A DNA stretch of 64,000 nt, taken from positions 1 to 64,000 of the forward strand of contig QKEH01000109.1 of the NCBI GenBank assembly GCA_003252385.1, read 5' to 3'. A program made the translations under genes and the position numbers. The stretch comes from Bacteroidota bacterium. Lineage in GTDB: Bacteria; Bacteroidota; Bacteroidia; Bacteroidales; UBA10428. Positions 1 to 64,000 of the stretch are shown piece by piece. Under the pieces are notes generated by a model that was given only the letters and a program-made list of their open reading frames with translations, was not told the origin of the DNA and made no database searches. How positions within the stretch are numbered: the first letter of the stretch is position 1; the number at the start of each line of letters is the position of its first letter.

Positions 1-1569
1 GTTGAAATAGGCCGGATTTTTCGCATAATTTTTCAGATAGAACCATGGCAGCTGCAACTTTTTGAAGAAGGAAATATCGTAGTAAATGCTGCCTCCGCCT
101 TCTTCGATGTTGCAGAAACCGGTTTTGAAATGCGTTTTCTCCAACTGATTTTCGGCATAGAGGGTAATGTCGATTTTATTTTGCTTCATTACCTGATCGA
201 GGTAGTAGAAGTATTGCTTATCGCCGGCCATAAAAAGGGGTACCAGCCCCAAATGGGGTTGCTTCAGCCAGGCACTGACGTTCTTGCGAATGTATCTTCG
301 CTTCTGATTGATGTCGGCGGAAATAAGAATGTGTTCAATGCCCAGCTGCCCGGTAATGCGGGCCACATTGCGCCGGGCCAGGTCGGTAACCATGCCCCAG
401 TCGTAGGTATAAGCAATGGGTTTGAGACCCAGCACCTCTTTGGCATAGTGCAATGCGTAGGTGCTGTCGCGGCCGCCGCTGGCACCCAGCACAATATCCT
501 GCTGTTTTCCAGGTTTGCGGAAGGGCTCAACGGTTTGGAACAAGGCATCCCTGCCACGAACCTGAATCCGTGAATAATGTGCACAGTAGTTGCACACCCC
601 GTTGGCATCGAACGAAATAAATGGCATGGTTTCGGGGAGCAGACAGCAGGTGCAGCGTCTCAGGCTGTCCACCCGTTTCTGCAATTTTTCGAAATACAGG
701 TCGAAGCTCTTATAATCGGGACCGCTCCCTGTCTGAATCACCGGTGTTGGTGTTCCTTTGGGCGAAGCATCCGTTACCGGAATCCTTTTCCCGTTGAGGA
801 TATGCCCCTGAATCGATAGTCCGTCAGCCGCCACCTGACCTTTCATGGTGGTTAGATCCACCAGCAGCAGCTGCATGGGTTCCAACTGAAACAGGGAGCA
901 GGAGCCTGGTTCGCGTCGAAAAACCTTTGTAAGTACTTTATCCCGAATGTATTTCTCCGAGGTAAAAAACAGAAAATCATCCGACCGGGCAATGTATAAC
1001 GATCCGTTGTTGGTGGAAAGCATCAGCTCGGGAGTAAATTCCGAAAAAGCGGCTATGGAAGCATTGCCCTGTATGGCACCGAATGCCTTAAGGGTTCCTT
1101 CGGGCAGCGACCCGCACACCCGGGCATGGTGTCCCATCAGGCTAAATAACACCTCGGTATCCACCTCGTATTTTCGCTGCAACGCGGGATGGCGTTGCCA
1201 AAGAGCTTCGTGGTTCACAATAATGCCGTTATGCACCCCGGTAATTCCCTCCGATGATACCGGCTGATTGTTGGCGGCATTACTCTGATTGCCATTGGTT
1301 ACCAATCGCGAATGTCCGATAAAAGCTTTTACCGGGTCGGGGGCACTGAGGAACCGATGCAGCAATTGCCGGTAGCCTTTCTCGCGAATCATTTCGGAAG
1401 CCGGCACCGCCCGTTTGTACACCTCAATGGTACCGTTGAATCGAAAGGCCGCTCCTGCCGCTTCCTTACCCCGCGACTCGGAATAACGGTACAGGGCATG
1501 AATCAACGCCCGCATTTCCTTGGGCGATACAGCCCCGCTCTTTTGAACTATTCCAAATATGCCACACAT
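1..1569 (-). CDS. Class II glutamine amidotransferase fused to N-acetyl sugar amidotransferase (3' end outside window)
   Basis: The first 523 codons are visible; the gene runs off the left edge. Residues 1 to about 250 look like an Ntn-type glutaminase domain: Cys2 after the initiator Met (MCGIFGI), GHSRLVTNG, an NNQP segment and VHNGIIVN. From about residue 304 the protein becomes a WbpG/PseA/WbuX-type sugar amidotransferase, with two CxxC pairs (C306/C309 and C326/C329) around PETMPFISFDANG and a PP-loop SGGRDS at residues 364-369. By family knowledge, the first domain releases ammonia from glutamine and the second adenylates an N-acetyl sugar to make an acetamidino or amino derivative. WbpG normally works with separate HisH/HisF-like partners, so a class II glutaminase fused in one chain is unusual. 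The ATG lies 2 bp after the previous stop. The exact substrate is not deducible. Confidence 0.85.
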   Translation of the reverse strand, partial: MCGIFGIVQKSGAVSPKEMRALIHALYRYSESRGKEAAGAAFRFNGTIEVYKRAVPASEMIREKGYRQLLHRFLSAPDPVKAFIGHSRLVTNGNQSNAANNQPVSSEGITGVHNGIIVNHEALWQRHPALQRKYEVDTEVLFSLMGHHARVCGSLPEGTLKAFGAIQGNASIAAFSEFTPELMLSTNNGSLYIARSDDFLFFTSEKYIRDKVLTKVFRREPGSCSLFQLEPMQLLLVDLTTMKGQVAADGLSIQGHILNGKRIPVTDASPKGTPTPVIQTGSGPDYKSFDLYFEKLQKRVDSLRRCTCCLLPETMPFISFDANGVCNYCAHYSRIQVRGRDALFQTVEPFRKPGKQQDIVLGASGGRDSTYALHYAKEVLGLKPIAYTYDWGMVTDLARRNVARITGQLGIEHILISADINQKRRYIRKNVSAWLKQPHLGLVPLFMAGDKQYFYYLDQVMKQNKIDITLYAENQLEKTHFKTGFCNIEEGGGSIYYDISFFKKLQLPWFYLKNYAKNPAYFN

Positions 1570-1571
1570 AG

Positions 1572-2462
1572 CTAGTCCATTTTCAGGGTAACCTGTTGTT
1601 TCCGCAATTCGCTGATTTGATCCACCACCAGCCCAAAGAAGAAGATTAGAATCCCGGAAATGATGATGATGAACGACATAGGCAGGAAGGTGATTACACC
1701 ACTTGCCGGGAAAAGAATGCCAAAAAGAATTTCGTACAATATACCCAATGCCACCAGCGACAAACTGGTAGGAAGAAATACCTTCAAGGGATTGAACAAT
1801 ACAATTAGCCGGAGCATCAGCAGAATGGTTTGCGATCCGTGCTTGAGCTGTTTCACCGAACTGGTACCCACCCGCCGGTTAACCACTATGGGAACGTAAT
1901 CGATATTCAATCCCATGTTCATAAAGGCAATGGTGGAGGTGGTCGAAAACGAAAATCCATTGGGAAATAAAGGCAGCAGAGGAAGAATGGCTTTGCGGCG
2001 CGCAACCCGTAATCCGGAATTCAGGTCGGGAATTTTTCGTTCGGTAAGGTAGTTGGCAATTTTGCCCAGCATCCACTTCCCGGGCTTGCGCACCCAGTCC
2101 TGGTGTGAGGTTTTACCCCGTTTGCCCACCAACATATCGTAGGAGTCCATCCGGCCGACCAGGGTTTCCAAATCTTCGGGTCGGTGCTGCCCGTCGGCAT
2201 CGTAAAACGCTACATACTCGGTTTTCGCAGCTTTAATTCCGGTTTTCAGTCCGGCACCATAGCCCTTGTTGTAGGGGTGGTGAATGACCTCCACACCGGG
2301 TACCTGTCCGGCCAGTTCGCCGGTTCGGTCGGTTGACGCATCGTTAATGACACATAGTTTCCATTTGTACTTTTGGGCGGTTGGCAGAAGGGTTTCCAGG
2401 GTTTCCCGGATTCCCTGCTCCTCGTTATACGCAGGAATAATGATGGTTAGCGAATTTTGCAT
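1572..2462 (-). CDS. GT2 family glycosyltransferase with two C-terminal membrane helices
   Basis: This 296-residue protein starts with a GT-A fold: IIIPAYNEE at residues 7-15 and a metal-binding DAD at residues 88-90 (FYDADGQ). Two hydrophobic helices follow at about 228-250 and 256-283. That layout matches the DPM1/ArnC-like branch, which transfers a sugar to a polyprenyl phosphate at the cytoplasmic face of the membrane. The acceptor and sugar cannot be read from sequence. It sits between a GT4 gene (9 bp gap) and the amidotransferase (2 bp gap), so it is translated as part of the capsule operon. A priming or lipid-linked donor role is possible but not proven. Confidence 0.85.
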   Translation of the reverse strand: MQNSLTIIIPAYNEEQGIRETLETLLPTAQKYKWKLCVINDASTDRTGELAGQVPGVEVIHHPYNKGYGAGLKTGIKAAKTEYVAFYDADGQHRPEDLETLVGRMDSYDMLVGKRGKTSHQDWVRKPGKWMLGKIANYLTERKIPDLNSGLRVARRKAILPLLPLFPNGFSFSTTSTIAFMNMGLNIDYVPIVVNRRVGTSSVKQLKHGSQTILLMLRLIVLFNPLKVFLPTSLSLVALGILYEILFGILFPASGVITFLPMSFIIIISGILIFFFGLVVDQISELRKQQVTLKMD

Positions 2463-2471
2463 GGGCTGTGT

Positions 2472-3614
2472 TTAAAGAAATTTGGTATAGAGTTGGCGAT
2501 GGGCCTGGGCAATACGGCTCCAGGTATAGGGGCTCATGGAATTCTGAATGTCCTGAGCATGACTTTTATACTCTTCTCTGCGAAGAATCAGGTTTTTCAG
2601 GGCGGCAGTAAGTTCCTCCCCGCTGTCGTTTTGCAGCACCACCCCGGCGTGCGAATGTTGCATCACATCCTGTACCCCGTGTTTGCGGCCCACCACCAAA
2701 GGTATTCCCGTGGCCAGGGCTTCGATGGCTGCATTGCTAAAGCAATCGACGTACGAGGTAGATACAAAGCAATTCGCTGTACGGTACAAGTTAATCAGCC
2801 GGGCATAAGGGGGGGGGGATCCGTTTTCTGCACCCACTGTTCCGGTGGCAATAACCCGGGAAGCTACCCCCAAACGGGTTGCCTCGGACAAAATTTGCTG
2901 CCGGGGGCCCACACAAATACAGCGGATGGGGTAATCCCTGAGGTTATGCATGGCCTGAAATAGAAGCGACATACGCTTCACTGCACTGTTGCGTCCCACG
3001 GTAATCAGCACAAATTCATCGGGGGAGATCCCGTAATGTGCCCGGTAATCTTCCGCGGGCAGTTGCCGGATGGCCTCCAGAAAAACACCGTTGGGCAGCA
3101 CCGACAGCTTGTGCTCCACCGGAACATACTCCAAAATATCGGCACGGTTCACCGAACTCAGGGCAATGACATGGTCGGCACGGTTCAGGCACTCAATCAG
3201 CCGGGTTCGTTGACCCGAATTCAGGGCTTCGCCATAGCCGATTTCAGAAACTACCTGCACATCGCTCCCCCGCGAGGCCACCAGCAGGGGTAAGTTTTTT
3301 TTCTGTTGCAGCTGCATGCCCTGCAAGCCTCCGTTCAGAAGATTCTGACCCAGTAAAATATTTACCTCTTCGTTTTTCACCATTCGCAGACGACTGCGTT
3401 CGGCTAGCCAGGCCGTGGCCTTCCATGCCCTTTTCGAACGGTACACGGGGTGCGGATACCGGTAGCCCTTCGGAACCTCCTTCATCGCCGAGCAGGCCAC
3501 TGCCGCCCGAGTGTCTTCCAGTTCGTTTAAAGCGTTCGCCAGAAAGTAGCTGGCATACTCAGTGCCCCCCAAACGGGGATAGTAGTTGGAAGTAAGGATC
3601 CCTACTGAAATCAT
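2472..3614 (-). CDS. GT4 family glycosyltransferase with a C10 homopolymer in the coding strand
   Basis: A 380-residue GT-B glycosyltransferase. It has the N-terminal glycine-rich segment (PRLGGTEYAS) of retaining GT4 enzymes and the C-terminal nucleotide-sugar site NAAIEALATGIPLVVG, with the E-x7-E spacing. The gene overlaps the upstream deacetylase stop as ATGA. It is clearly paralogous to the GT4 gene at 6637-7812 (shared LIN-YR-AN-FVS-SY block). Codons around residues 264-268 form an uninterrupted run of ten C on the coding strand (plus-strand G10 at 2809-2818), encoding Ser-Pro-Pro-Pro; the frame is intact at this length. Such a tract could slip and switch the gene off. Donor and acceptor sugars are unknown. 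Confidence 0.87.
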   Translation of the reverse strand: MISVGILTSNYYPRLGGTEYASYFLANALNELEDTRAAVACSAMKEVPKGYRYPHPVYRSKRAWKATAWLAERSRLRMVKNEEVNILLGQNLLNGGLQGMQLQQKKNLPLLVASRGSDVQVVSEIGYGEALNSGQRTRLIECLNRADHVIALSSVNRADILEYVPVEHKLSVLPNGVFLEAIRQLPAEDYRAHYGISPDEFVLITVGRNSAVKRMSLLFQAMHNLRDYPIRCICVGPRQQILSEATRLGVASRVIATGTVGAENGSPPPYARLINLYRTANCFVSTSYVDCFSNAAIEALATGIPLVVGRKHGVQDVMQHSHAGVVLQNDSGEELTAALKNLILRREEYKSHAQDIQNSMSPYTWSRIAQAHRQLYTKFL

Positions 3615-4603
3615 AACGGGTTGGTGGTTAGTTCCGATAAAGTCACAAACTCCAAGTCCTGGCGACCGGCCAGCGCGGTGATCAAGGCGGTTACATTCTG
3701 CAGAATTCGCTGTGCACTGCCGGGAACCAATGAGTAGGGACTGGTACCCGGATAAATTTCGTTGCTGTGAAACATCATGACCAGGGTGTGCACATGACCA
3801 CTGCCATTGGCACGTTGGGTGAAGGCATTCAGATACTGCTGCATTTCGTGGGCCGTTGCATAGGTGGGCCGGAACCAGCGCAGATTTTTATTGGGGTTGG
3901 TTAACCGGGTAATAGCCACCCGCTGCCATTTGTGCAACGGATTCAACCGGCGTTTGAGTGCAGGCGGCAACGCATACAGCCACCGGTTGTATACGGCTAC
4001 CGGCGCTTCCAGAATCTGCAGGTTGCCTGAAACCCGGAAATCCTTTTCCGAGGGATGGTAGGGATGATAGGGCGCCCCCATATAGTGGATGCCGTGGCTT
4101 CGGTTGCGCATCCACCAGGTATCCGGCGTTACACTGGAATCGACCCGGTAGCCCAATTCCTGCAAAAAAACCAGGGTATGGCGGCTCAATGCAAAGCGTC
4201 CGGCCCGGAAGGAGGTGGGCTTAAAACTGAAAGTGTGCTGAAAAAGCCGGGTAAGGTTCTCCAGCTTCTGAAATTCGGCGGTTGCCGAAAGTTCATTCTG
4301 AAAGGTTTTGGTGAAGAACGAACTCATATTTTCATCGGGAGCAATAAACTCCGAATGCAAATGGGTGCCTAATTCCGCGCGATTGCCAAGTTTTTTAAAA
4401 TACGCTGCACAGGCTTCATGTTTCATCACTTCGGGGCTCAACAGGTAGGTAGGACGAATACGGTTAGCCTCAAAAACTGGTTGCAGGTTATGAGCCACCC
4501 CGTCAAGAATGTTGGTGAAACAAAAAGGCTGCTGTACACTCCAGCCTTCGCTTTTGTCGCACTCGGTATCCAGGGTTATGGCAATTCGGATTTTATTGGA
4601 CAT
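3611..4603 (-). CDS. Polysaccharide deacetylase-like protein (WalW-like)
   Basis: A 330-residue protein of the NodB/polysaccharide deacetylase fold. Visible signs are ITLDTECD near the N terminus (the Asp-containing motif 1 region), LGTHLHSEF (paired His of motif 2) and a late MMFHSNEI. No signal peptide is seen, so it probably acts in the cytoplasm or on a lipid-linked precursor, which fits a modification step during repeat-unit assembly. I chose the ATG at 4603; an upstream in-frame TTG at 4618 would add five residues. The gene overlaps its upstream neighbour by 11 bp and its downstream GT4 by ATGA. The substrate is inferred only from context. Confidence 0.7.
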   Translation of the reverse strand: MSNKIRIAITLDTECDKSEGWSVQQPFCFTNILDGVAHNLQPVFEANRIRPTYLLSPEVMKHEACAAYFKKLGNRAELGTHLHSEFIAPDENMSSFFTKTFQNELSATAEFQKLENLTRLFQHTFSFKPTSFRAGRFALSRHTLVFLQELGYRVDSSVTPDTWWMRNRSHGIHYMGAPYHPYHPSEKDFRVSGNLQILEAPVAVYNRWLYALPPALKRRLNPLHKWQRVAITRLTNPNKNLRWFRPTYATAHEMQQYLNAFTQRANGSGHVHTLVMMFHSNEIYPGTSPYSLVPGSAQRILQNVTALITALAGRQDLEFVTLSELTTNPL

Positions 4604-5684
4604 GTCCGGAACGATCAAAAATTTGAATTAATCTGGCGTACCACCAATACGAATTATTGACAATATATCGGTTGTTAACCCGCGTGGTTGGTGTCCACTT
4701 ATCCTTTTCGCCACCTTCTCCCCGCATAAAATTGTATTCATATACGCCTTCGCGGTGCAGATGCTTTAATAGCCGAAATGTTAAATATTTCCCCACCGAC
4801 AGATCTAAAAAACGGCTATCTATTGCCGTATTCCAGGCATAATAGGTAGCATTCTCCACAAATCCGATTTTATAGGCTGCAATCTCGTTATCGATTAGCA
4901 GCCAGCTGGTAAATAATTTCTTATTGGTCATGTTATGGGCAAGAATGGTATGGAGAAAAAGTTTTTGCTTTTCGGAGGCATAGGAAGGTCTTCGCCCCAG
5001 CATTTCCTGACGGCATGTATGCATTGTACTAATTAGTTCTGCCATTTTTGTAGCAGGCCAGTCCGGATTGAATAACACCTCCAGATTCCTGGCTTTATTT
5101 TCCAAGGCATTGCATTTTCTTCTGACACTTTTACGACTGATCTGCCGTTCAATATCGCTCCACTCGCGATGCAAGTCGATGAAATAGTATTTCCCCTTTT
5201 GATGGATCATGGAGTTAAAATGACTTTTGATCTCTTCACGAATAATCGCATTACCCGGATATTTTTCGTGCAAATCATCGAGAATAAGCAGGTTCCATTT
5301 ACGCTTGGTTTTTAACCAGTTGATGGCTTCGCGCACCACGTCCTCCAGATATTGGCTTTTGGCCGGAACAAAGCAAAAATCCTGCTTGTTGTAGGCCAGA
5401 AAACGTACCCGGATGAAAGGAATAAAGCCCTTCCGTTTTTGTTTGAGAAACATCAAAGGAAAATACCCTGCTACCTCATCCCGGCATTTCACTTCGAGTA
5501 TCAAGGGCTCCCACTCTTGTTTCAGAAAGGCCAGCCAACTGTTTATCCATATTTGTTCTGTCTGAAATTGTGGTTGACAATTTTGAATAAAGTCATTCCA
5601 TGATTCAGGAAGGCTGTTATTGATCTCAATTGCCCGGATTGTAAATTGGTTATCCTGACTCATACCAACTTTTTGCAAATCCAT
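4593..5684 (-). CDS. GNAT/FemAB-like acetyltransferase (CelD/BcsL type)
   Basis: A 363-residue protein resembling the acetyltransferases annotated as CelD/BcsL in exopolysaccharide clusters. A C-terminal GNAT-like half contains LLIDNEIAAYKIGF and the block YYAWNTAIDSRFLDLSVGKYL, followed by YEYNFMRGEGGEKDKW, which is typical of this branch. I place the start at the ATG at 5684, sharing one base with the upstream stop (TAATG). A longer frame from GTG at 5747 would run 64 bp into the methyltransferase gene. The likely role is N- or O-acylation of a sugar precursor, but the acyl donor and target cannot be told from sequence. Confidence 0.72.
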   Translation of the reverse strand: MDLQKVGMSQDNQFTIRAIEINNSLPESWNDFIQNCQPQFQTEQIWINSWLAFLKQEWEPLILEVKCRDEVAGYFPLMFLKQKRKGFIPFIRVRFLAYNKQDFCFVPAKSQYLEDVVREAINWLKTKRKWNLLILDDLHEKYPGNAIIREEIKSHFNSMIHQKGKYYFIDLHREWSDIERQISRKSVRRKCNALENKARNLEVLFNPDWPATKMAELISTMHTCRQEMLGRRPSYASEKQKLFLHTILAHNMTNKKLFTSWLLIDNEIAAYKIGFVENATYYAWNTAIDSRFLDLSVGKYLTFRLLKHLHREGVYEYNFMRGEGGEKDKWTPTTRVNNRYIVNNSYWWYARLIQIFDRSGHVQ

Positions 5685-6580
5685 TACTTGGTTACGGCCT
5701 GATTCAGGCGGCGATAGAAACGGGTATTCCGAAAGGAATAATTCCACAGCTGATTCCTGCCATACATCGTTTGACTATTTACACGGAATACCAGCTTGAG
5801 TATACGATTCAAGATTCGAACAGACCATGGCCGGATCGATTTCTGACTATTCCGTGTACTGCTTTGATATTTAGCAGAATAATCGGATTGAATGGGATAC
5901 GGGTTAAAAAGGCTGACATGCTCCTTTTTTATAGCATGTACCATAATAATAACCGGACTGCTGTTTACCAGTCCTACACGTGACCTCACTTCTACCGGAT
6001 CGGCTACCTGAAAATAGTTTCTTTGAGTGGATATCTCCAATGCTGGATAGTTGTGCTGTTCCAAAAGAATCTTACCTGTCTCAAAACCATTGGATGCGGA
6101 GAAAACCCTAAAAAATAATTCGGGGCTGAACTGATAAAAACCATGGCCCATGTGGTTGTTTGCCATGGTAAAGATAAACAGGTGCCCTCCCGGCCGCAGC
6201 AGATTCATGTAATTCTGCAAGGCCATGGGAACGTTGAAAATATGTTCGAGTGTGCCCCCGTCTATCACAAAATCGTAAGTATTATAAAATGCTTCAGGCA
6301 ACGGACAGTTTAAGTCATGTTGGATGGTGCAGCCCTGATAATCGGAAAAGTCCAAGGAATCAACCCGCTGGCAATTCAGCAGGACGCCAAGTATTTCGTC
6401 GGAATATCCGCCACACGGAACCTCAGTTAAGGAACAAAGCCCGTTTTGTTTTGCAAATTGGCCTACCTCATCCCTGTCAGCATAAAGGCTCAGCCGACCT
6501 ATGGTGATCAGGTTCTTCGATTCTGCACTTTTGGCCACCGAATTGAATATAAACTGCAAATGATTGATCGTTAATCCCAT
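5684..6580 (-). CDS. SAM-dependent methyltransferase-like protein
   Basis: A 298-residue protein with a class I methyltransferase-like core. YDFVIDGGTLEHIFNVPMAL reads like the post-motif II acidic region, and LRPGGHLFIFT is the usual motif III-like strand and turn. The canonical glycine-rich motif I is not obvious: the N-terminal part (LITIGRLSLYADRDEV) has an atypical SAM-binding loop. The C-terminal 60 residues are basic and rich in Arg and Asn. It is embedded in the glycan cluster between a GT4 and an acetyltransferase gene, so methylation of a sugar or glycan end is plausible. Confidence in the fold is moderate; the substrate is unknown. Confidence 0.65.
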   Translation of the reverse strand: MGLTINHLQFIFNSVAKSAESKNLITIGRLSLYADRDEVGQFAKQNGLCSLTEVPCGGYSDEILGVLLNCQRVDSLDFSDYQGCTIQHDLNCPLPEAFYNTYDFVIDGGTLEHIFNVPMALQNYMNLLRPGGHLFIFTMANNHMGHGFYQFSPELFFRVFSASNGFETGKILLEQHNYPALEISTQRNYFQVADPVEVRSRVGLVNSSPVIIMVHAIKKEHVSLFNPYPIQSDYSAKYQSSTRNSQKSIRPWSVRILNRILKLVFRVNSQTMYGRNQLWNYSFRNTRFYRRLNQAVTK

Positions 6581-6636
6581 ATCAGAGCATGTTATAAATA
6601 GAATCCCTTTCCTGTTGCATTTGGATTACCGCAGGT

Positions 6637-7812
6637 TCAATGGTTCAGTACTTCCCTAAAAACTCCGGCAACCCGCTGAGCAATTTTTTCCCAGCTGTAT
6701 TCACGCACCGATTCGGATATTTCGAAACGGCGTTGATTAAAAACTTCCCTATTCTGGTAGAAATATCGAATGCCTTCCATCAACGACTCCAGATCATCAT
6801 TAAAAAAAGTTTTTCCGTTACTTCCCTCCACCATAATATCGCGAATGCCATTACGCGGACTGACCAGAATGGGTGTACCACAAGCCAGTGCTTCCAATGA
6901 GGTAATTCCGAAAGGTTCAATATAGGATGAGGATACAAACAAGTTGGCCGACCGGTAATGATTGATCAATTCTTTATAGGGAGGATAGAGTCTGTCTGAA
7001 CTTTCCGCCGGAATAGTTCCACACACCACCACCCGATCCGACCAGGATTTGGATTGAATGAGCTCCCCGAACTCCGGATTTCTTCCTACAATTAACCACT
7101 TGAGTTCAGGTATTTCCATGTGTAAGGCATCGAACGCTTCCAAAACCAACTCCAATCTTTTAAAAGGCACATTTCTCCCCACAGTTAGCAACACGAAATC
7201 GGAAGGCTTAATTTGATATCTCGGGCGAACATCTTCGAAGGCCATGGATTGAATCGCTTGGTAACATATTCCATTTGGAATTACCTGAACCTTTTCTTCG
7301 TCAATCCCAAAACTTACAATGGTCTCTTTTAACAGCGAACTCACCGCCAGAATTTTATCGGCTTTCGTTAAAATCGTCACCACTTCCTTCTTCCTTATCG
7401 GATCCAGACATACGCCATGACCGGATTCAATATTTGTAACCACATCATTACCATGGGCCTGAGCCACAAAAGGCAGCTTGAATTTCTGTGCCATTTCGCA
7501 GGCATATCTTCCCCCGGTATGTATAGTGGGCCCAAACAGAATGTTGTTTTTTTCCTTACGAATCATTCTTATCCGTGCCCAGGTGCGAAAGGTCCGTTCC
7601 CATTTCCCGATTTTAAAGGGGATATAGACCGGATAGGAAAATAGCTGTTTGGGTAGCTTATGGCGCATTTTTCGCATGGCCACCGAAGCACGCACGCCAT
7701 CTATTTTATTCAGTTCAGTAGCCAAAAAATGATTGGCCATTTCTGCACCGGCTAAGGCCGGAAAATGACTTAATACCAGAAAACCTATGTTAAGCGATTT
7801 ATCCTTTTTCAT
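6637..7812 (-). CDS. GT4 family glycosyltransferase
   Basis: A 391-residue GT-B glycosyltransferase. The N-terminal domain has LSHFPALAGAEMANHFLA and the C-terminal domain has VLLTVGRNVPFKRLELVLEA plus the donor site ITSLEALACGTPILVSPRNG. I chose the ATG at 7812 (MKKDKSLNIGF), which overlaps the upstream stop by about 14 bp; a longer frame would overlap much further. It is a paralogue of the GT4 at 2472-3614 and carries LYPPYKELIN where that gene has its poly-C tract, so the tract is not a conserved family element. It probably adds one sugar of the repeat unit at the cytoplasmic membrane face. Confidence 0.87.
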   Translation of the reverse strand: MKKDKSLNIGFLVLSHFPALAGAEMANHFLATELNKIDGVRASVAMRKMRHKLPKQLFSYPVYIPFKIGKWERTFRTWARIRMIRKEKNNILFGPTIHTGGRYACEMAQKFKLPFVAQAHGNDVVTNIESGHGVCLDPIRKKEVVTILTKADKILAVSSLLKETIVSFGIDEEKVQVIPNGICYQAIQSMAFEDVRPRYQIKPSDFVLLTVGRNVPFKRLELVLEAFDALHMEIPELKWLIVGRNPEFGELIQSKSWSDRVVVCGTIPAESSDRLYPPYKELINHYRSANLFVSSSYIEPFGITSLEALACGTPILVSPRNGIRDIMVEGSNGKTFFNDDLESLMEGIRYFYQNREVFNQRRFEISESVREYSWEKIAQRVAGVFREVLNH

Positions 7813-8965
7813 GTACCAGTTGTTCAAATTTGGCCGTGTACTTCCTGATATTTTGCTGCGGATGCGCTGCAGCCAATACATCGTTATAGGCCTGTTGAAT
7901 CAATGAATTGCTATCTTCCTGATTATATATAAGTTCCAGTTTGTTTCTCCAGCCTTCAACGGTATTGTTGCATAGGTAACCATTCACGCCTTCGGTAATC
8001 AGATTGGAAATGGTAGCCACATCCGATGCCAGAATGGGAACTTTCGAAGCCATGGCTTCCCAAAGAGCCTTCGACTGGGGTTCGTAATCGACCGGGTGGC
8101 AATACAGACTGGCCTGAGCCAGTTCCTGCTGAAGCTGCGTGCGGCTCAGAAAGCCCTTAAAAATAATTTGCGACTCCAAACCATACGCCTTTACCCGGGC
8201 TTCGAGTGACTTCCGTTCCGGGCCCTCGCCCACAAAGGTCAGTTTAATGCCCGGCTGGTTCAATTGATGCAGCGCCTCCACCAGCAAATCCTGCCTTTTG
8301 CGTTCCGAAAACCGCATGATGCAAACCAGTTGAAAAACCGAACCGCATCGCTGCGATAGCGGATAATCGAAAAAGCTGGGATGTATTCCTATATCGTGAA
8401 TGAAGCTGGTAAACTTCAATTTCGAAACATTTTGGGCAATCTCAAGGTACGACTCCCGATGTTGTTCCGATTGAAAATTGATACAATCGGCGTGGGTAAA
8501 ACCGTACTCGCTTCGCCGGACGCGTTCCGGATTCGGCGTTGCACCACGCTCCTTGCGGGTAACCCCTGCCACCCGGTGCATCAGTTTGAAGCGGAGTTGT
8601 TTTTGTTCCCGCAAACGCAGCAACTCGTAAGTTACCGATCCAAAAGCATAGATCGCATCAATATCGTATTGACGGATAATGGCATAAAAAACCCGCTGCT
8701 GTTGCCGGTGAAGCAAATTCCGAGACCACCGGCGAAGTATTGGCATCCCCAGGGTAGGAAGTTTCAGCGGCCGGTATTGAACCACTTGGACACCGCTCAC
8801 CTTACATTGCTGTATGGCTTGCACCTGTTTCGGGTTCTGAGCCAGATAGACCACCGTATGATTAAGGCATGCCATTTCCTCAGCCATTACGGACATTGAG
8901 GTCTCGGCACCACCCACTGCCGCTCCGCTGTATACCGACTTATTGGAAACAAAGAGAATTTTCAT
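7799..8965 (-). CDS. GT4 family glycosyltransferase
   Basis: A 388-residue GT-B enzyme. It begins MKILFVSNKSVYSGAAVGGAE, with the glycine-rich acceptor-side loop, and ends with LTFVGEGPERKSLE and the donor-binding EAMASKVPILASDV region. The start at 8965 gives an ATGA overlap with the upstream GNAT gene; a longer frame exists but would cover most of the end of that gene. A short C-terminal basic tail is present and no membrane helix is seen. Together with its neighbours it is likely one of the sequential transferases that build the repeat unit. Sugar specificity is not readable. Confidence 0.86.
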   Translation of the reverse strand: MKILFVSNKSVYSGAAVGGAETSMSVMAEEMACLNHTVVYLAQNPKQVQAIQQCKVSGVQVVQYRPLKLPTLGMPILRRWSRNLLHRQQQRVFYAIIRQYDIDAIYAFGSVTYELLRLREQKQLRFKLMHRVAGVTRKERGATPNPERVRRSEYGFTHADCINFQSEQHRESYLEIAQNVSKLKFTSFIHDIGIHPSFFDYPLSQRCGSVFQLVCIMRFSERKRQDLLVEALHQLNQPGIKLTFVGEGPERKSLEARVKAYGLESQIIFKGFLSRTQLQQELAQASLYCHPVDYEPQSKALWEAMASKVPILASDVATISNLITEGVNGYLCNNTVEGWRNKLELIYNQEDSNSLIQQAYNDVLAAAHPQQNIRKYTAKFEQLVHEKG

Positions 8966-9555
8966 GCTGCTTGCTGAATGGTACGTTGAAAGATCCGGAA
9001 GTAGCGTTTGCCAATTCGCAGCACATAATACGTCCGCCGGTGTGCCCATCCCAGTTTGGTAAACACGCGCCGGGCGGCCCGGTTTTGCTTCTTGGTAATA
9101 ATAATCCCCCTGGCTTTTCCCTCTCCAATTAAATAGTGTTCCAGAGCACGCAGGCAGGCCGAAGCCAGTCCTTTGCCGGAGAATGCTTCGAAGGTACGCA
9201 GGGTCGAAAAATACACCTCGCCCGGCTTCAGGGATATTTGCAGGTTCATTTCGCGGTTGAAAGGCCCGTTATAACTGAAAGTCTGGTAGCAGGCCAGCTC
9301 GTTACCGGGGGTAGTCAGAATGGCGGCATCGTGATCGGTTACCGAAGCCATACGATCGACCATGGCATGGTAGGTGGCGGGTACCGAAGCTTTGTATTGC
9401 GCCAACGCCCTACTGGGAACCACCTGAAACCCGAACTGCGCAGCCAGTTTCGAATCGACTTCATCAGGTGGAAGCAGGGTCAGGTCTTTTTCGTACCAGC
9501 AGTGTATGCGCAGGCGCAAGCGGTTGCGCAGGGTGCTTGTAAGTTTATTCGACAT
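8962..9555 (-). CDS. GNAT family N-acetyltransferase
   Basis: A 197-residue protein with GNAT features in its second half: LSLKPG-like and FSTLRTFEAFSGKGLASACL, where the GKGLA segment matches the acetyl-CoA pyrophosphate-binding Q/RxxGxG/A loop, then ARGIIITKKQNRAARRVFTKLGW, matching the N-x-x-A-x-x-x-[FY]-x-x-x-G-[FW] end motif. It overlaps the SGNH gene upstream by 11 bp and the GT4 gene downstream by ATGA, so it belongs to the same translation-coupled run. It may acetylate an amino sugar used in the glycan. Its place next to the MBOAT/SGNH block could also tie it to acyl decoration. Confidence 0.75.
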   Translation of the reverse strand: MSNKLTSTLRNRLRLRIHCWYEKDLTLLPPDEVDSKLAAQFGFQVVPSRALAQYKASVPATYHAMVDRMASVTDHDAAILTTPGNELACYQTFSYNGPFNREMNLQISLKPGEVYFSTLRTFEAFSGKGLASACLRALEHYLIGEGKARGIIITKKQNRAARRVFTKLGWAHRRTYYVLRIGKRYFRIFQRTIQQAA

Positions 9556-10468
9556 GTGCAGGTATTGCTACATGGAGGTAATGGATCACACTGTCGGCCA
9601 GTATTTTGGCTCCGGCATCGTTTACATGATCCTGATCGAAGAAGTAACGGTCGTCGGAAAAATACGAACGGAAATTAAGCACCGGCACCCCCGACGCCAA
9701 AAAGCGCTGCGATACCGAGGGATAATCCATCTGATCGACCCGGTTTCGATACCGGCTCGACAATGGGTAGACAATGCCGGTAACCGGAATCTGGTGCTGG
9801 CGACACATACTCAGTATACTATCGGTGCAAGCCAGCAGCGACTTTGCTGCAGGTGCATACTGCGATTTTACCCGCGACTGGATGGATTGCTCCTGTTCCT
9901 GAGGGGTATAGGCTGCCCATTGTTTTTCGACATAATGGTACTCACGGGTACGCATACGGGCTTCCAGAAAATTGTAGAGAAGCAGCGAGTTCGAGGCCTC
10001 CATCATGGGCACGTATCTTTTTACATAGCGCATGTACAGGTATTGTGCCCGGTTAAAATTCAGCAGCTCCTTGTAGGTGCGGAAAGTACTCAGCAGAATG
10101 CTGGTTTCAATATTGTTGGCCCGGGTACGGTAATCGGATACCACGTGGTCGTCTGCAATAAGCAGGATGCGGTCAATCTGAATTCCCCGCCGGATGCAAT
10201 AGCTAATTTTATTGTACATGTCGAAATAGCTGTCGCTGGGGTAACAGAACCTTTTAAATACCGGGTTAGGCCAATAATCGGCCGGTATGGCATTGGCATG
10301 GGAATCGCCCAGAACCAGCACCGGTATATGTTTCTCGCTTTTCAGCTGGCTTAGAGACTGCAAGTACTTTTCATACAGGTTGGGCTTAAAGAAAATCTGA
10401 TACAGCACCAGATTAATGGCCAGAAGACCAGCCAAATACCACATGGTGTTACGAAGAAACCCTTTCAT
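9545..10468 (-). CDS. Membrane-anchored SGNH-like protein (DltD/AlgJ-like), copy 2
   Basis: A 307-residue protein with one N-terminal transmembrane helix (residues about 8-27) and an extracytoplasmic SGNH-type domain: block I GDSHA at residues 54-58 (D55, S56) and a C-terminal DQDHVNDAG carrying the Asp/His pair. That arrangement matches DltD, AlgJ and related partners of MBOAT acyltransferases, which complete acyl transfer to a polymer outside the membrane. It overlaps the MBOAT gene at 10468 as ATGA, strongly suggesting that the two proteins work as a pair. A similar protein lies at 11908-12843 on the other side of the same MBOAT. The exact family name is not certain. Confidence 0.75.
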   Translation of the reverse strand: MKGFLRNTMWYLAGLLAINLVLYQIFFKPNLYEKYLQSLSQLKSEKHIPVLVLGDSHANAIPADYWPNPVFKRFCYPSDSYFDMYNKISYCIRRGIQIDRILLIADDHVVSDYRTRANNIETSILLSTFRTYKELLNFNRAQYLYMRYVKRYVPMMEASNSLLLYNFLEARMRTREYHYVEKQWAAYTPQEQEQSIQSRVKSQYAPAAKSLLACTDSILSMCRQHQIPVTGIVYPLSSRYRNRVDQMDYPSVSQRFLASGVPVLNFRSYFSDDRYFFDQDHVNDAGAKILADSVIHYLHVAIPAHVE

Positions 10469-11904
10469 CAGAAACGGAAATAAATAAACTCGTAATCGGA
10501 ACTAAAATTGCCAAAAACGAAAATGAGCAGAATGAGGCTGTAGGTAATCATCCAACGAACATACTTTGGGCGGGGAGCCAAAAAGGCCAGAACATGATCC
10601 TTTTCGCGTTGCAACCATTCCAGCACTATAAATACCAGGAGAATCAGGTTCATTTTATTTTTCAGGACGGGCCACTCCAGCCAGTTACCCTGCCCCATGT
10701 ATTGCAGGTAATGCCAGGCATCGCCCACACTTTCGGCTCTGAAAAAAATCCAGGCCACACAGGTAAGCAGAAAGGTAACCAGCACCAGGAACCCTTCGCG
10801 GATACCCGGCAGCCACCGGCCGGTAGCCACTGTATCGGTATGCCGGCGATGCCGTCCGGAAAGGATGAGCGGCAAGAAGTACAAGGCATTTAAAGCGCCC
10901 CAAATTACAAAGGTCCAGCTGGCACCATGCCACAAACCGCTAACCAGAAAAATGATGAAGGTATTGCGCACCACCGCTGCTTTACTTACCCGGCTGCCTC
11001 CAAGCGGAATGTATACATAATCGCGAAACCAGGTGGTGAGGGAAATATGCCAGCGTCGCCAAAACTCGGCAATATCGCGTGAGAAATAGGGAAAGCGGAA
11101 ATTTTCCATCAGCTCAAAGCCAAACAGTTTGGCCGTGCCCCGTGCAATGTCGGAATAGCCCGAAAAGTCGCCATAGATTTGAAAAGCAAAATACACCGCC
11201 CCCAGCAGCAGCGAAAGCGCGTTGAACCCTGCCGGATGGTCAAAAATCTGATCGACATACAGGGCACAATTGTCGGCCACCACAATCTTCTTAAAGAAAC
11301 CCCAAAGCATGATGCGTAAACCCGTGTAGGCTGTTTGCTCATTAAACTTGCGTTGGGTAAGAAACTGGGGCAGCAACTGCGTGGCGCGTTCAATAGGCCC
11401 GGCCACCAGTTGGGGAAAGAAGCTGACAAAAGTGAAAAAGGCGAGTGGGTTTCGGGTGGGCTCCAGCTTCCGGCGGTACACATCAATGGTATAGCTCAGG
11501 GTTTGGAAGGTGTAAAAACTAATGCCCACCGGCAGTACAATATTCAGGCGTGATGCATGAAAGGTACCTCCCAGGAAGGTGAAAGCATTCGCGAAAGAAT
11601 CGATAAAAAAGTTGAAATACTTGAAATACACCAGCATGCCCAGGTTAGCAGCCACACTGATTCCCAACAGCACCTTTCGTTTTTTGGGTTCAGGCGTATT
11701 TGCCAATTGCAGCCCTATCAGATAGTCGATAGCAGAACTGATAACGATTAGCGACAGGAAGCGCCAGTTCCACCAACCATAAAACACGTAGCTGGCCACC
11801 AAAAGCAGCACGTTGGCTCCTTGGTGCGAATACCGGTTCAGGATCCAGTACAGGACAAAAACCAGGGGCAGGAACAGCGCGAAATCGATGGAGGTAAACA
11901 GCAT
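10468..11904 (-). CDS. MBOAT family O-acyltransferase (AlgI/DltB-like), copy 1
   Basis: A 478-residue multi-pass membrane protein. It has the AlgI/DltB hallmark blocks FPQLVAGPIERATQLLPQF, FQIYGDFSGYSDIARGTAKLFG and DFWRRWHISLTTWFRDYVYIPLGG, and the catalytic-type His at residue 326 within SGLWHGASW. By family knowledge these enzymes move an acyl group across the inner membrane to a polysaccharide or teichoic acid. It is flanked by two SGNH genes (3 bp gap on one side, ATGA overlap on the other). A second MBOAT with the same length and blocks lies at 16036-17466. The donor could be the ACP encoded a few genes upstream. Confidence 0.92.
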   Translation of the reverse strand: MLFTSIDFALFLPLVFVLYWILNRYSHQGANVLLLVASYVFYGWWNWRFLSLIVISSAIDYLIGLQLANTPEPKKRKVLLGISVAANLGMLVYFKYFNFFIDSFANAFTFLGGTFHASRLNIVLPVGISFYTFQTLSYTIDVYRRKLEPTRNPLAFFTFVSFFPQLVAGPIERATQLLPQFLTQRKFNEQTAYTGLRIMLWGFFKKIVVADNCALYVDQIFDHPAGFNALSLLLGAVYFAFQIYGDFSGYSDIARGTAKLFGFELMENFRFPYFSRDIAEFWRRWHISLTTWFRDYVYIPLGGSRVSKAAVVRNTFIIFLVSGLWHGASWTFVIWGALNALYFLPLILSGRHRRHTDTVATGRWLPGIREGFLVLVTFLLTCVAWIFFRAESVGDAWHYLQYMGQGNWLEWPVLKNKMNLILLVFIVLEWLQREKDHVLAFLAPRPKYVRWMITYSLILLIFVFGNFSSDYEFIYFRF

Positions 11905-11907
11905 GCC

Positions 11908-12843
11908 TTACTGTTGAATCAGCTGATTGTGAATGATGGTTTGGATGATATCGGTATTCATCAGGCGGATACCATCCTGGTTCAAATGGGAAACATCGTA
12001 GAAGAGGGTATCGGGGAAATTACAACGTTGGTTGTAGTCGAGGTAGTTGCAATCCTCTTGACAGATCAGGGCATTGAACTCATCGAGGTTATCGCATTGT
12101 TTCCGTTTGGCGGCGGGTATGGGCGACTGAAAAACCACCAGGGGAATATGACGCTGATGCAACAAGTCACACATTTTTTGATAGTACCGGATCTGACGGG
12201 AACTAAAATTCAGGTGAAAAGGGTCAAACGTGGTTTTGGCCGAATACCGTCCGTACTTTCGTTCCACATAGCCGGCCTTAACGTAAGTATCGTCTTCCAT
12301 AACTGGGGGTTCAACCACCTGGGTTGCCTGACCGGTCAGGTGCTGGTACAGGGAAAAAATCAGCACGTTGATTACCCTGATATCGGCCGATGCCAGCGCC
12401 CGTTTTACCACCGGCCAGTTGGGAGGCATGTTCGACAGCACATCCATCAGCGACCATATCTGGGCATTGTCGAACACCTCGGGGTTAGCACTGTACAGTA
12501 CCAGCCCGGGCTGAAGCGAATCTACATACCGGTTGAGCAGGGTATACGAAATTTCGGGGGTCTGCATTCCGGAGCCCATATTAAAAACCCGTATCCGGTT
12601 TTCTTCAAAAATACGGGGATCCACTCCCTTATAGGCATGGGAAGAACCCAACACCATAACATCAACCTGCGGATAGTTCTTCACCTCCTGAAGGCGGGTG
12701 TGCATAAATCCGGCAATGCGCTTATAGGGCAGGTTGGCGTAATACCGCGAATGAGCCAGCAGGGTTCCGGACACGATCACCACACCCACATAAACCGGTA
12801 CGAGAATAAGCAGAAGCCAAAGAATTCGTTTCAACAGGGTCAT
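11908..12843 (-). CDS. Membrane-anchored SGNH-like protein, copy 1
   Basis: A 311-residue protein with one N-terminal membrane helix (residues about 7-30) and an outer SGNH-like domain. Block I reads GSSHA (G66, S67, S68, H69) with Ser in place of the usual Asp, and the terminal block is DVSHLNQDG with Asp and His. It lies 3 bp before the MBOAT gene and about 70 bp after the SDR gene. It differs clearly in sequence from the SGNH protein at 9545-10468, so this is not a recent duplication. A role as the extracytoplasmic acyl-transfer partner of one of the two MBOATs is inferred from context. Confidence 0.7.
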   Translation of the reverse strand: MTLLKRILWLLLILVPVYVGVVIVSGTLLAHSRYYANLPYKRIAGFMHTRLQEVKNYPQVDVMVLGSSHAYKGVDPRIFEENRIRVFNMGSGMQTPEISYTLLNRYVDSLQPGLVLYSANPEVFDNAQIWSLMDVLSNMPPNWPVVKRALASADIRVINVLIFSLYQHLTGQATQVVEPPVMEDDTYVKAGYVERKYGRYSAKTTFDPFHLNFSSRQIRYYQKMCDLLHQRHIPLVVFQSPIPAAKRKQCDNLDEFNALICQEDCNYLDYNQRCNFPDTLFYDVSHLNQDGIRLMNTDIIQTIIHNQLIQQ

Positions 12844-12915
12844 AGGTCGAACTATTTTAGTGGTGCCTCAAGGGGTGTAAGACAGGAAGCAATTGCAATT
12901 ATCCGAATACGGTCA

Positions 12916-13638
12916 CTAAACCACATGTACCCCGGCATTGATAATCAGGTTAATCCCATTGATCTGCTGCGAGCAGGTGGTCAGGTACTGCACCGTATCA
13001 GCCACTTCGTCCGGGGTTAACAGGCGTTTCAGCGGATGGCTTTGGGTGAGCTGTTGCTGAATGCGTTCGTCGGTACCGGCAGTGAGCCGGGTGAGCATAA
13101 AGGCCGGCGAAATGGCATTGGAAGTGATGTTGAAAGCACTGTTCTCGGCAGCCCACGATTTGCTCATCGAAGCCAGGTACGCCTTTCCGGCCACATATTC
13201 CGACCATCCGAGCGGCGGGGTATCCACCAGAGCCGAAGTGAGCAGGGATATTATTTTGCCAAATTTCTTTTTACGAAACTGAAGGATCGCCCTTTGGGTA
13301 AGCTGTAAAACGGGCAGAATATTGGCAGAAAAATGAGCGGAAAATACACCGGGATCCAGCTTATGAAAGTGTTTCTGAATGTTTTCGGTGGCAAAGGCAT
13401 TATGGATCAGCACATCCAAATCGGCCTGCTCCACAAAAGCCAGAAGCGCTGCCATGGCTTCCTGATCCTGAAAATTGCACGAAATGCCCCGGCAGTTGCT
13501 CCACTCGTGCTCCAATTGCCGGGCTTGTTGTTCCGACGAATGGTAGGTAAAGTACACTGTATTGCCGGGCACCGATGCCAGTCTGCGGGTAATGGATTCG
13601 CCCAATCCCGATGCCCCGCCAGTAATTAATATTTTCAT
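12916..13638 (-). CDS. Short-chain dehydrogenase/reductase (FabG-like)
   Basis: A 240-residue classical SDR: the NAD(P)-binding TGGASGLG near the N terminus, the catalytic Tyr148 and Lys152 in YVAGK, and the late NAISPAFMLT segment. I chose the ATG at 13638, which forms an ATGA overlap with the upstream MaoC gene; an in-frame ATG two codons earlier (13644) is possible. By family it would oxidise or reduce a hydroxyl/keto group. Its place after FkbH, ACP and MaoC genes suggests that the substrate is an ACP-bound acyl group rather than a nucleotide sugar. That is an inference. Confidence 0.85.
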   Translation of the reverse strand: MKILITGGASGLGESITRRLASVPGNTVYFTYHSSEQQARQLEHEWSNCRGISCNFQDQEAMAALLAFVEQADLDVLIHNAFATENIQKHFHKLDPGVFSAHFSANILPVLQLTQRAILQFRKKKFGKIISLLTSALVDTPPLGWSEYVAGKAYLASMSKSWAAENSAFNITSNAISPAFMLTRLTAGTDERIQQQLTQSHPLKRLLTPDEVADTVQYLTTCSQQINGINLIINAGVHVV

Positions 13639-14027
13639 AAGCATCCCAGTGTTAATTTCCCCCGGGCCACTTTCTGTTCCAGCTGATTTACAAAATAGTA
13701 CCGAAATTCAGCCACCCGTACCGATTCATGATAATCTTCCACCTCGGCAACCAAACGAAGGTTGTCGTTTCGGTATACCGGGTGGGTAAACTGGATTTGC
13801 TGGGTATGTAAAATCACCTCGCGGGTAGGCAGGCATTCTCCCACAAAATGCGACAGAAACCCGTTGAGGATATTCCCGTGCATCACCACATCGCGAAATC
13901 CTTTTTCGTGGGCATAGTCTGCCTGGGTGTGCAACGGATTCCGATCCTGAAACGAACGAATAAAACCCTGGTAAACGCTATCGCTTACCCTATATTCCTG
14001 CTGGTACCGGTCGCCCTTTGCAAACAT
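13635..14027 (-). CDS. MaoC-like hotdog-fold hydratase/dehydratase
   Basis: A 130-residue single hotdog-fold protein. The stretch QDRNPLH (D28, H33) followed by GFRDVVMHGNI carries the hydratase 2 Asp/His pattern of MaoC and (R)-enoyl hydratases. I start it at the ATG at 14027, one base after the ACP stop; a TTG six codons earlier would overlap the ACP gene. It would hydrate or dehydrate a short ACP- or CoA-bound acyl chain. The coupling with ACP, SDR and FkbH genes points to tailoring of an acyl group later transferred to the glycan. No ketosynthase gene is present nearby, so chain extension is not expected here. Confidence 0.82.
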   Translation of the reverse strand: MFAKGDRYQQEYRVSDSVYQGFIRSFQDRNPLHTQADYAHEKGFRDVVMHGNILNGFLSHFVGECLPTREVILHTQQIQFTHPVYRNDNLRLVAEVEDYHESVRVAEFRYYFVNQLEQKVARGKLTLGCL

Positions 14028-14028
14028 G

Positions 14029-14268
14029 TTATACTCGTTTACCAATTACTTCGCACATTTCGCCTACGTTCTTCCAACTGCTTATTTCGGCAGCTGCAAA
14101 GCGTAATTTAAAATGCTTTTCGATGGCCACCACCAGCTGAATATGAGTGAGCGAATCCCAATCGTCCACATCATCGGCGGTGGTTTCGTGTGCCAGTACT
14201 ATTCCCGGATTGTCGAGAACATCGCGGAAAATACGGGTTACCTGGTTTAAAATTTCAAGGCTCTCCAT
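14029..14268 (-). CDS. Acyl carrier protein
   Basis: A 79-residue acidic carrier protein. The phosphopantetheine site is DSL with Ser39 (DDWDSLTHIQLVVAIE), followed by the usual helix. It starts by sharing one base with the FkbH stop (TAATG), and the MaoC gene follows after 1 bp, so the three proteins are probably made together. In FkbH systems the carrier receives a glyceryl group derived from 1,3-bisphosphoglycerate; in Dlt systems a similar small carrier (DltC) feeds an MBOAT. Either reading makes this protein the probable acyl donor for the cluster's MBOATs. It is unlikely to be the housekeeping fatty-acid ACP given this location. Confidence 0.9.
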   Translation of the reverse strand: MESLEILNQVTRIFRDVLDNPGIVLAHETTADDVDDWDSLTHIQLVVAIEKHFKLRFAAAEISSWKNVGEMCEVIGKRV

Positions 14269-15998
14269 TAGGCATGTATTTTAGGGGTTATGTAGCATTC
14301 TTTGGGTTGGTAGTCCTTAAGCAGTAAGGTCCAAAAAGATCCTTCGGGCCGAAAACCGAGGCGCTGAAAATGATCTTCCACCATCGCATTTTTTGGCGTG
14401 GCAATGTACTCTCCCACCAGCGAGGTAAAGCCGCTTTCCGCAGCCCGGTTCACCAGGGTATTCAACACAAAATGTTCCATGCTGCGCTTCAGCACCCGGC
14501 AACTCATGATCCAGGTGTCAATAAACGCCGAGTGGGTGGTATGTTTCCTCAGAATCACCGTGCTGATCAGTCCGTAATCGCCGTACTTATCTTCCAGCGT
14601 AAAGGATAGTGGTAAACAATCGGGGTCGTTGGCCAACTGCTGTATGTCCTCTTCGGTATAGCGGATGGTACGCAGGTTAAACTGATTGGAACGCTGCGTC
14701 AGTTGCGCCACCCGGGGGGTATTAAATGCATTGAAAGGTTCTACCGCCGCCACCATGTTCAGGCTTTTCAGAAATTCCGTTTCGTTGGTAAACTGCTTTT
14801 TCAAGCCTTCGCGCCGGGCTTCCTGCTGATACTTTTCCGTACGCCCGTCGTCGTCGCGGGTAAACGAAGCCGTTTCGAACAAATTCAGGGTGCGCAGGTA
14901 ATCCATATACTCCGCCGGATCGTCGGGCAATTCGGGAACGGTAATCGCCGGAATATGCGTTCGCACCATGTTTCGTTCAAAGGGGTTATCATCCAAAAAA
15001 ACCATGGAATCGAAACCTATATTCAAGATCTGCTGAATCTCCATAATAGAATCGGCCTTGTTGTTCCAACTGGCTACAAATACCGCAATGTCATCGAGGC
15101 GCAGCACCATGTCGGGATGCTTCTCGAAGGGTTCCCGGGCAACCGCCTCATCGTTTTTACTGCACACGGCCAGTATAATGCCACGCTGTTTCAATTGTTT
15201 CGCCCAAAGCTGCAACTCGGTAAATGCTTTTCCAATGCCCAGGTCGCCAAGCTGAATGTTTTCCATACCGTCATCACCGATTATACCTCCCCAAAGGGTA
15301 TTGTCGAGATCCAGAATCAGGCACTTTTTAAACTTCCCCAACAGCGACTGCAGCACATCTACCGTATGACGGGCTGCAATCGGAAGGAAGTCGATACTCA
15401 GATACAATTCAGTGTTAACATAAATTTTAGTATCGGTGATAAATCCATAACCATACCGGGATTGGAGCACATTGAAATCAAGAATATGAAGATTTTTCAG
15501 TTTTTGCGCCAGGTTCATAAGCCCCCAGTTAAGGGTTCGCAACTGATACAGAAATGAGGCGTTGGTCTTATTGGCGTAGTGGCCAAAAACCGCATCGTCC
15601 AGTTCCGGAAAGTTACAAAACAACACGTTGCCATGCAGGCGGGCAAGCAGGGTTTCGTAGAGTTCTTGTACTTCGCCCAAAACGGTCTGGCTCCATTCGA
15701 ATCGATTTTCCGGCGTACAGTTCCCAAAACGTTGCATGAGTTTACGAGTGCATTTAAAAATCACCACTACTTCGGGCCGAAACCGATACAATTCCGACTC
15801 AGGATCAAAAATCTGTCGTTCTATCTGGTTGTAATCGGCTTCAAACACCTCGATATTCAGGGAAACCTCAAAGCCATATCCCCTGATCGCCTGTGCATAC
15901 ATTTGGGTGGCCGAGTCGCCCAACAGGGCAAGCCTCACCACCCGGAGGCCGGAAAAGTCCTTCTTTAAATTTTTTCTGAGTTGCTGGTAGGTCAACAT
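14268..15998 (-). CDS. FkbH-like HAD-family protein (glyceryl-ACP synthase type)
   Basis: A 576-residue protein in three parts: an N-terminal region with LALLGDSATQ (SGNH-like, residues about 25-40), a HAD phosphatase core with DLDNTLWGG (Asp230 and Asp232) and VFLDDNPFERN, and a C-terminal GNAT-like domain (about 400-560). This is the FkbH layout. Studied FkbH proteins take 1,3-bisphosphoglycerate, dephosphorylate it and load D-glyceryl onto a carrier protein. The carrier gene follows directly (TAATG). It lies 37 bp downstream of MBOAT copy 2. The family also occurs in O-antigen and flagellin-glycan islands, so a sugar-decorating acyl group is the most likely product. Confidence 0.9.
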   Translation of the reverse strand: MLTYQQLRKNLKKDFSGLRVVRLALLGDSATQMYAQAIRGYGFEVSLNIEVFEADYNQIERQIFDPESELYRFRPEVVVIFKCTRKLMQRFGNCTPENRFEWSQTVLGEVQELYETLLARLHGNVLFCNFPELDDAVFGHYANKTNASFLYQLRTLNWGLMNLAQKLKNLHILDFNVLQSRYGYGFITDTKIYVNTELYLSIDFLPIAARHTVDVLQSLLGKFKKCLILDLDNTLWGGIIGDDGMENIQLGDLGIGKAFTELQLWAKQLKQRGIILAVCSKNDEAVAREPFEKHPDMVLRLDDIAVFVASWNNKADSIMEIQQILNIGFDSMVFLDDNPFERNMVRTHIPAITVPELPDDPAEYMDYLRTLNLFETASFTRDDDGRTEKYQQEARREGLKKQFTNETEFLKSLNMVAAVEPFNAFNTPRVAQLTQRSNQFNLRTIRYTEEDIQQLANDPDCLPLSFTLEDKYGDYGLISTVILRKHTTHSAFIDTWIMSCRVLKRSMEHFVLNTLVNRAAESGFTSLVGEYIATPKNAMVEDHFQRLGFRPEGSFWTLLLKDYQPKECYITPKIHA

Positions 15999-16035
15999 TG
16001 GGTTTCTCTCCGTTTATTTTTGGAGCCTGAACCGG

Positions 16036-17466
16036 TTAAAACTGAAAGTACACAAAGGGAATGGTGCCCATGTAGCCAAACACTCCAATGAGCGAAACGA
16101 TAAAACCATAACAGGCATAACGGATCCAAAAAGGAACCTTTGCCTGCGGCGCCAGCAGCACACATTCCTGCTTTTGCGTCAACCCTTCCAACACAAGTAG
16201 AAACACAATAAAAACAGGCAGCAACTGTACACTGCGGAAATCGCTTAGAATGGAAAGGGAAAATATCCCTTTCACATAGCCGAAGGCCTGAGCCGTGGAT
16301 GCCGATCGGAAGAAGATGAGGCTAAAACTGAAAAAAGCAAAGGTAAATCCCATACCCAGGGTATAGCTGAACCATGCCGGTAATTTGGAAATCAAATTTT
16401 TACGATACTTTCGGGTAAGCAATTCGGCCGAAATGGCTACCCCGTGCATCAAACCAAAAAGGATAAAATTCCAGTTGGCTCCATGCCATAATCCCAGAAT
16501 AAAAAAGGTGATGACAACCGAAAGTACTACCCCGCTCCGATTCCAATAGCGCATGCGAATTACCAGCGGCGTATAAATGTATTCGTTCACCCAGGTAGTT
16601 AACGAGATGTGCCACCGACGCCAAAAATCGGCGATATCGGCAGCAAAAAACGGAAGGGCAAAGTTTTGTTGCAAATGGAATCCGAACAAGCGGGCCGAAC
16701 CAATAGCTATATCGGAATACCCCGAAAAATCGCCATACACCTGAAAGCTGAACAACACCGAAGCAATCACCAGGGTACTGGCATTCAGGCTGGAATAATG
16801 GGCAAAAGCATCGTTGACGTACACCGCACAGTTATCGGCTATGACCATCTTTTTAAACAACCCCCAGATAATATACTTGATGCCCACGCGTATCGACTCG
16901 GACTGAAAGGATTTCGCCTGGCTGAACTGAGGAAGCAAATGGGTGGCCCGTTCAATAGGACCGGCTACCAACTGCGGAAAGAAACTTACGTAGGTGAAAA
17001 AGGCCAGCGCGTCCTTTCCCGGCTTGAGCTTATTCCGGTACACATCTATGGAATAGCTCATGGTCTGAAAGGTATAAAAGCTGATCCCCACCGGCAAAAT
17101 GATGTGCAAGCTACGTACATTCAGGTTTTTCCCAAAAAGGGTGAAAGCATCGGCCAGGTTTTGCGCAAAGAAGTTGTAGTATTTGAAAAACAGGAGCATC
17201 CCCAGGTTCACCACGATACTCACCACCAGCAGCGCTTTGCGTGTTGCAGGGTTGGTAGTGCTTCCCATCCGGTAGCTAGCCCAAAAATCGACCAGCGAGC
17301 TAAAAGCAATCAGGATCAGAAAGCGTGGATCCCACCAACCATAGAAAAAATAGCTGGCCACCAGCAACAGAACATTGCGGATCTGAAGCCACTTGCCGGG
17401 TATCAGCCAGTACAGGCAAAATACCACCGGGAGAAAAATCGCAAAATCTAACGAATTGAAAGACAC
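16036..17466 (-). CDS. MBOAT family O-acyltransferase (AlgI/DltB-like), copy 2
   Basis: A 476-residue multi-pass membrane protein with the same blocks as the copy at 10468-11904: FPQLVAGPIERATHLLPQF, FQVYGDFSGYSDIAIGSARLFG, DFWRRWHISLTTWVNEYIYTPL and a catalytic-type His328 in LGLWHGANW. The start is a GTG at 17466; I see no better ATG. The two copies diverge widely outside the motifs, so they are likely to serve different acceptors or acyl groups. It precedes the FkbH-ACP-MaoC-SDR genes and has no SGNH gene directly beside it; one of the two SGNH proteins downstream may serve it. Confidence 0.92.
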   Translation of the reverse strand: MSFNSLDFAIFLPVVFCLYWLIPGKWLQIRNVLLLVASYFFYGWWDPRFLILIAFSSLVDFWASYRMGSTTNPATRKALLVVSIVVNLGMLLFFKYYNFFAQNLADAFTLFGKNLNVRSLHIILPVGISFYTFQTMSYSIDVYRNKLKPGKDALAFFTYVSFFPQLVAGPIERATHLLPQFSQAKSFQSESIRVGIKYIIWGLFKKMVIADNCAVYVNDAFAHYSSLNASTLVIASVLFSFQVYGDFSGYSDIAIGSARLFGFHLQQNFALPFFAADIADFWRRWHISLTTWVNEYIYTPLVIRMRYWNRSGVVLSVVITFFILGLWHGANWNFILFGLMHGVAISAELLTRKYRKNLISKLPAWFSYTLGMGFTFAFFSFSLIFFRSASTAQAFGYVKGIFSLSILSDFRSVQLLPVFIVFLLVLEGLTQKQECVLLAPQAKVPFWIRYACYGFIVSLIGVFGYMGTIPFVYFQF

Positions 17467-17478
17467 AACAAACGAAAT

Positions 17479-18930
17479 TTATCGGGTAACCAACTGCGGC
17501 AGTGAGTATTCCTTCACGTACTGACCATCGGTAAAATCGCCTTCGTTTTCGGAAAGCTGCACCGTATGCAACCCATAGTACTGGGCAAAATCCATATTGC
17601 CGTGATACAACGAATCGACCCGAATAAACCGGCTGCGCCGGGCAATCGGATATTCTACACTAAAAGGTTTGATAAGCAGCGACTTGTGGCTGTTCCTATA
17701 GGGCTCTACCTGTTCCAGTATGGCGGTCATCTCTTTTTTAATGACCACCGACCGGCTGGTATGCTGATACAGCATGAAAATAAAAAAGCCAATGAGGGCA
17801 TGAGCCAGTATACCCGAAGCATAGCGTTGCAACTGGATGTAAGGAAATTTCTCCTTCAGGAAAAGCAGAATTTTAGCATAAAACAGAAAGAGAAACAGCA
17901 CCAAGAAAACATCAAAATAGATTTCGGTACGCATACGAGCCACCCTGGGAAAAACCGTGAGCGGAACAATGGTGGCTAAAGCAGCTACCAACCACTTAAC
18001 ATAGTCGGCTTCAAAAAGTCGGGTACTTTTATTTTTAAGCTGAAAGTGCGGCGAAAAAACAATTACCAGTGCCACCAGCAGGGTAATCACAATAAGCAGG
18101 TTGGCATGACTGACATACTGAATGAGCAACGTTTTGTAATTCCCCAGCAGGAGCAATGGATGGTACTCCATGTGTTCATCGGGGTAGAGCGAGGCTCTTC
18201 CTTGAATTCCCGGAGCCAGCACTAAAACCAGGAAGCCGGCCAGAGCTCCCAGCAGATAAAACCCCTGTTGCCGTAAGGGTGCTCCAAATTGCTTGTTACG
18301 CAGTTGGGTTACCAGGGCATCGTATATTAAAAGCGCCACAATTCCAAAACTCAGGTTCTGCATGGTGTTGGCCGCAACAAAAGTAAACACAAACTGCAAC
18401 ACTCTATGGAAATAGGAGGTATCGGACGAAGTGCGGTGCTTTACATAATACAGGTACCAGGCTACAAATACCATGGCGTTGAAAGAATAGTACCCACCGG
18501 TAATCCAATACAGGGTCGATCCCAGATTACGGATCATCCCCAACCAGAGCATAGCCAGAATAAGTACCCAAACATAGAAACGATTTACCGCTTTGGAACC
18601 CACGGCTTGTATTTGAAGCACAACCACCATCAAATAGGACAGCAGCAGGAAACCACTGGTCCATACCAGACTGGCTACAGCCGGAGTGGAAAACTTAAGC
18701 AAATGGTTCTGTACCAGGTTGCTGAGTGCAAATGCCCGGCCATCGAGATGACGGTAGAAATTCAGGGCGTAGTCAAAAATCCGGTCAAACTTGGCCAGGG
18801 CAAACTTGTGCCCGTAGTCGTCGCCATACCACCACGATATGGAGCCCAGCACAACAAAAAGAACGAAAGCGATCAAGGACAACAGAAATCCACTGTTCAA
18901 CAGGTTGGTTTTTTTCATGGATAGAGGCAT
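17479..18930 (-). CDS. Multi-pass membrane protein, DUF6056-like
   Basis: A 483-residue polytopic membrane protein with roughly ten hydrophobic stretches. Near the N terminus it has WWYGDDYGHKFA and later LGSTLYWITGGYYSFNAM. The pattern of an acidic DDY/DDYG loop after the first helix and a YWITG motif recalls DUF6056 and other GT-C-like membrane proteins, but I cannot confirm a catalytic site. The last 60 residues are hydrophilic. It overlaps the upstream GT4 stop (TAATG) and precedes MBOAT copy 2 by 12 bp. It could be a polyprenol-dependent glycosyltransferase or another membrane step in glycan assembly; the function is unassigned. Confidence 0.65.
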   Translation of the reverse strand: MPLSMKKTNLLNSGFLLSLIAFVLFVVLGSISWWYGDDYGHKFALAKFDRIFDYALNFYRHLDGRAFALSNLVQNHLLKFSTPAVASLVWTSGFLLLSYLMVVVLQIQAVGSKAVNRFYVWVLILAMLWLGMIRNLGSTLYWITGGYYSFNAMVFVAWYLYYVKHRTSSDTSYFHRVLQFVFTFVAANTMQNLSFGIVALLIYDALVTQLRNKQFGAPLRQQGFYLLGALAGFLVLVLAPGIQGRASLYPDEHMEYHPLLLLGNYKTLLIQYVSHANLLIVITLLVALVIVFSPHFQLKNKSTRLFEADYVKWLVAALATIVPLTVFPRVARMRTEIYFDVFLVLFLFLFYAKILLFLKEKFPYIQLQRYASGILAHALIGFFIFMLYQHTSRSVVIKKEMTAILEQVEPYRNSHKSLLIKPFSVEYPIARRSRFIRVDSLYHGNMDFAQYYGLHTVQLSENEGDFTDGQYVKEYSLPQLVTR

Positions 18931-20069
18931 TAAACGGTTAAAAATTCGATGTATTTACGGGTTTTTTCTTCGGTGGTAAACTGGGTTCGAACGGTATGGA
19001 GTGCCCGCTCCTGAAGGTCTTTCAGGTTAAAATCCTTTAGCGTTTTCAATACTTGAACCAGCGATTCCACCGAATTCTCTTCAAACAAAAAACCATCCTG
19101 CCCATGCTGAACAATTTCGCGATGCGGCCCAATGTCGCTAAGAATGGGTATCACCCCCGAAGCCATGGCTTCCAGCGGGGCATTGGGCAAGCCTTCCACG
19201 CTCGAGGCCGACAGGTAGAATTGCGACTGGCTAAGAAAGGTGTTTATTGCTTTCACATAGCCATGAAAAATCACATTTCCGGTAAACGCCAACGCCTGGC
19301 ACAGTTGTTTCAGGTTATCCAATTCGGGCCCTTCGCCGGCAATATCGAGCTGCACCGGTATATGGGTTTCGTTGGTAAATTGCTTCAGGGCAGTAATCAG
19401 CATATCAACATGCTTGTAGCGTACCAGGCGGCCAATATAACTGAAACGCATCACTGAGGCCGTAAGCTGGCCATTGGGGATATGCGCATAGTTATCGGGG
19501 TTTATGGCATTATGGATGGTTTTTATTGCCAATAGGTTAGAGGGTAAATTATTGATCAAAAATACGGTCATGCTGTCGCTCATGGTATTCAATCCCTTTA
19601 GCCCAAGACTTTCCTCCCGCAGGTAGTGGTTCCAGTAGGCACTGTCGCGGGTAAAGCGAACCAGATGCCGGGCAGCATACATACCGTGGCAGCTAAAATA
19701 AACCGGAATGGCCAGTTCGCGGCCGTAAAAACCCGCCAGAAGTCCTTCCTGTATCCAGTGAGCATGCAATACCGAGTGGGCTTGCACATAAGGCTGAATG
19801 AGCTTCACCAACTTTCTTTTCTGAATATGAAAAAGAAAAAACTTTCTTCCCCAGCGTCTGAAAAAAACATCGGGGAAGGGCACCGGCACAACCTGAAGCG
19901 GACCATCGTTATAGGGTGTTTTTTGCTCGCACTGTTTCCGATTGGCCAGAATGGTTACTGCTATCCCTTTTTCAGCCAGGTGCAGATACAGCTCGCGGCC
20001 GTGTTTCTGAACGCCCCCGGAAGTTTGGGAATAGTTCCGCATCAGCGCTATAATATGCAGGTTAATCAT
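18930..20069 (-). CDS. GT4 family glycosyltransferase
   Basis: A 379-residue GT-B transferase. It has SQTSGGVQKHGRELYLHLAEKG near the N terminus, SYIGRLVRYKHVDMLI in the middle, DIAGEGPELDNL and the donor site NAPLEAMASGVIPILSD. It starts inside the end of the GT2 gene upstream (8 bp overlap) and its stop overlaps the membrane protein start (TAATG). All features place it among cytoplasmic retaining transferases that use nucleotide sugars. The specific linkage is unknown. Confidence 0.88.
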   Translation of the reverse strand: MINLHIIALMRNYSQTSGGVQKHGRELYLHLAEKGIAVTILANRKQCEQKTPYNDGPLQVVPVPFPDVFFRRWGRKFFLFHIQKRKLVKLIQPYVQAHSVLHAHWIQEGLLAGFYGRELAIPVYFSCHGMYAARHLVRFTRDSAYWNHYLREESLGLKGLNTMSDSMTVFLINNLPSNLLAIKTIHNAINPDNYAHIPNGQLTASVMRFSYIGRLVRYKHVDMLITALKQFTNETHIPVQLDIAGEGPELDNLKQLCQALAFTGNVIFHGYVKAINTFLSQSQFYLSASSVEGLPNAPLEAMASGVIPILSDIGPHREIVQHGQDGFLFEENSVESLVQVLKTLKDFNLKDLQERALHTVRTQFTTEEKTRKYIEFLTV

Positions 20070-20889
20070 AGTGTGGGAGGTTGTTTTTCATACGCTTCCA
20101 CAGGCCAAACTGCCATTTGAACCACCAGTGCCGGTGAATACTGTTTAAGGCTTTCCGATATTGAACTGCCTGGTGGTAAGCCTGCAAAGCCGGCCCCAGG
20201 GTGTCCTGGTACAGGTCAATATGGCGTTTCACCAACAAATTATGGGTAACGGTTCGTTTGGCTAAGTCGCCTTTATATACCTTGTCGCGCGATTGGGGCA
20301 GTACCCGGTAATAAAACAGCACTTCCGGTATCTTGTAGAAAGTAAATCCGCATTCCACGGCCGACAACCAAAAATCGCGATCTTCAGCACCGTGCTTAAA
20401 ATCGGGGGAATACCCGCCGGTTTTTTCCCAAACTTCCTTCCGGAACACCGAGGCAATATTCACCACATTTTCGTAAAGCATAGCTTCAATGCTAAAATCG
20501 GGCAGCTGGCGCACTCCGATTTTACCGTCGAAGTAAGCCTTATCGGAGTATACAATATCAATATTAGGTTGGGAATTAAACACCTGTTGTGCCTTTTCCA
20601 GATAGGACGGATGGATTTTATCGTCGGCATCGAGGGTAAGGATGAAGTGGTACCGGGCATTGCGTATGCCGAAGTTGCGCGCCTGGCTCACTCCGGCATT
20701 GGACTGAAACAAGTACCTGAAACGGGTATCGCGATCGATGTAGTTTTTAGCAATGGAAGCCGTTTCATCGGGCGAGCCGTCATCCACAATCAGGCATTCC
20801 CAACAGTCGCAGGTCTGTGCCAGCACACTATCCAGCGTCTCCGGCAGGTAACCGGCCTTCCCGTAGCAAGGAATAACGATCGAAAACAC
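20062..20889 (-). CDS. GT2 family glycosyltransferase
   Basis: A 275-residue GT-A transferase. It opens with FSIVIPCYGKAGYLPETLDSVL, has WECLIVDDGSPDETA and the metal-binding LTLDADDKI, and ends with the acceptor-side HGAEDRDFWLSAVE (ED catalytic-base region). The start is GTG at 20889, 3 bp after the upstream stop; no ATG is nearby. There is no membrane helix. It is one of three consecutive inverting-type GT2 enzymes in this part of the operon and is most similar in layout to its upstream neighbour. Confidence 0.87.
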   Translation of the reverse strand: MFSIVIPCYGKAGYLPETLDSVLAQTCDCWECLIVDDGSPDETASIAKNYIDRDTRFRYLFQSNAGVSQARNFGIRNARYHFILTLDADDKIHPSYLEKAQQVFNSQPNIDIVYSDKAYFDGKIGVRQLPDFSIEAMLYENVVNIASVFRKEVWEKTGGYSPDFKHGAEDRDFWLSAVECGFTFYKIPEVLFYYRVLPQSRDKVYKGDLAKRTVTHNLLVKRHIDLYQDTLGPALQAYHQAVQYRKALNSIHRHWWFKWQFGLWKRMKNNLPHYD

Positions 20890-20892
20890 GAA

Positions 20893-21870
20893 TTATCGTA
20901 AATTATTTTCGTTGCGGAAAAAGGCCAGCGACCAACGCAATCCGCTGCGTCCGGCTAGTATAAAAAGCACATATTCCATTAAAAAGCGCAGCGAATGCCA
21001 AGCCGAACAGCGGTAACCGGGTAACAGGCGAAGTAAAATAAAGCCCAAAGGCTTCATGGAGAAAGCCGTTCTTCGGATCTGAATGGATTTCCGGATCAAA
21101 CGGATCATCACCTTGGAATAGAAGGCATGTACCGCCGGGGTAAAAAACCGATGCTCCCGAAGCATCCGATACACTTCCAGCCGGGCCAGGTATTCCGATT
21201 CGAGCATGGTGCGGTTAAGGGTTTTTAACTTTTGCACCTCATGCACCCGGTAGTAAATCAGCGGCTCGTTAATATTCACCCAAGTGGGTTTCTTAAGAAG
21301 CAACCGACACATGAGCACCCATTCCTCGGCCATATGTATGTGCTCCGGAAAAAGGCTGTCTGTTTCCAGATAGCTGCGACGGAACATGGGCAGGGCGGTT
21401 TGAATGCTCACCCGGTCAGTAACCTCATCCTCCAGCAGGTTGGAACTCTCCACATGCCAAATTTTACCGGTATTCTCCAGATTTTCAGTAAAATGCAAAC
21501 AACTGCAAAAAACCATCTCGGCCATAGGGTTTGCCTGTAACGCAGCTACCTTTTTTTCCAAATGGTTCGGGAACATCAGGTCATCGGAATCGAACCAATT
21601 GATATACTCCCCTTCGGACTTTTCGAAACCAAAGTTCCGGGCACCGCTGCCGCCCGGCAAATGTTCGCTGCCACGCCGATACGTTTTAAACCGGTTATCA
21701 AGCTTTTGGTAGTGTAGCATCACGTCCCAGGAGGCATCGGTCGATCCGTCGTCAACCAACAAGCATTCCCAGTTCGGGTAGCTCTGCTGCAGTATAGAAT
21801 CCAAAGTAGCACCGAGCAGGTGTTCGCGGTTGTACACCGGAATAATAATGCTGACCAGGGGTAAAGTCAT
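20893..21870 (-). CDS. GT2 family glycosyltransferase
   Basis: A 325-residue GT-A transferase: VSIIIPVYNREHLLGATLDSIL at the N terminus, WECLLVDDGSTDASWDVM, INWFDSDDLMFPNHLEKK carrying the DSD metal site, and a C-terminal hydrophobic amphipathic segment around residues 270-310. It starts 3 bp after the GT10 fucosyltransferase stop. It closely resembles bacterial capsule transferases that add a single hexose or HexNAc. No specific donor can be assigned. Confidence 0.87.
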   Translation of the reverse strand: MTLPLVSIIIPVYNREHLLGATLDSILQQSYPNWECLLVDDGSTDASWDVMLHYQKLDNRFKTYRRGSEHLPGGSGARNFGFEKSEGEYINWFDSDDLMFPNHLEKKVAALQANPMAEMVFCSCLHFTENLENTGKIWHVESSNLLEDEVTDRVSIQTALPMFRRSYLETDSLFPEHIHMAEEWVLMCRLLLKKPTWVNINEPLIYYRVHEVQKLKTLNRTMLESEYLARLEVYRMLREHRFFTPAVHAFYSKVMIRLIRKSIQIRRTAFSMKPLGFILLRLLPGYRCSAWHSLRFLMEYVLFILAGRSGLRWSLAFFRNENNLR

Positions 21871-21873
21871 GGT

Positions 21874-22827
21874 TTAGCTGAAGTTGATCCGTTTTTTTAC
21901 CGAACGAACGGCCGCTTGCCAGGGAAGCACCTTTTTGGGGAAGGCCTCCCGGAAACGCTGCTTTTCGTAACGGCGCCCCCAAAACTGCCGGTCGCGCCGA
22001 AAGGCCAGCTCGGGAACCTGTGAAAAAATGGAATCGAAGAAAGAAAGAATTTCCTGCCGGCAATCGGGAAAAGTAAGTTCTTCCTGCATCATGGACAGAT
22101 AGAGCGCATTGTCCTGGTCGACTTGTTTTACCCGTTCCACCACCTGGTCGAGCGTTTGGTAGTTATGGCAATTGATAAATGCGCGGGGGTTAAATTCCCC
22201 GGCTATCAGAGGGTTCCCCCAGTAAATGGGTACGGTTTGTGCGGCAAAGGCATGCAGTATCTTTTCGGTGGTGTATCCCGGGTGCGACGAATTTTCGAAA
22301 GCAATGGTAAATTTCGACTGCTGCTGAAAAGCCAGTTTATCGACCACCCGGGCACCGGTGTTGTTCAGGTGTTTTCCGCCTGACACTACGTGACGGTACG
22401 CAGCCAGTTTATGAAACATGGCATCGCGATTGGGATGTGCCTTGGCATTGGAATACAAAAAATTGCAGAAATCGGTTTTTTGCGCCAAATCGGCCCGGGT
22501 GAAATGCACCTTGCGCCGGCTCTGATCCATGGCTTCCTGATGCAGATAGTACAAGGGTATACGTTTGTAGCGGTCGCCAAAATGCAGGTGATGGTAGCCC
22601 AGCGCGTAGTCGCACAGGTTAAAATCGGGAACCTGGTTTTCGCCGGTATAAAAAATACGCACCCCGGGGTATTTTAAATGTTCCGAACCATATACCGAAT
22701 AAAGCAGGTAGTCGGGACGGTCGGAAACCTCAATGCGGTACTTCTCCCCAAGCAGGTGGTAGAAATAGTTATCCGTTTCCCGGAACCCCTCCCAAAAATC
22801 GACCATTTTTAGTTTTATCGTCTTCAC
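21874..22827 (-). CDS. GT10 family alpha-1,3/1,4-fucosyltransferase
   Basis: A 317-residue protein carrying the GT10 donor-binding block KFTIAFENSSHPGYTTEKI followed by QTVPIYWGNP and an NPRAFINCHNY segment. This matches bacterial FucT enzymes of the Helicobacter pylori and Bacteroides fragilis type, which add L-fucose from GDP-fucose to GlcNAc in an alpha-1,3/1,4 linkage. The frame can start at GTG 22827, 7 bp after the upstream stop, or at an internal ATG at 22806. No GDP-fucose synthesis genes are in the window. With the GT11 enzyme at 26706-27563 it points to a fucosylated, possibly Lewis-like, glycan. Confidence 0.88.
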   Translation of the reverse strand: MKTIKLKMVDFWEGFRETDNYFYHLLGEKYRIEVSDRPDYLLYSVYGSEHLKYPGVRIFYTGENQVPDFNLCDYALGYHHLHFGDRYKRIPLYYLHQEAMDQSRRKVHFTRADLAQKTDFCNFLYSNAKAHPNRDAMFHKLAAYRHVVSGGKHLNNTGARVVDKLAFQQQSKFTIAFENSSHPGYTTEKILHAFAAQTVPIYWGNPLIAGEFNPRAFINCHNYQTLDQVVERVKQVDQDNALYLSMMQEELTFPDCRQEILSFFDSIFSQVPELAFRRDRQFWGRRYEKQRFREAFPKKVLPWQAAVRSVKKRINFS

Positions 22828-22834
22828 CGTGCGT

Positions 22835-24001
22835 TTAGTTTCGGATCAGGTAATACGAGGTGGTATGTTCCGATTCTTCAATGAAGTAATCGCGCAGCAG
22901 ATCCGAATGGCGGATCAGGTTCCACACCAGATAGCGAATATCGATAAACGGAATGCTGTACAGCTGCCGGTTGGCCAGTTTCTCTTCAGTTTCCGACATC
23001 CAACTGCCGGGAAGCTTTGCCCACCTGGCGAGCAGGGTAATCAGTGCTTTTGCTTTGCGTTGTACTCTGTTCAGAGGCCGAACCGGGTTGCTTTTACCTA
23101 CATCAATGCGCAGCAAATCGCCCCGGTTCGATTCCCGCAGGGCGGAAATCACCTCATCGAACATCGTACACTTGGCAATAGCCGTTTCAATCTGGGCATA
23201 CGCCAAACATCGTTGAGGTGAGCTTTCCATAGCAGTTACCACCGGCCGGTCGGAGCGGCTCCAAAGCGTTCCCCAGGCAGCGTTACGCTGCACCGTATGG
23301 CGCTGCAGGTTCAGGTAGATATTCATCTGATCCCACCATTTTTCGGGCATCAGGTAGTTACTCTTATAGGAGCTTGTTGGGTGCCATTGATGGTACACCG
23401 GGGTTTGATCCTTGTCGATCCATCCGTGGCGAAGCCCCTTACGCTCCAATCTATCATACAAGTCTTTATCTTCCAAGCCCCAGAAACAATAATACTCATC
23501 GTAGCCTCCAATTTCCATCAAGTGCTTTTTTTCCAGAAAATGCACACCCCCCTTGCCATCGGTACCAAAGGTCCGGAAATGTAAGGGTTGTTGCCGGTTC
23601 AGGCCATTCCAGTCGGAAAAACCTTTGGGAAGGGCAAACACCTCGCAATGCTGATGGTCCAGAACTTTTGCTTGGTACATTAGCGCAGCCAGCACCCCGG
23701 GCGAAAAAATAATGTCGATATCGGAAAAGAGGATGAAGCGCCCCTGTGCCTGCTGCACGCCAATGTTAAGAGCATGAGCCCGGTTCCATTCCCTTCCCTG
23801 GCTATGGCAGTAAAAATAGCTTGCCGCAGGAAAGGAGTTTACCAGCTCGCGGGTTTGCTCGCGGGTGTCCGGCTCACTGCCATAATCTACAAATACGATT
23901 TCAAAATCCTGGAAAGTTTGCCGTGAAAAGCTTTCCAGACAACGCCGCACCCGATCCAAATCGCGGTTGCGATACCCAAAAAGGACACTGATTTCAGGCA
24001 T
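22835..24001 (-). CDS. GT2/GT7C-type glycosyltransferase
   Basis: A 388-residue transferase. It has ISVLFGYRNRDLDRVRRCLESF, the metal site FSDIDIIFSPGVL and the galactosyltransferase-C-like block MEIGGYDEYYCFWGLEDKDLYDRLERKG (W-G-x-E-D-x-D), as found in chondroitin-synthase-like and beta-1,4-galactosyltransferase-like domains. The last 120 residues form an extra domain that I do not recognise. It overlaps the upstream GT2 gene by 8 bp. Galactose or GalNAc transfer is possible, but this is family-level inference only. Confidence 0.82.
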   Translation of the reverse strand: MPEISVLFGYRNRDLDRVRRCLESFSRQTFQDFEIVFVDYGSEPDTREQTRELVNSFPAASYFYCHSQGREWNRAHALNIGVQQAQGRFILFSDIDIIFSPGVLAALMYQAKVLDHQHCEVFALPKGFSDWNGLNRQQPLHFRTFGTDGKGGVHFLEKKHLMEIGGYDEYYCFWGLEDKDLYDRLERKGLRHGWIDKDQTPVYHQWHPTSSYKSNYLMPEKWWDQMNIYLNLQRHTVQRNAAWGTLWSRSDRPVVTAMESSPQRCLAYAQIETAIAKCTMFDEVISALRESNRGDLLRIDVGKSNPVRPLNRVQRKAKALITLLARWAKLPGSWMSETEEKLANRQLYSIPFIDIRYLVWNLIRHSDLLRDYFIEESEHTTSYYLIRN

Positions 24002-25004
24002 AGGTTTTATTTAACAGGCATTTGCCCACAAAGTGAATTTGCTCGTATACCGGAAGCCTGAAGAACAAATGCGTGCGGCAAAATTGCAACCAGTGCAGGT
24101 TGTAATGGGTAATGTGCCGTAATGCCCGAGTAAACTTCTGCAGCAGCTTACGCCGCCACACGTCCCCCTCGATGGGGCCATTAGGGATACAATACAATTC
24201 GTTCAGCAATTTCCTTAAATGTTCCACTACGCGCGAGTCGGGCAAATCGCCCCGGTAAAAGCTGCTGAGCAGCTCAAATTCGACAGCATGTAAAGGCCGC
24301 TGCATGAACCATTCCCATACCAGCTGCCGGATCTGGTTATTTCGTATTTCCTGTTCCTGCTTATGTCCGGTTGAAATGGATGCCGCATGCACCCGGTATT
24401 GGAGAAGCACCTTGTCGAGGTTGGCAAACCGGGTCCGCCGGGCCAAACGGGTCCACAGGTAATAATCTTCCAGTGGATAATCGCTTTGCCGGTAGGGGTA
24501 TGCCACCATCAGTTCGCGCCGGGCCATTATGGTTGGGTGCCCCATGGGGTTTCCCTTGAGCATAAAAAAGAGGATATCGTCGTGAAGAATGGGTGTTTTT
24601 ATTACCGAAGAGCTGACATCGTCCCCAAAAATCCGGAACCAGGTTCCCACCATGCCAATCTGAGGGTTAGCTTGCAAAAAAGTAACCTGTTCCCGAAGTC
24701 GCTCCGGCTCCGAAATATCGTCGGCATCCATGCGGGCAATGTACTTACCCCGTGCTTCCACCATTCCCTGGTTCAATCGGTACACCAGGCCCCGGTTGGC
24801 GGAATCGTTAATCAACCGGATACGCGAATCGGTAAACGCCTGCACACGCTCCAGACTGGTATCCGTGGAACCATCGTTCAGAAGGATGAGTTCAAACTCT
24901 GTATAGCTTTGATTCAGAATACTACTTATCGCATCGCTTACAAATGCCTCGGCATTGTAAAAAGGTAAAACCACCGAAACCAGTGGCGAAGAATTAGTTG
25001 GCAT
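23994..25004 (-). CDS. GT2 family glycosyltransferase
   Basis: A 336-residue GT-A transferase: VSVVLPFYNAEAFVSDAISSIL, FELILLNDGSTDTSLERV, ARMDADDISEPERL with the DADD metal site, and YPLEDYYLWTRLARR as the acceptor-side ED motif. I prefer the ATG at 25004, which overlaps the upstream FkbM stop by 11 bp; a GTG two codons earlier is also open. It is followed by the GT2/GT7C gene with an 8 bp overlap, so these genes are translated together. Confidence 0.88.
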   Translation of the reverse strand: MPTNSSPLVSVVLPFYNAEAFVSDAISSILNQSYTEFELILLNDGSTDTSLERVQAFTDSRIRLINDSANRGLVYRLNQGMVEARGKYIARMDADDISEPERLREQVTFLQANPQIGMVGTWFRIFGDDVSSSVIKTPILHDDILFFMLKGNPMGHPTIMARRELMVAYPYRQSDYPLEDYYLWTRLARRTRFANLDKVLLQYRVHAASISTGHKQEQEIRNNQIRQLVWEWFMQRPLHAVEFELLSSFYRGDLPDSRVVEHLRKLLNELYCIPNGPIEGDVWRRKLLQKFTRALRHITHYNLHWLQFCRTHLFFRLPVYEQIHFVGKCLLNKTYA

Positions 25005-25719
25005 GCTCACCCAGGTGTAAGAGGTTACGTACTTTACGGTTGAATTTACGGATCCAATACCGACGAATTTCCGGAATCCGCATGGCAGCGGGAATTTTCG
25101 CGGGCTTCACATAGAAGTCGTCCACGGCATAGCGAAACAGAAAGATATAGCCATTGTCCTTCATCAATTGGCGTATGTTCGCCTTACTGTAATTGTTTTC
25201 GACGGTCAGACTGGTAATGCGGGTTTTGGAAAAATCGATACTGCGCAGTACTTCATACTCTCCTCCTTCAATATCGAGGCTCAGGTAATCGACCGTGTGC
25301 AGCGAAAACCGGCGTAAAACCGAATCGAGCGTATGGCCCTGAACCGAAATCAGTTCGGCATCGCCACCATATTCACTAAGTTCTTTGCGGGTTCGGGCTT
25401 CGTGCGTTGCCTCACGAAACTTCATCACTCCGCTCAGCATTTCGGAATACCCATGAACCCTTTTAAATTCAAGAACTTCGTTTGTATCGGACACCGCACC
25501 GTTCACTAAATAACAGGAACGGTTCTTTTGTAATTCTTCAAATACCTCGGGAATGGGTTCAATGCAAACGCCCTTCCAGTTTCGGCTTCGCTCCAGAAAA
25601 CAGGTGTTTGAATAGGTCACCCCGTCGTGCGCTCCAATATCTACAAAGGTTCCTCCCTGTTTGCGGTTAAATAACCGATCGATAAAATAATCCTGCTTTT
25701 TTTGCGAATAGTATTTCAT
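24994..25719 (-). CDS. FkbM family methyltransferase
   Basis: A 241-residue protein with the FkbM fold: FVDIGAHDGVTYSNTCFLE as the SAM-binding motif I, CIEPIPEVFEELQ as motif II, and YLSLDIEGGEYEVLRSIDF, the conserved D-x-E-G-x-E block. These enzymes O-methylate hydroxyls of natural products or sugars. It is the first gene after a 172 bp gap that contains a strong hairpin (25799-25844), so a separate transcript or a processing point may begin here. Its sequence differs clearly from the second FkbM protein at 25892-26650. Confidence 0.88.
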   Translation of the reverse strand: MKYYSQKKQDYFIDRLFNRKQGGTFVDIGAHDGVTYSNTCFLERSRNWKGVCIEPIPEVFEELQKNRSCYLVNGAVSDTNEVLEFKRVHGYSEMLSGVMKFREATHEARTRKELSEYGGDAELISVQGHTLDSVLRRFSLHTVDYLSLDIEGGEYEVLRSIDFSKTRITSLTVENNYSKANIRQLMKDNGYIFLFRYAVDDFYVKPAKIPAAMRIPEIRRYWIRKFNRKVRNLLHLGEHAN

Positions 25720-25798
25720 AACTCCCGATAGCTACTATGAATTTATTTGTGCAGAATGCATTACGCTCAGAATTGAATATCCCCATTTGCCCATAGCC

Positions 25799-25844
25799 CC
25801 AAAGGAAAGAACCCGCCTGGTTGTGAACGGGTATTCCCCTTTGG
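25799..25844. repeat. Imperfect inverted repeat (hairpin) inside the cluster
   Basis: Arms 25799-25815 and 25828-25844 pair at 14 of 17 positions counting a G-U pair: CCAAAGG with CCTTTGG at the base and ACCCG with CGGGT at the top, around a 12-nt loop. The hairpin lies in a 172 bp gap between the two FkbM genes, one of the longest gaps in the minus-strand cluster. No U-tract follows on either strand, so it is not a typical intrinsic terminator. It may be an mRNA processing or stability element. Confidence 0.5.
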
Positions 25845-25891
25845 TGGCAGATGGCAAAAAAGCAGACTAACCCAAGTTACCTGACATAAAA

Positions 25892-26650
25892 CTAGATGGA
25901 GGGATTTCTTCGAAATAAGGCATCCACCTGACGTAACTCGCCGCTTTTCTTGTACGACAGGTTGTAGAGGTTAAACAGCGAGTAGTTCCGCTGACGCAAA
26001 TACCGAAGGTATTCATCCAGCTGATGCTGTTCCTGATAGGTGGGCAGGGTGATTATTTCGGTGTAAATCAAATCAATTTTACCCGAGGATAGAGCTGCCT
26101 CGGCTCCCTGCAACACTTCAAATTCGTACCCCTGGGTATCCATTTTCAGCAAATGAACATGGTTTATCCCACGGGAGCGCATAAATGCATCGAGCGTCGT
26201 CACTTCAACTTCCACCTCCTCCAGCGTATCCAGCAGATTTTGCCCCCAGGTATTGCCCCCTTCGGGATGTGAGGCCAGCAACGAATTGGTGGCCGAAAAC
26301 TGGTTGATATGCAACTTCTTTACAGCCTCTCCATTGCCCAGTGCCAGATTAATCGGATGGATGTTTGGATACGCACGGGTATTGTCCTTGAGTATTTCAA
26401 ACGATTCTTTAAAAGGTTCAAACGAATAGATAGTAGCCTGAGGTAATACGCGTTGGTACTCCAGCGCAGTTTGTCCGTGATGCGCTCCAATATCAAAGAT
26501 TACCGGGTGGGAAACCGATGCCAGCAGTTCCTGTTGTTTTTGGAAGGCATCGGGAATTTTCGATTTGCTTACCCAACTGTTTACCGGCACCAAATCGTAA
26601 TTGAACCTGCGATACAGTTTCTTCGACGCCATTTTCAAGGTCTTTTTCAT
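25892..26650 (-). CDS. FkbM family methyltransferase
   Basis: A 252-residue methyltransferase: VIFDIGAHHGQTALEYQ as motif I, IYSFEPFKESFEILK as motif II and HLLKMDTQGYEFEVLQGAE, the FkbM-type D-x-Q-G-x-E block. I chose the ATG at 26650 (MKKTLKMASKK); a longer frame runs far into the upstream GT11 gene. A 55 bp gap separates it from GT11. The presence of two different FkbM proteins plus another class I methyltransferase suggests that the glycan carries several O-methyl groups; the positions are unknown. Confidence 0.87.
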   Translation of the reverse strand: MKKTLKMASKKLYRRFNYDLVPVNSWVSKSKIPDAFQKQQELLASVSHPVIFDIGAHHGQTALEYQRVLPQATIYSFEPFKESFEILKDNTRAYPNIHPINLALGNGEAVKKLHINQFSATNSLLASHPEGGNTWGQNLLDTLEEVEVEVTTLDAFMRSRGINHVHLLKMDTQGYEFEVLQGAEAALSSGKIDLIYTEIITLPTYQEQHQLDEYLRYLRQRNYSLFNLYNLSYKKSGELRQVDALFRRNPSI

Positions 26651-26705
26651 AGGGCTGATGCTAATTTTCACGTGTAGGGTCCGGTGTCTAAAAACCGGGT
26701 AATGC

Positions 26706-27563
26706 TTACATTCTGGCCCAGCTGTCCGGAACCATATCGAAGCTCTGATTTTGTAAGAGCGGGTCGTTAAACCATTTTTCGGGAGCCACCACCTGCTTTT
26801 GAGGAAACTGGTTAAGCCATGCTGCCCACCAGCTGAAAGAACTGTTGGCAATGATATTGTGCCGGCAAAGGCTCATCAGGTACAAATCTTCGGCAGGGGT
26901 CATGCCTTCTATAAATACCGGCTTGTGCACCCAACTCAACTGCTGCCTGCACCAGTCCATATCGTCGGAGAAAATACAGGTCATTTGAACCGGGTGATTG
27001 GCATTCACCACCTGATAGGCCCGGCGATAGTAATCGGGAGTGCAAGTACCATGAACCTCGGTAAGCAGGTAGTCCGCCCTGCGAACGTGCATACTTACGG
27101 CCACAGTGTTTTTAATCTGTTGAGCCGCTTCTCTCGCTGGGGCACCAAGAGCCAAAGGTTGAACTTCGGGTAAAAGTGCCTGTCGGATGTGATAAAAATA
27201 CTTTTCCGATTGCCAATACCCGTTTAAATAGGTATCAGCTGGCGCATCACCCACCTGCGAATTATAGGGTCGAATGCCTTGTTCAGTAAGTATTTTCATT
27301 CGGTTGCCTGCCACAAGAAAGTGATTTCGAACCCTGCCGGCCAGGCTTTTTGGAAAGAACATTCGTGCGGTTTGATCATTTACCTGTTGATTATGAATTC
27401 GCAGACTGTTTAACAGAAAGGATCTTTTGAGTGTATTGTGGCGGCTTTGATACCAACTGGTATCGGCCAGCAACGAGGTGCCGTGTTGCCTCGCCAGGGC
27501 AGTGCCGGTAGCATATTGGAAGAGTTGATTCCCCAAACCACCAAAATATTTCACCACAATCAT
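26706..27563 (-). CDS. GT11 family alpha-1,2-fucosyltransferase
   Basis: A 285-residue protein with all usual GT11 marks: MIVVKYFGGLGNQLFQYATG at the N terminus, the GDP-fucose binding VSMHVRRADYL, the IFSDDMDW segment and IIANSSFSWWAAWLN near the C terminus. GT11 enzymes add fucose alpha-1,2 to galactose. It overlaps the upstream methyltransferase stop (TAATG). The GDP-fucose supply must come from genes outside this window. Together with the GT10 enzyme it indicates two fucosylation steps in one glycan. Confidence 0.93.
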   Translation of the reverse strand: MIVVKYFGGLGNQLFQYATGTALARQHGTSLLADTSWYQSRHNTLKRSFLLNSLRIHNQQVNDQTARMFFPKSLAGRVRNHFLVAGNRMKILTEQGIRPYNSQVGDAPADTYLNGYWQSEKYFYHIRQALLPEVQPLALGAPAREAAQQIKNTVAVSMHVRRADYLLTEVHGTCTPDYYRRAYQVVNANHPVQMTCIFSDDMDWCRQQLSWVHKPVFIEGMTPAEDLYLMSLCRHNIIANSSFSWWAAWLNQFPQKQVVAPEKWFNDPLLQNQSFDMVPDSWARM

Positions 27564-28255
27564 TAGTAGCTCCCGGTAAGCAATACTTTTACCGATTTCT
27601 TCAGGCGCTGTACTCCATAATATTTCCGCCTTTTGGGCTGTGTGTGTTCAGGAATGTTCAACAAACTATCCCGATGAACCAGTTCCTGCACATCAGATAC
27701 CTCTATCGCACTCAGTTTGCCTTCCCATTCAAAACCCTGAAAGAAGTAAGAGCTCAACTGCTTGATGAACCCATCGTACCGGCGGCTCAGGGTATGCTGA
27801 AAGAAGCGGGTTACACTTTGCAGCTGCTGGATGGGCGTTTGATTCTTTTTCATCCAATAAATAGAATTTCCTCGGGCATAGAGCAGGTTGCAATGCAGTT
27901 CAATATTGTACAGGTAGTCGTAGTAGACCAGTGGAAATTCCAGATATCCTCTGGGAGCCACCCGGCAGAGTTCACTGCAAAAAAGTGAAACATCGGCAAC
28001 ATGTTCGAGTACATGGCTGCAAATCACATAGTCAAAACTCTGATCGGCAAAAGGAAACCGCGAACCGTTGTAATAATGTACCGGTTTACGGGTTTGCAAA
28101 ATTCCCTCGTACCCCGACTGGGCAATGCGTTCTGCATCGGAAGAATACTGCAACTCTAAAAATTCATCGGATCGCGAATGGGGCGTGGCTCCCGGGCCTA
28201 TTTCCAGCACGCGGAAATGAGGTTGAATACCTTGTATACGTTCGCTAAATACCAT
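27563..28255 (-). CDS. Class I SAM-dependent methyltransferase
   Basis: A 230-residue protein: FRVLEIGPGATPHSRSDEF is the SAM-binding motif I, and SFDYVICSHVLEHVADVSLFC with LCRVAPRGYLEFP form the post-I and motif III region, as in Methyltransf_11 proteins. The rest is basic and lacks membrane segments. It shares one base with the GT11 start and lies 38 bp after the sulfotransferase gene. Sugar methylation is plausible from context only. Confidence 0.8.
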   Translation of the reverse strand: MVFSERIQGIQPHFRVLEIGPGATPHSRSDEFLELQYSSDAERIAQSGYEGILQTRKPVHYYNGSRFPFADQSFDYVICSHVLEHVADVSLFCSELCRVAPRGYLEFPLVYYDYLYNIELHCNLLYARGNSIYWMKKNQTPIQQLQSVTRFFQHTLSRRYDGFIKQLSSYFFQGFEWEGKLSAIEVSDVQELVHRDSLLNIPEHTQPKRRKYYGVQRLKKSVKVLLTGSY

Positions 28256-28293
28256 GGCTGTACAAAATCAGTTCCAGAAATAATACTCTCTGG

Positions 28294-29091
28294 CTAATTG
28301 GGAAGAATTTTCAAGGTGTCTGTTGAATAACAGTAGCTGATATGATCCTTATCGTACTTCGATATTTTTTTCCTGAGCAACGCTTTATCTGAATTGTCGA
28401 ACGTTTTATCGAAGCTAAAGCCGTAAAGCAGCATCTCCCGGTTCCAGGTCGATTCCACTTTTTGAATCAACCCCGAAGAATAGTACGGTTTGTAATCGTC
28501 ACTATGCCCTACCCGCTGCCTGGGCTGTTGGTGGTATTCCAGCTTTTCGGCCTGGGCTAACCATTCCAGATCGGCATCCAAAGTGGAATTTCTCAGGATG
28601 TAATCGGCCACCAGCTTACCATTGTCGGCAAATACCTGAAAGAAAATAAATTTCCGGTTAGGCCAGATATCTTCCCGGTCCATGATGGAATTCACCAGAT
28701 AGTCAAATCCTTTTTGTGCCAGGGCATAGTCGTAATGCTCCATATTCCGGTACTTTTCGTTAGTTCCGCCGGCGTGATGGTAGTAACTGACCAGCCAATC
28801 GTAAATATTGCGCACAACCACAAAAAGCAGGTATTTGTGGGTATCGGCATAGTTAATGGTATACTTTGGCCAGTTGTAGGGTGGTACGTTATAGATGGGA
28901 TTCAGGGAATCGGGGTTGGTGACCACATAGCGGTGCCCCAGATGTTTTACAGGTTGAATTACCGGGGTTTGTGTACTTTCCAACTGTCCGAGATAGGTGC
29001 CTCCGGTTTTGGGTATGTGAATAAATGCCGGCACTCGGCGTCTAAACTTTGTCCATCTCCTGATCCGTCTGGCCATTTTTTGAATACGCAT
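28294..29091 (-). CDS. Carbohydrate sulfotransferase-like protein
   Basis: A 265-residue protein with the PAPS 5'-phosphosulfate loop IPKTGGT (residues 26-32) and the 3'-phosphate motif VVRNIYDWLVSYYHH, in the layout of heparan-sulfate 2-O-sulfotransferase-like and Sulfotransfer_2 proteins. It has a basic N terminus and no clear signal peptide. I start it at the ATG at 29091, one base after the DUF268 gene stop. The PAPS donor could come from the adenylylsulfate kinase at 36908-37510. A sulfated surface glycan is therefore the working prediction. Confidence 0.8.
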   Translation of the reverse strand: MRIQKMARRIRRWTKFRRRVPAFIHIPKTGGTYLGQLESTQTPVIQPVKHLGHRYVVTNPDSLNPIYNVPPYNWPKYTINYADTHKYLLFVVVRNIYDWLVSYYHHAGGTNEKYRNMEHYDYALAQKGFDYLVNSIMDREDIWPNRKFIFFQVFADNGKLVADYILRNSTLDADLEWLAQAEKLEYHQQPRQRVGHSDDYKPYYSSGLIQKVESTWNREMLLYGFSFDKTFDNSDKALLRKKISKYDKDHISYCYSTDTLKILPN

Positions 29092-29092
29092 A

Positions 29093-29821
29093 CTAAACAG
29101 GTTCTTTTTTGGTAAAATGGAAGCATCCACACGCAAAATGCTGCCCATTAAGCAATTGTGGATCAGCATGGCGTATCAGTCCTCCTTGTTTGGGGGAATC
29201 GGGAATAAGCGCAAATTCTTTCAGAATCAGCCCTTCAAACAGTTGCATCACCAGCGAGTAGGTATACACCCGGTGCGCATTGAACTCTACCCTCGATTGT
29301 TCGGCAACCGGAACCACAATCAGCAGGATACCTCCCACGGCCAGCACCCGTGACAATTCCCGGCTTGCTTTCCAATCCCCTTGCGGATCAAGCGTATCGC
29401 CATAGCGGCCCAGCCCAACATGTTCCAGCACGTGCATGCACGAGAGGGATTTTATGCTGCCCTCGCCAAAGGGCAGTTGAAACAGATCCACCCGGTGGGC
29501 AGTTAAATTATCCAGCAATATTTTAGGTGGATGCAATTCGTAATAATCGGTCGGAACCAATGCCGATACCGATGCGGCAAAGGTATTTATGGACGAAATA
29601 TCCGTATGCGCCTGAACCTGGTTTTCAACCAACACCCTCAACGCCCACGCCGGATGGTAAAAGTAATGACGATCCAGGGGAACTGTTTTTCCTTTATCGC
29701 CCAACATGGGTTTCTTTAGCACGCGGTCAAACCTGGCATCCGGGGTGCTTTGCGTCCAGGATTTCAGTTCGTCACGATAGGCCTTTTTTCGCCGATAACT
29801 GGCTAATATGCGCCTTAACAT
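29093..29821 (-). CDS. DUF268 family protein (methyltransferase-like)
   Basis: A 242-residue protein that matches DUF268 by its YFYHPAWALRVL block, CMHVLEHVGLGRYGDTLDPQGDW and ELSRVLAVGGILLIVVP. The core looks like a methyltransferase fold with an HVLEH post-I region. DUF268 proteins occur often in polysaccharide clusters, but their reaction is not established. Its start overlaps the end of the ABC ATPase gene by 7 bp, so it is tightly coupled to the exporter. Confidence 0.8.
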   Translation of the reverse strand: MLRRILASYRRKKAYRDELKSWTQSTPDARFDRVLKKPMLGDKGKTVPLDRHYFYHPAWALRVLVENQVQAHTDISSINTFAASVSALVPTDYYELHPPKILLDNLTAHRVDLFQLPFGEGSIKSLSCMHVLEHVGLGRYGDTLDPQGDWKASRELSRVLAVGGILLIVVPVAEQSRVEFNAHRVYTYSLVMQLFEGLILKEFALIPDSPKQGGLIRHADPQLLNGQHFACGCFHFTKKEPV

Positions 29822-31068
29822 TTTACAGAAGTAAATTTCATCGGATTGGCAATAATGGCATTATGGGTGGTAATCAGCTCCACTTTATCGGAGTATTCGG
29901 TTATCTCGAAGGAAAGTGCCCCTTCGATGTAATCCAATACTATTTTTTTGGAGGAGATTCCAATGGTAATGTGATACACTCCCGGCAGGTACCAAATATG
30001 ATCTTCGTAAAGGGTGACGGTATATACCCCTTCCTTGTAGAATATAGGGTCGGTCCAGCATCTGCGTATGGAGGTATGCAGTGCCGTTTCCACGCCAATG
30101 CCCACAATTACCGAATCGGTGTCCACCGGTACCTGAATCTGAATTTCAATCTTCCAGTTCTTACCCATTCCAATACTGTAGGACTCCATGCCTTCGTCGT
30201 TAATCAGCCTGGCCGAAAGCACCGAAACCTGAACCTGGTTTGCAGCTTGGGAAGCCACATAACCGCCAGTTTCAGAATTCATTTGGTTGGTATAGTAGCT
30301 AACTGCGGCTTCGGGGGGAAGCATTTTTTCAAGCATCCCGTTGTTGAGAATGATGGTGTTGGTACACAGCCGAACAATGGAGGCCATGTTATGGCTAACA
30401 AAAAGAACGGTTCTACCGTGATTTTGACTCACATCCTGAATCTTACCTATCGCTTTTTTCTGGAATTCCGCATCCCCTACGGCCAAAACTTCATCAACCA
30501 CCAGAATCTCGGGTTCCAAATGGGCGGCCACTGCAAATCCAAGACGAACCGTCATCCCGCTGGAATAGCGTTTCACCGGGGTATCAATGTATCGCTCACA
30601 CCCGCTAAAATCAACAATCTCATCCATTTTACAGCGGATCTCTGCTTTGGTCATTCCCAAAATAGCTCCGTTAAGAAAAATGTTATCCCGCCCGGTCAGT
30701 TCGGGATGGAAACCCGTACCCACTTCGAGCAGGCTCCCGATACGTCCGTTGAAATGAATTTTACCGGTAGTGGGCCCGGTAACCTTGGAAAGTATTTTCA
30801 ACAGGGTACTTTTCCCCGCTCCATTTTTACCAATGATACCGAGCACCTCGCCCGGAAAAACCTCGAGGTTAATGTTCCGCAGTGCCCAAACAAATTCGGA
30901 GTTCCCCTTGGTCGACCGATCGTTGGTATCTCCTATTTTCAGGAAGGGATCTTCCTTGCCCCGAACCTGAGCCCACCAGCGTTGCAAATCCTTTTTTACA
31001 GTTCCGGTTCCAATGGTACCCAAACGGTATTGTTTGGAGAGGTTTTCTATTTTTATAATGGGTTTCAT
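29815..31068 (-). CDS. Polysaccharide ABC transporter ATP-binding protein with C-terminal domain (Wzt-like)
   Basis: A 417-residue ATPase of the RfbE/Wzt/TagH type. It has Walker A GKNGAGKST, signature YSSGM and Walker B ILVVDEVLAVGD in the first 250 residues, then a beta-rich C-terminal domain (about 270-417) like the Wzt carbohydrate-binding domain that recognises the capped glycan. It pairs with the permease gene upstream (95 bp gap). By family knowledge it powers export of lipid-linked polysaccharide across the inner membrane. The extra C-terminal domain suggests that the terminal modification of this glycan is read before export. Confidence 0.92.
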   Translation of the reverse strand: MKPIIKIENLSKQYRLGTIGTGTVKKDLQRWWAQVRGKEDPFLKIGDTNDRSTKGNSEFVWALRNINLEVFPGEVLGIIGKNGAGKSTLLKILSKVTGPTTGKIHFNGRIGSLLEVGTGFHPELTGRDNIFLNGAILGMTKAEIRCKMDEIVDFSGCERYIDTPVKRYSSGMTVRLGFAVAAHLEPEILVVDEVLAVGDAEFQKKAIGKIQDVSQNHGRTVLFVSHNMASIVRLCTNTIILNNGMLEKMLPPEAAVSYYTNQMNSETGGYVASQAANQVQVSVLSARLINDEGMESYSIGMGKNWKIEIQIQVPVDTDSVIVGIGVETALHTSIRRCWTDPIFYKEGVYTVTLYEDHIWYLPGVYHITIGISSKKIVLDYIEGALSFEITEYSDKVELITTHNAIIANPMKFTSVKC

Positions 31069-31163
31069 CCGCTAAGGTTGCAATGGTTTTATGTTTCTCT
31101 GGAAGGTATTGGCCGTTGTTCAGCCACACTTCCTCTTTTAATATCCGCTACAGATTGTGCTCC

Positions 31164-32012
31164 CTACACAGTATCCATAAAGTTTTTTTCGGTACGGTTA
31201 AAAACCAGCAGCCCCAACAGAAATATGATCACGGTAAATACCCCGGAATAGAGCAGTAATTTCCAGCGCATTTCGCCCGAACCTAAAAAACTGTAGCGAA
31301 AAGTTTCCACAATGCTGCTCATGGGATTGTACTTCACAATCCAGGCCCACTTCTCGGCCTTTTGCTCCAGCAACGACAGCGGATAAATAACGGGAGTTCC
31401 GTACATTACCAACTGGGTACCAAAAGTTACCAGGTAACTCAGATCGCGGTATTTTGTGGTTACTGCCGAAATGAACATTCCTAAACCCAAACCCATAAAT
31501 CCCATAATCAGAATCAGAACCGGGAACAAATACAACTCGGGTTTAACCTGAATATGAGCTCCTTTGATTAAGTATGTAAAAAAGAACAGTAGAAACAGAA
31601 TCATTTGAATACCCATCTGAATCAGATTGGAAAGGATGAGCGATATGGGCATTACCGCCCTGGGGAAATACACTTTGCCAAAAAGACTGGCGTTTTTGGT
31701 GAAGGTGCCCGAAGTTGCCGTAAGGCAATTGGAAAAATAACTCCAACAGGTTATCCCGGCCAGGTAAAAAAGGCTCTTGGGCACCCCGTCGGTGGGCAAT
31801 TTAGCCACACTTCCAAAGATAAAGGTATAGGTTACCGTCTGCAGCAAGGGTCTCACAATGAACCAGGCCGGCCCCAAAAGGGTCTGTTTAAACTTTGCAA
31901 TAAAATCGCGGGTAACCAGCAGTATCAATAAATCGCGATACTGCCAAATCTCGCCCAGTCGTAAATTGAAGAAATTATCGCGAGGCTTAATGGTTTGTTG
32001 AAATGAACTCAT
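31164..32012 (-). CDS. Polysaccharide ABC transporter permease (Wzm/RfbA-like)
   Basis: A 282-residue ABC-2 type permease with six hydrophobic stretches. It starts with a short cytoplasmic segment containing LGEIWQYRDLLILLVTRDF, followed by LLGPAWFIVRPLLQ, both typical of RfbA/TagG/Wzm. It would form the channel with the Wzt-like ATPase. The gene is the first clear export component of the cluster and follows the nucleotidyltransferase-like gene by 24 bp. Confidence 0.92.
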   Translation of the reverse strand: MSSFQQTIKPRDNFFNLRLGEIWQYRDLLILLVTRDFIAKFKQTLLGPAWFIVRPLLQTVTYTFIFGSVAKLPTDGVPKSLFYLAGITCWSYFSNCLTATSGTFTKNASLFGKVYFPRAVMPISLILSNLIQMGIQMILFLLFFFTYLIKGAHIQVKPELYLFPVLILIMGFMGLGLGMFISAVTTKYRDLSYLVTFGTQLVMYGTPVIYPLSLLEQKAEKWAWIVKYNPMSSIVETFRYSFLGSGEMRWKLLLYSGVFTVIIFLLGLLVFNRTEKNFMDTV

Positions 32013-32036
32013 TTTTCAAATTTTATAACAGTGAAC

Positions 32037-32573
32037 TTACTTCTTCATATCCCAGAGCAATAAGGCATCGTTCTCCCCAACCACCACATAATTGGGTAAT
32101 TCCTCAAGGGTGATGGTCAGATAGCGAATACGCTTATCTATCAGCACCTCCACTTTTTCAATCAGCTGGAACAAATATTCCTTGTTGATGCAATTTCCAA
32201 CGAATAATAAATCAATCACATTACTATTAATTCCCCGAGCAAAACTGCCGGTTACAAACACTTTATCCACATCTCCCATTCGTTGGATCACAGTATCAAT
32301 AATGCGGTCGAAACCAATGGTCTTCAATACAATATTTCGAATATCCCTGAAAAGCGGATGATCGGTATTTACCCGGTACATCTTTTTATTTCCTTCCTGC
32401 TCCGCCAACAGCATGTTCGCTTTTTCAAATTTCAAAAGTTCAATACGTAAGGCATTGGGCGACTCATCCAGCTCGTGTTCCAGGTTCCGCAAATAGGCAT
32501 ACGAATCGCTGTTCAGGAAGAACTTCAGGAGCAGTTTCTTGCGCGTTTTGGAGGTAATTAAAGTGTCAAGCAC
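32037..32573 (-). CDS. Winged-helix / nucleotidyltransferase-like protein
   Basis: A 178-residue protein that starts at a GTG (32573). Residues about 10-75 form an ArsR-like winged helix (AYLRNLEHELDESPNALRIEL). Residues about 95-160 resemble an MNT-type nucleotidyltransferase, with GSFARGINSNVIDLLFVG where the usual motif is GS-x-G-x-SDID. One of the two catalytic Asp residues is therefore not visible, and activity is doubtful. It sits between upxY and the exporter genes. A regulatory role is suggested by the HTH and position but is not shown; no HEPN partner gene is adjacent. Confidence 0.7.
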   Translation of the reverse strand: MLDTLITSKTRKKLLLKFFLNSDSYAYLRNLEHELDESPNALRIELLKFEKANMLLAEQEGNKKMYRVNTDHPLFRDIRNIVLKTIGFDRIIDTVIQRMGDVDKVFVTGSFARGINSNVIDLLFVGNCINKEYLFQLIEKVEVLIDKRIRYLTITLEELPNYVVVGENDALLLWDMKK

Positions 32574-32989
32574 GATTCACCTAAAGTTGAAACCAACATC
32601 CTGCCCATTCTATTCCGGACAGCTATTTTTTGTAACTGATTTCATGAAGGAGGTACACCTGGAAAAATACCAGCGACCGTTTGTTTTTGGACAAATTCCT
32701 TTGGTAATTAACCAATAAGAAGCGCCGATTGGCAGAAAGCATCGGCCTAACCAGCCTGCTGCCCGTACATGATAATTGTGAATCTTGGGATGGGATAGCA
32801 CAGCTTCGCCTCCTCAGTCCCATTCCGTTTTCTGCCTTTTGTGCCGTTACGTGTCATAAATAGCTCGTATCAGCAATGAGCAAGTTTTGATAGGGATTAA
32901 GTATGTATAATAAATTTATACAAAAAGAGGGTACGGAAAAGGTGATATTCATCACCGATTCTCGCGCGCGTAATATACCAGGGTAGGAG
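32574..32989 (-). other. 416 bp untranslated stretch between upxY and the capsule genes
   Basis: I find no convincing gene here; short open frames lack family features. On the transcribed (minus) strand, 32941-32956 forms a 6-bp perfect hairpin (GGTGAT/ATCACC, 4-nt loop) followed by TTTT, a weak terminator-like element 33 bp after the upxY stop. An AT-rich palindrome lies at 32903-32922, and a longer hairpin with a 22-nt loop has arms 32787-32795 and 32818-32826. In studied Bacteroides capsule loci UpxY acts on the leader of its own operon, so this stretch is the natural place for such control. Confidence 0.5.
32903..32922. promoter_or_regulatory. AT-rich palindrome, site A
   Basis: TGTATAA (32904-32910) and TTATACA (32916-32922) form a perfect 7-bp inverted repeat around a 5-nt spacer. 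A closely similar palindrome (site B, 33629-33650) lies on the other side of upxY. It may be an operator; the protein that would bind it is unknown. Confidence 0.4.
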
Positions 32990-33466
32990 TTACACCTTTT
33001 TAAGCAGGTGCGATGGAAGCGTAAGTGTAATGTTTTGGTTGATCGCATCAATTTGCACCATCAATTTGCGATGGTCCCTGGCATCGATCAACGAACCCCG
33101 CAAACCCTTTAAAGGGCCAAAAGCCACTTCAACTGCATCGTCGTATTGGAAATACTCCAGCGGCTCCGTTTGTTCCCGCTCACCCAAATAGGTTCGTACG
33201 GCTTCAATCTGAGCTTCAGGGATCGACACTTTCTCATTTCCTATGGTTACATAACACACCGCTCCGGGGTAGGCAAGCCTGACCTTAACAAAAACATAGG
33301 AGCGAAAAAGGGGTTCGTGTACCATCTTCTTCCGGTCGCTCCACAATTTCAAGGTTTTCTGTAAGGGCAGATAAACCTCCACGCCATCTCGTTGTAATTC
33401 TTCAGCTACCTTTTTTTCGGCTCTTGATTTGGTGTAAAGAGCATACCAGCGTTTTGTTGCGTCCAT
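32990..33466 (-). CDS. UpxY-type NusG-like transcription antiterminator
   Basis: A 158-residue NusG paralogue. The N-terminal NGN domain starts WYALYTKSRAEKKVAEELQ and includes YLPLQKTLKLWSDRKKMVHEPLFRSYVFV; the C-terminal KOW domain has VEVAFGPLKGLRGSLIDARDHRKLMV. UpxY proteins allow RNA polymerase to read through the long leader and operon of the adjacent capsule locus. Here the gene is the promoter-proximal one before a 416 bp leader and the roughly 32 kb minus-strand gene run, which matches that arrangement. It is divergent from the wzc-like gene. A UpxZ-type partner is not seen. Confidence 0.9.
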   Translation of the reverse strand: MDATKRWYALYTKSRAEKKVAEELQRDGVEVYLPLQKTLKLWSDRKKMVHEPLFRSYVFVKVRLAYPGAVCYVTIGNEKVSIPEAQIEAVRTYLGEREQTEPLEYFQYDDAVEVAFGPLKGLRGSLIDARDHRKLMVQIDAINQNITLTLPSHLLKKV

Positions 33467-33628
33467 AACAGGTGAGTATAAGGAAGCCTGAAAGTAGGAA
33501 TAATATTTGAATACCCGGCTGGGTTTTATCCACCCTCCTACCAGCCGGCTGTTAAGCTGCTCCCACGAACAACGGATTCATGCAGGTACAACCGGCAGTG
33601 GTTCATGTCCTCAGGGTACTTCGCAAAT

Positions 33629-33650
33629 ATGTATAAAATTTAGTATACAT
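33629..33650. promoter_or_regulatory. AT-rich palindrome, site B, in the upxY-wzc divergent region
   Basis: ATGTATA (33629-33635) and TATACAT (33644-33650) form a perfect 7-bp inverted repeat with an 8-nt spacer (AAATTTAG). It lies 73 bp before the wzc-like start and 163 bp before upxY. The shared core with site A (ATGTATAA, AAATTTA, TATACA) suggests a common factor. No clear TAnnTTTG promoter is visible for either gene in this 256 bp gap. Confidence 0.4.
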
Positions 33651-33722
33651 CATTCGTGCAAATTCGGCTTTTTAGTTTGTACAATTATTTATACCTTAAA
33701 GTAAATTTTAGATCTCACTCGC

Positions 33723-36110
33723 ATGAATCGACCGGAACGTCCAACGGAGTCCAATACCAATACCGACTTTCAAAGGTATGCCTTTCTGCTACTACGAAAC
33801 TGGTATTGGTTTGCCATTACCCTGTCACTGGCTATAGGAATTGCTAAAATGTTTAATGTACTGGCTCCGAGAACCTATCAGGTGAGCTGTCAGGTAGCGG
33901 TAGGCGAAAAGGAAGCCGGTGCCTCCAGTACCCATATGGTAGGAAGTATTGACTTCAACGAAACCAATCCCATCAACAAAGAAATTGGAGTGTTAAAATC
34001 GAAAAGCTTGGCCGAGCAGACCCTGGCGCAACTGAATTTTAATATTACCTATTACGAGCTGATACGGGGTGCTCTTATCAAACGACGCCGGTATAACGAG
34101 CAACCTTTTATCCTCACAAACGATTCACTGGATCGCTATGTTCCCAACGAAGAAATCTTCATTCGAATTCTGGATCCCCACACGGCTGAACTTCGTATCG
34201 AACACGAAACCGAAATCAAACGTCAGATTAAAATAAATGAGCGCTTTCAGGCTCCAGGGGTGAGTTTCCAGCTTGAAACAAATGGCGTGGACGATTTTAG
34301 CGGCTTTATCGGCAAAGAGTACCTGGCCTATTATCAAACCAACGAGGCCATTTTGAACGAATTTTGGCCCGAACTCAGTGTTCAGGTTAGCCCCACCAGC
34401 CAGAACATTTTAGTGCTTTCTTTAAGTGCCGAAAACATCAATCAACCGGCCGACTATCTTGCCAAGCTTTGTGAATTGTACGATAAAAAAGATTTGGAAC
34501 TCCGCAATCGCACGGCGTACAATACCATTTGTTATATCGATGGTCAGCTAAAAATCCTGAACGAGCAGTTGCTTCAGGCTGAGGACAGCCTGATTTCCTT
34601 TAAACGAAAGTACCGCATTTTCAATTCAGAAATCAGTACCAGTGTTTCCGAGGAATTTGTGAAACAGGAAGAGGAGATTAAAGAATATGCTCTGCAAGAA
34701 GCATCCCTGCTGGATATGGATGAGAAGTTAACCCACATTGCCCGGGGCGACAATATCATTTTACCCCTGCTGTTTGCTCTTACCGATTCGCGCCTGACAT
34801 CGGGTATTGAGCACATGAACCAACAGGTTATAGAACGTGAAATTCTGCTTCAAAATCAAAATCTGAAGAGCCCTTCGGTAATACGAATCAACCAGCAAAT
34901 TCAGGTGGAAGCTGAGGCATTACGTTCCTATATAGCGCAGGAACTGGATAACATGAACAAACGCGATGTACATTTAAAAGGGGAACTTTCGCGCATGGAA
35001 GCGAAACTGATTGACCTCCCCTCGGTGGAACGACGTCTGGCCAAGCTTACCCGCGACTTTGAGCTAACCGAGAACCTGTACAATATGTACCAGCAAAAGC
35101 GCATCGAAGCCAAACTGGCCGAAGCCTCTACGGTATCCAACATTCGCATGCTCGACCCCCCGGGGCGCGGCAGCACCCGGCTTATCAGCCCTAAGAAAAA
35201 ACAGAACCAGCAAACGGCACTCATTATCGGAATATTGCTACCCGGCGTTTTACTGGTAGTTTTCGAAATTCTGTCGAACCAGGTACGCTATATGCAGGAT
35301 GTAACCAACCAAATCAAACTGCCTGTGGTGGGCAAACTGGCGCACAGCCGTGCCAATAAGTACCTGCCCACACGCGAATATCCCTGGGCCGGAATTACCG
35401 AATCGTTCCGGACCCTACACGCTAAAATTAAGTACCTCATGATGGACGAGGATAAAAACGTCATCGCCATCACGTCCGGTTCATCGGGCGAAGGCAAAAC
35501 TTTTTGCGCCATGAACCTTTCGGTAGTACTTGCCGGTGCCGGCAAAAAAGTTCTGCTTATTGGCATGGATTTGCGCCGCCCCAGAATTCATGCAGTTTTT
35601 GAGACCGGTAACGACGAAGGGCTTACCACCTACCTGATAGGCAATAATTCGAAGGAAGAAATCATACGCGAAACCGGAATTAAAAACCTGTTTCTGATGA
35701 ACTCCGGCCCCATTCCTCCCAACCCGGTTGAACTCATCGAACACCAGAGAATGACGGATCTGATCGCCGATTGCCGTACAAAATACGATTACATCATCAT
35801 CGATTCGCCTCCTATCGGACTGGTGGCCGATGCCTTGCATATCAATAAATTTATTGACGTGTACCTGTTTGTTATTCGAATGGATTATACCAAGAAGAAA
35901 ATCAACACCCTCCTCAAAGAACTGCATGAGTCCCGGTCGCTGAACCACCTCAGCCTGGTTTTTAACGACATAAAACAAGATGTTCGATACGGTTATGGCT
36001 ACGGTTATGGCTACGGCTATGGCTATGGCTACTATTCCAGCTACTATCAGAAAGAAGAACGTCCCCGGAAATACAAACTCTTAAAGCGCCTACTTCGGAA
36101 AATACCATGA
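33723..36110 (+). CDS. Capsule co-polymerase with BY-kinase domain (Wzc-like)
   Basis: A 795-residue protein with the PCP-2a layout. An N-terminal membrane helix (about 25-45) and a Wzz-like domain come first, then a long coiled coil (about 270-460), a GNVR-type segment, a second membrane helix (about 498-518) and a cytoplasmic tyrosine kinase. Kinase motifs are Walker A SGSSGEGKT (about 584-592), Walker A' LLIGMDLRRP and Walker B YIIIDSPP. The C-terminal tail has a Gly-Tyr repeat plus further Tyr residues, the autophosphorylation cluster. By family it controls polymer length and export through cycles of phosphorylation. The stop overlaps the lipoprotein start (ATGA). It is divergent from upxY. 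Confidence 0.93.
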   Translation: MNRPERPTESNTNTDFQRYAFLLLRNWYWFAITLSLAIGIAKMFNVLAPRTYQVSCQVAVGEKEAGASSTHMVGSIDFNETNPINKEIGVLKSKSLAEQTLAQLNFNITYYELIRGALIKRRRYNEQPFILTNDSLDRYVPNEEIFIRILDPHTAELRIEHETEIKRQIKINERFQAPGVSFQLETNGVDDFSGFIGKEYLAYYQTNEAILNEFWPELSVQVSPTSQNILVLSLSAENINQPADYLAKLCELYDKKDLELRNRTAYNTICYIDGQLKILNEQLLQAEDSLISFKRKYRIFNSEISTSVSEEFVKQEEEIKEYALQEASLLDMDEKLTHIARGDNIILPLLFALTDSRLTSGIEHMNQQVIEREILLQNQNLKSPSVIRINQQIQVEAEALRSYIAQELDNMNKRDVHLKGELSRMEAKLIDLPSVERRLAKLTRDFELTENLYNMYQQKRIEAKLAEASTVSNIRMLDPPGRGSTRLISPKKKQNQQTALIIGILLPGVLLVVFEILSNQVRYMQDVTNQIKLPVVGKLAHSRANKYLPTREYPWAGITESFRTLHAKIKYLMMDEDKNVIAITSGSSGEGKTFCAMNLSVVLAGAGKKVLLIGMDLRRPRIHAVFETGNDEGLTTYLIGNNSKEEIIRETGIKNLFLMNSGPIPPNPVELIEHQRMTDLIADCRTKYDYIIIDSPPIGLVADALHINKFIDVYLFVIRMDYTKKKINTLLKELHESRSLNHLSLVFNDIKQDVRYGYGYGYGYGYGYGYYSSYYQKEERPRKYKLLKRLLRKIP

Positions 36111-36880
36111 GAACATTTACCTACCTGATTGCGATTATCCTCCTTTCTTCCTGTAATCCGTCCCGTTACATCTACATGAACGATAACGATGCCACCCTGC
36201 AGGATACCGTGGTTTACCACACCATAAAACCCGAATACTACTTACAGCCAGGGGATGTGCTCTATGTGTCCATTCACAGTACCCTTTCCGAAACCGAAGG
36301 CATGTTTCATTTCCCCGGTCAGGAGAGCGTGGCAAGCGGAGGAAGCCAGAGTGGCCAAATGTATTTAAACCAGTCGGTTATTGACGACGAAGGTTACATA
36401 CGCATGCCCGTATTGGGTAAAATTTATGTGGCCGGTTCCACCGTAGAACAAATTGAGAAAGTGGTAGAAGCGGAGTCCCGAAAATATGTGGAGGATGCCC
36501 TGGCCCGGGTGAAGCTGGTCAGCTACGAAATCACCTTTATGGGCGAATTTGGAATCACCGGCAAGCTCAACTTCTATAAAGACCGGATCCATATTCTCGA
36601 TGCCATTGCCCAGGCGGGTGAAGTAACCTACTATGGCAACCGCCGGAACGTACGCCTGCTTCGCCAAACGCCGGATGGTTTTATCTCGTATCGAATCGAT
36701 CTGACCGACAAGGATCTCCTCAGCAGCGATAAATTTTACCTGCAACCCAACGACATATTGTATGCCGAACCGCTTCCCCGTCAGATTTTCCAGGTTAAGA
36801 TTTCCGACTTTACGTTCATTATGGCTACCGTTTCATCAACTATTGGTTTTATTGCCCTAATTGTCAGTTTGAACAAATAG
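36107..36880 (+). CDS. Polysaccharide export lipoprotein (Wza/OPX family)
   Basis: A 257-residue lipoprotein: signal peptide with lipobox LSSC (Cys16), an export domain with YYLQPGDVLYVSI and GYIRMPVLGKIYVAGSTVEQIE, an SLBB domain with FMGEFGITGKLNFYK, and a final hydrophobic helix (about 232-254). It is shorter than E. coli Wza and matches the Bacteroidetes type with a C-terminal membrane helix. It probably forms the periplasmic/outer-membrane export conduit with the Wzc-like protein. It is translationally coupled to wzc and lies 27 bp before cysC. Confidence 0.92.
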   Translation: MRTFTYLIAIILLSSCNPSRYIYMNDNDATLQDTVVYHTIKPEYYLQPGDVLYVSIHSTLSETEGMFHFPGQESVASGGSQSGQMYLNQSVIDDEGYIRMPVLGKIYVAGSTVEQIEKVVEAESRKYVEDALARVKLVSYEITFMGEFGITGKLNFYKDRIHILDAIAQAGEVTYYGNRRNVRLLRQTPDGFISYRIDLTDKDLLSSDKFYLQPNDILYAEPLPRQIFQVKISDFTFIMATVSSTIGFIALIVSLNK

Positions 36881-36907
36881 TCTTAGTTTTAGCCAAAAAT
36901 TAGTTAC

Positions 36908-37510
36908 ATGCCAACCAATATTTTTCCTGACCGGGACAAGTTCTTGGAGCGCCCGGCCAAAGAAGCATTGCTCAAACAGAAAGGACTGGTAATCTGGTTT
37001 ACCGGTCTGTCGGCTTCGGGGAAGAGCACCCTGGCCTTTGCCCTGGAACGTAAATTGTATTCCGAGGGCTTTCTAACCCAGGTACTCGATGGCGATAAAA
37101 TACGGAACGGGCTTAATAACAATCTGGGGTTTACGGCAGACGATCGAAACGAAAATATACGACGTATCGCCGAAGTGGGACGGCTCTTCAGCGACTGTGG
37201 CGTGGTTGCTCTTTCTGCCTTTATCAGTCCAACGCAAGCCATACGACGCATGGCCCGGAGCATTATTGGAGAGGCTAATTTCTTTGAAATTTTCGTAAGC
37301 ACCCCACTTTCCATCTGTGAGGAGCGCGACCCCAAAGGACTCTATAAAAAAGCCCGACAGGGAGTCATACAAAACTTTACCGGTATTTCAGCCCCCTACG
37401 AAGCCCCACAGAATGCCAGCCTGGTAGTTGACACCACCCAGTATACTGTGGAAGAAGCCACCCAAAAAATTTATACTGCTGTAATAAAAAAAATCCGAGC
37501 TTCGGAATAA
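36908..37510 (+). CDS. cysC: Adenylylsulfate kinase
   Basis: A 200-residue APS kinase: P-loop GLSASGKST (residues 33-41), LDGDKIRNGLNNNLGFTADDRNENIRRIAEV and VVALSAFISP, which holds the phosphoserine region, then VSTPLSICEERDPKGLYKKA. It converts APS to PAPS, the sulfate donor for sulfotransferases. No ATP sulfurylase (cysD/cysN) gene is adjacent. Its place directly after the wzc and wza genes suggests a dedicated function in sulfating the exported glycan, consistent with the sulfotransferase at 28294-29091. Assimilatory use remains possible. Confidence 0.93.
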   Translation: MPTNIFPDRDKFLERPAKEALLKQKGLVIWFTGLSASGKSTLAFALERKLYSEGFLTQVLDGDKIRNGLNNNLGFTADDRNENIRRIAEVGRLFSDCGVVALSAFISPTQAIRRMARSIIGEANFFEIFVSTPLSICEERDPKGLYKKARQGVIQNFTGISAPYEAPQNASLVVDTTQYTVEEATQKIYTAVIKKIRASE

Positions 37511-37600
37511 GGATTTTTGGTACGTAGTATTAAAAGGATACTTCCGAAGTAAGAGTTAACCCGTTTGCCTGAAAACAGAGTTTGCAGAAGACAAGGTCGA

Positions 37601-38389
37601 TCAAAGGTTCTTTCTAACAAAGAAATGTTTCTTAACGCTGTTTTTCAAATTTTGAAGTACCAATTCGCGCAACCAGGGCAGGTAGTCATCATCCCAACGC
37701 TGCGGATGAAAATTAAGCATTAAGTGGTTGGGCAACTGTGGAAGGTGGTCTATGATATCTTGTGTGGTAGTAAAAGTGAACTCGAAAGGGCTCTTCACCT
37801 TATCGCGAACACTGATAGTTTGGTTGTTCCAGGTTCGACCGGTATCGGTCAGGTACAATAACTGACTGTAATCGATATCGAAATACGGTTCGCCAATGAT
37901 GCCAAATTGCCTATAATCGTAATGCTGCCAAATATCCCGGTTATCGTATCTCGACAACGGACTGCCATGCATGCATATAGTGGTAATCGGATAGTGCTTC
38001 CGTAACTCATCGAGGTGCTTCTGAAACATCGCAATGGCTCGTTCCATATCGCCTTTGGCAAGGGTTAAATCCTCGTAATGGTAGCCAATTTCGTGTCCCA
38101 GGTTGCTGATCAGGTCTACAATAACCGGGTCGAAACTCTTGGGCAAAATGCGGAAATAGTACGTGGTTTTTACATCAAAAGCCTGCTCGATATAGGCAAA
38201 GTGCAGCGAATTTTTTTTCCGGGTATCCACATCGTGCCGGATAATTACAGACTTGGCAGCAGGTTGAACCAGATAATCATGAAAAGACTGAAACGTATAG
38301 CCTTGTTTAAGTAATGCTATTAGTAGTTCTCGGTATTTCTTAGTAGTAAAATCTCTCATGACTGATGTCACCGGCTGCTTCCAATACAT
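37601..38389 (-). CDS. Polysaccharide deacetylase-like protein
   Basis: A 262-residue protein of the NodB-like superfamily: SVIIRHDVDTRKKNSL (a DVD motif near residues 55-57), GHEIGYHYEDL (the second motif, H-x-x-E-x-G-x-H style) and NFHPQRW near the C terminus. It has no signal peptide. An alternative ATG at 38359 would remove ten residues. The gene is convergent with cysC and oriented like the Wzi-like gene 114 bp upstream. It resembles deacetylase-like proteins common in O-antigen and capsule clusters whose substrates are undefined. Confidence 0.75.
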   Translation of the reverse strand: MYWKQPVTSVMRDFTTKKYRELLIALLKQGYTFQSFHDYLVQPAAKSVIIRHDVDTRKKNSLHFAYIEQAFDVKTTYYFRILPKSFDPVIVDLISNLGHEIGYHYEDLTLAKGDMERAIAMFQKHLDELRKHYPITTICMHGSPLSRYDNRDIWQHYDYRQFGIIGEPYFDIDYSQLLYLTDTGRTWNNQTISVRDKVKSPFEFTFTTTQDIIDHLPQLPNHLMLNFHPQRWDDDYLPWLRELVLQNLKNSVKKHFFVRKNL

Positions 38390-38503
38390 GGTAAGTTACG
38401 CAGTTTGCAAATAGTAACCTGCAAAACTAGAAAATAATTCCATTTTCTGCGCTCCCAGTAGGAGTAGATCCTGAACATGACCGAAGTGCAGCAGGTAACC
38501 GAA

Positions 38504-40108
38504 TCAGAATCCGTAATTCGCCCCTATAGATACGCTATGGTTGGTGCCCCAATAGTAAGGAGCGGTATATTTCCGGTAGTTCCCCCGTACGTGCTGGTAT
38601 TCGTATTCAGCCGAAACAAAAACGTCGTGCACCACCTGATAACGAGCTTTAACTCCCGACCGGTTTTGTTCCCAGTCTACCGGTTTAAGCAAGAGTTCCA
38701 CCACATCATTCCGGTCGGTTCCCAATTCCTCATGATCGGACCCGTGCTTCGCCTGCGAATAGTAGACCTTCACATCAAGACCCCGCAGGGGCTTGCATCC
38801 CAATTCGATGTAGTAACCCCGCGAATTATCCTGCAAATAATGTCCCAGGTTATAAAAATTGGACTCGTAGCTGGTAGTGGGCATATTGTGTTTGTATACC
38901 AGGGGATAGCTCTGAAAAAATTCAAACGTCAGAAACGTATTGGGAACCAGGTCGGAAACCTGAAAACCGGAATTTATACTGTAATAATCCAAATGTCCGT
39001 TTTTTTTGAGTCGGGTAATGGAAATATCATCAAAAAATAAAGTGGTATACAAATGGGTGTGCCGGATTTGCCGGGAACTGAAATCGAGAAAGAATTGGGA
39101 ATTTTGCCCCAGCGTATTCGATGAAGCGTTGATTAATGTATGATCGACTGACTTATACAGCATAAAAGGGATCAGGTAGGCCGGATGTGCATCCATGTCG
39201 CTGTACACAATGGAATTACCCACAGAGGCATAGAATTTTTTGAATGGTTTAAAGGTAAAGAGGTTGGCCGCGATAAACTTTTTCCGGTACACTTCACGGG
39301 TATCGGTACCATAGCTGTTGGTATAGCCGTAAGAACGCACACTGTCAACAATGCCTGATACCAGCCAACCGTGTATGTAATTAAATTCGAACCAACGGGC
39401 AGGTTTCATGACCAGTTTCAGTTGGGTAATCGAAGGGGCTTTGCCTGAAATGATGGATGGATAGTGGTAGTAATTACCCCATTCCAGGTGATCCTTCACC
39501 AGGCCAAGGCTTCCCCATTTCCAGGCGTAGGTAATACCGCCCCGCATTTCGCTGAAATCCTGTCCCGTTTTATACACCACCCCGGGCCTTTCGCTCAGGT
39601 CGTTGGTATCCACCAAAATCTTGTCCTCATGGTTGTCGCGCAAACTGGCGTAAATGCCTACATGTTTACCCACATAGGCAAACACTTCGGCTCCATTCCA
39701 GTAATGTAAATTCCGGCCATGAGCATTGTCCCAAATCTGAACTCCCCCAATGCCATTCAAAGAGAAAGTAAATAGCGAATCCTTATAGTAAAATACATCG
39801 AAACGTTTATCGAACTTTTTGTCGGGATGTATTTCTTTACCATAATCCTTTAGGTAGAAGGAAAGTTCTTTTTGTTGCCTTTGGTTCAGGTTGCTGCTTT
39901 GCTTTTCAACCTGTAGGAGCTTCTCCGCAATCAGGCTCCTGGAATAGGGCTTAACCACCGAATTTAAGTCAATGATTCCTTCGTTGGCCATCTCGTCCAG
40001 AAAGGCATAGATACTTTGTGAACTGATGTGTTGATAAACCTCCTGGGCTGAACAGAGTCTGCCCGCCCCCCCAATTAAAAGAAGAAAAAGTAAAAAACGT
40101 GATCGCAT
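38504..40108 (-). CDS. Wzi-like capsule assembly outer-membrane protein
   Basis: A 534-residue protein with a signal peptide (residues 1-21, ending CSA), an alpha-helical N-terminal part with IIDLNSVVKPYSRSLIAEKLLQ, and then a long beta-barrel-like region with alternating aromatic residues. It ends in Phe preceded by a NYGF strand, an outer-membrane protein signature. This is the Capsule_assemb_Wzi layout; Wzi in E. coli binds capsule at the cell surface. A G7 run lies in the signal peptide codons. The gene is 90 bp downstream of cheB and may be cotranscribed with the signalling genes. Confidence 0.82.
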   Translation of the reverse strand: MRSRFLLFLLLIGGAGRLCSAQEVYQHISSQSIYAFLDEMANEGIIDLNSVVKPYSRSLIAEKLLQVEKQSSNLNQRQQKELSFYLKDYGKEIHPDKKFDKRFDVFYYKDSLFTFSLNGIGGVQIWDNAHGRNLHYWNGAEVFAYVGKHVGIYASLRDNHEDKILVDTNDLSERPGVVYKTGQDFSEMRGGITYAWKWGSLGLVKDHLEWGNYYHYPSIISGKAPSITQLKLVMKPARWFEFNYIHGWLVSGIVDSVRSYGYTNSYGTDTREVYRKKFIAANLFTFKPFKKFYASVGNSIVYSDMDAHPAYLIPFMLYKSVDHTLINASSNTLGQNSQFFLDFSSRQIRHTHLYTTLFFDDISITRLKKNGHLDYYSINSGFQVSDLVPNTFLTFEFFQSYPLVYKHNMPTTSYESNFYNLGHYLQDNSRGYYIELGCKPLRGLDVKVYYSQAKHGSDHEELGTDRNDVVELLLKPVDWEQNRSGVKARYQVVHDVFVSAEYEYQHVRGNYRKYTAPYYWGTNHSVSIGANYGF

Positions 40109-40135
40109 AGCACCTGGTGTGTCCCATAAATATAG

Positions 40136-40195
40136 TATTGTTTTCGGGAAGTTTAACCTGACTGCCCATTGAAAACAAATTCGGTTAAAACAATA
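40136..40195. repeat. Inverted repeat between cheB-like and wzi-like genes
   Basis: TATTGTTTT (40136-40144) and AAAACAATA (40187-40195) are a perfect 9-bp inverted repeat; pairing can extend by AACC/GGTT if a short bulge is allowed. It sits in the 90 bp gap just upstream of the wzi-like start. It could be a transcript-end structure for cheB or a regulatory hairpin for wzi. No U-tract follows. Confidence 0.35.
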
Positions 40196-40198
40196 TCC

Positions 40199-40768
40199 TT
40201 AAAATTGGTCAAACTTCATACAGCCAATCATCTCGGCAATCTCTTTGAGACTGGCTACGGCACTGGGTCGGAAAAGACGTAATGCCGATTCGGGCATTTC
40301 TGCCATGTAGGCGGTTTTCGGATCCTGAACAATCGTTTTCCCTCCCAGTTCGTGGATCCGTAGCAGCCCTTTACTGCCATCGCTGTTGGATCCGGTTAAG
40401 AGAATGCCCAGCAGGTTTTGCTGATAAACCTCTGCCGCCGTTTCAAAAAGTACATCGATGGACGGGCGGCAATAATTGACCTTATCATCGCTACTCAGTG
40501 TTAAGGTTAAATCGGACTCGATGAGTAAATGGTAGTTGGGAGGCGCAAAATAGATGGTGCCGGGTACAATTACTTCGGTACTACAGGCTTCCTTAACCCG
40601 GGAGTGAGAGAAGCTGCGCAGCATTTTCACGTAAAACGAATCGGAATCGGCAGCAATATGCTGCACAACGAATACCGGTAACGAATTCTCCCTGGGGAAA
40701 TGAGGCAGGAGGTATTCCAGCGCTTCCAGTCCCCCCGCCGAAGCACCTATGACAATGGCATTAATCAT
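40199..40768 (-). CDS. CheB-type methylesterase lacking a receiver domain
   Basis: A 189-residue protein made only of the CheB catalytic domain: nucleophile motif IGASAGG with Ser10, FVVQHIAADSDSF with the catalytic His, and GSNSDGSKGLL with the catalytic Asp. The usual N-terminal receiver domain is absent, so control must come from elsewhere, perhaps from the hybrid kinases of the same operon. It overlaps the CheR gene by 8 bp. No chemoreceptor, CheA or CheW gene is nearby. It probably demethylates or deamidates a signalling protein outside chemotaxis. Confidence 0.9.
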   Translation of the reverse strand: MINAIVIGASAGGLEALEYLLPHFPRENSLPVFVVQHIAADSDSFYVKMLRSFSHSRVKEACSTEVIVPGTIYFAPPNYHLLIESDLTLTLSSDDKVNYCRPSIDVLFETAAEVYQQNLLGILLTGSNSDGSKGLLRIHELGGKTIVQDPKTAYMAEMPESALRLFRPSAVASLKEIAEMIGCMKFDQF

Positions 40769-41588
40769 AAAGTTTTTTGAAAATATTCAGTTTGTGTAAC
40801 TGCTGAAATTTATCGGTGTATTCCGAAAACATAAGCGTTTCCTTGGTTCCCAAACACAAAATCCCTCCCGGTAAGAGGCTGTTGTAGAACAGCCGGATCA
40901 CTTTATTCTGTAGCTCGCGGTTAAAATAAATCAATACATTCCGGCAAACAATCATGTTCATTTCCCCAAAAATGCCATCGGTAACCAAATTATGATCAGA
41001 AAACACAATATTACGCCGCAACTCCTTATGGATCAGTGCTGAATCATACTTAACCATTAAATAATCGGACAAGGATTCGTTCCCTCCCGCCTTCTGATAA
41101 TTGGCCGAAAAAAGCTTCATCCTATCGGCAGGGTAAATTCCCTCGCGGGCAATATCCAGAACAATTTGATTGAAATCGGTAGCATACAGCAAACTCTTGT
41201 CCAGCATGCTCTCCTCCTTCAGAAGAATGGCCATGGAATACACCTCCTCACCGGTGGCGCAACCGGCATGCCATATTTTCAGAAAAGGATAGGTTTGCAA
41301 ATAGGGGATCACCTGTTCCCGAACAGCCAGAAAAAAATGTGGATCCCGAAACATTTCGGTAACGTTAAGCGACAGGTCGACCAGTACATCGTGAAAAAAC
41401 TCCTCATCGGTCAGGAGGCGATGCTGGAATTCGCCTAAATCTCGTATACCCTTCTTCTTCTGATGATTAATAATCCGGCGTTTCACATGCACCCGCGAAT
41501 AATCGCGAAAATCGTGACCGTAACGGGTGTACATAGCCTCCAGGATTAAGGCAACCTCAATATTTTCAATTTCAGGGAAGTTGGTCAT
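40761..41588 (-). CDS. CheR-type protein glutamate methyltransferase
   Basis: A 275-residue CheR: N-terminal helical domain with YGHDFRDYSRVHVKRRI, then NVTEMFRDPHFF, the SAM site WHAGCATGEEVYSMAILL and ILCLGTKETL. CheR adds methyl groups to Glu side chains of chemoreceptors; here there is no receptor in the operon. It overlaps the REC-HK-REC gene by 17 bp and cheB by 8 bp. I see no TPR extension. The target may be the helical linker of the large kinase at 43217-47170, which is only an inference. Confidence 0.9.
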   Translation of the reverse strand: MTNFPEIENIEVALILEAMYTRYGHDFRDYSRVHVKRRIINHQKKKGIRDLGEFQHRLLTDEEFFHDVLVDLSLNVTEMFRDPHFFLAVREQVIPYLQTYPFLKIWHAGCATGEEVYSMAILLKEESMLDKSLLYATDFNQIVLDIAREGIYPADRMKLFSANYQKAGGNESLSDYLMVKYDSALIHKELRRNIVFSDHNLVTDGIFGEMNMIVCRNVLIYFNRELQNKVIRLFYNSLLPGGILCLGTKETLMFSEYTDKFQQLHKLNIFKKLYD

Positions 41589-43212
41589 GGCCGGGAGAGG
41601 TACGTTTGATAAGTTGATCCACCGTGCTCAAAAGGGAACCCGCGTGTATGGGTTTTGGAAGGTATCCGTCAAAACCAAAATGCAGTATCGAATCCTTTTC
41701 GCCATCCATGGCATAGGCGGTTTGAGCCACCACCGGCAACCCGGGTTGCTGGCTTTTTATTTCCTTAAGAGCCTGGTAGCCGGTTTTCACAGGCATTTTC
41801 AAATCCATCAGAACAATGTCAAAGGTCATGGACAGGGCTTTATCAATAGCTTCCTGCCCGTCCTGAGCCCAGGTAATCAATACATTTGGCGGCAATATGG
41901 CCTTGAGCAGTTCAAAATTGATGGGTTCATCCTCGGCTATCAGTATCCTCAATCCGGAAGGCAATTGTTCCGGCTCCTCAGCCAGGGTTTCGTTGGTAGG
42001 CACACTATCCTCTGTTGAAGTCTTTCCAGCCATTGCCTTCAGGGTAAATTCAAATTTTGAGCCTTCACCTAAAACGGAGGTGAGCGCAATGCTTCCTCCC
42101 ATAAGTTCCACCAACTTTTTTACAATGGACAGTCCCAGTCCGGTTCCCGATACGTTGGCATTTTTCTCCTGTTCCACCTGACGAAACGGTTTGAACACCA
42201 TCTTTTGTTGTTCTTCGGAAATCCCAATACCGGTATCGCGCACATAGAAAACGGGTTGCGTATGGGCATCCATGGTAAAACCAAACTCAATGGTTCCCTC
42301 GTGCGTGAACTTCGATGCGTTGATCAACAGGTTTAAAAAAATTTGTTTGAGCCGCAAACCATCCACCACCAGGGTATACTTTTCCCTGCCCTTTGGGAAT
42401 TGAGCCTTACATTCAATATGGCTCTTGGACAATCGCTGCAGGGTAATTCTTGTGGTATCCTTAAGTTCTTCCAGAAGGTGAACGACACCCACCGGCTCCG
42501 GAAAAAGTTCCAGTTGCCCTGCTTCAATCTTGGAAATATCAATAATATCGTTGATCAGGGTGGTAAGGGACTCACTGCTGTTATTCACATAGGCCAGATA
42601 CCTGCTCTTGCGGTCATCATCCAGCTCCCCTTCGACCAGCAAATTGGAAAAGCCCACAATGGCATTTAACGGGGTGCGTATTTCGTGGCTCATATTGGCC
42701 AGGAAAGCCGTTTTCAACCGATCGGCTTCTTCTGCCCTGTCGCGAGCCAGACGCAATTCCTGCTCGGCTTCGCGCAGCTCCGTTTCGGTTTTTATGCGAT
42801 GCTCTATCTCCAACTCCAGTTGTTTCCGCTGGTGATACAAATCCAGGAAAACTTTCACCTTGCCCTGCAAGATACGCGGATGAATGGGTTTCGAAATAAA
42901 ATCGACGGCTCCGGCTTCAATACCCTGAATCTGATAGTAGTTCTCGGAATAGATGGCCGATAAAAATATGACCGGAAGGTACTTGGTTTGTTCCACATTG
43001 CGCATCAGACGAACGGTTTCGAAACCATCCATTTCGGGCATTTGCACATCCACCAGGGCTAAGGCAAATTCGTGACTAAGAGTGAGCGTGAGCGCTTCGT
43101 TTCCCGAAGTGGCTTTATGAATCGAACAATCGAAGCCGGTTAGCAGTTTTTCCAAGGCAACCAGGTTCTCCATACGATCGTCCACCAACAATATGCTACT
43201 ACGTATTTTCAT
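41572..43212 (-). CDS. Hybrid histidine kinase, REC-HisKA-HATPase-REC
   Basis: A 546-residue soluble hybrid kinase. An N-terminal receiver (ILLVDDRMENL, LVDVQMPEMDG, FISKPI) is followed by a short coiled coil and HisKA with LANMSHEIRTPLN (His176). The HATPase shows DTGIGISEEQQ and GTGLGLSIVKKL, and the C-terminal receiver has LIAEDEPINFELL and VLMDLKMPVKTGY. It has no membrane helix. It starts 4 bp after the giant kinase and overlaps cheR, so the four genes form one operon. The usual reading is that it relays phosphate between the larger kinase and an output not encoded here. Confidence 0.92.
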   Translation of the reverse strand: MKIRSSILLVDDRMENLVALEKLLTGFDCSIHKATSGNEALTLTLSHEFALALVDVQMPEMDGFETVRLMRNVEQTKYLPVIFLSAIYSENYYQIQGIEAGAVDFISKPIHPRILQGKVKVFLDLYHQRKQLELEIEHRIKTETELREAEQELRLARDRAEEADRLKTAFLANMSHEIRTPLNAIVGFSNLLVEGELDDDRKSRYLAYVNNSSESLTTLINDIIDISKIEAGQLELFPEPVGVVHLLEELKDTTRITLQRLSKSHIECKAQFPKGREKYTLVVDGLRLKQIFLNLLINASKFTHEGTIEFGFTMDAHTQPVFYVRDTGIGISEEQQKMVFKPFRQVEQEKNANVSGTGLGLSIVKKLVELMGGSIALTSVLGEGSKFEFTLKAMAGKTSTEDSVPTNETLAEEPEQLPSGLRILIAEDEPINFELLKAILPPNVLITWAQDGQEAIDKALSMTFDIVLMDLKMPVKTGYQALKEIKSQQPGLPVVAQTAYAMDGEKDSILHFGFDGYLPKPIHAGSLLSTVDQLIKRTSPGHDQLP

Positions 43213-43216
43213 AACT

Positions 43217-46200
43217 CTATTTGTATAGCCAGATTTGCATCAGGTTAAAAAGTTTGTCCACATCAAGGGGTTTGGAAAGATAATCGTTTGCGCCGGCTGC
43301 AATGGATTTCTCCCGGTCTTCCTTCATCGCCTTGGCAGTTAATGCGATAATGGGTAATTGTGCAAATTGCCTTTGCTTACGTATTTCCTGCATGGTGGTA
43401 TATCCGTCCATCACAGGCATCATAATATCCATGAGCACCAAATCAATATTCGGGTTCCGGGCCAGCTCATCCAGAGCCTTCTTCCCGTTGGCGGCCATCA
43501 CTACATGCATCTTTGCCGCTTCCAGAACTTGGGTTACCGCAAACACGTTCCGCATATCATCGTCGACTACCAAAACGGTTTTTCCAGTAAACAACTGCTC
43601 TTTATCGTACAAATTCACCAACATTTTCTTCTGTCGATCCGGCATCTGTTCCACCATTCGGTGCATAAACAAAGAGGTTTCGTCGAGCAGGCGTTCCTCC
43701 GACTTCACCCCTTTTATAATGATATTGGAAGTATAGCGCTGCAACTCCTTGTTTTCCTCCGGGGTAATTTCGCGTCCCGTATAGACCACCACCGGAGGCA
43801 CTTCCACATGGTTCCTGGTCAGGGCACTCAACATTTCAAACCCGGTCATATCGGGCAAACCCAAATCGAGCACGATACAATCAAAATGATGTTCCTGGAT
43901 GACCTCAATGGCAGCCTGTCCCGTGCTGCATTCGGTAATGGTAATATCCGACGATTTGAGCAGCTTGCACACACTTTTACGAAGGTTCTCATCGTCTTCC
44001 ACCACCAGCAGGTCTTTAATTTCCCGGGCTATATAGGACTGCATCTTATCAAAAGCCAGCTCCAGGCTTTCCCGGGTAGCCGGTTTGGTCAAATAGCCTA
44101 TTGCTCCGCGGTTGAACGCAGCGTTGGATTCCTCGTACCCCGACATGATATGCACGGGTATATGACGGGTTTCGTTGTTATTCTTCAACTGTTGAAGGAC
44201 AGACCATCCATCAATACCGGGTAAGTTAATATCCAGAATAATTCCTTTCGGCAGATAATCTTTAGCTAAAATCAGCCCTTGTTCGCCGGTAGCCGCAGCC
44301 AGGTACTTATAGCCTCTTTCGTGTACCTTGCCAGCCAATATTTTTGCAAATCGGTTATCATCTTCAATAATCAGTATGGTTTCGTCGCCCGGCTTACAGT
44401 CCTTACGGTCATCCTCAATGGATCGGATGGCGGAAACGTCCTTCGCCTCGGGAATGGGAATGGAAGCGGTTCCCGGGGTGGTGGGAACCACCTCGCCCAT
44501 GGCAGGTTTCGCGTGTAGATCCATCAGATGTTCCGGCAAATAGATAATAAACTCCGAACCGTGCCCCGGTTGGCTGACAAGCTGTATTTCGCCCTGAAGC
44601 ATTTTGGTCAGCTCGCGGGTAATGGAAAGCCCCAGCCCGGTACCCCCAAATTTGCGCGATATGCTGCCATCGGCTTGCTGAAAGGCTTCAAATATTTCGC
44701 GTTGTTGTTCCAGGGCTATGCCAATGCCCGTGTCGGTTACTGCCAGGCCGATGGTGTGTGCCGGATCCAAGCCACTGCGTGTCAGATCTGTATCTGGTCC
44801 AGGACGGTACAAATGTAAAACCACCGAACCCTGTTCGGTAAATTTTATCGCATTGGCCAACAAATTCCGGATAATTTGTACAAAGCGCTGCTCATCGGTA
44901 TAAATTGTTTCGGGCACCGTACTCTCCCGTCCCACTCTAAGTTCAATCTGTTTCTGTTGAGCCAGAGGTGCAAAATTGAGCCGCATGCTTTCCAAGATAT
45001 CATCCAGCGATACGTGGGTGGGCGATAGCACAACTTTCCCCGATTCAATTTTCGATAAATCGAGAATATCATTGATCAGGTTCAACAAGTCTTTGCCGCT
45101 CTGGTTGATGATGCGAGCCGACTCCACCTGATCGTCCGTAAGGTTATCGCCGGAATTATCGGCCAAAGTTTGAGAAAGAATCAACAGGCTGTTAAGAGGG
45201 GTGCGCAGTTCGTGGCTCATATTGGCCAGAAACTCAGATTTGTACTTACTCGATATTTCGAGTTCTTTGGCCTTCTGTTGAATTTCGGAACTGGCGAGTT
45301 CGAGGGCTTTATTTTTTTGTTCAATTTGCTTTTTCTGTGCTTCAAGATTCTTGGTTTTTTCCTCCAGCTCTTCGTTGGTTACCCGCAATTCTTCCTGCTG
45401 GGTTTGGAGAAATTCTTCCGAATTCTTTAGTGCCTTGGTTTGTGTGGCCAGCTCTTCGTTCGATTGCCGCAGCTCTTCCTGTTGTACCTGCAATTCCTCG
45501 GCCTGTTCGCGGGTTACCGAAAGAAGTTTTTCCATTTCAGTCCGGTTCTGTGAAGTGACCAGAGCAATTGCGGTGTTTTCCAAAACCAACATCAGAAATT
45601 CCTCAAAGTTTTCGCGGAACGAACTGATGGTACCCAGCTCCAATACCCCTATGGTTTCGTTATTATGCACAAATGGAGCTACAATCACTTTCCGGGGCAG
45701 GCTTTCGCCCAATCCGCTGGATATAAATACATAGTCATCGGGCAGATCGCTGAAGGTAACGATCTCCTGTTCCAAGGCAACCTGCCCAACAAGTCCTTCT
45801 CCTTTCATGAACACACCCGAACTTCCTTTTCGTTGCTTGAATGCATAACTGGCGCGCAAGGTATACCGATCCTTCACGGAATCATACATATAAAGGGCTC
45901 CCAGCTGGGCGCCGGCAAACTTCACCAGATAGGTCACAATTTTTCTCGCCAGTTCGTCCACACTCTGTTCTCCCCGCAATTGCTCAAACAATTCATTCTG
46001 GGCGGTGATTAACGTGGTTTGGCGGGCACTTTCCAGCGTGGCATCCCGCAACGAAAGCGTCATTTGGTTCAGTGCCATGGCTAGCTCATCCGACTTGGAT
46101 CGGGGAATAATTTCACCCGAATAGTCGCCCTGGGCAATTTTCCGGGCCTTATCCACCACTTCCTGCAAACTGGAAAGCATCTGATCAATCACCTGAGCCA

Positions 46201-47170
46201 ACTGGTTTTCCCTGCCAAACTCCTCCATATCGGCACTAAAATCGCCCACCGCCACCTTTTGAGCCTGTTTGTACACCATGTTCAGGTTATCGGCAATTTT
46301 ATTGATGGAATTGGCAACCACATCCATTTCTCCCTGGCTTACAACCCGTCTGTCCAACAGGCCACGGCTTATTCTTTCGGCAATCTCGGCTTTGTGCAAC
46401 AAATTTTTCTGAAGCAAATTGTACGATGCCGCCAACTGGCCAATTTCATCGCGGCTTTCTGCCAACGCCTCCTGTTGAATCTTTCCGAAGGACACATCCC
46501 GTATTTTTTGAACCACCTGCAATAAGGGCCGGCTCAGGCTCGAAGTAATCAAAAAAGACAGGAGCAGACTTAAACCAAAAGCCACAGAAAGAAAGACGAT
46601 TAACAAACGCTCCGACTTGATCTTGGTAGCATGGGAATTCTCGTAAAATTCGTCGGCCTTCCCGGAAGCAAAATCGCTGATAATCAGAATCCGTTCGATT
46701 AAACCATTCACGAACTGAAGGTGTTCGGGACGTATCACTACCGTTAGATCCGAATTATGCGTCCGGATTAGCTCTTCAATAACCCCGGCTCGAAGTTTTT
46801 TCCAGTCTTCCATCATGGTGTGTGCGGCTTCAATATCGCTCAAATCGCCCAGATACAGGCGAAAAATATCCTCAAAACGGCGATGCGCCAAACTATCCTC
46901 ACGTTCAATCATTTTCAGATATCGGGCCCTGTGTATGGCATCCTGATCCAGTGCAATATCCAGCATGTATCGGCGGATGTTGACGATATGGAACCGAACA
47001 TCGCGTACCGCATTGCTTACTGTAAAAGGATGCTTGTACAAATTTTCGGTATCCTTCCATAAATTGTTGATATCGCGCAGGGCGACCAAACCGGTTAATA
47101 AGCTCGACAGGAGTAGTATACCAAAACCCAGTGCCACCCGGCGGCCAATGGTAATATTTTTAAAATACAT
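43217..47170 (-). CDS. Large membrane hybrid histidine kinase with multiple HAMP, GAF and three receivers
   Basis: A 1317-residue sensor. TM1 lies at about 13-31, a helical periplasmic domain of chemoreceptor type follows (about 32-190), and TM2 at about 190-212. Next come a HAMP and further HAMP-like units (about 212-380), a GAF domain (about 395-545) and a long coiled coil of repeated QQEEL/NEEL heptads (about 555-640). HisKA has His653 in LANMSHELRTPLN, followed by HATPase with GTGLGLSITREL, then three receivers (LIIEDDNRF, LLVVEDDENLRK and LVVDDDMRNV regions) ending with YLSKPLD. It probably senses a periplasmic or membrane cue. The Glu-rich coiled coil resembles receptor helices, and cheR/cheB genes lie in the same operon. 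Confidence 0.92.
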   Translation of the reverse strand: MYFKNITIGRRVALGFGILLLSSLLTGLVALRDINNLWKDTENLYKHPFTVSNAVRDVRFHIVNIRRYMLDIALDQDAIHRARYLKMIEREDSLAHRRFEDIFRLYLGDLSDIEAAHTMMEDWKKLRAGVIEELIRTHNSDLTVVIRPEHLQFVNGLIERILIISDFASGKADEFYENSHATKIKSERLLIVFLSVAFGLSLLLSFLITSSLSRPLLQVVQKIRDVSFGKIQQEALAESRDEIGQLAASYNLLQKNLLHKAEIAERISRGLLDRRVVSQGEMDVVANSINKIADNLNMVYKQAQKVAVGDFSADMEEFGRENQLAQVIDQMLSSLQEVVDKARKIAQGDYSGEIIPRSKSDELAMALNQMTLSLRDATLESARQTTLITAQNELFEQLRGEQSVDELARKIVTYLVKFAGAQLGALYMYDSVKDRYTLRASYAFKQRKGSSGVFMKGEGLVGQVALEQEIVTFSDLPDDYVFISSGLGESLPRKVIVAPFVHNNETIGVLELGTISSFRENFEEFLMLVLENTAIALVTSQNRTEMEKLLSVTREQAEELQVQQEELRQSNEELATQTKALKNSEEFLQTQQEELRVTNEELEEKTKNLEAQKKQIEQKNKALELASSEIQQKAKELEISSKYKSEFLANMSHELRTPLNSLLILSQTLADNSGDNLTDDQVESARIINQSGKDLLNLINDILDLSKIESGKVVLSPTHVSLDDILESMRLNFAPLAQQKQIELRVGRESTVPETIYTDEQRFVQIIRNLLANAIKFTEQGSVVLHLYRPGPDTDLTRSGLDPAHTIGLAVTDTGIGIALEQQREIFEAFQQADGSISRKFGGTGLGLSITRELTKMLQGEIQLVSQPGHGSEFIIYLPEHLMDLHAKPAMGEVVPTTPGTASIPIPEAKDVSAIRSIEDDRKDCKPGDETILIIEDDNRFAKILAGKVHERGYKYLAAATGEQGLILAKDYLPKGIILDINLPGIDGWSVLQQLKNNNETRHIPVHIMSGYEESNAAFNRGAIGYLTKPATRESLELAFDKMQSYIAREIKDLLVVEDDENLRKSVCKLLKSSDITITECSTGQAAIEVIQEHHFDCIVLDLGLPDMTGFEMLSALTRNHVEVPPVVVYTGREITPEENKELQRYTSNIIIKGVKSEERLLDETSLFMHRMVEQMPDRQKKMLVNLYDKEQLFTGKTVLVVDDDMRNVFAVTQVLEAAKMHVVMAANGKKALDELARNPNIDLVLMDIMMPVMDGYTTMQEIRKQRQFAQLPIIALTAKAMKEDREKSIAAGANDYLSKPLDVDKLFNLMQIWLYK

Positions 47171-47461
47171 AGCCAGAAAAGGTGAGTTGCGTGTCCTTCT
47201 AATTTATTAAATTAATAACAGAGAAACTTATGAGAATGAGGAATATCACCCGAACGGCCATTCTCTTCATATACAATGAATTGCGGAAAATGAAAGTTCT
47301 TGGAGAGCCGCTTCGGAGCCCCATTGAAATGAACCCTGTACTTTGCGCGGCTCCGGAAAAAGTTTGGGTAGATTCAGAGTCAAATCACTCTTAGTATTCA
47401 TGGGTTTACATGCCGTTCCTGACGTAATTAGAAACATTTGTAAGCCGGGCAATCAGGGGCA
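47171..47461. other. Intergenic stretch upstream of the kinase operon
   Basis: No gene is supported here. It should hold the promoter of the four-gene signalling operon, but I find no clear TAnnTTTG box on the minus strand. A 7-bp inverted repeat (CGGAGCC 47314-47320, GGCTCCG 47349-47355) is visible, with a 28-nt spacer and no U-tract. Confidence 0.4.
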
Positions 47462-48772
47462 TTAAAAAAACTGACCCCACCCAACAACCCACGATCCCGG
47501 ATTTCCATACAGCAGGTCGAAACCATAGTCGATACACAAAATGGCATTGTACGCCTGCTTGTAAATGAAACGCAGCCCCATGCCGCCAAAACATTGAAAG
47601 GCTGCACGGTCGTTCCGTCCGGCTAGCCCCCCGGAGCTATAAAAATAACCCATATCGGTAAATACGTTGGTTTGCAGTGCGGTACGGCGTCCTTCCCACC
47701 AGGCATGACGGTATTCCAGATTCGACAAAGCCATACCACTGCTGTGAAACGCCCGGTATCCAATTCCCCGTAGTGTGTAGTAGCTGTCGGCCACAAAAGG
47801 TTGAAACAGCTCTTCCGGCTCATTGGAATATCCCACGCTCAAGCGGGACGCCATGTTGCCCCGGCTGCCGGTACGCTTGTAGTAACTGAATTCGTTTACC
47901 CAGTGAAGCACCCCAGGCCTTTTGGGGCTCCATGCGGGTTGGTAGGATAGGTGCAGTCGGTTGCGCCATCCGTCGATAAAATAGTAGTGGTTATCCAGCT
48001 TCCGGATATCCTCCAGCAGAAAAAGTTCGATTCCCGAAAATTGTTGGTCGGGAAATTCGCCACGGGTTAGCGGATCGGAACTCCACACTGCGGCTTGCTG
48101 CCGGTACCAGGCTAAACCCGTGGTAAGTTCGTGTTCGTAGCGAATCTCGTATCGCATCCCAAGGCTCAGATGGTTCAGCTCATTAAGCACCGTAAAACGG
48201 TTCCGGTACGTTTCGTACACCGGCTGCCTTTTATACTGAAGCTCGTAGCCCCAACGGCTACCCATCACATAGGGATTACGGAAAATCAGATGGAGGGTAT
48301 TTCGTTCGTTGTACTGATAGTATCCGTATGCATACAAACCACACCCCAGCAGATTGGATTCCATAATACCACCGCCCACCCAATACCCGTCCCGGGAAAC
48401 GCCAAAATCTCCTACCGGGAAAAGGGTATACCGTTCGGCTATCCGAATGCGTATCAGAGTGCCGCTATCGGTAGCCAGGGTAGTAGCCCCGGCATCCAAA
48501 ACGGACGGAAGGGATCGCAGTCGGCGTAAATCCTCGGACAGGGTACTGCTATCGGCTCCCGGAATTGATCCCGAAACAATAAAGCGCTGCAAATAGGAAG
48601 TTCGTGTGCGCAACATGCCATCAAAAACCACATAGGTAGTATCCGGCATGGCCCAAACCCGGTTACCCCAACAACACACCAGAAATGCCCCGGTTAGTAA
48701 TAGGGTACCCCCCCAAAATCTGTTGCGGAGTATATTCAAACTATATCCAGTTTTGCTGAAACCATTAACCAT
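47462..48772 (-). CDS. Short Omp85/BamA-like outer-membrane protein with one POTRA-like domain
   Basis: A 436-residue protein. It has a long signal peptide (to about residue 41), one POTRA-like domain around RTSYLQRFIVSGSIPGADSSTLSEDLRRLRSL, and a beta-barrel of about 300 residues ending in Phe. The motif LRGIGYRAF matches the (V/L)RG(F/Y) signature of loop L6 in Omp85 proteins. I chose the ATG at 48772; the frame also opens at a GTG 14 codons earlier. It is much shorter than BamA and resembles the single-POTRA surface-antigen proteins of Bacteroidetes. Substrate unknown. Confidence 0.72.
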   Translation of the reverse strand: MVNGFSKTGYSLNILRNRFWGGTLLLTGAFLVCCWGNRVWAMPDTTYVVFDGMLRTRTSYLQRFIVSGSIPGADSSTLSEDLRRLRSLPSVLDAGATTLATDSGTLIRIRIAERYTLFPVGDFGVSRDGYWVGGGIMESNLLGCGLYAYGYYQYNERNTLHLIFRNPYVMGSRWGYELQYKRQPVYETYRNRFTVLNELNHLSLGMRYEIRYEHELTTGLAWYRQQAAVWSSDPLTRGEFPDQQFSGIELFLLEDIRKLDNHYYFIDGWRNRLHLSYQPAWSPKRPGVLHWVNEFSYYKRTGSRGNMASRLSVGYSNEPEELFQPFVADSYYTLRGIGYRAFHSSGMALSNLEYRHAWWEGRRTALQTNVFTDMGYFYSSGGLAGRNDRAAFQCFGGMGLRFIYKQAYNAILCIDYGFDLLYGNPGSWVVGWGQFF

Positions 48773-48976
48773 ATTGTACTTGCAGGAAATCCCAATAGCA
48801 CACCCATTTTCCACCCCTCACCGGGAGCATACCGAAAAAACCTTTTCGTACAGAGCCTGTTGCCAGGTTTACCCAGGAAAAAAGGAAGTAGAAGGCACCT
48901 GATACCACGTTTTCCTACAACAACTAAATATAGTCAATTTGATTGGGATGTACGAACAGCCGGTTACTCTATCGTT

Positions 48977-50203
48977 TTAGTGGGAACCGATTTCACGGTC
49001 GCGAAAACCCATGAGATACAAAATACCATCGAGCCCGATGGTGGATATAGCATGCCGGGCATTCTCCTTTACTTTCGGTTTGGCATGAAAGGCAATGCCC
49101 AACCCCGCCACATTGAGCATGGGCAGGTCGTTGGCTCCATCGCCCACGGCAATCACCTGTTCCAGATGAATGTCTTCCTTAAAGGCAATTTTTTTAAGCA
49201 GTTCGGCCTTCATGGGGCCATCTACAATATCGCCCAGGTGGTTCCCGGTAACTTTTCCACCTTTAATTTCCAGTTCGTTCGCAAATACGTAATGTATTCC
49301 GAATTTATTTTGCAGATAACGGCCAAAATAGGTAAACCCTCCCGAAAGGATGGCGGTGCGGAAACCATACTGGTGCAAGGTTCGAAACAGGCGTTCGGCG
49401 CCTTCGGTAATGGGCAGGTTTTCGGCAATGTCCTTCATTACCGACTCGTCCAGTCCTTTTAACAACCGGATGCGCTGCACGAAACTTTCCGAAAAATCAA
49501 TTTCGCCCCGCATGGCCGATTCGGTGATGGCATCCACCTCATCTCCCACGCCGGCGCGCTTGGCCAGTTCCACAATCACTTCGGTCTGAATCAGTGTCGA
49601 ATCCATATCAAAACACACCAGGCGACGGTTTCTTCTAAAAATATTGTCCACCTGAAAGGCAATATCGGCGCCAACTTCGCGGGCGGCATCCAAAAATTGC
49701 TGTCGCATGCGCTGTTCGTCCCTGGGTTTCCCCCTAACTGAAATCTGTACACAGGCCTTTTCCTGATCCTTGTTTTCCTTATCGTCCAGTGCAATACGCC
49801 CGGTTAAACGGGTAATATTATCAATGTTCAGTCCCTGGCCGGCTACAATCTCGCTGACCTTGGCCAGTTGTTCCCCGGTAATCTTCCGGGAAAGCAACGA
49901 CAGGATATAACGGTTTTTACCCTGTTGTTTCACCCAGTCGTCGTAATGATTTTCAGAAATAGGGGTGAATTTAATTTGAATCCCCAGTTCGTAGGCTTTA
50001 AACAACAAATCTTTCAGAACGGGCGACGATTCCGACTCGGGCGGCAATTCGAACAAAATACCCAGCGACAACTGGTCGTGAATTACAGCCTGACCAATAT
50101 CCAATACATTCACTCGATATCCCGAAAGTATTTTGGTAAGCGACGAGGTAAGCCCGGGTTTATCCTGTCCGGTAATGTTAAGCAGTATGATTTCCTTCTT
50201 CAT
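48977..50203 (-). CDS. serB: Phosphoserine phosphatase with N-terminal ACT domains
   Basis: A 408-residue SerB. Two ACT-like regions (NITGQDKPGLTSSLTKIL and the one around RITGRIALDD) occupy residues about 1-180. The HAD phosphatase follows with CFDMDSTLIQTEVIVELA, ILSGGFTYFGRYL and AVGDGANDLPML. It dephosphorylates O-phosphoserine in the last step of serine synthesis; the ACT domains likely bind serine. The length and order match the Bacteroidetes SerB. A candidate -7 box (TATCTTTG on the minus strand) lies at 50330-50337, about 125 bp upstream, without a good -33 partner. Confidence 0.93.
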   Translation of the reverse strand: MKKEIILLNITGQDKPGLTSSLTKILSGYRVNVLDIGQAVIHDQLSLGILFELPPESESSPVLKDLLFKAYELGIQIKFTPISENHYDDWVKQQGKNRYILSLLSRKITGEQLAKVSEIVAGQGLNIDNITRLTGRIALDDKENKDQEKACVQISVRGKPRDEQRMRQQFLDAAREVGADIAFQVDNIFRRNRRLVCFDMDSTLIQTEVIVELAKRAGVGDEVDAITESAMRGEIDFSESFVQRIRLLKGLDESVMKDIAENLPITEGAERLFRTLHQYGFRTAILSGGFTYFGRYLQNKFGIHYVFANELEIKGGKVTGNHLGDIVDGPMKAELLKKIAFKEDIHLEQVIAVGDGANDLPMLNVAGLGIAFHAKPKVKENARHAISTIGLDGILYLMGFRDREIGSH

Positions 50204-50329
50204 AATTCACTTTGCAATTCAACTTCCATAAATTCCACTCATGCAAGGGCTTCTATTTTTTACATTGTTTCCATTGCCTCCATCTCCCGGTTTAACAACC
50301 GGCAGAAGCCATCTATCGGAAAAGCTGCA

Positions 50330-50337
50330 CAAAGATA
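50330..50337 (-). promoter_or_regulatory. Candidate -7 box for serB
   Basis: TATCTTTG on the minus strand matches the Bacteroidetes TAnnTTTG consensus. The nearest TTTG upstream is at 50366-50363, about 25 nt away, longer than the usual spacing of about 20. The remaining 265 bp gap also holds a short palindrome, CCGGTT-TAAC-AACCGG. Confidence 0.3.
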
Positions 50338-50468
50338 TGCTTTATTTTCCTGCATGACGCGCCAAACTGTTTTCGATACCAGGAAGGTCAATACAAGCGC
50401 GGTTTAAAATTTCTGTTCCTCTGTCCGCCAATCCGAAGAGAGCACATCGTACTTTCCATCCGGATTCC

Positions 50469-51200
50469 CTAATCCAAATCCTTTATATCCAGCACCGCCA
50501 GATAATCGTAATGTTCGCCTTGCGCAAGCAGACGGGCTTCGAAACCGTGTTTGGCTGCAATAGGTTGGAGGGTATCAAAGTCAATGAACAACCAGGGGAA
50601 TTCATCGCCGGTAATGTTCCGGAAGCGCATCCGGTAGCGTAACTCACCGTAATAGACTGCATTCAGGTTGAGCCACTTGCTTCCATCCTCTTCGTAGTAC
50701 ATATAATCCACATCGGAGGAATCAAAAAGCAACTGTCCTCCGGGCTTTAGCAGTTGCCTGGCTTGTTGCAAAAAGCCATCGAGCCCTGCCACCGTACCGG
50801 CAATGCCAATACCGTTCATCAGAAACAACAACGTGTCGTAGTGTTCACCCTTATGCTGGTAGAAATCTCCGGCAATCACCTTACGCACCCCGCGCTTTTC
50901 CATCACCTGGCAGCACAATGCAGAAATATCCAGAGCAGTAACATCGTGCCCCTGCTGCTGAAGGATCAGGCTATGCCTGCCGGCAGCTGCCCCCACATCG
51001 AGTATGCGGCCCCGGCAGTGTTTCAGGGCAAGCTTCTCGAGCTTCGGAAGTTCCCCGCCATCGCAAAAAAGGTAGGATACCGGTAGTATATCATCTTCGG
51101 CAATATCCGATTCCACCAGAATAGGATCCTGAATTTGTTGAATATAGTATGCCTGTACAGCATGCCCCAACGGATCGTTATGGTCTTTCAATATTTTCAT
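50469..51200 (-). CDS. Class I SAM-dependent methyltransferase
   Basis: A 243-residue protein: GRILDVGAAAGRHSLILQQQ is motif I, VTALDISALCCQVM motif II, and DTLLFLMNGIGIAGTVAGLDGFLQQARQLLKPGGQLLFDSSD the post-I to motif III part. I start at the ATG at 51200, overlapping the cyclase gene by 23 bp; a longer frame begins at a GTG. It is probably cotranscribed with the cyclase gene. It belongs to a small-molecule methyltransferase family common in Bacteroidetes; the substrate is not known. Confidence 0.83.
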   Translation of the reverse strand: MKILKDHNDPLGHAVQAYYIQQIQDPILVESDIAEDDILPVSYLFCDGGELPKLEKLALKHCRGRILDVGAAAGRHSLILQQQGHDVTALDISALCCQVMEKRGVRKVIAGDFYQHKGEHYDTLLFLMNGIGIAGTVAGLDGFLQQARQLLKPGGQLLFDSSDVDYMYYEEDGSKWLNLNAVYYGELRYRMRFRNITGDEFPWLFIDFDTLQPIAAKHGFEARLLAQGEHYDYLAVLDIKDLD

Positions 51201-51837
51201 GGTCCAGTACTGCAAATATGCGAGCCGGCGCCCCATCGGCTTCGGCCAGTGGCAGAGGGGCACATAGCAGTGTGAAAAACTGCCCTGCCAAAGGCTTTAG
51301 CCCGCACATATTTTCTATTAAAAGTATGTTTTTAGCCAGAAAAAAACGATGCAACGGGTAGGCGGTATCGGAAACCCGGTCGAAGGATGGAGCATCGATT
51401 CCGATAGCCCGGGGCGACAAGCTTCCTATCAGCTCGGCACTTTGTCGATGCAACATCGGGTACTGGTCGAAATAGGCCGGGGTCCCCCAGCACTGCTCCC
51501 AAGCCGTGTAAAAAAGAATAAAATCCGGAGCTTTTTCCGCCTCCAGCAACCACCGAAGTACCTCCAGTTGCAGCGACTCCTCCGGTAATAATGCCATACA
51601 AAAGGCAGTACCCAAGAAGGTTTCGGGTGGATACTGATCCAGGGAAGCACCATCGAGGAACACATGTGCCGGTGCATCGATATGGGTCCCTGTATGGGAA
51701 CTTAGCGCGAGGCTATCTTCGCGGTACCCGTCGGACGCTATTTGAGCCAAAGTTTTCACTACTGGAGCCGGAGTTCCAGGGTAAACCGGCATGCCAGCTG
51801 CAATCGGATGACTTAAATCTATTATTTTTGTAGTCAT
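51178..51837 (-). CDS. Cyclase family metal-dependent hydrolase (kynurenine formamidase-like)
   Basis: A 219-residue protein with the hallmark SHTGTHIDAPAHVF (H-x-G-T-H-x-D-x-P-x-H), IDLSHPIAAGMPVYPG at the N terminus and AIGIDAPSFD later. This superfamily includes arylformamidases such as KynB and other amide or ester hydrolases. No other tryptophan-degradation gene is nearby, so KynB cannot be claimed. I chose the ATG at 51837 over a GTG 21 codons earlier. The methyltransferase gene overlaps its end. Confidence 0.87.
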   Translation of the reverse strand: MTTKIIDLSHPIAAGMPVYPGTPAPVVKTLAQIASDGYREDSLALSSHTGTHIDAPAHVFLDGASLDQYPPETFLGTAFCMALLPEESLQLEVLRWLLEAEKAPDFILFYTAWEQCWGTPAYFDQYPMLHRQSAELIGSLSPRAIGIDAPSFDRVSDTAYPLHRFFLAKNILLIENMCGLKPLAGQFFTLLCAPLPLAEADGAPARIFAVLDHENIERP

Positions 51838-52228
51838 TTTGTAAAAAAAGAAGGTAAAAATACGGAAATAGAAACTAACAGGAAGTTCCCTTTTCAACAC
51901 TTACGAACCGGTTTATTTAATAAACATTCTGTAGGCACAAAGTACAAAAAATCGATGAAACTCTCTGAATGATCCAACCAAGGAACCAAAATGGAACCTA
52001 AGTTACAGCAGGGTGCATGGAGAAGGCTCATTGTGTGAAAGAACCGGGAAAACACAGAACTTTTAAATTGGCAAGAACCCGCGATGCCAAGGCTTGCATT
52101 CATCGTGTTCTTCGGAGGGAAAGTGCAGTGAGCAACCTCCGCCGGCATGAACCGTACAGGGCCAAAAAAGAAGAACTGAAGCAATACTTCCAATTGCTCC
52201 AGTTCCAAATGCGGTAACTCTTCTGGTA
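51838..52228. other. 391 bp gap between the cyclase gene and the small acidic protein gene
   Basis: Short open frames exist on both strands but none has recognisable domains, and they overlap each other. The stretch contains the terminator of the acidic protein gene (52164-52205). It should also contain the cyclase promoter, which I could not locate. Confidence 0.45.
52164..52205 (-). terminator. Intrinsic terminator of the small acidic protein gene
   Basis: Read on the minus strand, arms 52205-52193 and 52185-52173 form a 13-bp stem with one G-U pair and a 7-nt loop, followed directly by TTCTTTTTT. It lies 24 bp past the stop codon of the gene at 52229-52534. Confidence 0.8.
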
Positions 52229-52534
52229 TTATTCTTCATCGCTTGAACCATCCTCAGCAATCTGAAGACTGTCCAAGTTCACAAAATCTTTATCATCGGA
52301 CGAATCGGAATCCGAATCATCATCCTCTTCCATTTCGGGAATGGCATTGCTGGGCATACGTATCATATAATCCGCTTCTTCAGTTTCCAGCCGAATACCA
52401 ACGGCCAATTCTCCTTTCGGAGTCTGAAAACTGATCAGGCTATCCTCAAAACCATCCGGGTAGGCTTCCTTCACCAGCGCCAACAATTCATCGGACAACA
52501 TTTCGAATTTCTTGATTACTTTTTTCTTTCCCAC
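52229..52534 (-). CDS. Small acidic protein of unknown function
   Basis: A 101-residue protein starting at a GTG. The first 70 residues are mixed (KKVIKKFEMLSDELLALVKEAYPDGFED) and include GELAVGIRLETEEADYMIRM. The last 30 are strongly acidic, with EEDDDSDSDSSDDKD. It resembles short conserved proteins of Bacteroidetes without a defined role. A minus-strand TACATTTG at 52596-52589 fits a -7 promoter box, and a strong terminator follows the gene, so it is a single-gene transcript. Confidence 0.72.
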   Translation of the reverse strand: MGKKKVIKKFEMLSDELLALVKEAYPDGFEDSLISFQTPKGELAVGIRLETEEADYMIRMPSNAIPEMEEDDDSDSDSSDDKDFVNLDSLQIAEDGSSDEE

Positions 52535-52913
52535 TGTATTAATTAATAAAGGTTTATACTCGTTTGACGTAAAATTTTAGGTTCTGCTCAAATGTATAAT
52601 TTTTTTTATTTCAAAAAAGATGGTCAAAATCGCAAAAATGATGATTTATCTTATTTGGGAACAGTAAAATATTCATAGCGAATTAAATAGAAAATGAATA
52701 TTTTTTAAAGAGACGCTCCACTCTGCCAATGGCAGAATGCGCACCCTATGAACAGCCCCCGGTCTCGAAAGGTAAACACCCCTTTCGACAGGCTGCCGAA
52801 TCCGAATCTAATGTGTTGTATACTATCCCGTTTGCCAGCATTCGCTACCAATTTTCTTGGAAGCTATGCCCTTTTTTTTATATTTGCAGCGCCTTAAAAA
52901 AACGAAAGGTATC
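52535..52913. other. 379 bp divergent intergenic stretch
   Basis: AT-rich stretch without a supported gene. On the left it holds a possible -7 box for the acidic protein gene (TACATTTG, minus strand, 52596-52589). On the right it holds the chorismate mutase promoter (52857-52886). I see nothing else. Confidence 0.5.
52857..52886 (+). promoter_or_regulatory. Bacteroidetes-type promoter for the chorismate mutase operon
   Basis: TTG at 52857-52859 and TATATTTG at 52879-52886 match the -33 and -7 (TAnnTTTG) elements with a 19-nt spacer. Transcription would begin about 20 nt before the ATG at 52914, so the leader is short. Confidence 0.7.
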
Positions 52914-53210
52914 ATGAAGTCTCCGGAAAAGTGTGAATCGATTGAGGAAGTCAGACGAGCTATTGATAGTATTGATCAGGAAATCATACAACTCCTAGGA
53001 AAACGTCTGGGCTATGTGAAAGAAGTGGTGCGGTTTAAGGAACCAACCCGGGAAGGTATTGTTGCGCAGGAGCGTTTCAATGCGGTTATTGCATCGCGTC
53101 GGGAATGGGCTGCTCAACAAGGCCTCGAACCCGATGTGATTGAAAAAGTGTACCGCGAACTGTTGGGGCATTTCATTAACGAAGAACTAAAAATTATTAA
53201 GAACAAATAG
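52914..53210 (+). CDS. Chorismate mutase (PchB-like, AroQ fold)
   Basis: A 98-residue protein with the all-helical AroQ fold: IEEVRRAIDSIDQEIIQLLGKRLGYVKEVVRFK, then the QERF segment and a C-terminal helix LLGHFINEELKII. The sequence layout is closest to PchB, which has isochorismate pyruvate-lyase and weak mutase activity. It would act on chorismate or isochorismate, but which is not decided. I chose the ATG at 52914, just after a good promoter. The aldolase gene follows after 19 bp in the same transcript. Confidence 0.85.
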   Translation: MKSPEKCESIEEVRRAIDSIDQEIIQLLGKRLGYVKEVVRFKEPTREGIVAQERFNAVIASRREWAAQQGLEPDVIEKVYRELLGHFINEELKIIKNK

Positions 53211-53229
53211 ATTCCCAAAAAACGGCAGT

Positions 53230-54180
53230 ATGTACAGACCCGAAATTAAAGTACTCGATTGCACCATTCGCGATGGTGGTTTAATGAACAAATGGCAGTT
53301 CGACGATGCCTATGTTAAAGCGGTATACGATGCCTGTGTGGCATCGGGCGTCGATATCATGGAGCTTGGCTATAAAAGCAGCGAGAATGCTTTCTCCCGC
53401 AACGAAGTTGGGGTTTGGAAATTTTGCGACGACCAAGATATCCGTCGGGTGATAGGCGATAACAACACCAACATGAAACTTGCCGCTATGGCCGATATAG
53501 GCCGGATTGAACCCGACGATATTGCCCCCGCCAGCGAAAGCATAATTGACGTGATGCGTGTGGCAGCCTATGCCCATCAGATGGATGAAGCCATTTGGCT
53601 GGCGCATCATTGCATGGACAAAGGGTACGAAGTTACGGTGAACCTGATGGCTGTATCGAACGTGATGGAACGCGACCTGGACGAAGCCCTTAAAGACCTG
53701 GCCAAATCGAGAGTACCTGTGGTTTACCTGGTAGACAGCTTTGGCAGCATGTACTGCGAACAAATTGAAATGCTGGCCAAAAAATACCAAACCTACATGC
53801 CCGGAAAAACCATCGGCCTGCACATGCATAACAACATGCAGCTGGCTTTTTCCAACACCATTACCGGTATTATAAACAACTGCAATTACATCGATGCCAC
53901 ATTTATGGGAATTGGCCGGGGAGCAGGTAACTGCCCCATTGAAATTCTGATGTCGTTCCTGAAAAACCCCAAATACAAAGTGGCTCCTATCCTGCAGGTT
54001 ATTCAGGATTACATGCTGGAGATGCAGAAAAACATCGACTGGGGCTATCACATACCGTATCTGATTACCGGAGCCATGAATGCGCACCCGCGCAGCGCCC
54101 TTTCGTGGATGGACAATCCCGCAACCAAGAACGATTTCATCACCTTCTTCAATCAGATGAACGACAAGAAGGATTTGTAG
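53230..54180 (+). CDS. DRE-TIM-type aldolase (HMGL-like catalytic domain)
   Basis: A 316-residue TIM-barrel protein with the signature VLDCTIRDGG near the N terminus and the metal-binding GLHMHNNMQLA, followed by GIGRGAGNCPIE. This is the HMG-CoA lyase/4-hydroxy-2-oxovalerate aldolase catalytic domain. No DmpF-type dehydrogenase partner is present, so the classical aromatic degradation role is unlikely. It is 19 bp after the chorismate mutase gene and is followed by a strong terminator, giving a two-gene operon. The substrate is not known. Confidence 0.85.
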   Translation: MYRPEIKVLDCTIRDGGLMNKWQFDDAYVKAVYDACVASGVDIMELGYKSSENAFSRNEVGVWKFCDDQDIRRVIGDNNTNMKLAAMADIGRIEPDDIAPASESIIDVMRVAAYAHQMDEAIWLAHHCMDKGYEVTVNLMAVSNVMERDLDEALKDLAKSRVPVVYLVDSFGSMYCEQIEMLAKKYQTYMPGKTIGLHMHNNMQLAFSNTITGIINNCNYIDATFMGIGRGAGNCPIEILMSFLKNPKYKVAPILQVIQDYMLEMQKNIDWGYHIPYLITGAMNAHPRSALSWMDNPATKNDFITFFNQMNDKKDL

Positions 54181-54204
54181 CACCTACGGTAAATCCAGGA
54201 TATT

Positions 54205-54246
54205 AAAGAGGCTTCCATCCTGTTTGGCGGGGAAGCCTCTTTTTTT
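54205..54246 (+). terminator. Intrinsic terminator after the aldolase gene
   Basis: AAAGAGGCTTCC (54205-54216) and GGAAGCCTCTTT (54231-54242) form a perfect 12-bp stem, with a 14-nt loop and a T-tract to 54246. It lies 24 bp after the stop and just before the rbfA promoter box. Confidence 0.88.
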
Positions 54247-54249
54247 CGC

Positions 54250-54257
54250 TACCTTTG
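54250..54257 (+). promoter_or_regulatory. Candidate -7 box for rbfA
   Basis: TACCTTTG matches TAnnTTTG and lies about 20 bp before the rbfA ATG. The upstream TTTG at 54223-54226 is 23 nt away and sits in the loop of the preceding terminator, so the spacing is slightly long. Confidence 0.55.
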
Positions 54258-54277
54258 TAGCCTTACGAAAATACCTT

Positions 54278-54613
54278 ATGAGCACACGTCAGGATAAAGT
54301 ATCGAAACAAATTCACAAGGATATGGCTGAAATTCTTCAGCTTCACACACCCACCCTTGCCCCCGGAAAAATGCTTACGGTGACTCAGGTTCGTATCAGC
54401 CCCGACCTGAGTGTTGCCCGTATCTATTTCAGTGTATTTCCTTCCGAAGAAGCCTCTAAAGTGCTGGCAGTGGTAAACGAACACAAAGCCCAATTCCGAA
54501 ACGAGCTGGGCAAAAAACTGCGCCACCAGTTAAAAAAAGTCCCGGAAATAGCCTTCTTTATCGACGACTCACTGGATTACGCCAATTCGATTGAAAACCT
54601 GTTCAAGAAGTAA
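54278..54613 (+). CDS. rbfA: 30S ribosome-binding factor A
   Basis: A 111-residue protein of the usual RbfA length and KH-like fold: MSTRQDKVSKQIHKDMAEIL at the start, MLTVTQVRISPDLSVARIYFSVFP in the middle and KVPEIAFFIDDSLDYANSIENLF near the end, matching the family PxxxF-x-D-x-S pattern. RbfA binds the 16S rRNA 5' domain and aids late 30S assembly. I chose the ATG at 54278 after the promoter box, rather than a TTG upstream inside the terminator. The permease gene follows with a 3 bp gap. Confidence 0.92.
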   Translation: MSTRQDKVSKQIHKDMAEILQLHTPTLAPGKMLTVTQVRISPDLSVARIYFSVFPSEEASKVLAVVNEHKAQFRNELGKKLRHQLKKVPEIAFFIDDSLDYANSIENLFKK

Positions 54614-54616
54614 AAT

Positions 54617-55849
54617 TTGAACTTCCCTTTCTACATAGCCCGAAGGTATGTATTTGCGAAAAAATCGCACAATGCCATCAATATTATTGCCGGCATATCC
54701 ATTCTGGGCATTACCATGGGCACGCTGGCCTTCATTGTGGTACTCTCGGTGTTCAACGGCTTCGACGCGGTAGTTAAAAGCATGTTTAACTCTTTCTATG
54801 CCGATTTTGAAGTGAAACCCCTGGAAGGAAAAACCCTGAAACTTACCGACGAAATATTGAACCAGATCCGTACGGTTAAGGGAGTGGCAGGCGTAGCAGA
54901 AATTGTGGAAGAAAATGCGCTCATACTTTATGGAAGCCGACAAATGGTTGCAACCGTGCGGGGTGTTAGTGACAATTACCATCGGGTTACCGGAATGGAT
55001 ACGACCATTTGGGACGGAGCCTATCAGCTCTGGGACCGGGAACAACCTACCGCTGTGGTAGGCAGAGGAATTAAATATACTCTGAATATGGATCCCGATT
55101 TTTTCGATGCCCTGCGTATTATGGTACCCCGGCGAAGCGATAAAATGGTTCTGGATCCGAATCGGGCTCTGAACACCAAACTGATCCGCCCTGTGGGCTT
55201 TTTCGAATCGCAACCCGAAATTGAACTGAAGTATGTTATTGTACCCCTGAAATTTGCCCGGGAACTTTTCGACTATCCTACGGAACTTACCGCTCTGGAA
55301 ATCCACTCGCTGCCTACGGTAAGTACCCACCTTTTACAGAAAGAATTACAAGCAGTGGTTGGAACCCAGATGGTGGTAAAAAACCGCATGCAACAAAACG
55401 AGTTGCTGTACAAAACCATGAAATCGGAAAAGTGGGCCATTTTCTTCATCTTGGTGTTTATTCTGCTGGTAGCCTCCTTCAATGTGGTAGGCACCCTGTC
55501 CATGCTTATTATTGAAAAGAAGAAAGATATCGAAACCCTTCGCCACCTGGGAGCCACACTTAGTACCCTGAAACGCACCTTTTTGTTCGAAGGCCTGCTG
55601 ATATCCTTTATCGGAGCTCTGGCCGGATTGGCCATTGGCAGTGCCATCTGTTTTATTCAACAGGAATATGGCATCGTAAAACTTCAAGGAGCTGAATCGT
55701 TCGTTATTGATTCATATCCGGTGCGCATCCAGCTGCGAGACATCCTGCTGGTACTTCTGTCAGTTTCGCTAATCGGTTATCTGGCTTCGTGGTACCCAAT
55801 ACGGTTTATAACACGAAAGTATCTTAGGGTGAACGAATACAATAACTAA
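54617..55849 (+). CDS. ABC transporter permease, LolC/LolE-like
   Basis: A 410-residue FtsX/MacB-type permease. It begins MNFPFYIARRYVFAKKSHNAIN and has a first helix at about 22-45, a large periplasmic domain (about 50-265), and three C-terminal helices (about 270-295, 325-350, 370-395). The layout matches lipoprotein-releasing LolC/E proteins, which in Bacteroidetes occur as a single gene. The only start that gives the full N terminus is a TTG at 54617, with AAGAAG just upstream. It lies 3 bp after rbfA, so the two are cotranscribed. The ATPase partner is not in the window. Confidence 0.85.
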   Translation: MNFPFYIARRYVFAKKSHNAINIIAGISILGITMGTLAFIVVLSVFNGFDAVVKSMFNSFYADFEVKPLEGKTLKLTDEILNQIRTVKGVAGVAEIVEENALILYGSRQMVATVRGVSDNYHRVTGMDTTIWDGAYQLWDREQPTAVVGRGIKYTLNMDPDFFDALRIMVPRRSDKMVLDPNRALNTKLIRPVGFFESQPEIELKYVIVPLKFARELFDYPTELTALEIHSLPTVSTHLLQKELQAVVGTQMVVKNRMQQNELLYKTMKSEKWAIFFILVFILLVASFNVVGTLSMLIIEKKKDIETLRHLGATLSTLKRTFLFEGLLISFIGALAGLAIGSAICFIQQEYGIVKLQGAESFVIDSYPVRIQLRDILLVLLSVSLIGYLASWYPIRFITRKYLRVNEYNN

Positions 55850-56374
55850 GGAAGGGCGGAAACCACCCCATGAACCGGGTAGACCAAAACCATTCCGTTC
55901 CACTCTACTCCCCTGAATTCCGGGTGGTTGCTTTAGGTTGAAACTACTTCCTTTTGAAAATCAACAATTTATTAACAAAGCGTTTTTTTATTGGCTTGTA
56001 GCTATCTTGTTGATATATTGCATATTACGTTTCAATATCCATTTCGTGTTCTTCCTCCGGACCTCCAAGTCCTATTTTACTCCCCTCCTTTTTACCATAC
56101 TTTTATAAATTAAACATTGGCAGGCAAAAGGCCTGAAACCAAAGAAATTGAAAGTGCGTAAACAAAACACCAGCTGCTGTGGGTAGAAAGTCTTTAGTAC
56201 AGGCACATATGATTCCATTGTCTCATAATACGGAATGGCTTCTCATTTATCGTAAACTGCACGGTTCTTTAGCAGCAGTAATTGGTTCATGGAACTTACA
56301 TACAGCGCTGCACCACCCGCAATCCCGCACTATTCAGTACCAGAATTTTACTAGTAACCAGCACCCTTCCTATT
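55850..56374. other. 525 bp gap before the secreted repeat proteins
   Basis: No supported gene. An 8-bp inverted repeat (AACCACCC 55861-55868, GGGTGGTT 55922-55929) with a long spacer lies after the permease stop, but no T-tract follows. The rest is AT-rich and may hold the promoter for the two secreted-protein genes; I find no exact TAnnTTTG box. A 68-codon open frame at 56179 has no family features. Confidence 0.4.
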
Positions 56375-56740
56375 ATGAGAACTAAAACCGCTGCAACCAG
56401 TCGATACCTGCGTCCCGTTTCTATCCTGCTACTGACCTTATTTGCAGTATGCTTGGCTGGCGTGCAGGCACAAACCAGCCCATTATCCGTTGAGGTAAGC
56501 ACTACTCTGGGAGCAAATAAGCAGGAAGGAAACACGATCCAAATCACCTTATACGGTGCCGCTCCATTTGAATGTGTACTATTCAACAAAGCGCCTCGAG
56601 ATAAAGGAGAAGTACTGGAAAGCAAACAAAATATTGTTGAAAATACAATCACGTTCCAACATTTACCGAAAAAGAGATACTACCTGATCATTAAGGATGC
56701 CCATGATAATTTCATTTCAAAGGATGTAATTATTCAATAG
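56375..56740 (+). CDS. Small secreted protein with one SprB-like beta domain
   Basis: A 121-residue protein with a signal peptide (basic start, hydrophobic stretch LLLTLFAVCLAG, cut after about AQA-Q). The mature 88 residues are beta-rich and end FQHLPKKRYYLIIKDAHDNFISKDVII. That pattern resembles the N-terminal domain of the following giant protein (FSPLDTGRYYVLIQDNNGDF) and SprB-type repeats. The start is the ATG at 56375. The giant gene begins 30 bp later with a good AAGGAG ribosome site, suggesting one operon. Function is unknown; a partner or accessory of the giant protein is possible. Confidence 0.62.
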   Translation: MRTKTAATSRYLRPVSILLLTLFAVCLAGVQAQTSPLSVEVSTTLGANKQEGNTIQITLYGAAPFECVLFNKAPRDKGEVLESKQNIVENTITFQHLPKKRYYLIIKDAHDNFISKDVIIQ

Positions 56741-56770
56741 CTTTTACCAATCAGATAAGGAGAACGAAAG

Positions 56771-59700
56771 ATGATACAAATACGATATAAGCTAACCTTA
56801 CTGCTTCTGCTCGGGCTGGTTATTCCCATTTCAATACTGCGTGCTGTCCCTAGTCTGGTGCTCTCGGGTAGCGATGCCACCTGTTTTAATGCAGCTAACG
56901 GTTCGCTAACCGTCCAAATTGTTGGTGGTGCCAGCAACTACGATTACTACATCAGTAAATATGCCTATTACTATTTCGGGCCTTATCAACACATTGCCAC
57001 ACGCTTTGCACAATCTTCTGCTACAGCAACATTCAGTCCTCTGGATACCGGACGTTACTATGTGTTAATCCAGGATAATAATGGAGACTTTGCACAAGGA
57101 ACTTTTACTATCCACGAACCTGCCACCTTGGCTGGAGGCACTCTGACCCTGGAAAAAAGTGTTACCTGTTTTGAAGATTACGATGCGGAATTAATGGCAC
57201 ATCCAACGGGTGGAGATGGAAATTACACATACCAATGGTATTACGATGCTCCCCTGCCTCCTGCCAATTATGTAAACACCGGTGTAACCACTCAAAGATA
57301 CTCTACTGCCGGGCGCGGCAGGTACTACGCCTTAATTAACGACGGTCACGGTTGCGGCCCTGTAACCAGTACCTCCTTTACCGTATTTGAACTTTTGCCA
57401 CCTACAGGCGATGTTCCCGATCAAACGCTATCCGTTTCGGGAACCAGCAACCCGGCCTGCGGTGCAGGAAACCAAGGCTCAATTTCCCTAACCGGGGTAG
57501 GAGGCTGGGCCGGTTATTCCTATTCCATTATTAACTCTTCGCTGGTAACCACCGGCCCTCAGGCGTCCAATTCCTTTAGTAACCTTCCTGCCGACACCTA
57601 CCAAATTTGGGTAACCGATACCAAGGGCTGTACCAAACAGGGTACCAACGTAACGGTAAGCAGCACCACTCCGGCTACGGTAAATGCAGGTGGCGATGGC
57701 GCCACTTGCGAAAATGTGGCTTACAATTTGTCCACATCCATTCCGATTCCCACTCAAAGCAACACCGCATCTCTATCCTGGGCCGATGGTGGCGCCGGGG
57801 GATCTTTCAACAATGCGGCTGCCTTACTTCCCATCTATACTCCATCGGCGGGTTTTAGCGGAAATGTTACCTTAACACTCACCGGCACAGGAAATTCGCC
57901 CTGCCCTTCGGTGAACGATCCCATGACCCTTACGATAACCGCAGCTCCGGTGGTAGATGCCGGTTCCAATCAGGAAACCTGTAAAAACGTAGCCTTTAAT
58001 CTGGCGCTATCCACCACTCCACCCAGCCAGTCGAATACCAGCTCGCTAAGCTGGAGCGATGGCGGTGCAGGAGGATCCTTCAGTAACGCCACCGTACTGC
58101 AACCCACCTATACCCCGCCCGTGGGGTTCAGCGGCAGTATTACCCTAACGTTGACCGGAAATGGTAACGGCACCTGTAATCCGGTGAACGATGCCATGAC
58201 CCTTACCGTGACCTCATCACCAGTGGTAGATGCCGGTTCCAACCAGGAAACCTGTCAGAACGTAGCCTTCAACCTAGCGCTGTCCACCACACCGCCCAGC
58301 CAGTCGAACACCAGCTCCCTAAGCTGGAGCGATGGCGGTGCGGGAGGAACCTTCAGCAACTCCGCCATTATACAACCTACCTATACCCCGCCCGCCGGAT
58401 TCAGCGGAAACATAACCCTTACCCTTACCGGGAATGGAAACGGTTCCTGTGCTTCAGTCAATGATGCCATGACCCTTACCGTAACCGCAGCACCCGCAGT
58501 GGATGCCGGTTCCAACCAGGAAACCTGCCAGAACGTAGCCTTCAATCTGGCGCTGTCCACCACGCCACCCAGCCAGTCGAACACCAGCTCGCTAAGCTGG
58601 AGCGATGGAGGTGCAGGAGGAACCTTCAGCAACGCCACCATATTGCAACCTACCTATACCCCACCGGCAGGTTTCAGCGGAAACATAACCCTTACCCTTA
58701 CCGGAAATGGTAACGGTTCCTGTGCTTCGGTCAACGATGCCATGACCCTTACGGTAACCGCAGCACCGGTGGTAGATGCCGGTTCCAACCAGGAAACCTG
58801 TCAGAACGTGGCCTTCAACCTAGCGCTGTCCACCACACCACCCAGCCAGTCGAACACCAGTTCGCTTAGCTGGAGCGATGGCGGTGCAGGAGGTTCCTTT
58901 AGCAATGCCACAGTTTTACAACCTACCTATACACCACCTGTAGGTTTCAGTGGCAGCATTACCCTTACCCTTACCGGAAATGGAAATGGTACCTGTGCCT
59001 CGGTGAACGATGCCATGACCCTTACCGTTACAACCCGACCAACTGTTGACGCAGGCAGCAATGGCGAAACCTGCGAAAATACCGCCTACAACCTGGCTAC
59101 CTCAGCTCCGGTACTTCCCAATACCAGTTCCCTGACCTGGAGCGATGGTGGTGCCGGTGGTACTTTTAGCAATACGCATGTTTTACAACCAACTTACACC
59201 CCTCCCGTAAATTTCGATGGTGTTATTACCCTAACTCTTACAGGTTATGGAAATGGTTCCTGTGCCCAGGCAAGCGATGCCATGACCCTTACCGTAACCA
59301 ACGCTCCTATTGTGGTTGCCGGCGGTGATGGTCAAACCTGTGAGAATGTAGCCTACAATCTGAATACCTCCATTCCCCCTCCCACCCAAGCCAATACCAG
59401 TTCGTTTCTGTGGAACGACGGAGGTGCCGGAGGCTCATTTAGCAATGCAGCCGTACTTCGTCCCATCTATACCCCGCCAGCTGGTTTCAGCGGTTCCATC
59501 AATCTCACGCTTAATGGAACCGGTCAGGGATCGTGTCCTGCAGCAGGTGATTTCATGACCCTCACCGTAATAGCGAAACCAAGTGTTAGTGCCGGGGGCG
59601 ACGGAGCAACTTGCCAGGGCGTGGCCTACAACCTGAGTACTTCGGTGCCGGTACCCAGCCAGTCGAACACCAGCTCCCTGAGTTGGAGCACTTTCAGCAA

Positions 59701-62700
59701 TGCCACTATTTTGCAACCCTCCTATACCCCACCTGCCGGTTTCAGCGGTAACATTACCCTTACCCTTACCGGGAATGGAAACGGTTCCTGTGCTTCGGTG
59801 AACGATGCCATGACCCTTACCGTGACTGCCGCACCTGCGGTAGATGCCGGTTCCAACCAGGAAACTTGTCAGAATGTGGCAATCAACCTGGCACTGTCCA
59901 CTACACCCCCCAGCCAGTCGAACACCAGCTCGCTAAGCTGGAGCGATGGCGGCGCAGGGGGTACATTCAGCAATGCAACCATCCTGCAACCTACCTATAC
60001 CCCGCCTGCCGGATTCAGTGGCAATATTACCCTTACCCTTACTGGGAACGGGAACGGCACCTGCAACCCGGCTACAGATAATATGACCCTTACCGTAACA
60101 CCCGTGCCAACCGTAGATGCCGGTGGTAATGGGGCAACCTGCCAGGGCGTGGCTTACAACCTAAGCACTTCGGTACCGGCGCCCAGCCAGTCGAACACCA
60201 GCTCGCTAAGTTGGAGCGATGGCGGTGCAGGAGGTACTTTCAGCAATGCTACCGCTCTGCAACCCACCTATACCCCGCCTGCCGGTTTCAGCGGCAACAT
60301 TACCCTTACCCTTACCGGAAATGGTAACGGTTCCTGTGCTTCAGTGAACGATGCCATGACCCTAACTGTAACCGCAGCACCCGTGGTGGATGCCGGTTCC
60401 AACCAGGAAACCTGCCAAAATGTGGCGATCAACCTGGCGTTATCCGCTACACCCCCAAGCCAGTCGAACACCAGCTCGTTGAGTTGGAGCGATGGAGGAG
60501 CCGGAGGTGCTTTCAGCAATGCGACCCTGTTACAACCCACCTATACCCCACCCGCCGGTTTTAGCGGTAATATTACCCTTACCCTTACCGGGAATGGTAA
60601 TGGTTCCTGTGCTGCGGTCAACGATGCCATGACCCTTACCGTAACCGCAGCTCCTGTGGTAGATGCCGGTGGAAATGGAGCAACCTGCCAGGGAGTAGCG
60701 TACAACCTGAGCACTTCAGCACCTGCACCCAGCCAGTCGAACACCAGTTCGCTGAGTTGGAGCGATGGAGGGGCTGGTGGTACTTTCAGCAACTCCGCCA
60801 TTTTGCAACCCACTTATACCCCACCCGCCGGTTTCAGTGGAAGCATCACCCTTACCCTTACCGGAAATGGAAATGGTTCCTGTGCTGCGGTGAACGATGC
60901 CATGACTCTTACCGTAACCGCAGCTCCCGTGGTAGATGCCGGAGGAAATGGAGCAACCTGCCAGGGTGTGGCTTACGTCCTGAGTACTTCAGTACCGGCT
61001 CCCAGCCAGTCGAATACCAGTTCGCTGAGTTGGAGCGATGGAGGGGTCGGTGGTACTTTCAGCAATGCAACACTACTACAACCTACCTATACCCCGCCCG
61101 CCAGTTTCAGCGGCAATATTACCCTTACCCTCACCGGGAATGGAAACGGTTCCTGTGCTTCGGTGAACGATGCCATGACCCTTACCGTAACCGCAGCTCC
61201 CGTGGTGGATGCCGGTTCCAACCGGGAAACCTGTCAGGACGTGGCAATTAGCCTGGCATTGTCAGCTACCCCCCCGAGCCAATCGAACACCAGCTCCCTT
61301 AGTTGGAGCGATGGAGGAGCAGGAGGTACTTTCAGTAATGCTACTATTTTACAACCCACCTATAGCCCTCCTGCCGGCTTCAGCGGCAGCATTACCCTTA
61401 CCCTCACCGGAACAGGCAACGGTACCTGTAACCCGGTGAACGATGCTATGACCCTTACCGTGACCCCCGAGCCCATGGTAGATGCCGGAGGAAATGGAGC
61501 CACCTGCCAGGGTGTGGCTTACAACCTGAGCACATCGGTACCTGTACCCAGCCAGTCGAACACCAGCTCCCTAAGCTGGAGCGATGGTGGTGCAGGTGGT
61601 ACTTTCAATAGTGCAAGCGCTCTGCAACCCAGCTATACCCCACCAGCCGGTTTCAGCGGTAACATTACTCTTACCCTTACCGGAAATGGTAACGGTTCCT
61701 GTGCCTCAGTAAACGATGCCATGACCCTTACCGTAACTGCAGCACCCGTGGTAGATGCCGGTTCCAACCAGGAAACCTGCCAAAATGTGGCGATCAACCT
61801 GGCGCTGTCCACTACTCCGCCCAGCCAGTCGAACACCAGCTCCCTGAGTTGGAGCGATGGTGGTGCAGGTGGTACTTTCAGCAATGCGACTCTACTACAA
61901 CCCACTTATACTCCGCCCGCTGGTTTCAGTGGCAGTATCACCCTTACCCTTACCGGAAATGGTAACGGTTCCTGTGCTGCGGTGAACGATGCCATGACCC
62001 TGACGGTAACTGCAGCACCCGTGGTGGATGCCGGTGGCAATGGCGAAACCTGCCAGGGTGTGGCCTATAACCTGAGCACTTCGGTACCGGTACCCAGCCA
62101 GTCGAACACCAGCTCTCTAAGCTGGAGCGATGGTGGTGCAGGTGGTACTTTCAGCAACTCCGCCATCTTGCAACCCACCTATACCCCTCCGGCCGGTTTC
62201 AGCGGGAACATTACCCTTACCCTTACCGGAAACGGAAACGGTTCCTGTGCCTCGGTAAACGATGCCATGACCCTTACAGTAACCGCAGCACCCGTAGTGG
62301 ACGCCGGTTCCAATGAGGAAACCTGCCAGAATATGGCGATTGACCTGACTTTGTCTGCCACACCACCCAGCCAGTCGAACACCAGCTCCATAAGTTGGAG
62401 CGATGGCGGTGCAGGAGGTACTTTTAGCAATGCCACCATCCTACAACCCACGTATTCCCCGCCTGCTGGTTTCAGCGGTAACATTACCCTTACCCTTACC
62501 GGGAATGGTAACGGTTCCTGCAATCCGGCTACAGATAACATGACCTTGTCGGTAACGCCTCCGCCCATTATCGATGCCGGAAGCAACCAGGAAACCTGCC
62601 AAAACGTGGCCTTTAACCTGGCCAATTCTACTACCCGACCCAGCCAGTCGAATACCAGCTTCCTCTCCTGGAGCGATGGTGCTGCCGGAGGTACCTTCTC

Positions 62701-64000
62701 CAATCCGAACGTTTTACTTCCCACCTATACCCCACCAGCCGGTTTCACGGGTACCATCATACTTACCCTGGCCGGTAACGGGAACGGTTCCTGTCTGCCC
62801 ACCAACGATTTTATGAGGCTTACAGTAACCCCTGAGCCCATAGTGAATGCCGGAGGCAACGGCGAAACCTGCCAGGGAGTAACCTACGATCTGAGCACTT
62901 CTGCACCGGCGCCCAGTCAGTCGAACACCAGCTCGCTGAATTGGAGCGATGGAGGTGCCGGAGGTACTTTCAGCAATGCCACCATCCTGCAACCCACCTA
63001 TACCCCGCCAGCCGGCTTCAGCGGTAACATTACCCTTACACTTACCGGAAATGGAAACGGTTCCTGTGCTGCGGTCAACGATGCCATGACTCTTACGGTA
63101 ACCGCTGCACCCGTGGTGAATGCCGGTTCTAACCAGGAAACCTGCCAGGATGTGGCCATTAACCTGGCATTTTCCGCTACACCACCCAGCCAGTCGAACA
63201 CCAGTTCCCTGAATTGGAGCGATGGCGGTGCAGGAGGTTCTTTCAGCAATGCCACCGTTCTGCAGCCTACCTATACCCCACCCGCCGGCTTCAGCGGTAA
63301 CATTACCCTTACACTTACCGGAAACGGCAACGGTTCCTGTGCTTCGGCGAACGATGCCATGACCCTTACAGTAACCGCAGCACCCGTGGTAGATGCCGGA
63401 AGCAATGGAGCGACCTGCCAGGGAGTAGCATACAACCTGAGCTATTCGGCACCGGCACCCAGCCAGTCGAACACCAGCTCGCTGAATTGGAGCGATGGAG
63501 GAACCGGAGGTACTTTTAGCAATGCTACGATTTTACAACCTACTTATACCCCGCCCGCAGGTTTCAGCGGAAACATCACCCTTACCCTTACCGGAAATGG
63601 TAACGGTTCCTGTGCTTCGGTGAACGATGCCATGACCCTTACCGTAACCGCAGCACCCGTGGTGGATGCCGGTTCCAATGAGGAAACCTGCCAGGATGTG
63701 GCGATCGACCTGACCCTATCCACCACACCACCCAGCCAGTCGAACACCAGCTCGCTAAGCTGGAGCGATGGTGGCGGGGCAGGAGGTACTTTCAGCAACG
63801 CCACTATTTTACAACCTACTTATACCCCGCCAGCTGGTTTCAGCGGCAGCATTACCCTTACCCTTACCGGAACTGGTAACGGTTCCTGTGCTTCGGCGAA
63901 CGATGCCATGACCCTTACCGTAACCGCAGCGCCTACTGTGAACGCAGGAGGTGATGGCGAAACCTGTCAAGGTGTAGCTTACAACCTGAGCACTTCGGCA
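56771..64000 (+). CDS. Giant secreted repeat protein with SprB-like and PKD-like domains (3' end outside window)
   Basis: At least 2410 residues are open in one frame to the window edge. The ATG at 56771 follows an AAGGAG site. A signal peptide (about residues 1-25, LLLLLGLVIPISILRA) is followed by two or three SprB-like domains with paired Cys (ATCFNAANGSLTV, SNPACGAGNQGSISL, ADTYQIWVTDTKGC). From about residue 304 there are tandem 91-residue repeats, each with two Cys (ETCQN and GSCAS types), SWSDGGAGG, a TYTPPAGFSG motif and TLTLTGNGNG. The family resembles adhesin-type proteins of Bacteroidetes, which are often exported by the type IX system through a C-terminal domain. That domain would lie beyond the window. 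A cell-surface adhesion role is inferred. Confidence 0.85.
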   Translation, partial: MIQIRYKLTLLLLLGLVIPISILRAVPSLVLSGSDATCFNAANGSLTVQIVGGASNYDYYISKYAYYYFGPYQHIATRFAQSSATATFSPLDTGRYYVLIQDNNGDFAQGTFTIHEPATLAGGTLTLEKSVTCFEDYDAELMAHPTGGDGNYTYQWYYDAPLPPANYVNTGVTTQRYSTAGRGRYYALINDGHGCGPVTSTSFTVFELLPPTGDVPDQTLSVSGTSNPACGAGNQGSISLTGVGGWAGYSYSIINSSLVTTGPQASNSFSNLPADTYQIWVTDTKGCTKQGTNVTVSSTTPATVNAGGDGATCENVAYNLSTSIPIPTQSNTASLSWADGGAGGSFNNAAALLPIYTPSAGFSGNVTLTLTGTGNSPCPSVNDPMTLTITAAPVVDAGSNQETCKNVAFNLALSTTPPSQSNTSSLSWSDGGAGGSFSNATVLQPTYTPPVGFSGSITLTLTGNGNGTCNPVNDAMTLTVTSSPVVDAGSNQETCQNVAFNLALSTTPPSQSNTSSLSWSDGGAGGTFSNSAIIQPTYTPPAGFSGNITLTLTGNGNGSCASVNDAMTLTVTAAPAVDAGSNQETCQNVAFNLALSTTPPSQSNTSSLSWSDGGAGGTFSNATILQPTYTPPAGFSGNITLTLTGNGNGSCASVNDAMTLTVTAAPVVDAGSNQETCQNVAFNLALSTTPPSQSNTSSLSWSDGGAGGSFSNATVLQPTYTPPVGFSGSITLTLTGNGNGTCASVNDAMTLTVTTRPTVDAGSNGETCENTAYNLATSAPVLPNTSSLTWSDGGAGGTFSNTHVLQPTYTPPVNFDGVITLTLTGYGNGSCAQASDAMTLTVTNAPIVVAGGDGQTCENVAYNLNTSIPPPTQANTSSFLWNDGGAGGSFSNAAVLRPIYTPPAGFSGSINLTLNGTGQGSCPAAGDFMTLTVIAKPSVSAGGDGATCQGVAYNLSTSVPVPSQSNTSSLSWSTFSNATILQPSYTPPAGFSGNITLTLTGNGNGSCASVNDAMTLTVTAAPAVDAGSNQETCQNVAINLALSTTPPSQSNTSSLSWSDGGAGGTFSNATILQPTYTPPAGFSGNITLTLTGNGNGTCNPATDNMTLTVTPVPTVDAGGNGATCQGVAYNLSTSVPAPSQSNTSSLSWSDGGAGGTFSNATALQPTYTPPAGFSGNITLTLTGNGNGSCASVNDAMTLTVTAAPVVDAGSNQETCQNVAINLALSATPPSQSNTSSLSWSDGGAGGAFSNATLLQPTYTPPAGFSGNITLTLTGNGNGSCAAVNDAMTLTVTAAPVVDAGGNGATCQGVAYNLSTSAPAPSQSNTSSLSWSDGGAGGTFSNSAILQPTYTPPAGFSGSITLTLTGNGNGSCAAVNDAMTLTVTAAPVVDAGGNGATCQGVAYVLSTSVPAPSQSNTSSLSWSDGGVGGTFSNATLLQPTYTPPASFSGNITLTLTGNGNGSCASVNDAMTLTVTAAPVVDAGSNRETCQDVAISLALSATPPSQSNTSSLSWSDGGAGGTFSNATILQPTYSPPAGFSGSITLTLTGTGNGTCNPVNDAMTLTVTPEPMVDAGGNGATCQGVAYNLSTSVPVPSQSNTSSLSWSDGGAGGTFNSASALQPSYTPPAGFSGNITLTLTGNGNGSCASVNDAMTLTVTAAPVVDAGSNQETCQNVAINLALSTTPPSQSNTSSLSWSDGGAGGTFSNATLLQPTYTPPAGFSGSITLTLTGNGNGSCAAVNDAMTLTVTAAPVVDAGGNGETCQGVAYNLSTSVPVPSQSNTSSLSWSDGGAGGTFSNSAILQPTYTPPAGFSGNITLTLTGNGNGSCASVNDAMTLTVTAAPVVDAGSNEETCQNMAIDLTLSATPPSQSNTSSISWSDGGAGGTFSNATILQPTYSPPAGFSGNITLTLTGNGNGSCNPATDNMTLSVTPPPIIDAGSNQETCQNVAFNLANSTTRPSQSNTSFLSWSDGAAGGTFSNPNVLLPTYTPPAGFTGTIILTLAGNGNGSCLPTNDFMRLTVTPEPIVNAGGNGETCQGVTYDLSTSAPAPSQSNTSSLNWSDGGAGGTFSNATILQPTYTPPAGFSGNITLTLTGNGNGSCAAVNDAMTLTVTAAPVVNAGSNQETCQDVAINLAFSATPPSQSNTSSLNWSDGGAGGSFSNATVLQPTYTPPAGFSGNITLTLTGNGNGSCASANDAMTLTVTAAPVVDAGSNGATCQGVAYNLSYSAPAPSQSNTSSLNWSDGGTGGTFSNATILQPTYTPPAGFSGNITLTLTGNGNGSCASVNDAMTLTVTAAPVVDAGSNEETCQDVAIDLTLSTTPPSQSNTSSLSWSDGGGAGGTFSNATILQPTYTPPAGFSGSITLTLTGTGNGSCASANDAMTLTVTAAPTVNAGGDGETCQGVAYNLSTSA
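57680..64000 (+). repeat. Tandem 273-bp coding repeats (23 full plus a partial 24th)
   Basis: Unit starts (at the VDAG codon) are at 57680, 57953, 58226, 58499, 58772, 59045, 59312, 59585, 59840, 60113 and then every 273 bp to 63662 and 63938. All units are 273 bp except number 6 (267), number 8 (255; the DGGAGG codons are missing) and number 23 (276; one extra Gly codon). Every change keeps the frame. Units are of two types: A (GSNQETCQNVA, LALSTTPPSQ) and B (GGNGATCQGVAYNLSTS, PAPSQ). Units 2-5 are all A, and from unit 8 on the types mostly alternate. Confidence 0.92.

Follow-up and report, generated by a model that had tools for sequence, protein, structure and literature searches.

A carrier-protein-fed MBOAT/SGNH acylation pathway, which we favor with rather more confidence than doubt, is the best explanation for a run of nine genes in the window, the 64,000-nucleotide stretch of a Bacteroidota genome (182 contigs, 3.9 Mb) analyzed here. 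The best-supported composition of the carrier-fed unit is FkbH, an acyl carrier protein (ACP), MaoC, SDR, the first of two MBOATs (MBOATa) and, most simply, the first of two SGNH proteins (SGNHa).

All nine open reading frames lie on the minus strand in the order given by an earlier sequence-only reading (from 17466 down to 8962; Table 1), and profiles, motifs and one fold match support their labels. That reading had described one overlapping run: three of the eight junctions are gaps (3, 37 and 72 bases), and the other five are overlaps of 1 to 17 bases. For MaoC, the ATG at 14027 is a more probable start than the TTG at 14045. FkbH scores 314 bits against TIGR01686, for which the cut-off for FkbH glyceryl-ACP synthases is 147, and the two MBOATs score 87 and 106 bits against PF03062. 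Family profile searches also back the identities of the ACP (PP-binding), MaoC, SDR and GNAT. Profile support is weak for the SGNH proteins, one having no Pfam match and the other falling under the cut-off; both carry catalytic-type motifs (GSSH or GDSH, together with DxxH). Around the run extends a long glycan locus, also on the minus strand, that encodes glycosyltransferases and methyltransferases together with a Wzt-type ATPase and an ABC-2 exporter, and genes for a Wzz-kinase and polysaccharide export lie farther out, beyond the glycan locus. The gene for a 483-amino-acid protein (17479-18930), hydrophobic by reading and with no Pfam or NCBIfam match, lies in the same run, 12 bases upstream of MBOATa. 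A FemAB-like GNAT protein (PF13480) is encoded at 4593-5747, inside the glycan gene run.

Table 1. Genes of the run in the order of transcription, with window coordinates and the basis of each label
Feature	Coordinates	Strand	Basis
MBOATa, 476 aa, putative carrier-fed membrane acyltransferase	16036..17466	-	PF03062 and DltB matches, segment YIYTPLVIRMRYW, FVYFQF (Tyr473)
FkbH, 576 aa, HAD-type phosphatase and GNAT-like glyceryl transferase domain	14268..15998	-	TIGR01686, alignment, model and fold search
Acyl carrier protein, 79 aa, Ser39 in WDSL	14029..14268	-	PF00550, alignments
MaoC-type hot-dog dehydratase, Asp34/His39 dyad	13635..14045	-	PF01575, R-hydratase structure matches, conservation
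SDR reductase, FabG-like, Asn108/Tyr150/Lys154	12916..13644	-	PF13561, FabG-type models, conservation
SGNHa, 311 aa, N-terminal helix then SGNH domain	11908..12843	-	GSSH and DVSHLN, model, DltD/PatB fold matches
MBOATb, 478 aa, generic, PLGGSR turn, FIYFRF (Tyr475)	10468..11904	-	Tree, profile scores, segment, motif
SGNHb, 307 aa	9545..10468	-	GDSH and DQDHVN; closest relatives come after generic MBOATs
GNAT acetyltransferase, overlaps SGNHb	8962..9555	-	PF00583

Our main sample consisted of 80 close FkbH loci from named genomes, mostly of Bacteroidota, to which almost all named FkbH relatives belong. An ACP gene is found near FkbH in 79 of these loci and an MBOAT gene in 64; the remaining 16 loci lack a nearby MBOAT. 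The genes usually lie on a single strand in the order FkbH, ACP, tailoring genes, MBOAT and SGNH. Pedobacter hartonius, Flavobacterium lotistagni and Mucilaginibacter sp. OK098 are examples of bacteria that carry a homologous module. Because FkbH, ACP and MBOAT recur in most of the related loci, their grouping is far beyond chance. In a sample of 295 genomes of the class, 32 have an FkbH match; among 14 close loci fetched from this sample, 11 have an ACP and seven an MBOAT, five of the latter with MaoC.

The residues expected to charge the carrier are also conserved. Asp230 and Asp232 of the HAD part of FkbH and Cys500, presumably the glyceryl-carrying cysteine of this family, are invariant in 21 sequences (15 close ones, including that of the window, and six distant ones). 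Ser39 of the ACP, already singled out in the earlier reading, sits in a WDSL motif and is invariant among 60 aligned ACPs. When the ACP was searched against its own genome, it was the sole match, which means that such a search misses distant ACPs, for example that of fatty acid synthesis. A distant lineage of FkbH, with 30-38% identity to the FkbH of the window, is found in four loci (L045, L046, L049 and L050); MaoC and SDR accompany it there, as a rule together with an ACP, no MBOAT was detected, and it may serve N-acylation. MaoC-SDR lies beside the distant lineage in four of six loci.

Both MBOATs of the window have the WHG histidine and a C-terminal FXYXXF motif, as expected of bacterial MBOAT/SGNH systems. 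In PatA the tyrosine of this motif is acylated, and in the Dlt pathway it is DltX that contributes the motif (PMC12148441). Generic MBOATs are common, being present in 238 of the 295 genomes, and in our tree most FkbH-adjacent MBOATs form a clade apart from them, with some smaller side clades. The main difference between the two types lies between the RRWHISL and WHG motifs: all 34 generic MBOATs have a shorter turn with 'PLGG' or a near form, whereas a longer form, 'PLxI..[FM]R[DN]' or other, is found in 54 of 55 FkbH-adjacent MBOATs and in none of the 34 generic ones. In DltB the same stretch holds residues modelled to contact DltC (PMC9338922); we placed the numbering of Streptococcus thermophilus DltB by applying a four-residue offset. 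Compared by sequence, the DltC contact site has retained V, I and M in the MBOATa segment YIYTPLVIRMRYW, whereas MBOATb reads YVYIPLGGSR there and lacks the longer segment. In a further set of MBOAT loci, which partly consists of FkbH loci, a carrier gene is near five of seven MBOATs without the turn versus two of 37 with it. A further check agrees: L070, a locus with FkbH, ACP and VOC, encodes an MBOAT of the longer form, which one tree places inside the generic clade.

The rule has exceptions in both directions. The MBOATs of L033 and L037/L114 are linked to FkbH and ACP yet carry the generic PLGG turn, and they either use CoA or dock the carrier differently; those of L185 and L201 have neither the turn nor a carrier gene nearby. 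MBOATa itself branches outside both the FkbH-linked and the generic clades, and its profile score is nearer the generic type (581 versus 506 bits). We therefore ruled out the tree as a basis for placing it and assign it by its short segment and by gene order. On this basis MBOATa is likely to be fed by the ACP, and it is the only one of the two that looks carrier-fed; MBOATb is probably a generic, CoA-using acyltransferase. The separate fragment L165:1-3850, which has no FkbH on it, lines up an AMP-ligase-like fragment, a 300-amino-acid protein, an ACP, an MBOAT and an SGNH-like protein; this MBOAT, too, lacks the PLGG turn, and the set may load the carrier of an MBOAT in a third manner.

The MBOATs are adjoined by SGNH proteins with catalytic Ser and His motifs, again as in bacterial MBOAT/SGNH systems. 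The predicted model of SGNHa (mean pLDDT 89) has DltD as its best PDB match and also matches PatB. Its relatives come after both MBOAT types and sequence is thus not decisive for its pairing with MBOATa; from gene order, we lean towards SGNHa as the partner of MBOATa. The closest relatives of SGNHb come after generic MBOATs, and it is the probable partner of MBOATb. Since only MBOATa has the DltB-like segment and MBOATb is generic, the run is probably composed of two acylation units. The single nine-gene block of the sequence-only reading was consequently rejected: MBOATb, whose turn is of the generic kind, clusters with generic MBOATs and, probably with SGNHb, would form a separate unit, probably of the acetyl-CoA type. 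GNAT, which had been counted as a block member, overlaps SGNHb, yet no link between it and the FkbH module was shown.

The genes between carrier and MBOAT vary from locus to locus and may determine which acyl group is transferred. Among the 80 loci, MaoC and SDR stand together within 5 kb of FkbH in 25; a VOC protein (PF13669, Glyoxalase_4) is encoded in that range in 21 loci and a SAM methyltransferase in 14. Only one locus has both VOC and MaoC (Fisher P-value = 2e-4, not corrected for relatedness). In the window, the MaoC and SDR genes lie between those for ACP and SGNHa and overlap their neighbors. The Asp/His dyad of MaoC, whose structure matches are R-hydratases, and the Asn/Tyr/Lys residues of SDR are kept across loci; VOC proteins keep His, Gln or Glu at positions that we read as metal ligands. 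Judging from family chemistry, VOC would invert C2 of the glyceryl group and the methyltransferase would yield a methylated form. MaoC and SDR could act on some other acyl group; that they act on the glyceryl group loaded by FkbH is, in our view, likely. Since the two enzymes retain their catalytic residues and recur as a pair, lactyl appears more likely as the final decoration than glyceryl, the group that the earlier reading had put forward, and we give lactyl as the actual product an even chance. A D-lactyl starter derived from FkbH is known from bryostatin. In three other FkbH loci (L115:12151-13939, L125:13371-15127 and L128:6533-8298), MaoC is accompanied by a pair of proteins that by eye resemble split transketolase halves, and L125 and L128 additionally carry an aldo/keto reductase relative.

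From these observations we infer the acyl group, the acceptor and the contact between ACP and MBOAT as follows. FkbH would move D-glyceryl from 1,3-bisphosphoglycerate onto the ACP as a thioester, and we consider glyceryl loading of the ACP by FkbH highly probable. MaoC would dehydrate glyceryl-ACP at C2/C3 to the enol of pyruvyl-ACP, which SDR would reduce to lactyl-ACP. The ACP would then dock on the DltB-like segment of MBOATa, and the acyl group would cross the membrane to the C-terminal tyrosine (FVYFQF). Finally an SGNH protein, most simply SGNHa, would transfer it from this tyrosine as an ester to the glycan made by the locus and exported. An ester on the exported glycan is a reasonably likely outcome.

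The same carrier-fed route could transfer glyceryl itself, with MaoC and SDR working on another substrate or in a minor branch. An HMM-based tally gives 22 loci out of 80 in which FkbH, ACP and MBOAT occur with none of MaoC, SDR, VOC or methyltransferase nearby, so that in this subset glyceryl is a plausible end product. N-linked glyceroyl groups moreover occur on bacterial glycans, including those of Tannerella (PMC9912281, PMC10609480); the papers that we found on the biosynthesis of the Tannerella group do not mention FkbH. For the window we regard glyceryl transfer as unlikely, given that its MaoC and SDR overlap their neighbors, are a recurrent pair and have conserved catalytic residues. 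A more distant alternative, which we hold to be still less probable, is that FkbH, ACP, MaoC and SDR feed the cytoplasmic N-acylation of an amino sugar, for example by the GNAT at 8962, and that both MBOATs are ordinary O-acetyltransferases standing there by chance. Lactyl and glyceroyl amides are known on bacterial glycans, MBOATs are frequent in the class and the 16 loci without a nearby MBOAT would fit; in most loci, however, the MBOAT directly follows the ACP, and these MBOATs share with MBOATa the distinct carrier-type segment.

Polyketide clusters are the best-known setting of FkbH proteins, and a small polyketide or tetronate-type pathway, in which a carbon chain would be built with a starter or extender unit from FkbH, would agree with the KASIII-like proteins read from sequence near FkbH in L063, L076 and L093, all without MBOAT. 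Among the window genes scanned, however, we found no ketosynthase, as the sequence-only reading had noted, and no acyltransferase domain or AMP ligase, and the recurrent partner of FkbH and ACP is the MBOAT. A polyketide role, which we rejected for want of a ketosynthase among these genes, is very improbable. In tetronate pathways, FkbH and a free-standing ACP produce glyceryl-ACP (PMC7489565, PMC4979870). There and in methoxymalonyl-ACP pathways, the group enters polyketide carbon or is built into a ring by a FabH-like enzyme, whereas in the window its likely acceptor is the MBOAT and no ketosynthase or FabH-like enzyme accompanies the FkbH-ACP pair among the genes scanned.

The proposed carrier-fed unit of the window resembles the Dlt pathway (DltA, DltB, DltC, DltD and DltX), which D-alanylates teichoic acids. 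As read here from the genes, the two share a carrier thioester feeding an MBOAT, a tyrosine shuttle, an SGNH protein finishing the transfer and, in MBOATa, a DltB-like segment. Unlike Dlt, the window has FkbH in place of the adenylation enzyme DltA, putative tailoring on the carrier by MaoC and SDR, a shuttle motif that is part of the MBOAT itself, where Dlt has the separate DltX, and an exported glycan locus of the Gram-negative type. No AMP-binding domain of a DltA-type enzyme was found among the window genes scanned; the two MBOATs score 158 and 140 bits against the DltB equivalog model TIGR04091 (cut-off 375) and hence are homologs rather than equivalogs; and the DltD family PF04914 has no match in the genome, with positive controls, SGNHa being alike in fold only. 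For these reasons the module is not a Dlt system by membership, yet it appears to work like one. The proposal that FkbH takes the place of DltA and charges the ACP for an MBOAT-SGNH pair is well supported by the recurrence of the module, the catalytic residues, the MBOATa segment and the shuttle motif. O-acetylation of the PatA/PatB and AlgI type shares with the window an MBOAT with a fused FXYXXF motif and an SGNH protein (PMC12148441), but it uses acetyl-CoA and no carrier. MBOATb and SGNHb fit this type, whereas MBOATa, standing in a carrier module, fits it poorly.

The FkbH family is already known in Bacteroides through BF1531 of Bacteroides fragilis (PDB 3slr), which shares 54% identity with the FkbH of the window across the N-terminal and phosphatase part; this structural-genomics entry covers the N-terminal part and gives the protein no name beyond uncharacterized. 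In the open-access literature we found no description of an FkbH protein feeding an MBOAT for the acylation of envelopes or glycans, and a 2025 study states that MBOAT/SGNH pathways besides Dlt have no carrier protein (PMC12148441).

We consider it slightly more probable than a coin toss that FkbH-ACP-MBOAT modules, common in Bacteroidota and scattered in other phyla, are a widespread second class of carrier-fed envelope acylation that puts glycolysis-derived hydroxyacyl esters on surface glycans. Swappable enzymes acting on the carrier (MaoC-SDR for lactyl, the VOC epimerase for the opposite glyceryl isomer, the methyltransferase for a methylated form) would diversify the groups, and decoration would be tied to glycolytic flux. 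If so, the view that Dlt alone uses a carrier (PMC12148441) would have to be widened to a class that is charged from a glycolytic intermediate, and FkbH-ACP genes in Bacteroidota glycan loci without a polyketide synthase would be accounted for. A short sequence feature may then separate carrier-fed from CoA-fed MBOATs, and new ester groups would be predicted on the surface glycans of gut and environmental bacteria.
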